Part shown: positions 1 through 32,317 of the stretch, piece after piece
How positions within the stretch are numbered: position 1 is the stretch's first letter
How the letters are laid out: each line of letters opens with the position of its first letter
Assembly (NCBI GenBank): GCA_028693155.1
Contig: JAQUVY010000015.1
Coordinates: 1-32,317 of the forward strand
Length of the DNA stretch: 32,317 bases
Direction of reading: 5' to 3'
Origin: Eubacteriales bacterium
GTDB lineage: Bacteria > Bacillota > Clostridia > Christensenellales > UMGS416
Notes under the pieces: model-generated
Database searches by the model: none
Told to the model about the DNA's origin: nothing
The model's input: only the letters and a program-made list of their open reading frames with translations
Position numbers and translations under genes: made by a program

Positions 1-74
1 CAAAGAAAGGTGTACCTTAATATGAGCATGCAGATACGCTTCCTATCAAACAATATGATGGGAGGTGTTTTTTT

Positions 75-683
75 ATGAGCGTAACCTATGGATATATCCG
101 GGTATCCTCTATTGAGCAAAACGAAGCTCGCCAGCTTTTGGAGCTGGCGGCTTACGGAATAGACCCGATCAACATCTACATGGACAAGCTGTCGGGCAAG
201 GATTTCAACCGGCCTGAATATCAAAAGCTCAAGCGCAGGCTTCGCCCCAACGATCTGCTGGTGGTGAAATCCATCGACCGGCTGGGGCGCAACTATGTGG
301 ACATTCAGGAGGAGTGGCGCATCATCACCAAGGTCATCAAAGCGGACATTTTGATCCTGGATATGCCCTTGCTGGACACGCGGAAGGATAAAGACCTCAT
401 CGGCACCCTGATCGCCGACATCGTTTTGCAGCTTTTGTCCTATGTGGCGCAAACCGAGCGGGAAAACATCCGCCAGCGCCAGGCAGAGGGCATCGCGGCC
501 GCCAAGCTGCGGGGCGTTCATCTGGGCCGCCGTGCCAACCCCTTGCCCGATGGGTTTGAGGAAGTTTATGCCCGGTGGCTGCGCGGCGAGCTGACCCGAA
601 AAGAGGCGGCGGCGGCGCTGGGCATCTCGGTCAATCAGTTCGACTGGCTGAAAAAGAAATGCCGTCCTCCTCGGACAGACTGA
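75..683 (+). CDS. Serine recombinase (resolvase/invertase family)
   Basis: Small serine recombinase of 202 residues, the usual length for resolvases and DNA invertases, which cut and rejoin DNA through a phosphoserine link. The N-terminal catalytic domain opens with YIRVS, making Ser11 the likely nucleophile. It continues with the conserved IDRLGRN arginine segment (about residues 67-73) and the long E-helix around ERENIRQRQAEG. The C-terminus holds a short helix-turn-helix (TRKEAAAALGIS). The start is fixed by GGGAGGTG at 60-67. It converges on the next gene with a gap of only 4 bases and has no visible terminator. No transposon ends or res-like sites can be seen in the 74 upstream bases, so its element, if any, lies outside the window. 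The family call is firm; the biological target is unknown. Confidence 0.93.
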   Translation: MSVTYGYIRVSSIEQNEARQLLELAAYGIDPINIYMDKLSGKDFNRPEYQKLKRRLRPNDLLVVKSIDRLGRNYVDIQEEWRIITKVIKADILILDMPLLDTRKDKDLIGTLIADIVLQLLSYVAQTERENIRQRQAEGIAAAKLRGVHLGRRANPLPDGFEEVYARWLRGELTRKEAAAALGISVNQFDWLKKKCRPPRTD

Positions 684-687
684 TGGG

Positions 688-1485
688 TTACACCAGCGCC
701 TGCAGCTCCCGGGTCAGCTCGCGCCACTGCGCGCAGGACTGCGCCACCGTTTCCCCGCTCGCGGACAGCCTGATGATCTCCAACAGGCGTTCCTCGCAGC
801 GCTCCGGCTTTTTCGAGAATTTTGCCAGCCACTCCGGCGACCGCTTGCGCGACGGGAAATACACCTCGTTGCACGCAAAAAGAGCCTGCAAAAAGTGATC
901 CAGCGCACGCTCCAGCACCTGGTGGTAAAACAGCACATCCTGCCGGGCAGCGGCGCGGGCGAAGTCCTCGTCGTCCCATACGCCGGGCAGGTGGGCAGCC
1001 AGCATGGCTTCTTTTAATTCGGGCGGGTAGACCTTCAGCCGTTCCTTGAGCTTTGCCAAAAAGCCCTGGGTATCGCGGGCGATCCACAGGCCCTGCAGCG
1101 TGGCGCAGCGCCCGATGGGGTAATAAGCCCCCTCGGGCTGCAGGCGTTTGCCGCTCAGGCAGCTCTCCAGATCGGCCAGCACCTCGTCATAAGTAAAGTA
1201 CATGAACATGACGTCCACGCCGTCCACCTTGAAAATATCGCCGGTTCCCCAGGCGCAGGCCTCGCACACCTTCATCTGAACGCTGTCCCAGGCATCGGCC
1301 GCGGCGGCATAGGCCGCATGCCGGGCTTCCAGCGGCGGCACCGCCGAGCCGTAGACGAACCAATCCATGTCCCCGCCGTTGGGCGGGGGCACCGCCGGGC
1401 TTCCGCCGCTGATAGCCAGCGCGGTCACCCCTGCCATGCCCAGCACGGCGTCGCAAAGCTTTTGAATTTTCTCCTGTGTGGTCAT
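688..1485 (-). CDS. Nucleotidyltransferase-fold protein (DUF4037-like)
   Basis: Protein of 265 residues with a polymerase-beta-type nucleotidyltransferase signature: GGS at 27-29 followed by the metal-binding pair Asp39/Asp41 in GGDMDW. The rest is mostly helical, as in aminoglycoside-nucleotidyltransferase-like and DUF4037-type proteins. Members of this fold transfer an NMP to a small molecule, nucleic acid or protein; the substrate here cannot be read from sequence. Its ATG overlaps the stop of the upstream radical SAM gene by 4 bases (ATGA), so the two are almost certainly translationally coupled. The gene ends 4 bases from the convergent recombinase. The fold is well supported; the function is unassigned. 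Confidence 0.8.
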   Translation of the reverse strand: MTTQEKIQKLCDAVLGMAGVTALAISGGSPAVPPPNGGDMDWFVYGSAVPPLEARHAAYAAAADAWDSVQMKVCEACAWGTGDIFKVDGVDVMFMYFTYDEVLADLESCLSGKRLQPEGAYYPIGRCATLQGLWIARDTQGFLAKLKERLKVYPPELKEAMLAAHLPGVWDDEDFARAAARQDVLFYHQVLERALDHFLQALFACNEVYFPSRKRSPEWLAKFSKKPERCEERLLEIIRLSASGETVAQSCAQWRELTRELQALV

Positions 1486-2477
1486 CGGTGATCCTCTCTT
1501 TCTCCCCGCAGCTGCCGGTAGTGATCCATCGGGTGCAGCTCAGGGCAGGCCGCATGGGCGTCCAGCGCCAGATACTCCCGAATATGGCTGCAAAGATGGC
1601 AACCGTCGATGTATCCGGCAGGGTCGGCGGTGAAGCCAAACTTTTCTTTTGCCAGGCGATGCAGCGCTGCCACACCGCCCGCGTGCAGCGCCTCAATCAG
1701 CGGGTATTTCCCCGTGGGCAGCGCCTTGAGATCCTCCACGGCGATGCCCAGACCGGTGCAGCCCGAAGGGATGTAATACCCGTAGCAGTCCATATGGAAA
1801 TGGCCGGTGTTGAACAGCTCCCGGCAAGGCTGCTTTTCCACGGTTTCAGCGCTTTTGTGCGGCAGCCCGGCCTGATAGGTCTCCCGGGCGCGGCCGCCCA
1901 GCCCCACGCCGTAGCGCCGGGCAAACTGCCGCCAGTAATCCGCGCCATATTTTGCCTCAAACTCGGCGCGGCTGTGCGTGCCCGCTCCCATGGCCTCCAG
2001 CTCCTCCCAAAACTCCCGCCGCCACAGGAAGATCTCCATCCCCGTGTCCCGGCAGGCCGCCATAAGCGCCTTCACCCGCGCCAGAGGCACATATCCCAGA
2101 TGGTACGGACTGATGGACAGCAGCAGCGTATGCACCCCCGCCTCCCGCAGGCGGCGGCAAATATCCCGCGTCCGTTTTTCATCCGTCGCCCAGGAGGAGT
2201 TTGTCTCCACATAATCCACCGAGAAGCCCCGCTGCCGCAGCCGCCGGCAAAAGCGGATGAGCGCCTCGGGCTGCAAAAAAGGCTCGCCCCCGCCAATGTG
2301 CACCTCCATACACCCCTGCGCCGCCAGCGCGTCCAGCAAACGCTCGGCGGTGGCCTCGTCCAAATATGCCTTGTCCCGCTGGGGCGCGCAAGCATACAGG
2401 CAGTGGGCGCAGCGCGAGGAGCAGGCGTAGTTCATGATGATGCCGCCATAATGGATATTGCGAAACGAAATGGCCAT
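1482..2477 (-). CDS. Radical SAM protein
   Basis: Enzyme of 331 residues with the radical SAM cluster CxxxCxxC at Cys19, Cys23 and Cys26 (an extra Cys30 follows), which binds the 4Fe-4S cluster that cleaves S-adenosylmethionine. A glycine-rich GGGEPFL segment follows near residue 60, as in the SAM-binding strand of this superfamily. Further cysteines (CRELF, SGCTG and a CHLC pair near the C-terminus) could hold an auxiliary cluster. The frame stays open upstream to 2654, but the ATG at 2477 is chosen: GGGAGG precedes it, the promoter at 2505-2533 lies just upstream, and the extra residues look non-coding. It is coupled by a 4-base overlap to the nucleotidyltransferase gene. The reaction is unknown. 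Confidence 0.88.
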   Translation of the reverse strand: MAISFRNIHYGGIIMNYACSSRCAHCLYACAPQRDKAYLDEATAERLLDALAAQGCMEVHIGGGEPFLQPEALIRFCRRLRQRGFSVDYVETNSSWATDEKRTRDICRRLREAGVHTLLLSISPYHLGYVPLARVKALMAACRDTGMEIFLWRREFWEELEAMGAGTHSRAEFEAKYGADYWRQFARRYGVGLGGRARETYQAGLPHKSAETVEKQPCRELFNTGHFHMDCYGYYIPSGCTGLGIAVEDLKALPTGKYPLIEALHAGGVAALHRLAKEKFGFTADPAGYIDGCHLCSHIREYLALDAHAACPELHPMDHYRQLRGEREDHR

Positions 2478-2504
2478 AACGTCCTCCCAGGCAAGAATGA
2501 ATTC

Positions 2505-2533
2505 ATTATAGCATTGTCGTTTTCTCGAGGCAA
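2505..2533 (-). promoter_or_regulatory. Sigma-A promoter of the radical SAM operon
   Basis: Read on the minus strand: -35 TTGCCT (2528-2533), 17-base spacer, -10 TATAAT (2505-2510) with an extended TGC just before it. It lies about 28 bases upstream of the radical SAM ATG. Confidence 0.8.
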
Positions 2534-2579
2534 AGGGCGGGTATGGTATGACTATCTTGCAAATGAAAAGGAGCCGCCC

Positions 2580-2768
2580 ATGAAACTTCGCAAAGCACTT
2601 TCTCTGGCCGCCATTGCCGCCTCGGCCGCCGCGCTTTTGGCGGGCGTGATCCACTATTTCACCCGAACCAGCTGCGGCAGCGCGCCGGTGTGGCTGCTGA
2701 TCCTGTGCGGCGCGGCGCTGGCGCTGAACATCGCCGTGATCGCCCTGCCTGCGCCCCGCGCCAAGTAA
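2580..2768 (+). CDS. Small two-helix membrane protein
   Basis: A 62-residue protein starting at the ATG at 2580, preceded by AAAAGGAG at 2566-2573. A longer upstream frame exists but runs antisense through the radical SAM gene and is rejected. Two hydrophobic segments (about residues 7-25 and 34-56) are separated by a short polar loop containing FTRTSCGS, and the C-terminus is short and basic. I do not recognise the family. It is transcribed divergently from the radical SAM gene and converges on the lipoprotein gene. A weak candidate promoter, extended -10 TGG-TATGAC at 2544-2552, lies just upstream. Confidence 0.65.
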   Translation: MKLRKALSLAAIAASAAALLAGVIHYFTRTSCGSAPVWLLILCGAALALNIAVIALPAPRAK

Positions 2769-2795
2769 AAAAGGAGACCCGAAAATCGGGTCTCC
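2767..2795 (-). terminator. Intrinsic terminator of the lipoprotein gene
   Basis: Perfect 10-base stem GGAGACCCGA / TCGGGTCTCC (2773-2795) with a 3-base loop. Read on the minus strand it is followed by six T. It lies 15 bases past the lipoprotein stop; in the plus direction the T-run is missing. Confidence 0.85.
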
Positions 2796-2809
2796 CGCGC
2801 TTTGCCGCC

Positions 2810-3757
2810 CTATTTACCGATCAGCTCCATCACCTCGTTCACCCGCGCTTCGTCGCTTAGAGGAATGATGCAGCCCGTCTGCGCCGCCACGGCGGCGTAA
2901 TCCGGCTCGCCCGCCTCGTTGAAAATATCCAGCGTTTGCAGCAGCAGCAAATATTCCTCACCGATGTTCAGCCGCGTTCCCCGCATGGCGTTGAGATGAA
3001 ACTCCTGCGCCGCGTGTCCGCGGTATTCCTCCACGGGCTGGCAGTAATACGGTGCCGCCGCGTGACCCGCAAGCGCTTGGGTAATTCGTCCTTTTACAAT
3101 ATAGGTGCTACCCGCGACGATGTCCCCCAGCTTATCGCTTTTCACATAGCCATTGCCAATGGTCGGGCCGTTTTGCTTCAGGTCGCTATTGTCATTATAT
3201 TTCCGGATATATTTTTTCAGCTGCCCTATATTTTTCACCGGGATCTCATAAGTACTTCGGTCGATGTATTGCACCGCATAGTCTTGAATCGCATCATTGT
3301 TTCCCACTAAAAAGTATGGGCTTTGCAGCATGTACGCTTCGCCCTCATATACCGTATTGGCATGCGTAAGCATTATGACATAGGAATATCCTGGTTTAAA
3401 CTCAAAGAATTCATCCCAGTGTTTCCCCGCATAGGCGATAAACTCCCTTTCATCCAAATTTCCTTTCAAGCAGCTTTGCAGTTTAAATGTGTAGCTTGAT
3501 ACATTGAGCACCAAAGTTTCAGGCTCCTCACATTTTTCAACAAACTTTACTTTTGCAATAGCATACATATCGGGAATTACCAGTTGAAACAGCTCTTCTC
3601 CATCTGCGGAACGCAAACTGGCCGAATCGGCGGAGCCTACGGGAACCACCAGCCGCTCCTCTGGCGGCACATAGACGGCGTCTTCTTCCACCGGCGCGGC
3701 GCAGGCGCACAGGACCATCAACAAAACGGTCATTCCTAACGCAAGGATACGTTTCAT
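2810..3757 (-). CDS. Lipoprotein of unknown function
   Basis: A 315-residue exported protein. MKR, a hydrophobic stretch and a lipobox-like VLCAC near residue 19 predict lipidation and membrane anchoring on the outer face. I do not recognise the family. The mature part seems to contain two related beta-rich halves: each has a YAIAKV / YIVKGR-like strand, then a Cys or Pro segment followed by a short charged turn, then a GYSYVIML / GEEYLLLL-like strand. This suggests an internal duplication of an OB- or NTR-like barrel. Monocistronic: its own promoter (3785-3793) and terminator (2767-2795) bracket it. Base composition in the middle of the gene (about 3100-3600) is more AT-rich than that of its neighbours. 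Confidence 0.8.
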   Translation of the reverse strand: MKRILALGMTVLLMVLCACAAPVEEDAVYVPPEERLVVPVGSADSASLRSADGEELFQLVIPDMYAIAKVKFVEKCEEPETLVLNVSSYTFKLQSCLKGNLDEREFIAYAGKHWDEFFEFKPGYSYVIMLTHANTVYEGEAYMLQSPYFLVGNNDAIQDYAVQYIDRSTYEIPVKNIGQLKKYIRKYNDNSDLKQNGPTIGNGYVKSDKLGDIVAGSTYIVKGRITQALAGHAAAPYYCQPVEEYRGHAAQEFHLNAMRGTRLNIGEEYLLLLQTLDIFNEAGEPDYAAVAAQTGCIIPLSDEARVNEVMELIGK

Positions 3758-3784
3758 GGCAGCCTCCCCATTTGGATATATTTA

Positions 3785-3793
3785 ATTATATCA
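3785..3793 (-). promoter_or_regulatory. Extended -10 promoter of the lipoprotein gene
   Basis: Minus-strand TGA-TATAAT, with -10 at 3785-3790. No good -35 is seen at 16-18 bases. It lies 28 bases upstream of the ATG. Confidence 0.65.
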
Positions 3794-3988
3794 AGGGTTT
3801 GTGTTGCATAGTTTATATGCCTGAAATTTTGTATTGTTTGCACAGGAATTTGCAAGGTGCCTGCCCTGTTGTTGTCTGCTCCGCGCGCTTTTCCCTATTT
3901 TTTTTGCATTCCCACAGGCCGGCTGCATGAATTGCAAAAATTCTGTTATGGAAATGAGAATATCCTTTCTAGGCGAAAATGCCCGCAA

Positions 3989-3997
3989 TGCTATAAT
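3989..3997 (+). promoter_or_regulatory. Extended -10 promoter of the GH31 gene
   Basis: TGC-TATAAT with -10 at 3992-3997 and no convincing -35. It is followed by AAGGGAGGG at 4013-4021 and the GH31 ATG at 4030. Confidence 0.7.
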
Positions 3998-4029
3998 GAA
4001 GGTATCTTCACTAAGGGAGGGTTTCTTTC

Positions 4030-6066
4030 ATGGATCTTCTGCCAACGGGAAAGTTTAAGGACGTGTTTTCCGCCCAGGGCAACCGCCTGGTGCGCCATTT
4101 TGACGCCGAGACCATGTGGATTGAGGCGTGGGGGGCGAACAGCCTGCGCGTGCGCGCCACCAAGCAGGCCGAAATGGGCGAGATGGACTGGGCGCTCACC
4201 GAGACGCCCGCCGCCTGCGCCGCCGTCATCGACATTCAAGAGCGCTTCGCCACCATCACCAACGGCCGGATCACCGCCCGCGTCTCCGCCGGCGGCCAGA
4301 TCACCTTCACCAACCAAAAGGGCGAGGTGCTGCTGGATGAATACATGCGCAACCGCCTGGACGTGATGGCGCCCAACTGCTCGGCGCTGGAGATCGAGGC
4401 GCGGGAATTCAAGCCCATTTTGGGCGGGGATTATACCCTGAGCGTGCGCTTTGAGTCCGACCCCGGCGAAAAGCTCTACGGCATGGGGCAGTATCAGCAG
4501 CCGCTGCTCAACCTCAAGGGCTGCGAGCTGGAGCTGGCGCACCGCAACTCTCAGGCCAGCGTGCCCTTTTGCCTCTCCAGCCTGGGCTACGGCTTTTTGT
4601 GGAACAACCCCGGCGTGGGGCGCGTGACCTTTGGCCGCAACCTCACCACCTGGCAGGCCGTCTCCACCAAAATGCTGGATTACTGGATCACCGCCGGCGA
4701 CACCCCCGCGCAAATTGAGGAGGCCTACGCCGCCGTGACCGGCACCGTGCCCATGATGCCCGATTACGCCATGGGCTTCTGGCAGTGCAAGCTGCGCTAC
4801 CAGACCCGCGAGCAGCTAATGAACGTGGCGCATGAATACAAGCGCCGCGGGCTGCCCATTTCGGTCATCGTGGTGGATTTCTTCCACTGGCCCAACCAGG
4901 GCGACTGGAAATTTGACGAGGAATACTGGCCAGATCCCGATGGCATGATCGCCGAGCTCAAGGAAATGGGCATTGAGCTGATGGTGTCCATTTGGCCCAC
5001 GGTGGATCAAAACAGCGAGAACTACCAGACCATGCTGAACAAGGGCTATCTCATCCGCACCGACCGCGGCCTGCGCGTGGCCATGGATTTCATGGCCAAC
5101 ACCATCCACTACGACGCCACCAACCCCGCCGCCCGTCAGTTTGTGTGGGACACGGCCAAGAAAAATTATTACGACCGGGGCATCAAGGTGTTCTGGCTGG
5201 ACGAGGCCGAACCCGAATACAGCGTGTACGACTTTGATCTGTATCGCTACCACATGGGACCCAACGTGCAGATCGGCAACGTTTACCCCGTGATGTACGC
5301 CAAAACCTTCTTTGACGGCATGAAGGCCGAGAGGCAGGAGAACATCATCAATCTGCTGCGCTGCGCCTGGGCCGGTTCGCAAAAATACGGCGCTCTGGTG
5401 TGGTCGGGCGACATCCACTCCAGCTTTGCCAGCCTGCGCAACCAGTTTGCCGCCGGCCTGAACATGGGCATTGCCGGCATTCCCTGGTGGACAACCGACA
5501 TCGGCGGCTTCCACGGCGGCGTGCCTGCCGATCCCGCCTTCCAGGAGCTGTTGGTTCGCTGGTTCCAATATGGCGCGTTTTGCCCGGTCATGCGTCTGCA
5601 CGGCGATCGCGAGCCCCATGTGCCCGGCGTGGGCCCCAGCGGCGGCGGCAAGCTCATGAGCGGCGGCCCCAACGAGGTGTGGTCCTACGGCGACAAGGCG
5701 CTGGAGGTATGCAGCAAATTCATGTTCCTGCGCGAGCGGATGAAGCCCTACATCACCCGCCTGATGCAGGACGCCCACGAAAAGGGCTCCCCGGTCATGC
5801 GGCCGCTGTTCTATGAGTTCGCCTCCGACGCCCGCAGCTGGGAGATCGAGGATGAATACCTCTTTGGGCCGGATGTGCTGGTCGCTCCCGTCATGGAGGC
5901 GGGCATGACGCACCGTCAGGTCTATTTGCCGGCCGGCGCGCGCTGGATGGATGTGAACACCCTCGTCCAGTACGACGGCGGGCAGACCGTCGAGGTGGAG
6001 ACTCCCATTGAAAACCTGCCCGTCTTCCAACGCGTGGGCAGCGATCTGGGCTTCAGCTGGAACTAA
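4030..6066 (+). CDS. Glycoside hydrolase family 31 alpha-glycosidase
   Basis: A 678-residue family GH31 enzyme, which removes alpha-linked glucose or xylose from the non-reducing end of oligosaccharides by a retaining mechanism. The N-terminal beta-sandwich (about 1-235) is followed by the catalytic barrel starting near PDYAMGFWQCKLRY. The nucleophile is predicted as Asp391 in FWLDEAEPE and the acid/base as Asp461 in WSGDIHSSF. The WWTTDIGGF and MRLHGDREP motifs also fit the family. The lack of a signal peptide points to a cytoplasmic enzyme acting on imported sugars. Strong ribosome site AAGGGAGGG. Single gene with its own promoter and terminator. An alpha-xylosidase is as likely as an alpha-glucosidase; the sequence alone does not settle it. 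Confidence 0.93.
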   Translation: MDLLPTGKFKDVFSAQGNRLVRHFDAETMWIEAWGANSLRVRATKQAEMGEMDWALTETPAACAAVIDIQERFATITNGRITARVSAGGQITFTNQKGEVLLDEYMRNRLDVMAPNCSALEIEAREFKPILGGDYTLSVRFESDPGEKLYGMGQYQQPLLNLKGCELELAHRNSQASVPFCLSSLGYGFLWNNPGVGRVTFGRNLTTWQAVSTKMLDYWITAGDTPAQIEEAYAAVTGTVPMMPDYAMGFWQCKLRYQTREQLMNVAHEYKRRGLPISVIVVDFFHWPNQGDWKFDEEYWPDPDGMIAELKEMGIELMVSIWPTVDQNSENYQTMLNKGYLIRTDRGLRVAMDFMANTIHYDATNPAARQFVWDTAKKNYYDRGIKVFWLDEAEPEYSVYDFDLYRYHMGPNVQIGNVYPVMYAKTFFDGMKAERQENIINLLRCAWAGSQKYGALVWSGDIHSSFASLRNQFAAGLNMGIAGIPWWTTDIGGFHGGVPADPAFQELLVRWFQYGAFCPVMRLHGDREPHVPGVGPSGGGKLMSGGPNEVWSYGDKALEVCSKFMFLRERMKPYITRLMQDAHEKGSPVMRPLFYEFASDARSWEIEDEYLFGPDVLVAPVMEAGMTHRQVYLPAGARWMDVNTLVQYDGGQTVEVETPIENLPVFQRVGSDLGFSWN

Positions 6067-6080
6067 ATTATTTTGGCCAA

Positions 6081-6115
6081 AAAAGCGCGGCAATTAAGCC
6101 GCGCTTTTATTTTTT
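6081..6115 (+). terminator. Intrinsic terminator after GH31
   Basis: Stem GCGCGGC / GCCGCGC with a 6-base loop (6085-6104), extended by flanking A/T pairs and followed by TTTTATTTTTT. Confidence 0.88.
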
Positions 6116-6120
6116 CAATG

Positions 6121-6149
6121 TTTACATTCATTATTTTAATTGTTATAAT
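6121..6149 (+). promoter_or_regulatory. Sigma-A promoter of the M1-like gene
   Basis: -35 TTTACA (6121-6126), exactly 17 bases, -10 TATAAT (6144-6149) with the extended TGT before it. This is the best consensus promoter in the window. Confidence 0.85.
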
Positions 6150-6190
6150 CCTGTTCATAATAATATTTCATGTAACGGAGGACTTTCATC

Positions 6191-7333
6191 ATGACGCTGC
6201 ATATGGATCTTACCTTCACCGCGGCAGGGCTGCAGGCCACATGCCAAATGGCTCTGCCCAAGAATGAGTCCCCTGCGCTTGGCTTTATCCTAAACAGTGC
6301 GCTGAAAATTCGGGAGATCCAATGCGACGGCGCGCCCGCCTCCTGGACGGAGGAAAGCGAATTTGCCCCGCTTTACCGTGCCGCATCCCGCCGCATCTGC
6401 GTGCGCACCGCCCAGCCCGCCCACGCCTTGCGTGTGGAATACGAAGGTCTCCCCGCCGGCTGGTGCAGCGGTGTGAGTGAGGATATCCGCGCGTTGAACT
6501 GGTACAGCGTGTGGTTTCCCCAAGAGCTGCCCTTTCCCGTGGAGGAGGACGGCGTCACCCTTTACGGCTGCGCCGACTGGGTGCTGCTCAAGGGAACTTA
6601 TGACGCACAAAACCAAACCTGGCATTACGGCGGCCAAGGCTATGACCCCTTTAATCTGGTGCTCTACCGCAAAGCTTCCCTTCACTGCGTAAGCAATGAT
6701 TTTATCACCGTATCCTGCGCCGATGCGCAGCAGGCTCCTTTGGCTGAGCAGATCGCCGCATCCTTCGCGCAGACTTTGGCCTACTACAACGGCACGCTGT
6801 TTCCGCAAAAAACATGGACACCGCTGGATATGGCCAGCCTTTGCCCCCTCACGCCTCCCGGCGGTGCTTATAAGCGCAAGGGGCTGATCGTCACCACCCA
6901 ATTCTCCGACGACCCTTTGCAGACGGCTTGGCTGAACGCCCACGAGCTGGCGCACGAATGGTGCACCGGCGCACCCACCCACACCTGGGAGGGCTGGCTC
7001 AACGAAACCACCGCCGAATGGGCCGCGCTGCTTTTTGCGCAGGCAAGCGGGCAAGAGGCTCTTTTTTCTTACATTCTTGCCCAGCATGACACCCCCATGT
7101 CCGCGCTGCCCCCCATCCGCACCGCCGACGGCAGCCGCCCTGAGGGCGTTCATGATAAGGGCACCCTGCTGCTGTATGAGGTATACCGGCGCTTCTCCTT
7201 TGAAACCGTGCAGCGCCTGGTACAGCTGTTTGCAGCGCTGGAAACCAAGGACACCGCCCACTGGCTGGCCGCCATACGGGAGCAGGTCTCCCCCGAGCTG
7301 GCCGTCTGGCTGGCCGAACAGCTGGATCTGTAA
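6191..7333 (+). CDS. M1-like gluzincin metallopeptidase
   Basis: A 380-residue protein with an aminopeptidase-N-like zinc site: HELAH at 251-255 and WLNE with Glu272 as the probable third ligand. Only 16 residues separate the second His from that Glu, against 18 in classical M1 enzymes. The N-terminal third looks like the beta-sandwich of M1 proteins, and the C-terminus is short and helical. No signal peptide, so probably cytosolic. GGAGGA near 6177-6183 supports the ATG at 6191. It stands alone between its own promoter and a terminator shared with the AraC gene. The peptidase call is good; the substrate, and whether it is a true aminopeptidase, are unknown. Confidence 0.82.
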   Translation: MTLHMDLTFTAAGLQATCQMALPKNESPALGFILNSALKIREIQCDGAPASWTEESEFAPLYRAASRRICVRTAQPAHALRVEYEGLPAGWCSGVSEDIRALNWYSVWFPQELPFPVEEDGVTLYGCADWVLLKGTYDAQNQTWHYGGQGYDPFNLVLYRKASLHCVSNDFITVSCADAQQAPLAEQIAASFAQTLAYYNGTLFPQKTWTPLDMASLCPLTPPGGAYKRKGLIVTTQFSDDPLQTAWLNAHELAHEWCTGAPTHTWEGWLNETTAEWAALLFAQASGQEALFSYILAQHDTPMSALPPIRTADGSRPEGVHDKGTLLLYEVYRRFSFETVQRLVQLFAALETKDTAHWLAAIREQVSPELAVWLAEQLDL

Positions 7334-7347
7334 GGATACCCATCATC

Positions 7348-7391
7348 AAAAAAACGCGCCCGGGAGAGCTTGTCTCCCGGGCGCATTTTTT
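7348..7391. terminator. Bidirectional terminator
   Basis: Stem GCGCCCGGGAGA / TCTCCCGGGCGC (7356-7384) with a 5-base loop, flanked by seven A on the left and ATTTTTT on the right. It can therefore stop transcription of the M1-like gene (plus) and the AraC gene (minus), which converge here. Confidence 0.9.
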
Positions 7392-7404
7392 CTGCAAAGC
7401 GCTG

Positions 7405-8295
7405 TTACCGCACCGCCTCTACCGGCCGTGCTTCGATATAGCCCCGGCAGCCCAAGGGCGCCAGCTGAAAACGTGGGGCAGCCTCGGGTGCCCAGCGATA
7501 GCCGTACAGAACGGGATCAAAATGTTCAATATGCTCCCATACCTCACCAATGGCTTCCGAGAAGTCATCGTCGTTATACGGTTCGCTTTGAAACACCATC
7601 ATTTTGCAGGCAGGCAGCTCGATGACCTCCAGCCCCTGCGGCACCTCGTTGGCGTAGTCCAACGGCACCTCCACACCCTGCACATACTGGGACGTGCCCG
7701 GCGCAATCAGATGCTGCGGCAGCCACATGCCCACCGGCTCGTACAGCGCCTCTTTCACGCTCACCAGCAGCGGCCAGATGTCACAGCCCACTTCCTCACA
7801 ATACGCAAAGTATTCCGTCGCTTTCACGCCGCGCTTCAACAGCACCTTTCGCCGCGGACGTTCCATCACCTGCACAAACACGGTTTTTGTCACTGCCATT
7901 TGAGATTCCTCCTTTTTGTTGGGGGGGAGCTGCAGGGGATAGGGCAAAAAAAGCCGAATGGGCGGCGTTTGGCGGCTGTAGGCACGGGGCGACAGCCCAA
8001 ACTGACGGCTAAAGGCGCGCGTGAATCCCTCATGAGAATCGAACTCAAAATCCAACGCCACGTCCAGCACCCGCGTTTTTTCATCCCGCAGGGTCAGCGC
8101 GGCGCGGCTCAGGCGCAGCGCGCGCAGATAAGTGAACGGCGCCTCACCCGTCGCCTCCCGAAAAATCCTGGCCGCGTGCCAGGGAGAGTATCCCGCGGCA
8201 TCCGCCAGCATTTTCATGGTAAGCGGCCGGTGCAGATGCGCCTCAATGCAGTCCTGCATCCGCCGCACAGCCAGCAAAGTTTCCCGATCCGGCAT
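7405..8295 (-). CDS. AraC-family regulator with GyrI-like effector domain
   Basis: A 296-residue transcription regulator. The AraC/XylS DNA-binding domain with two helix-turn-helices comes first (about 1-110; MLADAAGYSPWHAARIF, then FDSHEGFTRAFSRQFG). A proline-rich linker leads to a C-terminal effector-binding domain of the GyrI/SOUL-like type (about 140-296), as in multidrug-sensing regulators such as Rob. The ligand would bind the C-terminal domain; no efflux pump or target gene is adjacent. The start is supported by AAGGGGGAA upstream and a promoter at 8321-8348. A weak internal start at the linker could give a free GyrI domain, but one fused protein is more likely. Confidence 0.9.
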   Translation of the reverse strand: MPDRETLLAVRRMQDCIEAHLHRPLTMKMLADAAGYSPWHAARIFREATGEAPFTYLRALRLSRAALTLRDEKTRVLDVALDFEFDSHEGFTRAFSRQFGLSPRAYSRQTPPIRLFLPYPLQLPPNKKEESQMAVTKTVFVQVMERPRRKVLLKRGVKATEYFAYCEEVGCDIWPLLVSVKEALYEPVGMWLPQHLIAPGTSQYVQGVEVPLDYANEVPQGLEVIELPACKMMVFQSEPYNDDDFSEAIGEVWEHIEHFDPVLYGYRWAPEAAPRFQLAPLGCRGYIEARPVEAVR

Positions 8296-8320
8296 CTCGC
8301 ATTCCCCCTTCTCACGTGGT

Positions 8321-8348
8321 ATTGTATGCCAAAAATCCTTCGTGTCTC
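8321..8348 (-). promoter_or_regulatory. Probable promoter of the AraC gene
   Basis: Minus-strand -35 GAGACA (8343-8348), 16 bases, -10 TACAAT (8321-8326). There is no extended TG. It lies 25 bases upstream of the ATG. Confidence 0.5.
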
Positions 8349-8410
8349 TTGACCGCGCTTGCTAAACCCATGCCCGCCGCGGCGGCGATCACACGAGCGG
8401 CGGAAGAAAA

Positions 8411-8507
8411 CCCCGCAAGGGGTAGCCACCCCTTGCATCCCTTTCTTCGAGGAAAAGCCACTTTGACGCTCAGGGTATCGTTCCCGAGGGCGGGCAATGT
8501 GCGGCGG
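8411..8507 (+). repeat. Module A, copy 1 (divergent stem)
   Basis: Stem GCAAGGGGT / ACCCCTTGC (8415-8436), loop AGCC, then a diverged tail matching copy 4: CTTTGACGC, then ATCGTTCCCGAGGG. Compared with the other copies, one A-T pair of the stem is replaced by G-C on both arms. Confidence 0.75.
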
Positions 8508-8725
8508 CAGCGTCAGCAGTTGCTCCTAGTCGCCCTCGCGTTTCGCCGCAGGCGAAACGCTTTCTGCTGGCTCGCGGCGCTGTCATAGGGCTATCGCCCT
8601 ATTTTCGCTTGTTCGCTTCTCCGAGTCAGCAGTTATTCTTAGCTGTCCTCGCACTTTCGCCCGCAGGGCGAAAGTGCTTCCGGGGTCTGGGATGTCCCCA
8701 GCCGGGAGGGGTGCTGGGGATCGTT
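8508..8725 (+). repeat. Module B (two TTTCGCC hairpins) and start of C
   Basis: Hairpins in order: GCGTTTCGCC-GCA-GGCGAAACGC (8538-8560), ATAGGGC-TATC-GCCCTAT (8585-8602) and CACTTTCGCCC with loop GCA (8652-8676). The linkers between them match 30121-30310 closely. It ends in a shortened C module beginning GATGTCCCCAG. Confidence 0.8.
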
Positions 8726-8750
8726 AAGGGGAACAAGGGGACGCATCAAA

Positions 8751-8860
8751 CCAGTGCCGTCCCAGCGGCACTGGCGGCTGAAGCACGCTCAACCTAAGCG
8801 CAATATTACCGCGCAGCGGTAATATGAGAGCGACGTAGAAAGAAGGAGGCTAAAAACCTC
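8751..8860 (+). repeat. Module E, copy 1
   Basis: Hairpins CCAGTGCCG / CGGCACTGG (8751-8774) and ATATTACCG / CGGTAATAT (8803-8825), then GAGAGCGACGTAGAAAG leading into module A. It corresponds to 9187-9277. Confidence 0.75.
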
Positions 8861-8951
8861 ACAAGGGATGTCATCCCTTGACCCTTTCATCGGGGAGAAG
8901 CTACAAGAACGGCCATGGCATCGCTCACGAGAACGAGCAACTTGCGGCAAT
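8861..8951 (+). repeat. Module A, copy 2
   Basis: Stem CAAGGGAT / ATCCCTTG with loop GTC (8862-8880), then the invariant ACCCTTTCATCGGGGAGAAG and a diverged tail ending CTTGCGGCA. Confidence 0.85.
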
Positions 8952-9069
8952 GCAGTCACCTTCTCACAAGCCCAATGGCTAAGAACAACCGCTAGATTCT
9001 TTATGTACCCATATATAGAGTGCCGCATGGGCGGCACTCGCGGGGTTCAAGGGGCGACCGCCCCTTGGG
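8952..9069 (+). repeat. Module D, copy 1
   Basis: Shares TTCTCACAAGCCC, TAAGAA and TTTATGTACCCA with 30527-30590. It adds hairpins AGTGCCG / CGGCACT (9019-9038) and CAAGGGGCG / CGCCCCTTG (9048-9067). Confidence 0.75.
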
Positions 9070-9171
9070 GAACTCGCCTCCGGCGTGGGCCAAGGAGATT
9101 GGGGGACGTTGCGATGCGTCCCCCAAATCCCCCTGGCAACCCCCATTCCCCCTCCCGCCTGGGGACACCCC
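9070..9171 (-). repeat. Module C, inverted full copy (102 bp)
   Basis: Reverse complement of 30310-30411 with the same length and six mismatches by eye. It contains the hairpin TTGGGGGACG / CGTCCCCCAA (9099-9126). Confidence 0.88.
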
Positions 9172-9186
9172 AGACCCCGCCCCTAA

Positions 9187-9277
9187 CCAGTGTCGCGATA
9201 GCGGCGCTGGCAGTCGAAACACATAGCAGCACAGCGGCAATATGAGAGCGGCGTAGGAAGAAGAATGCTAAGAACAT
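9187..9277 (+). repeat. Module E, copy 2
   Basis: Stem CCAGTGTCG / CGGCGCTGG (9187-9210) is the copy-1 hairpin with two pairs changed to T-G, so it would still pair as RNA. The second hairpin has lost its left arm. It then reads AATATGAGAGCGGCGTAGGA into module A. Confidence 0.7.
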
Positions 9278-9372
9278 CACAAGGGATGATATCCCTTGAC
9301 CCTTTCATCGGGGAGAAGCAGCCTTGGCAATCGAGGTATCGTTCCCGAGAGCGAGCCGCTTGCGACAGATCC
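9278..9372 (+). repeat. Module A, copy 3
   Basis: Stem CAAGGGAT / ATCCCTTG with loop GAT (9280-9298), then the invariant CCTTTCATCGGGGAGAAGC and a tail with ATCGTTCCCGAGAGCGAG. Non-repeat sequence of 47 bases follows up to the sigma-operon stop codon. Confidence 0.85.
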
Positions 9373-9419
9373 GCTGCTCCCTCAGTCAGCAACCTTCCAC
9401 CGCACCTATGACGGTCGGC

Positions 9420-10220
9420 TTAGTCATCCTTGGCGGCGGGCGCCACTTCAGGTTCCTTGGTGTCCGGCAGACTGTCCCGCTCCATTTTTTCCCGCACCAG
9501 CTGCGCCACATCCCCCCGGCGCACCTGCTCGGCGGGGAAGTCGTACAGTATGACGCTCTTGCTGTAATCCACCTCTTCGCCGGGCTGCTCCAGCTCAATG
9601 CTGTAGCTGTTCACCGCAATGCCTTTGGCGCGCACCCAGTCATCCAGCGCCGTAAGGCGCTCCACAAGCTGCTCCTGCGCCGGCTCCTCCTGCGCCAGAT
9701 AAACCGTCAAATTCACCGCGCAGGGCAAATTTTTCATGTCCAGCGGCATATCCAGCTGAAACAGCGCCGCCGTGTCCTTGCCCTCCAGATCAAAATCGCA
9801 CATGCAGTTCTTCACCGAAGCGGAATATTCCGCCCGCAGCATCTCCTCCAGCTCGTCCTGCAGGGCATTGTTGAGGCGAATGATGGTGTTGAACCGCTCA
9901 CCCACGTCGCTGTCAAAGGTGTCGCGTACCGCTCCGCGCGCGTAATACACGGTAAAGCTCGTATCCTCGCTGTCGCTGCTGGTCACCACCTTATAATAAT
10001 CACCCATTTTGAAGTCGTATTCTACCTTCCCGCGGGCATACTGCAGATCGTCGCGGTCGCCATAAACGGCGGCCAAATGGGCATTGATGGCCTTATTGGC
10101 ACGCAGCGCGCGAACAGGATCGCCGTAAAACGAGGTGGCCATCATAAAAATCGCCGCGGCAATGGCCACCGCCAGCACGGCCGCGCCCACACGCAGGGCA
10201 ATGTTCAATCCCTTACTCAT
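9420..10220 (-). CDS. Membrane-anchored protein of the sigma operon
   Basis: A 266-residue protein with one N-terminal hydrophobic helix (about residues 8-27) and a long, probably extracellular part rich in charged residues. I do not recognise a family. The open frame extends to 10439, but the ATG at 10220 is chosen: the extra residues are antisense-like, and this ATG overlaps the anti-sigma stop by 8 bases (ATGAGTAA), a typical coupled start. As third gene of an ECF sigma/anti-sigma operon it may be a sensor, a regulator of the anti-sigma factor or an envelope effector. No terminator follows; the stop codon abuts repeat island 1. Confidence 0.8.
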   Translation of the reverse strand: MSKGLNIALRVGAAVLAVAIAAAIFMMATSFYGDPVRALRANKAINAHLAAVYGDRDDLQYARGKVEYDFKMGDYYKVVTSSDSEDTSFTVYYARGAVRDTFDSDVGERFNTIIRLNNALQDELEEMLRAEYSASVKNCMCDFDLEGKDTAALFQLDMPLDMKNLPCAVNLTVYLAQEEPAQEQLVERLTALDDWVRAKGIAVNSYSIELEQPGEEVDYSKSVILYDFPAEQVRRGDVAQLVREKMERDSLPDTKEPEVAPAAKDD

Positions 10221-10755
10221 GCTTCTCTCCCTTTCTGAAGGCATACCCCAGCAACGCGGCCACGGCAACCCCTGCGCAAAGCAGCAACACATAAATTCCG
10301 GTAAACAGCGCAATGCCCAGCAGCGTGGCCAGCCCCTCGGCGAACTCTCCCCGGGCGATGCCCAGCACCACCTGCGTCGCCGTGGCCAGCACCGCCACCG
10401 CCGCCGGCGCCCAGTACCATCTGCGCCCCAGCAGGGCATAGGCGCACACCCCTAAGCAGGGCATGATCCATACATTATGAAACATGGCGTACGAATTGGA
10501 CAATCCCGCGCCCAGCAGCGCTCCGGCCACCAGCAGCGCCAGCGCGCCAATCCACAAGGTGCGCTTCACCCGCCGCAGGGGGCGTTCCCCCGGCTCGGGC
10601 AGCGCCTCGGACGGCGCCTCCCCCAGCTGCCTGCACGCCGCACAGCTCTCCAGGTGCGCTTTTACCAAGGCGCAGCTGTCCGCGCTGGCCACCCCGTCCT
10701 GCACCAGGGGCAGCAGATCCCGGCACACGGCGCAGGGAATGCTCTCATGATTCAT
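10213..10755 (-). CDS. Anti-sigma factor with zinc-finger domain
   Basis: A 180-residue membrane protein. Its N-terminus carries a ZAS/zf-HC2-type zinc motif: CAVC early, then HLESCAAC (HxxxCxxC) near residues 33-40, the fold that clamps ECF sigma factors. Four to five hydrophobic helices follow (about residues 66 to 172) with short loops, unlike simple single-span anti-sigma factors. It starts 11 bases inside the sigma gene, behind AAGGAGGG. The sigma-anti-sigma pairing is strong from position and motif. The signal it senses is unknown; the many membrane helices hint at an envelope or membrane signal. Confidence 0.9.
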   Translation of the reverse strand: MNHESIPCAVCRDLLPLVQDGVASADSCALVKAHLESCAACRQLGEAPSEALPEPGERPLRRVKRTLWIGALALLVAGALLGAGLSNSYAMFHNVWIMPCLGVCAYALLGRRWYWAPAAVAVLATATQVVLGIARGEFAEGLATLLGIALFTGIYVLLLCAGVAVAALLGYAFRKGEKHE

Positions 10756-11236
10756 CGTATCCCTCCTTGATTAAGGCCTCGCGCAGCGCGCAGCGCGCGC
10801 GAAATTCGATTACGCGGGCGGAATTTTCCGAAATTTCCAGCTGTTTGGCGATCTGCGTGTAGGTCAGCCCCTCTTGCCGCAGCAGCACCACACGCTGTTG
10901 CCGCGCGGGCAAGGCCGCCAGGCAGCGCTTGAGCGCGGCGCTTTGCTCCGCCTTGGCCAGCGCGTCTCCCGGCGTCGGCGCGGGGAATTGCGCAAGAACA
11001 TCCTGGGGGATCTCCCGGCCGCGTTTGCGCAGCTGCCGAAGCCACAGGTTGCGCCCAATACCCATCAGCCAGGTCTTTTCCGACGAGCGGCGGGCAAACC
11101 GCCCCATCGACAGCAGCGCCTGCAAAAAAGTTTCGGCCAGAAGGTCCTCGGCCAGCATGGGATCCTGCGTCAGACCCAGCAGATAACAATAAATATCCCG
11201 GCAGTACGCGCGGTACCACTTCTCCAGTTCTCCCAT
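10745..11236 (-). CDS. ECF-type RNA polymerase sigma factor
   Basis: A 163-residue extracytoplasmic-function sigma factor. Region 2 covers about residues 5-70 (DPMLAEDLLAETFLQAL, binding core polymerase and the -10). Region 4 covers about 105-160 (LPARQQRVVLLRQEGLTYTQIAKQLEIS helix-turn-helix, binding the -35). There is no extended N- or C-terminal domain. GGAAGGGAGG upstream supports the ATG at 11236. It heads an operon with its anti-sigma factor and a membrane-anchored protein, all overlapping. The upstream ECF-like promoter at 11257-11284 suggests self-activation. Confidence 0.95.
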   Translation of the reverse strand: MGELEKWYRAYCRDIYCYLLGLTQDPMLAEDLLAETFLQALLSMGRFARRSSEKTWLMGIGRNLWLRQLRKRGREIPQDVLAQFPAPTPGDALAKAEQSAALKRCLAALPARQQRVVLLRQEGLTYTQIAKQLEISENSARVIEFRARCALREALIKEGYDES

Positions 11237-11256
11237 TGCGGCCTCCCTTCCATAAT

Positions 11257-11284
11257 GAGTCGCACAAAGCGCAAAAACGTTACA
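11257..11284 (-). promoter_or_regulatory. ECF-type promoter of the sigma operon
   Basis: Minus strand: TGTAAC (11279-11284), then GTTTTTG, 16-base total spacer, CGACTC (11257-11262). A TGTAAC-GTTT -35 with a CGAC/CGTC -10 is typical of ECF-autoregulated promoters in Firmicutes. No sigma-A -10 is seen here. Confidence 0.65.
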
Positions 11285-11324
11285 GCCTTTTTTCCTTCGC
11301 GCGCTTTTTCTTCTTTTTTTCTCC

Positions 11325-11333
11325 TGCTATAAT
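11325..11333 (+). promoter_or_regulatory. Extended -10 promoter of the GNAT gene
   Basis: TGC-TATAAT with -10 at 11328-11333, behind a pyrimidine-rich tract and without a clear -35. The ribosome site GAGGAGG follows 8 bases later, giving a very short leader. Confidence 0.7.
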
Positions 11334-11358
11334 AGCCTAAGAGGAGGTCTTGTTTTCT

Positions 11359-11850
11359 ATGATCGAAATGGAACCCATTACCACGCCCCGGCAAATTGAC
11401 ACGCTGGCCAAGCTGGCCAAAGAAATTTGGCAGGAGCATTACGGCGTGCTGTTGGGCGATGCGCAGATCGCCTATATGCTGGATCAATTTCAAAGCGCCA
11501 AAGCCATCCGCGCCCAGCTTGAGGAAGGTTATCAGTACTTTTTTCTTTTGGACGACGGCACCATTGCGGGGTATGCCGGCGTGCGAGCCGATGAAGACGC
11601 GCTGTTTCTCAGCAAGCTTTATATCCGGGCGGATTTTCGCCGTCGGGGCATCGCCCGGGAAACCGTTGCCTTTTTGGAAGGCATGGCTGCGGGCATGAAT
11701 TTGCCGCGCATCTGGCTGACCGTAAACCGCGGGAACAGCGGCTCCATCGCCGCGTATGAAGCGCTGGGCTTTCATACCCTGCGGGAGGAAGCGACCCCCA
11801 TCGGCGGCGGTTTTGTTATGGACGACTATATTATGGCAAAGGCTCTATAA
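11359..11850 (+). CDS. GNAT family N-acetyltransferase
   Basis: A 163-residue acetyl-CoA-dependent acyltransferase. The central FLSKLYIRADFRRRGIAR segment is the GNAT motif A, with its (R/Q)xxGxA acetyl-CoA pyrophosphate loop. N-SIAAYEALGF near residue 140 is motif B. The ATG at 11359 is preferred over the in-frame TTG at 11350 because GAGGAGG (11341-11347) would sit only 2 bases from the TTG. It is monocistronic, between an extended -10 promoter and a bidirectional terminator. The substrate is unknown. Confidence 0.9.
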   Translation: MIEMEPITTPRQIDTLAKLAKEIWQEHYGVLLGDAQIAYMLDQFQSAKAIRAQLEEGYQYFFLLDDGTIAGYAGVRADEDALFLSKLYIRADFRRRGIARETVAFLEGMAAGMNLPRIWLTVNRGNSGSIAAYEALGFHTLREEATPIGGGFVMDDYIMAKAL

Positions 11851-11860
11851 AACTCACCCA

Positions 11861-11914
11861 CAAAAAACACGCGGAGCGGAAAGAAACACTTCTCTTTCTG
11901 CCCCGCGTGTTTTG
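11861..11914. terminator. Bidirectional terminator
   Basis: Long imperfect stem from ACACGCGG / CCGCGTGT (11867-11910) with an inner CGGAAAGA / TCTTTCTG stem. Flanking A and T runs serve the GNAT gene (plus) and the end of the pilus operon (minus). Confidence 0.85.
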
Positions 11915-11933
11915 ATGCGTCTATGGACATCCG

Positions 11934-12554
11934 TCAGTCGCCCAGCACCTGAGAATTGCCGTATGCCCCGCCCTCAAAGGGATAGGTCTGGTCGGCAACG
12001 GTGCCATTCAGCGTCAAAAACTCGATTTGAAGCTGGCAATAGAGCGGATCGCTGCCCAGCTGACCCGGGTCCGCTTCGTTGTTGCTCAGGGAAGCCACCA
12101 CCGTGCGGTTCACATAAGGGCAGGCCGCCAAATCGCCCAGCAGCAGCTTGAGATCCGCATAGTTGGTGTACGCGGTCAGCGTCACCGACTCCACCGAGCC
12201 GTACTCCAGCGGCGTGCTCTGAATCTGGAAATCCAGGTCATAGCTGGCGCACAGCGGCTCGGCGATGCGCCGCAGCTCATCCAGCACCAGGGGCTGGTCA
12301 AACGCCGGCAGCACGCTGCTCAGCGTAGTCTGCGCGCTGCTTTGCAGCGCTTCCAGTTCGCTGCGCTGCTGCTGCACGATTTTTTCCTTCTGCTCCAGCA
12401 CCTGAAGGGTTTGCTTTGCCCGGTCAAGTTCATCCTGCGCGGCGGTCAGCTTGGTTCGGAAACCCACATAAAAAAACTGGTAATATAAGAACCCGGCTGC
12501 CGCGATGAGCAACACCAGCAGCAGCGCCGTTTCCCGTTTGGTAATCTTCGTCAT
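11934..12554 (-). CDS. pilO: Type IV pilus inner-membrane protein PilO
   Basis: A 206-residue protein with one N-terminal membrane helix (about 9-30), a coiled coil (about 38-75; long run of Q, E, L and K) and a C-terminal ferredoxin-like domain, the layout of PilO. With PilM and PilN it forms the alignment subcomplex linking the cytoplasmic motor to the pilus base. Its ATG overlaps the pilN stop by 4 bases. It is the last gene of the operon, followed by a terminator. Identification rests on layout and neighbours more than on motifs. Confidence 0.85.
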   Translation of the reverse strand: MTKITKRETALLLVLLIAAAGFLYYQFFYVGFRTKLTAAQDELDRAKQTLQVLEQKEKIVQQQRSELEALQSSAQTTLSSVLPAFDQPLVLDELRRIAEPLCASYDLDFQIQSTPLEYGSVESVTLTAYTNYADLKLLLGDLAACPYVNRTVVASLSNNEADPGQLGSDPLYCQLQIEFLTLNGTVADQTYPFEGGAYGNSQVLGD

Positions 12555-13171
12555 TGGCCGTCACTCCCTTCCGCAGTAGCCGCCCCGGTTTCGGCGTTCC
12601 CCTGCGCTGCGGCTGCATAGGTCATGGTCATGGTAAACATGCGATAATTCACCGCCACATCGCCCTCCTGCGTGGGCTGCTTTTGCTCGCTTTGCGTGGT
12701 ATCGACACTTACCGCGGCGAATGCGCCGCTGCGGCGCAGCTTGGCCGCCATGGCCGCCACCCGTCCGTCGTCGGGCGCGGTTCCGGTGATGGTCATTTTC
12801 TCATAATCTCCGTGTAAGGTCAGCAGCGTAATCTCCTGCGGCGCGCAGTCTTCCAGCGTTTGCAAAACACCGTTCAGAATGACCGGATCCTCCCGAAATG
12901 CGGAAACCATGGCCAGCTGCCCTTGAATGGCCTCCATCTGGGCGGTAATGTCGTCAAACTCCTGCTCCACCGACGCATACTGCGCCGCCTGGGTGTCCAC
13001 CATTTTCTTCTCCAGGGAAACGGTCGCCAGCCAACCGTTTGGCACAAGGATGCCCGTCACGCACAGCGCGGCCAGCACCAGCCCCACCGTGGCAAACATC
13101 GCGCCGGTCTTCGCGCCCTGCGAAGGACCCTGCCGCTCCGGCAGCAGGTTAATATCCCGTTTTGGATTCAT
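12551..13171 (-). CDS. pilN: Type IV pilus assembly protein PilN
   Basis: A PilN homologue of about 206 residues. The cytoplasmic tail MNPKRDINLLPE carries the INLLP motif that binds PilM. A membrane helix (about 26-48), a coiled region and a C-terminal ferredoxin-like domain follow (ITLLTLHGDYEKMTITG). The ATG at 13171 is preferred because GGGAGG lies 10 bases upstream. A GTG at 13177 that overlaps the pilM stop would add two residues and cannot be excluded. The extreme C-terminus (AEGSDGQ) is low in complexity. It overlaps pilO by 4 bases. Confidence 0.92.
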   Translation of the reverse strand: MNPKRDINLLPERQGPSQGAKTGAMFATVGLVLAALCVTGILVPNGWLATVSLEKKMVDTQAAQYASVEQEFDDITAQMEAIQGQLAMVSAFREDPVILNGVLQTLEDCAPQEITLLTLHGDYEKMTITGTAPDDGRVAAMAAKLRRSGAFAAVSVDTTQSEQKQPTQEGDVAVNYRMFTMTMTYAAAAQGNAETGAATAEGSDGQ

Positions 13172-13176
13172 GCTCA

Positions 13177-14160
13177 CTACACCTCCCGGAAAAGCGCGGC
13201 AAATGCGCCCGTCATGTCCGCCGTGCTTTGGGGCGCGGCCTGTGCCAGCTCCTCAGCCAGTATACGCACCGGCAGCGCCGGCAGCTTCTGCCTGAGATAT
13301 TGCACCACCCGGGGCGTGGCCTGATCGCCGAAGAAATAGGCCGCGCGCAGCGGAGACTGCGCATGGCGAGAATTCACATAATCGCTCAGGCGGGTGATCT
13401 CGGAAACCACTTCGTCCAGATAAAAGGCGACCCGCCGCCCCAGCGGGTCTTCCGCATTGTTCCAGTCGGCGTGCTCGGCGTTTTTTTGCACCAGCCCGGC
13501 GTCGGTATTCTCTTCCTGGGCAATTGTGCCGTACAAATCAAACATACCGTTGGGCAGCATGCGGCTGATAAAAAATTGCCCTGCGCTGTAGGCCAAAATG
13601 CTAACCCCATCCCCCGTCATCTGCACGGCCAGATAATCGCGCAGTTCAGGACGCACGCTGCGCATCAGTTTTCCCAGCGCGTTTTCTATCACGTCTACAA
13701 TCTTGACCCGCAGCCCGGCGGCCTTGGCGCACTCCACGGCCTCTTCCACGCGCTGGCGCTGCACCGCCGTCACCATGACCCGCAGGTTTACACTGCCCTG
13801 TTCAGTCGTCTGCTCCTCCACCACGCGGTAGTCGATCACATATTGCTCGGCGCCCATGGGCAGATATCCGGCGATTTCCCCCCGCACATTCTCCCGCAGC
13901 AGCGCGGGAGCCATGTCTGGAAAGGTAAAATAGCGAATGATCGTTTCCCCGCACGACAGACACAGCGCACACTGGGTCGCCGAAATATGCGCGTCCTTAC
14001 GCGCCTGGCGGATGGCCTCAGCCACCAGCGTGGCGCTTTTGACGCGGCTATCCTGCACCACACCCATCATCAGCGGGGCGAAGCCGGTTTGCGCACCGCG
14101 CACCACGCTTACACCATCTGCGCTGATATGCAGGCCCATCAGGTTTTCCTGCTTAATCAC
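13177..14160 (-). CDS. pilM: Type IV pilus assembly protein PilM
   Basis: A 327-residue actin-like ATPase-fold protein (PilM/ComA type) that sits under the membrane and binds the PilN tail. The two-domain actin-like layout fits: an N-terminal strand pair around GLHISADGVSVVRG, CALCLSCGETIIRYF, and a second-domain YLAVQMTGDGVSILAYS phosphate-type loop. The start is GTG at 14160, with GAGGAGG nine bases upstream. It follows the PilX-like gene by 34 bases and runs directly into pilN. Confidence 0.88.
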   Translation of the reverse strand: MIKQENLMGLHISADGVSVVRGAQTGFAPLMMGVVQDSRVKSATLVAEAIRQARKDAHISATQCALCLSCGETIIRYFTFPDMAPALLRENVRGEIAGYLPMGAEQYVIDYRVVEEQTTEQGSVNLRVMVTAVQRQRVEEAVECAKAAGLRVKIVDVIENALGKLMRSVRPELRDYLAVQMTGDGVSILAYSAGQFFISRMLPNGMFDLYGTIAQEENTDAGLVQKNAEHADWNNAEDPLGRRVAFYLDEVVSEITRLSDYVNSRHAQSPLRAAYFFGDQATPRVVQYLRQKLPALPVRILAEELAQAAPQSTADMTGAFAALFREV

Positions 14161-14194
14161 GTATTCGTTCCTCCTCTTACGGTATGTCGATGTA

Positions 14195-15577
14195 TCATTT
14201 CTCGGTTACGCCGCTGCGCTGCCCCAAAAACTCTCCCAGGGGCAGGGTGACTCTTCCGCCCGCGCCCCCGCCCAGGGTCTGAGAATTGGGCTTGGGCGCG
14301 TCGCCTGGCAGCGCGGCAATGCGCGCGTAAAAGGCCTCGGCCGCCTTGGATGACGTCTCGTCGAAATTCACGTTCATCACATGGTCGGTGTCGTTTTCCA
14401 GCGTTTCTCCACAAAGCAGCTGGCCATTTACGCCATACTCTCCCTTATGATCCTGCTCCAGCGTAATATCCTCCTGGGCAAAGGCGATCATGTGCGCGTC
14501 CGTTTTGGCTCCGGTGATTTCAAGATCGCCTTCGCAGTAAAGAAACACATAATTTCCCGGTCCGTTTTTTTCCGCGTCCGTATCGTAAAAAATATCACCG
14601 CCTGCAAAGATCATCAAGCCCGCCGTGTTGTTCTGGTTGGCCGGAACGCCCTTCACCGTTACGTCTCCCGTAACAAACAGCATCTTCCCGCCCATTTTAT
14701 AGCCCGTATCCACGGTGAAATCGCCGTCGTAAAACAAGATGGTATTGGCCGGGTTTTCAATAATGGCCTTTTGCCGGCCGCGGTTGCCGCTGATGACGGC
14801 AAAGCCGGGCAGGGACGCACCGTATTGCTGAATATAGCTGACGATGCCGCGTTTCCACAGCCCGCCGGACAGATCCGTCACACTCATGCTGCCGCTGTTA
14901 TCTTGGGCGATATAGTCGCCGATCCCCGCGGTGGCGTAGTTGGTTCTGGCTTGCCGGGAAATGGTCATTCCCGCGTCTGACCCCAGCACCACATCTCCGC
15001 TTTCCACATAAAACGACCCCGACAAATTATCTGCCCCGCCTTGCCCCATGACGATGGCGCAGCTGCCAAAGCCGCCGCCGCCCACCGTGCTTAAGGGGAG
15101 CCGCCGCACCGCCAGCGTCGCCTGCGCCGTGCGGCCGCCCAGCGTGGTGTCGGTGGTCGCCGTCACGGTGTACACGCCCTCTGTGCCTTGGGCAAGCGCC
15201 GTGTAGGCCGTGGGCGGTGTAATGGTCACCAGCGCCGCGTAGCGGCTGTCCAGCATATCGCGGGCGGCTTGGGCGATCTGGGCAAAAAACTGCTCATCGG
15301 TGGTCGTTTGGTCGGGGCGGGAAGCGGGCGAAGCGTTTGCCGCGGTCACCCAGACATCGTATTTTTCAACGGCGGCGCGCCGCAGCGCATCCACCGCCGC
15401 GTTTACCGCCGCTTCCGCGTCGTAATACTCGCCTTCGTAATCCTTAAGCTTGGCCGCCCGTTGGGCGTTGACTGTTGTCACCGATAGGATGGACAGGCCA
15501 AGAATGCTGAGGATCACCATCGCCAGCATGACATTGAGCAGCGCGGCACCGCGCCTGCCGTCTCTTTTCTTGTTCAT
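14195..15577 (-). CDS. PilX-like large minor pilin, possible tip adhesin
   Basis: A 460-residue protein. The N-terminus has a prepilin-like shape: basic leader, Gly10, then AALLNVMLAMVILSILGLSI. The residue at mature position 5 is Asn15 rather than the usual Glu. After a pilin-type helical stalk (to about 160) comes a large C-terminal part (about 165-420), rich in short GD(F/V)-x-V repeats (GDVVLGS, GDFTVDT, GDVTVKG, GDIFYDT, GDLEITG) that look like rungs of a right-handed beta-helix, resembling PilX/DUF7305-type proteins. It probably sits at the fibre tip as an adhesin or initiator; this is inference. Strong ribosome site GGGAAGGAGG. Placed between the minor pilins and pilM. Confidence 0.78.
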   Translation of the reverse strand: MNKKRDGRRGAALLNVMLAMVILSILGLSILSVTTVNAQRAAKLKDYEGEYYDAEAAVNAAVDALRRAAVEKYDVWVTAANASPASRPDQTTTDEQFFAQIAQAARDMLDSRYAALVTITPPTAYTALAQGTEGVYTVTATTDTTLGGRTAQATLAVRRLPLSTVGGGGFGSCAIVMGQGGADNLSGSFYVESGDVVLGSDAGMTISRQARTNYATAGIGDYIAQDNSGSMSVTDLSGGLWKRGIVSYIQQYGASLPGFAVISGNRGRQKAIIENPANTILFYDGDFTVDTGYKMGGKMLFVTGDVTVKGVPANQNNTAGLMIFAGGDIFYDTDAEKNGPGNYVFLYCEGDLEITGAKTDAHMIAFAQEDITLEQDHKGEYGVNGQLLCGETLENDTDHVMNVNFDETSSKAAEAFYARIAALPGDAPKPNSQTLGGGAGGRVTLPLGEFLGQRSGVTEK

Positions 15578-15597
15578 AAACCGCTCCTCCTTCCCGC

Positions 15598-16029
15598 TTA
15601 CCGCAGGGTCAGCCGGGTGGTCACCGCGTCGCTGCCCAGAGTCCCGCGCACGGTGACCTGCACAGACTTAGGCGTGCCGGCGTCGTACTCCACCTCCGGG
15701 ACAAACACCGCTACGCCCTGCGCCACAGTGGTCGTGCTTGTCCCCTGCCGACGAATCAGCGTTTCGTCCTGCAGGGTATATGTGATGTCGTCAATCAGCA
15801 AAGATTGATCCGCGCCCACGCTCACCGCGTGGCTGGCGCACGCTCGCACATCCTTGGAAACGTTGGCCATGACCAGACGCACCGTATCCAGCTCGCCGGT
15901 CACGGCGCTCACGCCCTCATAGGAGCGCAGGCCGCTGGAGATCAGCGCATAGCTGGCGGCCACCACAAGCACCGCAATGCCCATTGCCAGGATCAGCTCC
16001 ACCAGGGTAACTCCGCGCTTTTTCTTCAT
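15598..16029 (-). CDS. Minor type IV prepilin (PilW/GspJ-like)
   Basis: A 143-residue prepilin. Class III leader MKKKRG is cut before VTLVELILAMGIAVLV, with Glu at mature position 5. A hydrophobic helix and a small beta-rich head follow (LLIDDITYTL, VEYDAGTPKSVQVTVRG). It overlaps the upstream minor prepilin by 4 bases and precedes the PilX-like gene by 20. Such minor pilins prime fibre assembly. Size and position suggest the PilW/GspJ role, but subtype assignment is approximate. Confidence 0.85.
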   Translation of the reverse strand: MKKKRGVTLVELILAMGIAVLVVAASYALISSGLRSYEGVSAVTGELDTVRLVMANVSKDVRACASHAVSVGADQSLLIDDITYTLQDETLIRRQGTSTTTVAQGVAVFVPEVEYDAGTPKSVQVTVRGTLGSDAVTTRLTLR

Positions 16030-16826
16030 TCACCCACCCCCGCGACCAAAAACACATCCGAATACTCGGCCAGACGCTCCGTACCCGTCTGGCCGCGGTA
16101 TACGCTCACCGTCGCCTTTACCAGCGTCTCCTGCAGCTCACTGCTCTCCAACGTGTTGAGCAGATACGTCGAAGCCTGCGTCACCGAGAAACGATCGCTT
16201 TGCCCGGGCGCACACACCACGCTGGCCTTCATGCTGCCCGAAAAGGTGAGGGGGATCACCGCCCCACCGCTATAATTCTGGCCAAACACCAACGCCAGCA
16301 TGTTTGCGGGCGCCTCTCCGTGAAGTGTGGCCGCCGCAGCGCCGCCCCGCGTCATGGTCACCGCGTACGCTCCGCCCGCGCAGCTGACGGATACCCCGGT
16401 AACCCCCTGGGCAGACAGCGTTTTTCCGTCGGGCCCGGCCAAATACGCGCAGGTTCCCGCCGTGGCGTCGGTATAAATAAACAGATGCAGATAATCCCAC
16501 TGGGCGTCATCGGGCGGATGACCCTGCGGGCGGATCTGCACCTCATACCAAAAGGTGTCGGCAGAATTTTGGCGCACCTGGGAAACGGAATATGCATTGC
16601 GGCCGCCCTGTGTATCCCGCGCCAGCAGCGACTGATAATCGCCGCACGCCATCCCCTCCAGCAGCCCCTGCGCGGCCAGCGCCGCGTCGGTCGTCTTCTG
16701 AGAAACCGCCGCCGTGCGCGCCGAGGAGGCATACAAACTCAGCAACGGAATGGCAAGAATCGCCAAAACCGCCAACGCAACCATCACTTCCACCAGCGTC
16801 ATGCCGCGGTTGTTTCCATGCTTCAT
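16026..16826 (-). CDS. Minor type IV prepilin (PilV/GspI-like)
   Basis: A 266-residue prepilin with a short leader MKHGNNRG cut before MTLVEVMVALAVLAILAIP; Glu13 is mature residue 5. The head domain is larger than usual (about 200 residues) and beta-rich, with cysteines near CAYLAG, SCAGG and VCAPG that could form a disulfide. It starts 21 bases after pilD and is coupled to the next prepilin by a 4-base overlap. The TLVEVMVA signature is typical of PilV/GspI. Confidence 0.85.
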   Translation of the reverse strand: MKHGNNRGMTLVEVMVALAVLAILAIPLLSLYASSARTAAVSQKTTDAALAAQGLLEGMACGDYQSLLARDTQGGRNAYSVSQVRQNSADTFWYEVQIRPQGHPPDDAQWDYLHLFIYTDATAGTCAYLAGPDGKTLSAQGVTGVSVSCAGGAYAVTMTRGGAAAATLHGEAPANMLALVFGQNYSGGAVIPLTFSGSMKASVVCAPGQSDRFSVTQASTYLLNTLESSELQETLVKATVSVYRGQTGTERLAEYSDVFLVAGVGE

Positions 16827-16847
16827 CAGTCTCTCCCCCTTCCGCCT

Positions 16848-17621
16848 TCAGATCAGCAGGCTCAAATACCACCGGATCACGGACGGCCCAAACAAAAAGG
16901 CCGCCACTGTACCCATCGCCAAAAACGGCCCGAAGGGCATATACGCCCCCCGCTTGAGCCGACCGGTCGCCAAACCCACGCCGCCAACCGCACCGCCCAG
17001 CACCACGGCCAGCAAAAGCGCCAGCAGCGTTGCCTGCCAGCCCAGAAAAAGCCCGGCGAACGCCATCATCTTGACATCGCCCAAGCCCATACCCTCTTTT
17101 TTATACACCAGCCGACCCAGGCCATCCACCGCCAGCAGCGGCAGCGCACCGGCAGCCGCACCCAGCAGGCCGTCCCACCAGGGCGCGCGCACCAGCTGAT
17201 ACGCCAGCCCGCAGATCCGTCCGATCAGCACCAGCCCGTTGGGGATGATGCTTTCATCCAGATCAATAAAGGCGATGATCACCAGCAGGGAAACCAGCAC
17301 CAGCCCGGCCAGGCACTGCCAGGTGACGCCGCAGACGGCATACACCGCCAAATACAGCAGGCAGGTGAGGCTTTCCACCAGGGCATACCGCCCCGAATAG
17401 CGCGCGCCGCAATGGCGGCAGCGGCCGCGGGTGAAGAGCCAGGTGAACACCGGGATCATATCCAAAACGCCCAGGCGATGGCCGCAGGTGCCGCAGGCCG
17501 ACGCGGGTCGCACCACCGACTTGCCCTGGGGAATGCGATAAATGCACACGTTGAAGAACGAACCCATGACCAGCCCCAGCAGGCCGATCAAAACATAAGT
17601 ATAGGCAGTCATAAAATCCAT
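16848..17621 (-). CDS. pilD: Prepilin peptidase / N-methyltransferase PilD
   Basis: A 257-residue membrane enzyme that removes the leader from all prepilins of this operon and methylates the new N-terminus. It begins with the GSFFNVCIYRIP motif, then two zinc-binding CxxC pairs (CGTC, CRHC) in the cytoplasmic loop. The two catalytic aspartates lie in FIDLDE and GLGDVK, the aspartyl-protease signature of the family. About eight membrane helices. The ribosome site (GGGAAC) is weaker than that of pilin. Separated from the pilin gene by 104 bases with two strong hairpins, probably lowering its output relative to pilin. Confidence 0.95.
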   Translation of the reverse strand: MDFMTAYTYVLIGLLGLVMGSFFNVCIYRIPQGKSVVRPASACGTCGHRLGVLDMIPVFTWLFTRGRCRHCGARYSGRYALVESLTCLLYLAVYAVCGVTWQCLAGLVLVSLLVIIAFIDLDESIIPNGLVLIGRICGLAYQLVRAPWWDGLLGAAAGALPLLAVDGLGRLVYKKEGMGLGDVKMMAFAGLFLGWQATLLALLLAVVLGGAVGGVGLATGRLKRGAYMPFGPFLAMGTVAAFLFGPSVIRWYLSLLI

Positions 17622-17646
17622 GCTCGTTCCCTTTCACAGCTTCCAC

Positions 17647-17712
17647 GGGAAAGCGTCTTTGCCGCGCAGAGGCGCTTTCCCGCAAAAGCGGGGAGCCGGT
17701 GCGCACCGGCTC
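17647..17712 (-). other. Hairpin pair between pilin and pilD
   Basis: A perfect 20-base palindrome centred in GAGCCGGTGC / GCACCGGCTC (17693-17712), then stem GGGAAAGCG / CGCTTTCCC (17647-17681). Neither is followed by a T-run on the minus strand, so they look like partial terminators or 3' stabilisers of pilin mRNA rather than full stops. Confidence 0.65.
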
Positions 17713-17725
17713 GGTAAAATGTTTT

Positions 17726-18103
17726 TTAGCTGATGGCGTTCTTGTTGGTGACGGAAGCCAAGCCGTTGGCGTCGATGGCGATACGGCCCAGCACCTTGGC
17801 GGGGTCGATGTCGGTGTCAACCTTGGGGGCCAGATCGCCCAGATCGGTGTTCAGATCGGCCAGGGTGGTATAGCTGGTCAGAGCGGTAGCGTCGATATCC
17901 GTGGCGTTCAGCGCGTTGTACACGTTGATGGCGTTGGCATACTCGGCGGCGGCGGCTACCTGCGTGGCAATCTCAGCGCGCTGGCTGATGCCCACAAAGT
18001 TGGGGATGGCGACGGCGGCCAGGATGGCCAGGATGGCAATCACGACGATCAGTTCGATCAGCGTGAAGCCCTTGCGGTTCTTGTTCTTCTTCTGGTTGTT
18101 CAT
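17726..18103 (-). CDS. pilA: Major type IV pilin
   Basis: A 125-residue prepilin with a basic 12-residue leader ending in KG and mature N-terminus FTLIELIVVIAILAILAAVA (Glu5 present). The mature pilin is only 113 residues, very acidic and Ala/Asp/Thr-rich. It has no cysteine, so the usual C-terminal disulfide loop is missing; calcium or packing may stabilise the head (inference). Strong ribosome site AAGGAGAGGG. The gene is insulated by hairpins on both sides (18131-18152 and 17647-17712), consistent with higher and separately stable expression as the main subunit. Placed between the platform protein and the prepilin peptidase. Confidence 0.93.
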   Translation of the reverse strand: MNNQKKNKNRKGFTLIELIVVIAILAILAAVAIPNFVGISQRAEIATQVAAAAEYANAINVYNALNATDIDATALTSYTTLADLNTDLGDLAPKVDTDIDPAKVLGRIAIDANGLASVTNKNAIS

Positions 18104-18130
18104 GTTTTCCCTCTCCTTGTTCCTTTTATT

Positions 18131-18152
18131 AAAACTCCTTTTGGGGAGTTTT
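18131..18152 (-). other. Stem-loop before the pilin gene
   Basis: Stem AAAACTCC / GGAGTTTT with a 6-base loop, 28 bases upstream of the pilin ATG and just after the pilC stop. It could be a processing site or 5' stabiliser, or a weak terminator that trims read-through. No promoter is visible in this gap. Confidence 0.55.
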
Positions 18153-18159
18153 GCGGGCG

Positions 18160-19371
18160 TTAAAACGACACAGCGTTATATATGCCAAACATGGGCAGCA
18201 CCACCGAAAGCACGATGACCAGCACCAGCACACCCATCAGGGCAATGATGACCGGCTCTAAAATGGCCAAAATGCGCGCCATGGCGGAATCGGATTCTTC
18301 CTCATAAAACTCCGCCGCCTGTCTCAGCATATCGTCCAGCGTACCGGACTCCTCACCCATACGCACCATGTGGATCACCATCATGGGGAAAATATCGATC
18401 TCCTGCAGAGACGCCGCGATGCCCCGTCCCTTGCTCACCTCGTTGACCACCTGCTCCATTTTTTCCGAAATAAAGAGGTTGCCCACGTTGCGCCCGGCGA
18501 TGGACAGCGCGTTGGTGATGGAAACGCCGGCGATGGACAGCCCCGCCAGGCTGCGGGTAAAGCGGGCGGAAAATACCTTGACGATCTGCTTGCCGATGAG
18601 CGGCAGGCGCAGGGTCAGCCGGGCGTTAAACCGTCGGCCGGGCGTGCTGCGGGCAAACACAACGACACCCGTCACAAGCGCGATGAGGGCGATCACCACC
18701 GCCACCACATTGGTGGTCAAAAAGTTGCTGATGCTCAGCATGACCTGGGTCAGCTTGGGCAACGCCGCGTTGGAGGTGGCATACAGGTCGGCAAAGCGCG
18801 GCACGATGACCGTCATCAAAAAGAGCACCACCCCCACGGCCAGCACCAGCAATGCCGTGGGATAAGCCAAAGCGGACTTGACGCGGTTGACGATCTTATA
18901 TTCCTTGGTCAGGGTCAGCCCCACCTGGGCAAGCGCCGCCTCCAGCGTGCCCGAGGCCTCGCCCGACTCCACCATGCTCAAAAACAGCTCGGGAAAGCGC
19001 TTTTCATGATCGCGAAACGCCGCGGACAGGCTGCGCCCCTGCTGAATTTTTTCCTGCACGTCCATGAGCACCTTTTTCAGCTGCTTGTGCTCGGTCTGGC
19101 TGCGCATGATCTCCAGCGCCTGCACAATGGGCACCCCCGCGTGCAGCACCGCCGCCGCCTGGTTGCAAAACACCGCCAGCGCCTTGCCAGGAATCCGAAC
19201 GCGCAGTTCGATATCCCTATGGCTGGAGGGGCTGTCCAGCGCCTGAATCTGCACCGGAAAAAAGTCCTTTTGCCGAATCAGCGCGGTCACGGCCCTGCGA
19301 TCGACCGCCTCTACGAAGCTCTCGATGCGGTCTCCCTGCAAATTCTTCGCAGTATATCGGAATCTTGGCAT
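18160..19371 (-). CDS. pilC: Type IV pilus platform protein PilC
   Basis: A 403-residue polytopic inner-membrane protein of the PilC/GspF family, the platform on which PilB and PilT act. A short N-terminal domain (FRYTAKNLQGDRIES) leads to two repeated T2SSF domains (about 70-190 and 270-395). Each has the family's glycine-rich turn (GVPIVQALEIM, GVSITNALSIAG) and MVESGEASGTL / MVRMGEESGTL motifs, followed by membrane helices. Length and motif spacing are standard. AAGGAG precedes the ATG; pilT ends 12 bases upstream. Confidence 0.95.
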   Translation of the reverse strand: MPRFRYTAKNLQGDRIESFVEAVDRRAVTALIRQKDFFPVQIQALDSPSSHRDIELRVRIPGKALAVFCNQAAAVLHAGVPIVQALEIMRSQTEHKQLKKVLMDVQEKIQQGRSLSAAFRDHEKRFPELFLSMVESGEASGTLEAALAQVGLTLTKEYKIVNRVKSALAYPTALLVLAVGVVLFLMTVIVPRFADLYATSNAALPKLTQVMLSISNFLTTNVVAVVIALIALVTGVVVFARSTPGRRFNARLTLRLPLIGKQIVKVFSARFTRSLAGLSIAGVSITNALSIAGRNVGNLFISEKMEQVVNEVSKGRGIAASLQEIDIFPMMVIHMVRMGEESGTLDDMLRQAAEFYEEESDSAMARILAILEPVIIALMGVLVLVIVLSVVLPMFGIYNAVSF

Positions 19372-19383
19372 GCTTCTTCTCCT

Positions 19384-20436
19384 TTACAGTGCATTTTTGC
19401 GCACGTACTGGGCATCGGTGCTGTAAAGCACCGCATCGTCCAGCGTGATCATTCTGCGCCGGTACAGCTCCAAAATGGAACGATCCATGGGGATCATGCC
19501 CTGCGCCGCGCCGGTGGCGATGGCGTTGTTGATCTGCGGGGTCTTGTTCTCGCGGATCAGGTTGCGGATGGCGTCATTGACCGCCATAATTTCCACCGCT
19601 ACCTGCCTGCGGCCGTCCACCGTGGGGATCAGCTGCTGCGAGACCACCGCTTGCAGCGTCATAGACAGCTGCGTGCGGATCTGCTGCTGCTGCGCCGGGG
19701 GGAACACGTCGATGACGCGGTCGATGGTCTTGGCGGCGCCCACCGTATGCAGCGTGGAAAACACCAGATGGCCGGTTTCCGCGGCGGTCAGCGCAATGGA
19801 AATGGTTTCCAGATCGCGCATCTCGCCCACCAGAATAATATCCGGGTCTTCCCGCAGCGCGGCGCGCAGCGCCGAGGCAAAGCTGCCCGAATCCATGCCG
19901 ATCTCCCGCTGGTTGACAATGCAGCGGTCGTGCCGGTGCAGGTACTCGATGGGATCCTCCAGCGTGATGATGTGCGCCGAGCGGTTTTTATTGATAAAGT
20001 CGATCAAGGCGGCCAGCGTGGTGGATTTGCCCGAGCCCGTCGGCCCGGTCACCAGCACCAGTCCCCGGCTCAGGTTGGCAAGCTCCGCCACCTGCGGGGG
20101 CATGTTCAGCTCTTGCAGGGACTTAATGCGCGTGGATACGCGCCGCAGCGCCAGCGCCACTGCGCCCCGCTGTTTAAACGCGTTCATTCGGTAGCGGGAG
20201 AGCCCCGGGATGGACACAGCCAGATCCAGCTCGCCCTGCTGCTCAAAGCGGGCAAACTGTTCCTGGCTCATCAGCTCCCGCGCCACGGCCAGCGTTTCGG
20301 CGGGCTGCGCCGCCACCGTCCCCACCCGCTCCAGGCGGCCGCCCACCCGCAGCACCGGCGGAATGCCCACCGTGAGGTGAATATCCGAAGCGTCTCGCTC
20401 CTCAGCCTGCCTGACGCAGGCCATCCAATCTATCAT
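19384..20436 (-). CDS. pilT: Type IV pilus retraction ATPase PilT
   Basis: A 350-residue hexameric ATPase that depolymerises the pilus and powers twitching. SDIHLTVG opens the N-terminal PAS-like domain, then Walker A GPTGSGKST with Lys137, the Asp box HIITLEDPIEY, Walker B DIILVGEMRD and the His box TGHLVFSTLHT. The C-terminal AIRNLIRENKTPQI is PilT-type. The frame is open to 20535, but the ATG at 20436 has AAGGAG nine bases upstream and matches usual PilT length. It follows pilB by 16 bases. Its presence predicts dynamic, retractable pili. Confidence 0.95.
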   Translation of the reverse strand: MIDWMACVRQAEERDASDIHLTVGIPPVLRVGGRLERVGTVAAQPAETLAVARELMSQEQFARFEQQGELDLAVSIPGLSRYRMNAFKQRGAVALALRRVSTRIKSLQELNMPPQVAELANLSRGLVLVTGPTGSGKSTTLAALIDFINKNRSAHIITLEDPIEYLHRHDRCIVNQREIGMDSGSFASALRAALREDPDIILVGEMRDLETISIALTAAETGHLVFSTLHTVGAAKTIDRVIDVFPPAQQQQIRTQLSMTLQAVVSQQLIPTVDGRRQVAVEIMAVNDAIRNLIRENKTPQINNAIATGAAQGMIPMDRSILELYRRRMITLDDAVLYSTDAQYVRKNAL

Positions 20437-20452
20437 ATCCGTGCGCTCCTTA

Positions 20453-22135
20453 TCAGCCGTTATCCTGGCTAAAGGCCACCGCAGTGGCATCGGCCAACGA
20501 AATACGCTCCTGCGCCAGCAGCTGACTACAGGCATTTTTCAGCGTGGTCATCCCCTGGGCGATGGCATGATCCCGCAGCTCATCGGTCGTCGCGCCGCGG
20601 TGGATCATCTCCCGCAGCTCGCGGTCGACGGGCATCACCTCGTGTACCGCCATGCGCCCGCGATAGCCGGTGCCGTTGCAGGCCTGGCAGCCCCGGCCGT
20701 GATAGACCACCGCGTCGGCGGGCAGCCCAAAAGCCGCCAGCTCTTCGGGGCGGCAGGACGCCTCCTCCCGGCAGCTGGGGCATATCTTGCGCACCAGACG
20801 CTGGGCAATGACGCCCACCAGCGCGCTGGAAAGCATGTAGGGCGCCACGCCCATGTCCATCAAGCGCGCCACGGTGGCCGCGGCGTCGTTGGTGTGGATG
20901 GTGGACAGCACCAAATGACCGGTAATGGCGGCGCGAATGGCAATTTCCACCGTTTCGCGGTCGCGGATCTCCCCGATCATGATGATGTCGGGATCCTGTC
21001 GCAAAATGGAGCGTAGGCCGACGGCAAAGTCCAGCCCGGCCTTGGTGTTCACCTGCACCTGGTTCAGCCCCGCGATAGTATACTCCACCGGGTCCTCAAC
21101 GGTGATGATGTTGCGATCCTCGGCGTTGAGCTCGTTGAGCATGGTGTACAGCGTGGTGGATTTCCCCGAACCGGTGGGGCCGGTCACCAGGATAATCCCG
21201 TGGGGGTTCTTCAGCAGCTCGTCAAACTTATGCAGATTTTCCTCGGTAAAGCCCAGCTCGGACTTGGGCAGGAGGAACGAGTTTCGGTCCAGAATGCGCA
21301 GCACCGCCTTCTCGCCAAAAATGGTGGGGAGAATGGAGATACGCACATCGGCCGCGTGCCCCAATATATTCAGCTCGCACCGGCCGTCCTGGGGCAGGCG
21401 CTTTTCGGCGATGTTCAAATTGCTCATGATCTTGATGCGCGTCAGCATGGCTGAATGGGCGTTGCGCGGCGTGGTCAACACCTGCACCAGCGACCCGTCC
21501 AGGCGCATACGCACCCGCACCTCATCTTCCTGAGGTTCAATATGGATATCCGAAGCGCCCGCGCGCACGGCTCGCTCCAGCAAAGAATCGATCAGGCGAA
21601 CGATGAGCGCGTTCCCCACCTCATCCCGCCCCTCGGACAGCTGCGCCGCCTGTTCCACATCGCTTTCGCGCTGAAACTCCTCAATGGCGCGCTCGGCGGC
21701 CACGTTGCCGTAGAGATCATCAATGGCATGGTCGATCATCTGGCGATTGCTGGCCAGCGGCTCCACTTCCATCTGTGAGCTCATGCCCACGTCCTGAATG
21801 GCCGCCATATCCAGCGGATCCTCCATGGCGACCCAAAGCTTGCCCGCCTCCACGCGCACCGGCACCAAATGGTTGCGCCGCGCCATGCTCTGGGGCACCA
21901 GCTCGATCATGCTTTTGGAGATCACAACGGCGGCCAGGTCGATAAACCGCACACCGCCCTGGCGGACGATGACCTCCTCGATCTGCTGCTGAGTCACCCA
22001 GCCCCGCTCCACCAGAATAGGCCCCAGCTTTTGACCTTCACTCTGCTTCTGGCAGCTTATGGCCTCTTCCAGCTGCTCGGGGCTAATCAAGCCAGCTTCC
22101 AGCAACATTTCGCCTAAAAATTTCCGTGTGGCCAT
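20453..22135 (-). CDS. pilB: Type IV pilus extension ATPase PilB
   Basis: A 560-residue GspE/PilB ATPase that drives pilin polymerisation. The N-terminal MshEN-type domain (FLGEMLLEAGLISPEQLEEAI, then VRFIDLAAV) may bind nucleotide or c-di-GMP in this family. The core has SDIHIEPQ, Walker A GPTGSGKST (Lys325), NIITVEDPVEY, Walker B DIIMIGEIRD and the His box TGHLVLSTIHT. A four-cysteine zinc site follows (CPSC, CQAC). First gene of the 11-gene pilus operon, 38 bases downstream of an extended -10 promoter. No RXXR-type c-di-GMP motif can be assigned with confidence. Confidence 0.96.
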   Translation of the reverse strand: MATRKFLGEMLLEAGLISPEQLEEAISCQKQSEGQKLGPILVERGWVTQQQIEEVIVRQGGVRFIDLAAVVISKSMIELVPQSMARRNHLVPVRVEAGKLWVAMEDPLDMAAIQDVGMSSQMEVEPLASNRQMIDHAIDDLYGNVAAERAIEEFQRESDVEQAAQLSEGRDEVGNALIVRLIDSLLERAVRAGASDIHIEPQEDEVRVRMRLDGSLVQVLTTPRNAHSAMLTRIKIMSNLNIAEKRLPQDGRCELNILGHAADVRISILPTIFGEKAVLRILDRNSFLLPKSELGFTEENLHKFDELLKNPHGIILVTGPTGSGKSTTLYTMLNELNAEDRNIITVEDPVEYTIAGLNQVQVNTKAGLDFAVGLRSILRQDPDIIMIGEIRDRETVEIAIRAAITGHLVLSTIHTNDAAATVARLMDMGVAPYMLSSALVGVIAQRLVRKICPSCREEASCRPEELAAFGLPADAVVYHGRGCQACNGTGYRGRMAVHEVMPVDRELREMIHRGATTDELRDHAIAQGMTTLKNACSQLLAQERISLADATAVAFSQDNG

Positions 22136-22172
22136 AATCGCGGTTCTGCCTCGCTAATTAATTTGATGTTTT

Positions 22173-22181
22173 AGTATACCA
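22173..22181 (-). promoter_or_regulatory. Extended -10 promoter of the pilus operon
   Basis: Minus-strand TGG-TATACT with -10 at 22173-22178 and no recognisable -35. It is the only promoter seen for the 10-kb operon, so an activator is plausible. Confidence 0.65.
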
Positions 22182-22257
22182 CATTATCTACATTCGTGGG
22201 CTGTTTTTCTGCATAAATATCCGTTTTCCCGCTCATTTTTTGAGAAATATCGGTTCT

Positions 22258-22821
22258 TTATCCGCCCAAGCCGATGACATCGGCGCACTCCCGCATTCCC
22301 TCCAGACAATCGACAATCAAGTCATCCACCGTGACCCCCAGCATCCGCGCTCCGTTTTCGATGACATCCCGATTGACCCCGGCGGCAAAGCTTTTCGCTT
22401 TGAACTTCTTCTTGACCGATTTGGCCTCCATGTCCAGCACGCTGTGCGAGGGTCGCATCAGCGCGGCGGCATGGATCAGCCCCGTGAGCTCGTCGATGGC
22501 ATAAATGGTCTTTTCCATCTGGGAGAGCGGCTCCACATCGCTGCACAGACCCCAGCCGTGGCTGCACACGGCGCGGATGATCTCCTCCTCCGCCCCGGCC
22601 TCGCTGAGCAGCTCCCGCGCCTTGGCGCAGTGCTGCTGGGGTCAGCGCTGGTAGTCGATATCGTGCAGCAGCCCGACCACGCCCCACAGCTCCTCATCCT
22701 GCCCGGCCTTGCGCGCCATGTGGCGCATACAGCCCTCCACAGCCAGCGCGTGCTGGCGCAGTGCTTCGTTATCGTTATACTTTTCCCACAGCCCAATGGC
22801 TGCTTCCCTGCCTAACACCAT
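22258..22821 (-). pseudogene. HD-domain phosphohydrolase broken by an in-frame TGA
   Basis: Reading through one stop gives a 187-residue HD-superfamily hydrolase. Residues 1-59 include the metal ligands His24 and His53-Asp54 (LLHDID). After TGA at codon 60 (22642-22644) the same frame continues with the helices expected downstream (CAKARELLSEAG, VCSHGWGLCSD, TIYAIDELTGLI, SFAAGVNR). No base is lost or gained. The codon sits where related proteins carry an aromatic residue after DYQR, so TGG to TGA is the simplest change. Promoter, ribosome site (GGAGGGG) and all other residues look intact, so the break is recent, a sequencing error, or tolerated by read-through. Other genes here show no sign of TGA recoding. 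Confidence 0.85.
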
Positions 22822-22869
22822 TTTCCCCTCCGGGCGGCGCAAATTTTTCTCTTTTCGCCACGAAATCTA

Positions 22870-22878
22870 TGGTAAAAT
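22870..22878 (+). promoter_or_regulatory. Extended -10 promoter of the GH36 operon
   Basis: TGG-TAAAAT with -10 at 22873-22878. It overlaps the -10 of the divergent HD gene by two bases, so the two promoters probably compete for polymerase. Confidence 0.6.
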
Positions 22879-22906
22879 TATATCATAACCAAACAACGCA
22901 AGTCAA
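22877..22906 (-). promoter_or_regulatory. Promoter of the HD-domain gene
   Basis: Minus strand: -35 TTGACT (22901-22906), 18 bases, -10 TATAAT (22877-22882) with extended TGA. Strong, and apparently intact although the gene is broken. Confidence 0.7.
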
Positions 22907-22922
22907 ATAAATGGAGGGTGCT

Positions 22923-25040
22923 ATGGAACTGTTTAATTTCTGTGAAAACGGCATTTATGTTGTCATGGAACGCGACGAACACGACGAGGTCAAATTTCTC
23001 CACTTTTCCTCGCTGCCCTTGTGCCGCAGGGATCTTATCCCGGAGGTTTCCCCGTTTGACCCCATGGTGGGCTTCAAGCTGGCGGAGGTAATGGTTTCAG
23101 GTGAGGATCGGCCGGGCGAGCGTCACGGCAACAAATACATCATCACCGCCCCCGGCTACCGCCTGAAGTACCAAAGCCACAGCGACACCCGCAACGCCCT
23201 GGGCCGCAAGCTGGAAATCGTCACCTATGACGCGCCCACCGGCATTGAAGTGACCCGCCATTTTCAGTTTTTTGACGGTATTCCCGTGGTGCGCTCCTGG
23301 ACCGACGTGACCAACCGCGGCGACGAAACGCGCACGCTTGAATATGTGGCCAGCTTTACCATCACCGGCGTAACCAAGGAAGGTCTGCTGCCCCGGGACA
23401 AGCGCATGACCGTTTCCATCCCCCACAACTCCTGGTGCCGCGAGCTGCAGTGGCAGACCTACACCATGGAGGAGCTGGGTCTGGGCGTATCCCGGGACTT
23501 TGAGCTGTCCTCCAAGGTCATTTCGGCCAGCAACGCCGGCAACTGGTCGGCAAAGGAATACCTGCCCATGGGCGTGCTCACCAACACCGAGTGCGGCACC
23601 CAGCTGTTCTGGCAGATTGAGCACAACGGCTCCTGGCATTGGGAGATCAGCGATGAGGTGGGGCATTTTTATTTGCAGCTGAGCGGCCCCACCGAGATCG
23701 AATCGCACTGGAGCCGCGACCTGCACCCCGGCGATACCTTCACGTCGGTTCCCGCCGCCGCGGGCGTGGTCACCGGCAGCATGGATGACGCCATGGACGC
23801 GCTGACCCTTTACCGGCGCGCCATTCGCCGCCCCAACGAGGACGACGAAAAGCTGCCCATCATTTTCAACGATTACATGAACTGCCTGTGGGCCGACCCC
23901 ACCACCGAAAAAGAGCTGCCACTCATTGACGCTGCCGCCGCCGCGGGCTGCGAGTATTATGTGGTAGACGCGGGCTGGTATGCCGAAGGATATTGGTGGG
24001 ACAACGTGGGCGAATGGCTGCCCTGCGACAAGCGCTTCCCCGGCGGCCTGCGCGAGGTGTTTGACTATATCCGCTCCAAGGGCATGATCCCCGGGCTGTG
24101 GCTGGAGATCGAAGTGATGGGCACCAAGTGCCCCAAGGTCGCCCAAACCGACGACAGCTGGTATTTCCTGCGGCACGGCAAGCGCGTGCACGACCGTTCC
24201 CGCTATCAGCTGGACTTCCGCAACCCTGCCGTGGTGGCGCACGCCACCGAGGTCATCGACCGCTGCGTCAACGAGTACGGCATGGGCTACATCAAAATGG
24301 ACTACAACATTGAGCCGGGCATCGGCACCGAAACCAACGCCGACAGCGTGGGCGACGGGTTGCTAGGGCATCAGCGCGCCTACTTAAAATGGCTGGATGA
24401 CATGTTTGCCAAATATCCCGATCTGGTTATCGAAAACTGCTCCAGCGGCGGTCTGCGCATGGACTACGCGCTGCTGCAGCGCTGCCCCATCCAGTCCACC
24501 TCGGATCAGACCGACTATCTGCACTTTGCCTCCATCGCGGCCAACGCCCCCACCGGCGTGACGCCCGAGCAGGCCGCCGTGTGGAGCTATCCGCTGACCG
24601 AAGGCGACCGGGAAGAAGTGGTGTTCAACATGGTGAACGCCCTGCTGCTGCGCGTACACCAGAGCGGTCAACTGGCGCAGATCAGCCCCGAGCGCTCGGC
24701 GCTGGTGAAGGAGGGCTTGGATGTGTACCGTTCCATCCGCGCCAACCTACGCCAGGGCTTGCCCTTCTGGCCGCTGGGCTTGTCCCATTTTTCGGACGAG
24801 TGGGTGTCGCTGGGTATGAAGTGCGGCAAGGTGAGCTATGTGGCCGTGTGGCGTCGGGACAGCCATGACAGCACCTGCGTGCTGCCCATCGCCCATCTGA
24901 AAGGGAAGGACGCGGAGGTGGAATGCATCTACCCCACCTTCCATCAGGAGCCCACCTATTGGAACGCCGCGCAGGGGCACCTCACCGTAAAACTGAGCGT
25001 CTGCCGCTCGGCTCGTCTGTTCCGCATAACCGAAAAATAA
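22923..25040 (+). CDS. Glycoside hydrolase family 36 alpha-galactosidase
   Basis: A 705-residue GH36 enzyme that hydrolyses alpha-galactosides such as raffinose or melibiose. The N-terminal beta-supersandwich (to about 300) precedes the barrel starting near LPIIFNDYMNCLW. YYVVDAGWY and IPGLWLEIEVMG are family signatures; the nucleophile is Asp460 in YIKMDYN. The SDQTDY segment (527-532) carries the expected acid/base Asp. No signal peptide, so intracellular. The ATG at 22923 is chosen over 22911 because GGAGGG lies at 22913-22918. It forms an operon with the SGNH esterase 14 bases downstream. Exact specificity (galactose versus N-acetylgalactosamine) is not resolved. Confidence 0.93.
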   Translation: MELFNFCENGIYVVMERDEHDEVKFLHFSSLPLCRRDLIPEVSPFDPMVGFKLAEVMVSGEDRPGERHGNKYIITAPGYRLKYQSHSDTRNALGRKLEIVTYDAPTGIEVTRHFQFFDGIPVVRSWTDVTNRGDETRTLEYVASFTITGVTKEGLLPRDKRMTVSIPHNSWCRELQWQTYTMEELGLGVSRDFELSSKVISASNAGNWSAKEYLPMGVLTNTECGTQLFWQIEHNGSWHWEISDEVGHFYLQLSGPTEIESHWSRDLHPGDTFTSVPAAAGVVTGSMDDAMDALTLYRRAIRRPNEDDEKLPIIFNDYMNCLWADPTTEKELPLIDAAAAAGCEYYVVDAGWYAEGYWWDNVGEWLPCDKRFPGGLREVFDYIRSKGMIPGLWLEIEVMGTKCPKVAQTDDSWYFLRHGKRVHDRSRYQLDFRNPAVVAHATEVIDRCVNEYGMGYIKMDYNIEPGIGTETNADSVGDGLLGHQRAYLKWLDDMFAKYPDLVIENCSSGGLRMDYALLQRCPIQSTSDQTDYLHFASIAANAPTGVTPEQAAVWSYPLTEGDREEVVFNMVNALLLRVHQSGQLAQISPERSALVKEGLDVYRSIRANLRQGLPFWPLGLSHFSDEWVSLGMKCGKVSYVAVWRRDSHDSTCVLPIAHLKGKDAEVECIYPTFHQEPTYWNAAQGHLTVKLSVCRSARLFRITEK

Positions 25041-25054
25041 AGGAAGGGTTTGTC

Positions 25055-25699
25055 ATGCTACTGGAAAAAGGTGACATTTTGCTGATGACCGGGGATTCGG
25101 TGACCGATGTGGATCGCGCCCGCCCGGTGGGCGAAGGACTGTTTGAAGCGCTGGGAAAGGGCTACCCCAGCCTGGTAAACGCGCTGCTGGGCGCGGTGCA
25201 TCCCGAAACGCCGGTGGAGTGCGTCAACATGGGCGTAAGCGGCAACACCAGCCGCCACCTGCTGGCGCGCTGGCAGGACGAAACGCTGGCGCTGCACCCC
25301 GACTGGGTGACCTGCATGATCGGCATCAATGATATTTGGCGGCAGTTCGATATGCCCATGAACAAAAAAGAGCATGTGTACGAGGACGAATACGCCGCCA
25401 ATGTGGAGAAGATCATCGACCTGACGCTGCCCGCGGTCAAGGGCATGGTGTGGATGACCCCCTTCTTCATGGAACCCCGCAGGGAGGATCCCATGCGCGC
25501 CATGTGCGGCCGCTATGCAAAGATCGGCGCGGACATCGCCCGCTCCAAGGGTGTCATCGTGTGCGACACCCAGGCCGCCCTGGACGCCGTGCTGGCGCAC
25601 ACCCCCTCGGCCTACATCAGCTGGGACCGCGTACACCCCAACACGGTGGGGCACATGGCGCTGGCCCGCGCGCTGCTGACCGCGCTGGAAGCGCTGTAA
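25055..25699 (+). CDS. SGNH/GDSL-family esterase
   Basis: A 214-residue cytoplasmic hydrolase with all four SGNH blocks: Ser15 in TGDSVTD, Gly63 in GVSGNT, Asn92 in GINDIW, and the Asp191/His194 pair in DRVHPN. Family members deacetylate sugars or oligosaccharides; sharing an operon with a GH36 enzyme suggests removal of acetyl groups from plant oligosaccharides so the glycosidase can act. AAGGAAGGG precedes the ATG. The frame is open upstream through the end of GH36, but that part is out of place. An intrinsic terminator follows. Confidence 0.92.
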   Translation: MLLEKGDILLMTGDSVTDVDRARPVGEGLFEALGKGYPSLVNALLGAVHPETPVECVNMGVSGNTSRHLLARWQDETLALHPDWVTCMIGINDIWRQFDMPMNKKEHVYEDEYAANVEKIIDLTLPAVKGMVWMTPFFMEPRREDPMRAMCGRYAKIGADIARSKGVIVCDTQAALDAVLAHTPSAYISWDRVHPNTVGHMALARALLTALEAL

Positions 25700-25718
25700 A
25701 AAAACGTTTTGCAAAGAG

Positions 25719-25751
25719 GCGCCGTTCCTTAAAAAACGGCGCTTCTTTTTT
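25719..25751 (+). terminator. Intrinsic terminator of the GH36-esterase operon
   Basis: Stem GCGCCGTT / AACGGCGC (25719-25742) followed by TTCTTTTTT. Confidence 0.88.
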
Positions 25752-25820
25752 CGTTGTCGGGCGCGGCCTGCCCCGCGGCAAACAAGCGCTTTCCGGTTGT
25801 CGGCTGCGGGTGCCCCGCAA

Positions 25821-25852
25821 AGAAGCCCCGGAGCCATGGCTCCGGGGCTTCT
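25821..25852 (-). terminator. Probable terminator of the sugar-kinase operon
   Basis: A perfect 32-base palindrome (15-base arms AGAAGCCCCGGAGCC / GGCTCCGGGGCTTCT) located 13 bases past the phosphohexomutase stop. The minus-strand tail CTTCTTTG is only weakly T-rich. Confidence 0.65.
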
Positions 25853-25865
25853 GCTTATGTGGGGA

Positions 25866-27557
25866 TCATTTCACCGTATCCACAAAGGCCTGGGTGGCGG
25901 CGCGCAGCGCGTCGATGCCGGCGTTGGCGCTCTCCCGGGTATCGCCCGAGGCGGTGAAATAGAACTTGATCTTCGGCTCGGTGCCCGAAGGCCGGGCGAT
26001 GACCTGGCAATCCTCCTGCAACTTCAGCGTAATGACGTTGGAACGGGGCAGCCCGGTGGGCTTCACGCCGCCGCTCGCGCAATCGGTCACGGTGCCCTTG
26101 TCATAATCCGCCACGCTCACAATGGCCAGCCCGGCAAAGGAGCCGGAAACGCCGCGCATGGCGTCCATGATGCGGGAGATGCGCGCCATGCCGTCCAGCC
26201 CCTGGCAGGTCACGGACAGCAGGCTGTTCAGGCGATAGCCATAGGTCTGATAAATATTTTCCATGGCCTGCAGCAGGGTGTGTCCGTGGCTCTTGTGGTA
26301 AGCGGCGCACTCGCAGATGAGCATGGAGGCCACCACTGCGTCCTTGTCTCGCGCGTGGGTGCCGGAAAGATAGCCGTAGCTCTCCTCAAAGCCAAACTGG
26401 AAGCGCTCAGGGTGGCCTTCGCCCTCCAGCAGGGCGATCTGCTCGCCGATGTACTTAAAGCCGGTCAGCACGTCGCGCACCTCGGCACCGTATTTTGCCG
26501 CAATGGGGTAAGCCAGCGTGGTGGAAACGATGGTTTTGACCACCACCGGGTCGGCAGGCAGCTTTCCCGCCGCCTTGCGCTGACCCAGCACATAGTCCAT
26601 CACCAGCACACCCACCTCGTTGCCCGTCATCAGCTGATAGCCGCCCTTGCCGTCGGGCACGCCAATGCCCACGCGGTCGCAGTCGGGATCGGTGGCCAGC
26701 AGCAGATCGGGATGCAGCTCCTGCGCCAGCTTTAAGCCCTCGCTCATGGCCGCGCGCTCCTCCGGGTTGGGGAAGGAACAGGTGGGGAAATCCCCGTCGG
26801 GCATTTCCTGGCTGGGCACCACCGTCACCTGCGCGCCGATGCGCCCTAGCACATCGCGCACGGGAACATTGCCGGTGCCGTTGAGGGGGGAGTAAACGAC
26901 CTTCAGATCCTGCGCGCCGCTGACCGACTGCTTCATCACCGCGGCAATAAACGCTTCGTAAACATCCTGCCCAATGGTGCGGATGAGTCCCTTTTCCCGG
27001 GCTTCCTCCTCGGGCATGGTCTTTACCGCAAACTCGTCCGTGGCCAAAATGGCCGCCTGCACCCGATCGGCAGTTTCCGAGGCCATCTGGCAGCCATCCG
27101 GCCCGTAGGCCTTATAGCCGTTGTAAATGGCGGGGTTATGGCTGGCGGTGATCATGATGCCCGCGTCGCATTTCAGCTCCCGCACGGCAAAGGAAAGCGC
27201 CGGCGTGGGCATCAGCCGGGGATAAAGCCAGGCGATGAGGCCGTTGGCCGCAATGACACAGGCGGCTTCCCGGGCAAACTCCTGAGACATATGCCGGGAA
27301 TCGTAGGAAATGGCCACGGCCTTGCCGCCGTGCGCCGCCGTGTCCGCCGCCAATCCCTGGGTGGCTTTGCGCACGGTGTAAAGGTTCATGCGGGCCGTGC
27401 CCGGCCCCAGGACGCCGCGCAGGCCGCCCGTGCCGAATTCCAAGTCCATGGTAAAGCTTTCCCGGATCTCCTCAGGCGTCATGGCTTTCAGCGCCTGCGC
27501 CAGCTTTTCGTCGGTCACCTTGTCGCACCAGCGCTGATAACGGGTCATGTAATCCAT
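25866..27557 (-). CDS. Phosphoglucomutase / phosphomannomutase
   Basis: A 564-residue alpha-D-phosphohexomutase, the Firmicute PgcA-like size class, interconverting glucose-1-P and glucose-6-P (or the mannose pair). Signatures: FGTGGLRG near the N-terminus, phosphoserine loop TASHNP with Ser139, Mg loop DPDCDR, sugar loop GFEESYGYLSG and phosphate loop RPSGTEPK. The ATG at 27557 is favoured: GAGGTG lies six bases before it, whereas for the ATG at 27563 the same site would touch the start codon. It is the third gene of the isomerase-kinase-mutase operon, 25 bases after the kinase. Confidence 0.93.
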   Translation of the reverse strand: MDYMTRYQRWCDKVTDEKLAQALKAMTPEEIRESFTMDLEFGTGGLRGVLGPGTARMNLYTVRKATQGLAADTAAHGGKAVAISYDSRHMSQEFAREAACVIAANGLIAWLYPRLMPTPALSFAVRELKCDAGIMITASHNPAIYNGYKAYGPDGCQMASETADRVQAAILATDEFAVKTMPEEEAREKGLIRTIGQDVYEAFIAAVMKQSVSGAQDLKVVYSPLNGTGNVPVRDVLGRIGAQVTVVPSQEMPDGDFPTCSFPNPEERAAMSEGLKLAQELHPDLLLATDPDCDRVGIGVPDGKGGYQLMTGNEVGVLVMDYVLGQRKAAGKLPADPVVVKTIVSTTLAYPIAAKYGAEVRDVLTGFKYIGEQIALLEGEGHPERFQFGFEESYGYLSGTHARDKDAVVASMLICECAAYHKSHGHTLLQAMENIYQTYGYRLNSLLSVTCQGLDGMARISRIMDAMRGVSGSFAGLAIVSVADYDKGTVTDCASGGVKPTGLPRSNVITLKLQEDCQVIARPSGTEPKIKFYFTASGDTRESANAGIDALRAATQAFVDTVK

Positions 27558-27582
27558 ATCCATCACCTCATGCACAGATTTT

Positions 27583-29025
27583 TTATCGTTTTGGTTCTTC
27601 GGTGGGGTCCGTCCGCCGATAATAAGCCAGATAGCGCGCATATCGCTCCATCAGCGCCGGCCGCATCGCCCCTTCCGGGCGAATCGCACCAATGATCTGG
27701 GGTTGATAGTCCTCCAAAGAAGCCAGGCATCCGCAAGCCTTTAGCGCCAGCGCCGCCGCGCCGTTGAGGGACGCATGCTCGCCCTCGTGCAGCAGCATCT
27801 CCCGGCCAAAGGTATCGGCCGCCAGGCGCATCCACAGCGGGGAATGGGTAACGCCGCCGCTCAGCAGGATCTTTTCGGGCTTGCCAGTCTTTTGGATGAG
27901 CAGCTCATAGCAATGATAAAGGTTAAACATCACGCCCTCCAGCACGGCGCGATACAAATGCCCCCGGCTTTGCTCGCCGGTGAGCCCGCAAAACGCGCCC
28001 TGCCGTGCCGCGCAAAAGCCCGGCGCGCGCTCGCCAAAATTGAAGGGCAGGTAGCAGGGGATCTCCTCCTCCGCCACCGCCTCAGCCTCGCTCTCCAGCG
28101 TTTCAAAGGCCACCCCCGGCGCAAACGAGCGCCGGAACCACGACACGCAGCTGCCCGCGCCCGAGGTGGACGCTCCCGCCAGATACGCATCGCGAATATA
28201 ATAGCACCAGGTATCGCGCCCTCCCGAGGTTCCGGGCACGGGGCAGGCAATGCGCAGCGCGCCGGAGGTGCCCACCGAAAAGGTCATGGCACCCTGCTTC
28301 ATGGCGCCCGAGCCGATCTGATTCAAAATGCCGTCGGGCGCGCCCACGCTCACCGGAATGCCGGCCCTTACGCCCAGCGCCTGAGCTGCTTCCTCTTCCA
28401 GCGGCCAATGCTCATCGCATTCGGCCAGCGGCGAAAGCTGCTCCCGCAAAATATGCGCCAGCGCCAGCGCTTCGTCATCCCAATCGCGCTTTTCCAGGCA
28501 GAACATGCCCGAGGAAGATTCAGTCGCACGGGAAGACACAAACTTGCCCGTCAAACGGAAAAACACATATCCCAGCTGGGTGGTGATCACCTCGGCGTTA
28601 AAAAACGCCGGGTCACGCTCCTCGCGCCGGTGGATCAGCTGCCACAGCGGATACTGGGTATGCGCCGGGCAGCCGGTGCGCCGATACAGGGCATCGGCCA
28701 ACGCGCCGTCCCGGGTATACTTCTCCACGGTTTGGGCGCTGCCCGTATGCGCCCAGGTCCAAATGGGCGACAGCGGCATACCGTCTGCCGCGCACAAAAG
28801 CAGAGAGGGCATAATGCCCGACAGGCCGATGGCCTCCACGGCAAAGCCCTGCGCTGCCTTTTTCCCGCAGGCGAGCAGCGTGCTCACCAGCAGCGACGCA
28901 TCCTGCAGGTCTACCCCGCTCCACGGCCAAGCCATCTGCTCCAAGCGCAGCAAATTGCCCTGCTCGTCGTATATGGCGGCTTTTGCCGCCGAAGTGCTGC
29001 TTTCCAACGCCAGTACGGTTTTCAC
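27583..29025 (-). CDS. FGGY-family carbohydrate kinase (gluconokinase-like)
   Basis: A 480-residue two-domain sugar kinase. The N-terminal phosphate loop reads LALESSTSAAKA, with Glu-Ser-Ser where most FGGY kinases have Asp-x-Gly. The catalytic Asp is predicted at 231 in GAPDGILNQIGSGA; FSVGTSGALR and LSGGVTHSPLW are the second-domain nucleotide loops. The GAPDG and GTSGALR forms resemble gluconate/xylulose kinases. The GTG at 29025 is chosen because TGAGGGAG lies about nine bases upstream and the protein then begins directly with the first strand. A TTG at 29043 overlapping the upstream stop is the alternative. Its substrate is probably the product of the upstream isomerase. Confidence 0.9.
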   Translation of the reverse strand: MKTVLALESSTSAAKAAIYDEQGNLLRLEQMAWPWSGVDLQDASLLVSTLLACGKKAAQGFAVEAIGLSGIMPSLLLCAADGMPLSPIWTWAHTGSAQTVEKYTRDGALADALYRRTGCPAHTQYPLWQLIHRREERDPAFFNAEVITTQLGYVFFRLTGKFVSSRATESSSGMFCLEKRDWDDEALALAHILREQLSPLAECDEHWPLEEEAAQALGVRAGIPVSVGAPDGILNQIGSGAMKQGAMTFSVGTSGALRIACPVPGTSGGRDTWCYYIRDAYLAGASTSGAGSCVSWFRRSFAPGVAFETLESEAEAVAEEEIPCYLPFNFGERAPGFCAARQGAFCGLTGEQSRGHLYRAVLEGVMFNLYHCYELLIQKTGKPEKILLSGGVTHSPLWMRLAADTFGREMLLHEGEHASLNGAAALALKACGCLASLEDYQPQIIGAIRPEGAMRPALMERYARYLAYYRRTDPTEEPKR

Positions 29026-29039
29026 AATCGGCAGCTCCC

Positions 29040-29897
29040 TCAAACGCGCGCCTTGAGGAACGCGATAGCCTTGGCGATGTCCCCCGCCGGATCGGCACCC
29101 ACCTCGCGCTCGATGGTGAGGAAGCCGTTGTATTCAATGTCCTTAAGAGCGGCGAAGAAGCCGTCCCAATCCACCTGTCCCTCGCCCAAAGGCTGCTCGA
29201 TGAAGTAATCCTCAATGCGCATATCGCCGATGCCACCCTCAGCAAAGAAGTCGTAAATGATCTCGGGATCGGTTTTCTTCAGCATGGAACCGTCTTTGGC
29301 ATGGATGTGCACAATGTAAGGTGCCAGCTCGTGAATGGCCGGTCCGGCCTCCTCGCCGATGACCATGCGCAGGTTGGCCGGGTCAAAGTTGACCGCCATG
29401 CCGCCTCCGCAGCGCAGCGAATCCAAAAAGCGGCGCATCCGCTTGGCGGGCTCCGGTCCGGTCTCTATGGCGAACTTTGCACCTGCCGCGTTGGCATAGG
29501 CGCCCAGCTCTTCGCAGGCCGATGCCATCACCGCATAATGTTCACTGGCAAAATCTTCAGGAATCACCCCAATATGTGTGGTGGCCACACAGCAATCCAG
29601 ATCCAGCGCCAGGTCGATGATGCGTTTGGAACGCTCGATTTTGCCCGGATTCTCCTGCGCGCGGGTAAACGCATGCCCGCCCAGATCGGCACACAGCGCT
29701 GAGGCAACCAGCCCCAGATCCTGCATGTAATGCAGCAGATCACGCCGCTGCTGCGGCCCCAGGTTTTCCGGCGCCATCTCCCCGGAAATGGCATACATCT
29801 GCACGCCCTGCGCGCCCAGCTCGGCGGCCTTTTTCAGACCCTCCCGCAGGGGCAGGCGAAAGCTGTCATTCATCACGCCAATGGAAAAATGATACAT
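29040..29897 (-). CDS. Sugar phosphate isomerase/epimerase (TIM barrel)
   Basis: A 285-residue AP-endonuclease-2/xylose-isomerase-like TIM barrel. Predicted metal ligands are Glu145 (AIETGPE), the Asp in NFDPANL, the His in VHIHAKD and a late Glu in TIEREVG, the pattern of ketose 3-epimerases and IolE/IolH-type enzymes. The ATG at 29897 has GGAGGGAAA upstream; the frame's extension to 30059 runs into repeat module A and is rejected. It leads the operon with the FGGY kinase and a phosphohexomutase, behind a TTGCAA-TACAAT promoter. The true sugar is unknown. Confidence 0.9.
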   Translation of the reverse strand: MYHFSIGVMNDSFRLPLREGLKKAAELGAQGVQMYAISGEMAPENLGPQQRRDLLHYMQDLGLVASALCADLGGHAFTRAQENPGKIERSKRIIDLALDLDCCVATTHIGVIPEDFASEHYAVMASACEELGAYANAAGAKFAIETGPEPAKRMRRFLDSLRCGGGMAVNFDPANLRMVIGEEAGPAIHELAPYIVHIHAKDGSMLKKTDPEIIYDFFAEGGIGDMRIEDYFIEQPLGEGQVDWDGFFAALKDIEYNGFLTIEREVGADPAGDIAKAIAFLKARV

Positions 29898-29935
29898 AAA
29901 GTTTCCCTCCGGCAAAAAATGTTTTCCTTGGGTTG

Positions 29936-29964
29936 ATTGTAGTATTTTCCCAGGGGAATTGCAA
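29936..29964 (-). promoter_or_regulatory. Sigma-A promoter of the isomerase-kinase operon
   Basis: Minus strand: -35 TTGCAA (29959-29964), 17 bases, -10 TACAAT (29936-29941), without extended TG. The imperfect palindrome TTCCCCTGGGAAAA lies in the spacer and could be an operator. Confidence 0.75.
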
Positions 29965-29980
29965 GAAAAAGCGCCCACCT

Positions 29981-30030
29981 GTGCCGCAGGGGCAGCGGTA
30001 TGAGCGCGGCGAGGGAAGGTGAATTTCCCA
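29981..30030 (+). repeat. Module E, copy 3 (short)
   Basis: Degenerate GTGCCGCAGGGGCAGCGG, then TATGAGCGCGGCGAGGGAAG and CCCA leading into module A. It lacks the AT-rich second hairpin of copy 1. Confidence 0.6.
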
Positions 30031-30120
30031 CAAGGGATTGCATCCCTTGACCCTTTCATCGGGGAGAAGCCGCTTTGACGCCCAGAGTACCGTTCCCGAG
30101 GGCAGACGGGCTGCGGCGAA
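30031..30120 (+). repeat. Module A, copy 4
   Basis: Stem CAAGGGAT / ATCCCTTG with loop TGC (30031-30049), the invariant ACCCTTTCATCGGGGAGAAG, then CTTTGACGCCCAGAGTACC, GTTCCCGAGGGC and CTGCGGCGAA. Confidence 0.88.
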
Positions 30121-30309
30121 CCCGGCTTTCGGCATCAGCGTTAACAGTTATTCTTAGCTGTCTTCGCACTTTCGCCCTGCGGGCGAAAGTGCTTCCTGCT
30201 GGCTCGCGGCGCTGTCATAGGGCTGTTGCCCTATTGTCGCTTGCTCGCTCTTCAGCGTCAGCGGGAAGTCTTGGCTGCCCTCGCGTTTCGCCTTAGGCGA
30301 AACGCTCCC
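30121..30309 (+). repeat. Module B, second copy with stems exchanged
   Basis: Hairpins in order: CACTTTCGCCC with loop TGC (30167-30191), ATAGGGC-TGTT-GCCCTAT (30217-30234) and GCGTTTCGCC-TTA-GGCGAAACGC (30283-30305). The linkers match island 1 in the same order, but the two large stems are in the opposite order. Confidence 0.85.
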
Positions 30310-30411
30310 GGGGTGTCCCCAGACGGGAGGGGGAATGGGGGTCGCCAGGGGGATTTGGGGGACGCGTCGTAACGTCCCCCAATCTCCTTGGCCCCCGCCG
30401 GAGGCGAGTCC
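30310..30411 (+). repeat. Module C, full copy (102 bp)
   Basis: Inverted partner of 9070-9171. Hairpin TTGGGGGACG / CGTCCCCCAA with an 8-base loop (30355-30382). Its last part, continuing to 30423, recurs identically (about 30 bases) at 30620-30651. Confidence 0.88.
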
Positions 30412-30436
30412 TCCTCAGGACAGTTGGCGGAAACCC

Positions 30437-30526
30437 CAAGGGATCATATCCCTTGACCCTTTCATCGGGGAGAAGCCTCTTTGACGCCCAGAGTACCATT
30501 CCCGGGGGCAGGCGAGCTGCGGCGAA
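30437..30526 (+). repeat. Module A, copy 5
   Basis: Stem CAAGGGAT / ATCCCTTG with loop CAT (30437-30455) and a tail nearly identical to copy 4. Confidence 0.88.
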
Positions 30527-30655
30527 CCTGTTACTTTCTCACAAGCCCGGCGGATAAGAATACTCACAAAACTTTTTATGTACCCAACATGGGTGCAGGG
30601 CGACGCCCTGCAAGTGAGCCCCCCGCCGGAGGCGAGTCCTCCTCAGGACAGCCGG
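30527..30655 (+). repeat. Module D, copy 2
   Basis: Shares TTCTCACAAGCCC, TAAGAA and TTTATGTACCCA with copy 1. The hairpin TGCAGGGCG / CGCCCTGCA with a single-base loop (30594-30612) replaces the copy-1 stem. It ends with a direct repeat of the module C terminus (30620-30651). Confidence 0.78.
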
Positions 30656-30794
30656 CATATCTCTGTAAGGGACTTTCCCCCCTTACCCCCTCTTCATGGA
30701 CAACCCACGGTGATGCAACCCGACTGGCATTGCCCGAAACGGCCGCTTTGCGCCCGCAAAGGAAATGCTTTACAGGACGGAAACATGCCTCTTA

Positions 30795-30822
30795 TTGACT
30801 ATTTTTTCCAATCTGGCACAAT
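30795..30822 (+). promoter_or_regulatory. Promoter of the M14 peptidase gene
   Basis: -35 TTGACT (30795-30800), 16 bases, -10 CACAAT (30817-30822) preceded by extended TGG. Confidence 0.6.
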
Positions 30823-30854
30823 AAAAGACAGCTATGGAAAGTGGGGAAGCGTTT

Positions 30855-32117
30855 ATGAGGCGACAAACAGGAAAATGCAGCAGGTGGCTTTGGGGAATTC
30901 CCATCAGCATTGTGGCGGCGGCCGTGCTTGCTGTGGGTGTGCTGGCGGGTCAGCACGCCATTGTTCAAAATACGCCGGGAGACTACGTCGTTGTGGCCAA
31001 GCAGGTCAACGTGCGGGACAGCAGCGTTTTTGACAAAAGCAAGGTGCTGGGCACCCTTTTTCAAGGAGAAACCGTGCACAGCCAAGGCACGGAAAACGGC
31101 TTTCGCAAGGTGCAGGCCGCCCATGGTCTGGAGGGCTATTGCAGCCAGAAATATCTGAAGCGGCCGTCCTGGGCGGTGCAGATTTATCTGAAGGTCACGC
31201 GGCCGGCCGATGTTGTCACCTTTACCAACAACGATGTGCGGGTAAAGCTTACCGATCTGACGGTGAAATATCCCGACCTGGCCACGCTGCAGGTCATTGG
31301 GCAAAGCGCGTGGGGGGATGACATCTACGCCCTTGTGGTGGGCAATCCCAACGCTTCCCGCTCCATTATGATTCAGGGCGGCATCCACGCCCGGGAATAT
31401 GCCACGGGCGTCATCGCCGTTGAACAGGCCGCGGAGGTTCTGCGCATGGCCAAGGCTGGGGAAAGCAGCGACGGGGTGAATGTGGCGCAGGCGCTGCAAA
31501 ACCTCAACATCTGGTTTATTCCCCTGCTCAACCCCGACGGCGCCGCGCTGGCGCAGCAGGGGCTCTCCGCCGCGCCGGCGGATCAGCGGGAAATGCTGGT
31601 GCAGATGAACAACAGCCTTACCGACTTTTCCCGGTGGAAGGCCAACGGCCGCGGTGTGGATCTGAACGCCAACTTTGACGCGCATTGGCAGGTGAAAGAT
31701 CAGCTTACCCCCTTTGGCAATGGATATCCCGGCGTGGCGGCCTTCAGCGAAAGCGAAACGCAGGCTGTGCGCGCTTTGGTGGAAAAGCATTCCTTTGAAA
31801 GTATGATATGCTATCACAGCACCGGCGAAGTGATCTATTGGTACTTTGGCCAGGAGGGAAAGGCGTTTGATCGGGATGAGGCCCTGGCGCAAGCGCTCAG
31901 CGCGGAAAACGGTTATCGCGTGGTGAAGCCGGATCCTGCCTTAAGCTCGGTGGGGGGCTGTAAGGACTGGTTCGTGGAAAAATACGGGCTGCCCGGCTTC
32001 ACCGTTGAAATTCTGGATTACAGCAGCGTGCCCGTTACCGAAACGCTGCTCTCCCAAGCAGTGGATCTGAACCTGGGAGGCGCGCTGAAATTGCTGGCAT
32101 ATGCCGCAGAGCGGTAG
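30855..32117 (+). CDS. Membrane-anchored SH3b-M14 zinc peptidase
   Basis: A 420-residue surface protein: one N-terminal membrane helix (about 14-35), a bacterial SH3 domain (about 44-105; VNVRDSSVFDKSKVLGTLF) and an M14 carboxypeptidase domain (about 125-415). Zinc ligands are His178 and Glu181 (GGIHARE) and His321 (ICYHSTGE); the general base is Glu385 (FTVEILD). The substrate loop reads RGVDLNANF, with Ala272 where pancreatic-type carboxypeptidases have an Arg that grips the C-terminus. With the SH3b domain, this fits peptidoglycan endo- or gamma-D-glutamyl-type peptidases better than a digestive carboxypeptidase. The ATG at 30855 (GGGGAA upstream) is preferred over the unsupported ATG at 30834. 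Confidence 0.9.
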   Translation: MRRQTGKCSRWLWGIPISIVAAAVLAVGVLAGQHAIVQNTPGDYVVVAKQVNVRDSSVFDKSKVLGTLFQGETVHSQGTENGFRKVQAAHGLEGYCSQKYLKRPSWAVQIYLKVTRPADVVTFTNNDVRVKLTDLTVKYPDLATLQVIGQSAWGDDIYALVVGNPNASRSIMIQGGIHAREYATGVIAVEQAAEVLRMAKAGESSDGVNVAQALQNLNIWFIPLLNPDGAALAQQGLSAAPADQREMLVQMNNSLTDFSRWKANGRGVDLNANFDAHWQVKDQLTPFGNGYPGVAAFSESETQAVRALVEKHSFESMICYHSTGEVIYWYFGQEGKAFDRDEALAQALSAENGYRVVKPDPALSSVGGCKDWFVEKYGLPGFTVEILDYSSVPVTETLLSQAVDLNLGGALKLLAYAAER

Positions 32118-32152
32118 CCCAAACGCCGGGGGTATGGATATGGGCAAAATTA

Positions 32153-32161
32153 TGGTATAAT
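32153..32161 (+). promoter_or_regulatory. Extended -10 promoter of the last gene
   Basis: TGG-TATAAT with -10 at 32156-32161. There is no clear -35. It yields a leader of about 118 bases. Confidence 0.65.
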
Positions 32162-32167
32162 ATGCGC

Positions 32168-32285
32168 ATGAGTTTTCTCAGGAAACCCCTTGGGGAGCGG
32201 GGATCTGCCTTGACCGGCTGCGCGGGACGCCTTTGCCGGCAGGCGCGGATCGCCTTTGAATTTTTTGGTTGATGTGGAGGAATAC
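32168..32285 (+). promoter_or_regulatory. Structured leader with possible attenuator
   Basis: GC-rich leader before the last gene. The final hairpin AGGCG / CGCCT (32241-32255) is followed by TTGAATTTTTT, a weak terminator shape. Upstream segments CTGCC (32205-32209) and CCGGC (32214-32218) can pair with GGCAG or GCCGG, which overlap or abut the left arm of that hairpin. This offers an alternative fold. It matches no riboswitch class that I can recognise. Confidence 0.4.
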
Positions 32286-32317
32286 ATGAAACGATGGCTG
32301 GCCGCGGCGCTGTGCGC
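32286..32317 (+). CDS. Start of an exported protein (partial)
   Basis: Only the first ten codons are visible before the window ends: MKRWLAAALC, typical of a signal peptide or lipoprotein leader. GTGGAGG at 32274-32280 supports the ATG. The function cannot be judged. Confidence 0.7.
   Translation, partial: MKRWLAAALC

Follow-up and report, generated by a model that had tools for sequence, protein, structure and literature searches.

The genome of a Eubacteriales bacterium (UMGS416, Christensenellales; GCA_028693155.1) carries at least 41 intergenic, non-coding islands, each a mosaic of palindromic modules that share a direction and follow a restricted order. These islands probably constitute a lineage-specific family of composite interspersed repeats, similar in kind to BOX and NIME repeats, that is reshuffled by recombination. 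Two of them, island 1 and island 2, lie in the window, the whole stretch of 32,317 nucleotides analyzed here (contig JAQUVY010000015.1, positions 1-32,317, forward strand). A preliminary description of this window had interpreted the pair as a mobile or recombining family, REP/BIME-like in spirit, and had left room for the two being its only copies.

Copy number and location of the islands

The genome (2.45 Mb, 175 contigs) devotes 35.8 kb, or 1.5% of its length, to the islands, so that the two in the window are far from being the only copies. A search of the genome with island 2 returned 155 matches at E <= 0.01, the best non-self copy reaching 3.5e-112. About ten of the 41 islands touch contig ends; their number is therefore a lower bound, and the islands probably explain the broken assemblies. 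Profile hidden Markov models (HMMs) built from the island-2 matches and the DNA around them gave about 89 A, 133 overlapping B, 47 C and 46 D matches in a first search. A finer parse yielded 101 A, 95 E, 111 B cores, 39 C1, 42 C3, 45 D1 and 25 F, counts that take in a related contig (JAQUZL010000014.1) besides this genome and that do not represent independent events, as the alignments partly mix close copies.

The islands are about 1 kb long, with great variation among them, and lie at a median distance of about 75 nt from the gene on each side. Convergent, co-directional and divergent gene gaps all hold them, and the direction of the islands in this genome shows no preference relative to gene direction or to local GC skew and replication. 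The earlier view that they encode no protein agrees with gene calling by a simple codon-usage method, which placed no gene inside 39 of 41 islands, and a tRNA/tmRNA search found none. Elsewhere in the window, a serine resolvase-type recombinase is located at the start (75-683), and positions 11934-22135 hold a putative type IV pilus-like operon (ATPases, prepilin peptidase and pilin-like proteins), judged from translations only. An FMN riboswitch (L061:6335-6454) lies close to another island-bearing stretch.

Anatomy of the two islands in the window

The features of both islands are as follows, with boundaries placed from HMM matches and by eye.

8381..8415 (+), left edge of island 1: 3' half of E (direct reading against E copies)
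8416..8506 (+), module A: 8-9 bp hairpin and conserved 3' part (nhmmer, about 90 copies)
8507..8680 (+), module B, made up of two cores and the long spacer Bl (nhmmer)
8681..8748 (+), module C, 5' half, with E splitting the hairpin (HMM)
8749..8861 (+), E within the C hairpin loop, running into A (HMM match from 8750)
8862..8949 (+), second module A (nhmmer)
8950..9085 (+), module D: D1 and D2 hairpin (HMM)
9057..9179 (-), module C, inverted and uninterrupted (HMM; empty C loop on the - strand)
9186..9279 (+), E, partly deleted (HMM)
9280..9366 (+), right end of island 1: module A (nhmmer)
29976..30030 (+), left edge of island 2: E with an internal deletion (direct reading)
30031..30120 (+), module A (nhmmer)
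30137..30297 (+), module B: core, long spacer Bl and core with closing hairpin (HMM)
30298..30428 (+), module C, its long hairpin uninterrupted (HMM)
30437..30525 (+), second module A (nhmmer)
30524..30656 (+), module D, closing island 2 on the right, its C3-like tail at 30620-30656 (HMM)

The independent HMM parse, A-B-C(5' part)-E-A-D-C(inverted)-E-A for island 1 and A-B-C-A-D for island 2, reproduces the common modules and the orders given in the preliminary description; the short E ahead of island 2 was read by eye, outside this parse. The partial C noted earlier for island 1 proves to be a 5' half, the loop of this C being broken by E at about 8749. Modules measure about 75-135 nt, and a further module, F, is present in other islands and absent from these two. 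The short identical repeats at constant spacing that define a CRISPR array are not seen: the larger repeat families have only two or three members each, of 57-95 nt and at intervals of about 406-443 nt, and the earlier dismissal of a CRISPR array is upheld.

Module order and direction

Approximately ten sub-modules follow one grammar, in which E leads to A, and A leads either to one or more B units, C and the next A, or to D. This grammar accommodates 398 of 473 adjacencies, versus 122 +/- 9 (maximum 153) after within-island shuffling of the modules; because it was drawn from and tested on the same islands, the comparison demonstrates the existence of an order and does not confirm a prediction made beforehand. 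Direction is common to module and island for 519 of 542 modules. In the finer parse, A is followed by B (43 cases) or D (42 cases), and the rule to this effect that had been proposed from two islands holds in 85 of 94 cases. The companion claim that E precedes A holds in part: E passes to A (53 of 95 cases) or to another E, but A is also preceded by C. B repeats by way of one of two alternative spacers (Bs and Bl) before passing to C, and C leads to A directly (22 cases) or via E (13 cases). D forms the island end, continues into the D2 hairpin or precedes the start of a new unit, and islands terminate in A-D or in B. In one island (L044), A-B-C stands in tandem with a period of about 400 nt, an arrangement that points to unequal exchange.

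Nested hairpins in module C

Module C forms a long hairpin with the loop GCATC-GT-AACG, which is empty in 16 copies and filled in 12 by an E of about 92-96 nt, itself consisting of two hairpins about 30 nt apart. E within the C loop is a nested insertion, and empty and filled loops each occur on at least three stem types. Since the junction occupies an identical position in all 12 filled copies, a single old insertion followed by copying suffices, and it explains the common junction equally well as repeated insertion would. Inverted C adjoins D2 in island 1 and in other islands.

Tempo of island change

Two loci on different contigs of the genome (L038 on C124 and L053 on C116) are variants of one locus. 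Their flanks are identical at 402 of 411 positions (97.8%), the alignable island DNA at 268 of 312 (85.9%), and one variant has an additional 71-nt B unit. Their final B hairpins, CACTTCGGCC-TTT-GGCCGAAGTG and CGTTTCGCC-GTA-GGCGAAACG, differ in sequence and are each perfectly paired, and the 70 closed B hairpins of the family fall into about five palindrome classes. Island content thus changes much faster than the adjoining genes. Replacement of whole hairpins at such speed argues for exchange between islands (gene conversion) more than for stepwise compensatory mutation, and rapid change could in part reflect local mutation at palindromes. The presence of both variants in the assembly suggests a strain mixture in the genome bin, and the pair could instead be a recent duplication.

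Distribution among genomes and databases

An order-wide search of 396 genomes (395 besides this one), using blastn with an island that holds all modules together with a covariance model of A, gave a clear signal in this genome only; only a small number of candidates in each genome were scored by blastn, and the covariance-model scan was limited as well, so that diverged copies could be missed. An earlier scan of 40 relatives agrees. Matches to the A model in another family of the order (f4, G232 and others) were rejected as copies, being mostly the first hairpin of A plus GACCC rather than the module; in G232 they sit within different hairpin arrays. The intergenic arrays of G232 (L093, L099 and L103) are built of other hairpins, such as GGGGCTTTGCCCC followed by ACCC, and CCAGGGGGCTTTCCGATCGCCCCCTGG, and are apparently a parallel case.

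An exact-pattern scan of GTDB contigs added a single contig, JAQUZL010000014.1, binned with an Oscillospiraceae genome (G041, STD2_26) whose other contigs have no match to A. The copper-ATPase of this contig is 60% identical to that of a same-genus genome (G001) and 51% identical to G041's own copy, and the contig is therefore taken as a misplaced contig of this genus. Over 7.3 kb, it matches the present genome in its islands only. The contig (G041:C110; L077 and L078) has five repeat-bearing stretches, and its start (C110:1-6000) is a low-GC region with a phage-type integrase and integrative elements. At L077:9773-10455, it also carries a tandem A-D array of a diverged type (TCCAAAGGGCTCTCGCCCTTTGGA...), with units of about 146-165 nt and without E, which is possibly an older form of the repeat family.

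The earlier impression that the modules belong to no named family is borne out by the databases searched. Rfam, at the gathering threshold and at E <= 1, yielded no relevant family, one microRNA hit being attributed to chance; no match emerged among viral contigs, phages or plasmids, and literature searches found no description of such islands in this bacterial group.

Mobility and candidate mobilizing enzymes

The islands are multi-copy, modular, structured and probably recombining, as the preliminary description envisaged; its suggestion of mobility is less well served, since neither an empty site nor a target duplication nor a dedicated transposase came to light. Insertion polymorphism was likewise not seen, the sole same-genus genome (75% complete, 340 contigs) being too fragmented to reveal empty sites, so that transposition is inferred from dispersal. 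Inspection of island edges by eye shows mostly E on the left and B or D on the right, with no matching termini and with neither a terminal inverted repeat nor a target duplication, the hallmarks of a MITE.

REPs are palindromes of 20-40 bp with GTAG or CGTC tags, the GTAG type being accompanied by REP-associated tyrosine transposases (RAYTs) (PMC3733652). If the islands were of REP/BIME type, a RAYT would move their hairpins, as non-autonomous elements, in single-stranded form, and the genome does encode exactly one Y1 transposase, a RAYT-like protein of 163 aa (L089:1333-1824, contig C139); the paired hairpins of E, located in hairpin loops, would also suit such a process. On either side, however, the gene is bordered by a repeat of its own (GCTCAATCG..CGCTCACATGT), which occurs at this locus only, genome-wide, and not by the modules. 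The flank repeats match no module HMM, and local alignment of the flanks against the modules (22 tests) gave no match common to both; isolated low-probability scores were obtained for A on the left and Bl on the right (0 of 300 shuffles in each case, among 22 tests). The enzyme is accordingly rejected as a dedicated mobilizer. With GTAG adjoining just 28 of 88 E copies and modules far exceeding REP length, a REP/BIME origin is unlikely, and the resemblance is one of spirit only. A reverse transcriptase is discarded as mobilizer too, the genome having none (RVT_1).

About as improbable is a bolder reading, in which an active DNA process would recognize hairpins and exchange or insert whole palindromic cassettes at their loops, building kilobase-scale islands outside the REP/RAYT, integron and IS200/IS605 schemes.

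Palindromes at the DNA and RNA levels

Folding of the islands goes well beyond that of dinucleotide shuffles, with z = -11.3 for island 1 (+ strand) and, for island 2, z = -9.0 on one strand and -5.3 on the other. Hairpins of >=8 bp occur at 11.2 per kb in islands, compared with 2.65 in genes (about a fourfold difference) and 4.3 in other intergenic DNA, in line with the earlier characterization of the modules as hairpins.

Such folding, together with stems whose sequences vary while pairing is retained, could indicate selection on a transcript, the islands then forming a multi-copy family of structured ncRNAs or of attenuator or terminator RNAs. In several islands, T residues follow a terminal hairpin, and island 1 contains seven terminator-like sites against 1.3 expected; yet island 2 has just one against 1.4 expected. 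Selection on a transcript would make G-U pairs exceed A-C mismatches on its strand, but a strand-symmetric search of island hairpins counted G-T and A-C mismatches at 93:106, with no strand excess. Composition-corrected sense and antisense folding energies do not differ either (p = 0.98; 41 islands, including five from the related contig), although both tests have limited power against an RNA built of near-perfect hairpins. Selection for RNA on the + strand of A and E, first suggested by pair counts in single modules, was not borne out by the unbiased strand-symmetric test. Long-range pairing between A and B (CGAGGGCAG/CTGCCCTCG) is seen in the consensus, with many A-C mismatches. Strand-specific structural conservation, the mark of a structured ncRNA, was thus not observed; island position and direction relative to genes are not fixed, island lengths vary greatly and Rfam holds no match, all of which makes an RNA family slightly less probable still than a REP/BIME origin. 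As neither folding nor mismatches favor a strand, the palindromes appear to be maintained in the DNA itself and not as a single RNA, through selection or through a mutational process such as template switching.

It is very unlikely that the islands derive from a larger autonomous element, be it a group II intron, an IS or an integrative element, that first spread and later decayed into fragments: truncated and nested modules and the integrative elements of the related contig would fit, but the genome has no reverse transcriptase, Rfam gives no match that would mark a group II intron or retron, the islands lack any coding remnant, and the grammar is too regular for decay.

Proposed assembly of the islands

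Under the favored explanation, a composite repeat family reshuffled by recombination, each island would be assembled from palindromic DNA modules in one direction as repeated E-A-(B)n-C units terminating in A-D or B. Recombination among the islands may reshuffle them: copy number would change through unequal exchange, whether of A modules or of B units, gene conversion would swap whole hairpins, and sub-elements (E and inverted C) would have entered hairpins by insertion and been duplicated thereafter together with their surroundings. More tentatively, the first scattering over the chromosome might have occurred by transposition in trans, with a mobilizing enzyme since lost or not recognized. 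Effects on neighboring genes, such as termination or altered mRNA stability, would, if any, be a by-product of the hairpins.

To our knowledge, few bacterial groups (streptococci, Neisseria and enterobacteria) have composite repeats whose grammar can be read. A kilobase-scale family of about ten sub-modules in Clostridia offers many parallel copies in which growth, exchange of parts and palindrome upkeep can be studied, and allows one to ask whether hairpin arms are complementary through selection or through mutation.

Comparison with known repeat families

BOX elements of Streptococcus pneumoniae and S. suis have the structure boxA-(boxB)n-boxC, are rich in hairpins, vary in B number, also between strains, and include repeats inserted into each other; Neisserial intergenic mosaic elements (NIMEs, 70-200 bp) and BIMEs are further composite repeats (PMC3049150). 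The islands similarly arrange different modules in a set order, the middle one being tandemly repeated to a variable extent, and by description they share with BOX a hairpin-rich, intergenic, clustered and mutually inserted A-(B)n-C composite. Unlike BOX, they chain several units over about 1 kb, draw on about ten sub-modules, allow either B or D to follow A and appear to swap whole hairpins. On reading the island edges by eye, no terminal inverted repeat was seen, nor was a related IS encountered. The family is classed as new within the composite-repeat kind, from which it stands out by its size, its number of modules, its alternative partners and its apparent hairpin exchange, BOX having been compared by description.

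NIMEs, which are associated with dRS3, a CGTC-type REP (PMC3733652), resemble the islands as intergenic mosaics of structured repeats in variable number; CGTC, however, begins just 56 of 111 B cores, and no module takes the role of dRS3. REP/BIME systems with RAYTs are likewise palindromic, intergenic and of high copy number, and share with this genome a RAYT-like gene, whereas the modules are far longer, have no conserved tag and are unrelated to the RAYT flanks. Moreover, they run in the same direction, in contrast to the head-to-head dimers that make up BIMEs.

Follow-up and report, generated by a model that had tools for sequence, protein, structure and literature searches.

Which subunit of a type IV pilus would make contact with the outside is asked here for a single operon, whose last prepilin gene encodes an oversized protein, P0001, without the glutamate usually found at position 5 of the mature pilin. 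A first-pass annotation of this DNA had proposed a tip adhesin. The window (the whole stretch of 32,317 nucleotides analysed here) carries the operon on its minus strand, in the order pilB, pilT, pilC, major pilin, pilD, I-like, J-like, P0001, pilM, pilN and pilO-like (Table 1).

Table 1. Pilus genes of the window and parts of P0001, in window positions
Feature	Position	Strand	Basis
PilB-like ATPase (T2SSE + MshEN)	20453..22135	(-)	domain matches
PilT-like ATPase (T2SSE); annotated start runs into pilB and is perhaps set too far upstream	19384..20535	(-)	PilT by size and order
Platform protein PilC (T2SSF)	18160..19371	(-)	domain match
Major pilin candidate, FTLIE, Glu5 present	17726..18103	(-)	'major' by position and motif
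Prepilin peptidase PilD (Peptidase_A24)	16848..17621	(-)	domain match
I-like (PilV/GspI-type) minor prepilin, MTLVE, Glu5 present	16026..16826	(-)	NCBIfam matches below cut-off and position
J-like (PilW/GspJ-type) minor prepilin, VTLVE, Glu5 present	15598..16029	(-)	weak NCBIfam match and position
K-slot (PilX/GspK-like) minor prepilin P0001, 460 aa, ATG start	14195..15577	(-)	ORF; same-slot homologues in six other genomes
Class III leader peptide MNKKRDGRRG, P0001 residues 1-10, predicted cleavage after Gly10	15548..15577	(-)	sequence
Asn15 codon of P0001, mature position 5, usual place of Glu	15533..15535	(-)	sequence
Pilin moiety of P0001, residues 11-162: long helix (model 7-82), beta strands (117-159)	15092..15547	(-)	homologues, model
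C-terminal head of P0001, residues 163-430, ~270 residues	14288..15091	(-)	models
Solenoid-like rungs, P0001 residues 280-373	14459..14740	(-)	motif pattern, head model, fold comparison
PilM (PF11104, 63.2 bits)	13177..14160	(-)	Pfam
PilN (PF05137, 33.9 bits)	12551..13177	(-)	Pfam
PilO-like, no relevant NCBIfam match	11934..12554	(-)	position and gene order only

The last prepilin of the operon

P0001 begins with MNKKRDGRRGAALLNVMLAMV and shows the features expected of a type IV pilin, a hydrophilic leader ending in Gly followed by about 20 hydrophobic residues. Cleavage is predicted after Gly10 (MNKKRDGRRG/AALLNVMLAMVILSILGLSIL, the slash marking the cleavage site), giving a mature N-terminus AALLN. 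The first-pass annotation had read Asn in place of Glu5 at this site, which is borne out, the three other prepilins of the operon keeping their Glu5. This residue is usual, not universal, in type IV pilins, and its absence is expected of K-type subunits in operons whose other pilins retain it. Two further K-type characters are observed: P0001 is the biggest pilin (460 aa versus 266, 143 and 125) and the last of the minor pilin cluster, with pilM next. PilY1 was searched in the same genome, a MAG in 175 contigs, and gave no match, a weak negative since no control genome scored over the cut-off either.

The operon is flanked by genes for a GH31 glycosidase (window 4030-6066, plus strand) and a Melibiase-type alpha-galactosidase (22911-25040, plus strand), a setting that hints at the use of plant or dietary oligosaccharides. 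The label of gut bacterium attached to this organism by the first-pass annotation found no support in this analysis.

Missing Glu5 in related operons

The place of P0001 in the operon is hereafter called the slot. As a single query P0001 matched 7 of 61 genomes, its own included. Contig scans confirmed none of 89 candidate stretches as relatives with this sequence and 1 of 51 with a two-row alignment. Because direct searches with P0001 yielded few relatives, the wider family rests on profile A2, seven rows covering the N-terminal ~170 residues and built from Glu5-less proteins, which matched 53/297 genomes of the order (E 0.001) and 68/291 of the class (E 1e-6). Prepilins were located by a motif scan, in which matches inside PilD, PilN and other window ORFs were set aside; three prepilins that it overlooked (in G053 the slot gene and the I-like gene, in L091 a Glu5 pilin) were read directly.

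The slot gene follows I-like and J-like pilins with Glu5 in all seven homologous operons, and its own position 5 is Asn in the window and G001, Met in G003 and G053, Thr in G004 and G027 and Leu in G039. It is directly followed by pilM in five of them (window, G004, G027, G039 and G053), while the contig ends after it in G001 and a second slot gene precedes the contig end in G003. The proteins measure 454 to 863 aa, apart from one of 433 aa truncated by a contig end. The best A2 matches provided 52 further loci (L024-L075). Forty-six of these lack Glu5 (42 called by script; L054, L059, L061 and L074 by eye), five are ordinary Glu5 pilins (L042, L043, L045, L046 and L056) and one is unreadable (L041), a count biased because A2 was built from Glu5-less proteins and several loci share one genus. 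In the Glu5-less pilins read from these loci and the seven operons, position 5 holds a hydrophobic residue, Tyr or Thr; Asn is confined, among them, to the window and its sister genome G001, of the same genus. A weak A2 match in G031 was rejected as a slot gene and corresponds to the Glu5 major pilin of that genome.

A less biased sample consists of the 9 of 61 genomes with a PilM match over the N-terminal half of the model (G000, G004, G008, G027, G031, G039, G040, G053 and G060), matches confined to the later half being excluded because they resemble other actin-like proteins. The pilin cluster includes a Glu5-less pilin in seven of the nine, and the slot gene directly precedes pilM in five. 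In G008 and G060 the Glu5-less pilin is smaller (370 and 279 aa) and stands first in the row, before two Glu5 pilins. Around pilM in G031 and G040 none was seen, ORFs overlapped by longer ones being hidden there. An A2 match without a PilM match was obtained for G001 and G003, whose contigs end, and for G035, where a Glu5-less pilin of 197 aa was found by eye before T2SSF- and ATPase-like genes. The missing Glu5, initially taken as a peculiarity of P0001, is therefore usual for the slot (7/7 operons, 46/52 in the biased count, 7/9 PilM-chosen genomes), and exceptions to the rule of order and size exist.

Several other arrangements were encountered. The T4P cluster of G060 includes a 1621-residue pilin that keeps Glu5 (L096 6266-11128, RRGFTLVELLIAV), beside the smaller Glu5-less one. 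Second slot copies occur in G003, G092 and three tapirin genomes. Neighbouring pairs were seen in L012 (6313-8376 and 8477-8818, contig-end cut), G092 (contig C27, 9147 and 10711) and L090 (1432-3411 and 3812-5737); such pairs would allow alternative pilus tips. Very large frames of 1089 to 1957 aa with a similar Glu5-less N-terminus belong to other families of the order (L027-L029, L031-L034, L036, L039 and L044). Finally, a T2SSF platform protein and a T2SSE/PilT-type ATPase form a second locus in one genome (L017 7285-11038 and L001, contig C109, ~19284-23037), together with small single-helix pilin-like ORFs without the usual Gly before the helix; one of them matches DUF4860 (66.2 bits) and one carries Ala, then LYLME. 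This locus looks like a divergent second pilus-like system.

Family assignment and domains of the relatives

The best NCBIfam match of P0001 is GspK (NF037980, residues 9-96), with 25.5 bits for a cut-off of 130. No match at E 1 was obtained with PilX_N (PF14341, cut-off 25.5 bits) for P0001 or for L003 of the same genus, and none with the tapirin model (NF051896, cut-off 600 bits) for P0001 at E 1 or in its genome; scanning 6 genomes for PilX_N at E 0.01 likewise gave nothing. Five of the six homologues of P0001 from other genomes match PilX_N at E <0.002, one over the cut-off, as do eight of ten further members of the class and order, three over the cut-off. These ten were picked from L024-L075 for a match over most of the model and a long frame, and nine have a Glu5 prepilin nearby on the same strand (the exception is L024). 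Heads of the relatives include Bactofilin (L016, over the curated cut-off) and choice-of-anchor A (L014, over cut-off) and, among the ten, DUF7305 in four (L052, L053, L055 and L058) and pAdhesive_15, a putative ice-binding-like adhesive domain, in two (L053 and L055), again over cut-off. P0001 shares with these Clostridia-like PilX_N proteins a related Glu5-less N-terminus, adjoining Glu5 pilins and, going by its model, a solenoid-type head; however, it has no recognised DUF7305, pAdhesive_15 or Bactofilin domain itself.

PilX of Pseudomonas is the K subunit of the HIJK minor pilin complex. Like K subunits of this complex (GspK/PulK, PilK), P0001 is large, Glu5-less and located beside I-like and J-like pilins. 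It differs from them in its score far under the GspK cut-off, in the lack of a PilY1 match in its genome and, possibly, in its domain order: the model, of low confidence, places the large domain after the pilin sheet, whereas the bulky alpha-helical domain of GspK is described as inserted in the sheet (PMC5207764). Another likeness is with PilB and PilC of Streptococcus sanguinis, reported as pilins onto which adhesive modules are grafted and which probably belong to the tip complex of a monoderm T4P (PMC9934059, PMC10191384). There, unlike in our operon, it is the small PilA that lacks Glu5; PilC, large and modular, keeps this residue and bears a module of lectin type (PMC9934059). The equation of a Glu5-less pilin with a large adhesive tip subunit, on which the first-pass annotation relied, has therefore to be qualified.

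A solenoid-like head

Motifs of the form GD[LIVF]-x-[hydrophobic] start at residues 194, 285, 304, 327 and 350 of P0001, with a related QEDI at 368; the four from 285 to 350 are spaced by 19-23 residues. Residues 166-460 thus contain five strict motifs, where 5000 composition shuffles average 0.40 (p ~0.0002, the smallest value obtainable from this test). The first-pass annotation had pointed to repeated GD(F/V)-x-V rungs in a large head, and the repetition holds, in a head of some 270 residues. The same shuffle test revealed a rung excess in the heads of L012, L014 and L016 (p 0.0002) and a weaker one in L003 (p 0.003), and none in those of L015 and L013 (p 0.28 and 0.45).

AlphaFold models of the head alone and of the full-length protein both fold residues 280-373 into five rungs of two short strands (280-283/287-290, 299-302/306-309, 322-325/329-332, 343-348/352-354 and 362-367/371-373). 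Over these rungs, ten-residue blocks reach a pLDDT of 61-87 when the head is modelled alone and of 46-84 when the full protein is. With only two sequences available for alignment, both runs have a poor mean pLDDT (56.2 and 53.9). VIA-align 2 ranked ice-binding beta-helix proteins at the top for the head model (Z 8.0, 132 aligned residues, 3.4 A) and a bactofilin at rank 11 (Z 6.9, 96 aligned, 2.7 A), Z values under or near 8 possibly reflecting just a common arrangement. Foldseek returned nothing at E 0.001 with the head model, nor with the full-length model, which is unfit for a fold search. Neither Foldseek nor VIA-align 2 listed a tapirin structure for the head model, which does not argue against a tapirin fold. 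The beta-helix-like head of the first-pass annotation, once submitted to structure prediction, thus gains modelled two-strand rungs, with low mean confidence and a silent Foldseek search on the other side. A beta-solenoid is supported by the motif pattern and the partly confident model, not proven.

Sequence comparisons of the head were negative. The isolated head had no match to DUF7305, pAdhesive_15 or Bactofilin at E 10, and profile comparisons detected no significant relation to DUF7305-type heads (probability 2.9%), L014/L016-type heads (6.8%) or tapirins (0.2%); the DUF7305 and L014/L016 types match each other poorly too (17.2%). Because sequence profiles do not join them, kinship between the head of P0001 and those of its relatives is unproven, and we make no claim of their common descent. 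Among solved structures, P0001 alone as a sequence query gave one chance match (E 1.8) and profile A2 gave 12 matches at E <=10, the best being an unrelated protein (0.0027), with pilin-type chains no better than 0.93. Fast evolution of the head, considered as a mark of an adhesin, was not seen: same-genus identity is 49.0% over the rungs versus 52.4% over the helix.

Tapirins and the slot

The seven-row profile A1 matches, in the head region and weakly (E 0.073), the structure 4wa0, which was deposited as a 'possible adhesin' and which we take to be a tapirin. The N-terminus of L012 also matches the tapirin model (E 1.6e-4), far under the cut-off. Tapirins are reported to attach cells to lignocellulose (PMC9933333, whose reference 7 names cellulose binding in its title). 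A tapirin search of 291 genomes of the class gave no match, the controls being silent too; among 348 genomes of the phylum 11 matched, three over the cut-off, and the genomes found are presumably Caldicellulosiruptor. The one tapirin neighbourhood read, L090, has ORFs that look like those of a T4P operon (pilB-T-C-D-M-N-O), in which two tapirins with the Glu5-less leaders G/STLIV and G/SVLIV follow a Glu5 pilin. At the same place in a related genome (L091) lies an 897-residue protein that matches PilX_N over the cut-off (29.8 bits), tapirins themselves matching barely (9.8 bits) or not at all. The missing Glu5 holds in these two tapirin-type operons as well.

Comparison of 70-residue N-termini brings the slot proteins of the window's order closest to a mixed set of three tapirins and three relatives (E 1.2e-12); I-like pilins reach 1.4e-7, J-like pilins 7.9e-5 and major pilins 1.1e-5. 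The three tapirins alone give 5.2e-9 with the slot versus 2.3e-6 (I-like), 8.6e-5 (J-like) and 6e-5 (major), and I-like and J-like pilins best match their own two-sequence counterparts (7.1e-14 and 1.5e-13). P0001 and the tapirins (NF051896) are alike in carrying a Glu5-less leader at the 3' end of a pilus operon, after a Glu5 pilin; they differ in the head, whose sequences are unrelated, and lignocellulose attachment is reported for the tapirins. Since N-terminus and place agree, tapirins look like occupants of the slot of P0001. It is quite possible, though short of probable, that both share one slot for a Glu5-less tip-capping pilin of monoderm type IV pili, a general socket for interchangeable adhesive heads. 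Cellulose would then be gripped by tapirins sitting at the pilus tip, and P0001 would be the equivalent adhesin of its lineage. Tapirins were not found named as tip pilins in titles and abstract openings, a coverage that misses most subscription journals and is no proof of novelty.

Proposed role and alternatives

P0001 adds a new and divergent member to a kind of protein already known, an ordinary result for a single gene. We consider it fairly probable that it is a K-type tip-capping minor pilin of a monoderm type IVa pilus with a grafted solenoid head, probably an adhesin. This reading derives from the published model in which assembly starts at a tip complex of minor pilins whose cap is a Glu5-less subunit (PMC10191384), and from the adhesive modules described as grafted on monoderm pilins (PMC6916266, PMC9934059, PMC10191384). 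P0001 fits the capped-tip model except for the polar Asn at residue 5. The leader, the missing Glu5, the operon and the recurrence of the slot are the solid parts of this reading, and the solenoid head is partly established by modelling. Of the tip adhesin first proposed, the position at the tip is supported by slot, size and I/J neighbours, and the adhesin role is plausible by analogy with the domains of relatives.

PilD would cleave P0001 after Gly10, and the I-like and J-like pilins would recruit it in the membrane. P0001 would cap the I-J-K initiation complex and so come to lie at the outermost tip of the fibre. As first subunit it would need no Glu5, there being no N-terminus above to neutralise, and its own N-terminus would accept the Glu5 of the next subunit. 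The putative beta-solenoid, grafted behind the pilin domain, would be bulky enough to favour the tip. It would most likely bind a surface or polymer ligand, to which PilT-driven retraction would then pull the cell.

Against the K-type reading stand the scores of P0001 itself (no PilX_N match at E 1, GspK 25.5 of 130), the head modelled behind the sheet, different from the GspK-type insertion, and the lack of a significant sequence relation of this head to known adhesive heads. It is conceivable, if unlikely, that P0001 caps and primes the pilus with a head acting as a purely structural cap (steric lock, wall passage) and binding nothing specifically. GspK, also large and Glu5-less, is discussed in PMC5207764 as acting in initiation and growth arrest, the rungs are nearly as conserved within the genus as the helix, and the heads of L015 and L013, without rung excess, indicate that not every slot protein has the solenoid pattern. 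However, the wide variation in length of the slot proteins and the domains named adhesive, over cut-off, in some relatives speak against this reading, and the second copies in G003, G092 and the three tapirin genomes would suit alternative tips.

The claim that only the tip subunit can lack Glu5 has to be softened, since Glu5 mutants are reported to enter compound filaments (PMC4471445). The same source reports P. aeruginosa minor pilins throughout filaments, which speaks against placing these counterparts at the tip only, and the N-terminal domain of the relatives goes by the name of PilX_N in Pfam. It is nevertheless very doubtful that P0001 is an accessory minor pilin of PilX type along the fibre, or a membrane-retained regulator, as its position, its size, the lack of Glu5 and the I-like and J-like neighbours agree with the possible signature of initiating subunits (large, no Glu5, 3' end) that is named for Gram-positive T4P too (PMC5207764), and a head of ~270 residues would project wherever it was built in. 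The Com pilus, whose tip complex consists of four minor pilins and takes part in DNA capture (PMC12153270), lends some precedent to the idea of a DNA-capturing tip subunit of a competence-like pilus, which is highly improbable here: the PilT-like ATPase, PilM and PilN form a T4aP set rather than a comG set.

Under the favoured reading, P0001 as a tip-capping pilin with a probable adhesive head, the interest lies beyond the single gene. T4P-mediated adhesion is described as poorly understood, with monoderms put forward as a group from which to learn about it (PMC6916266). The slot-wide view that includes the tapirins is the part a specialist might find fresh, and the tapirin link, if true, would give the slot a ligand class. 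The slot rule (last pilin, no Glu5, oversized) turns the identity of the adhesive pilin into something that can be tested in uncultured relatives.
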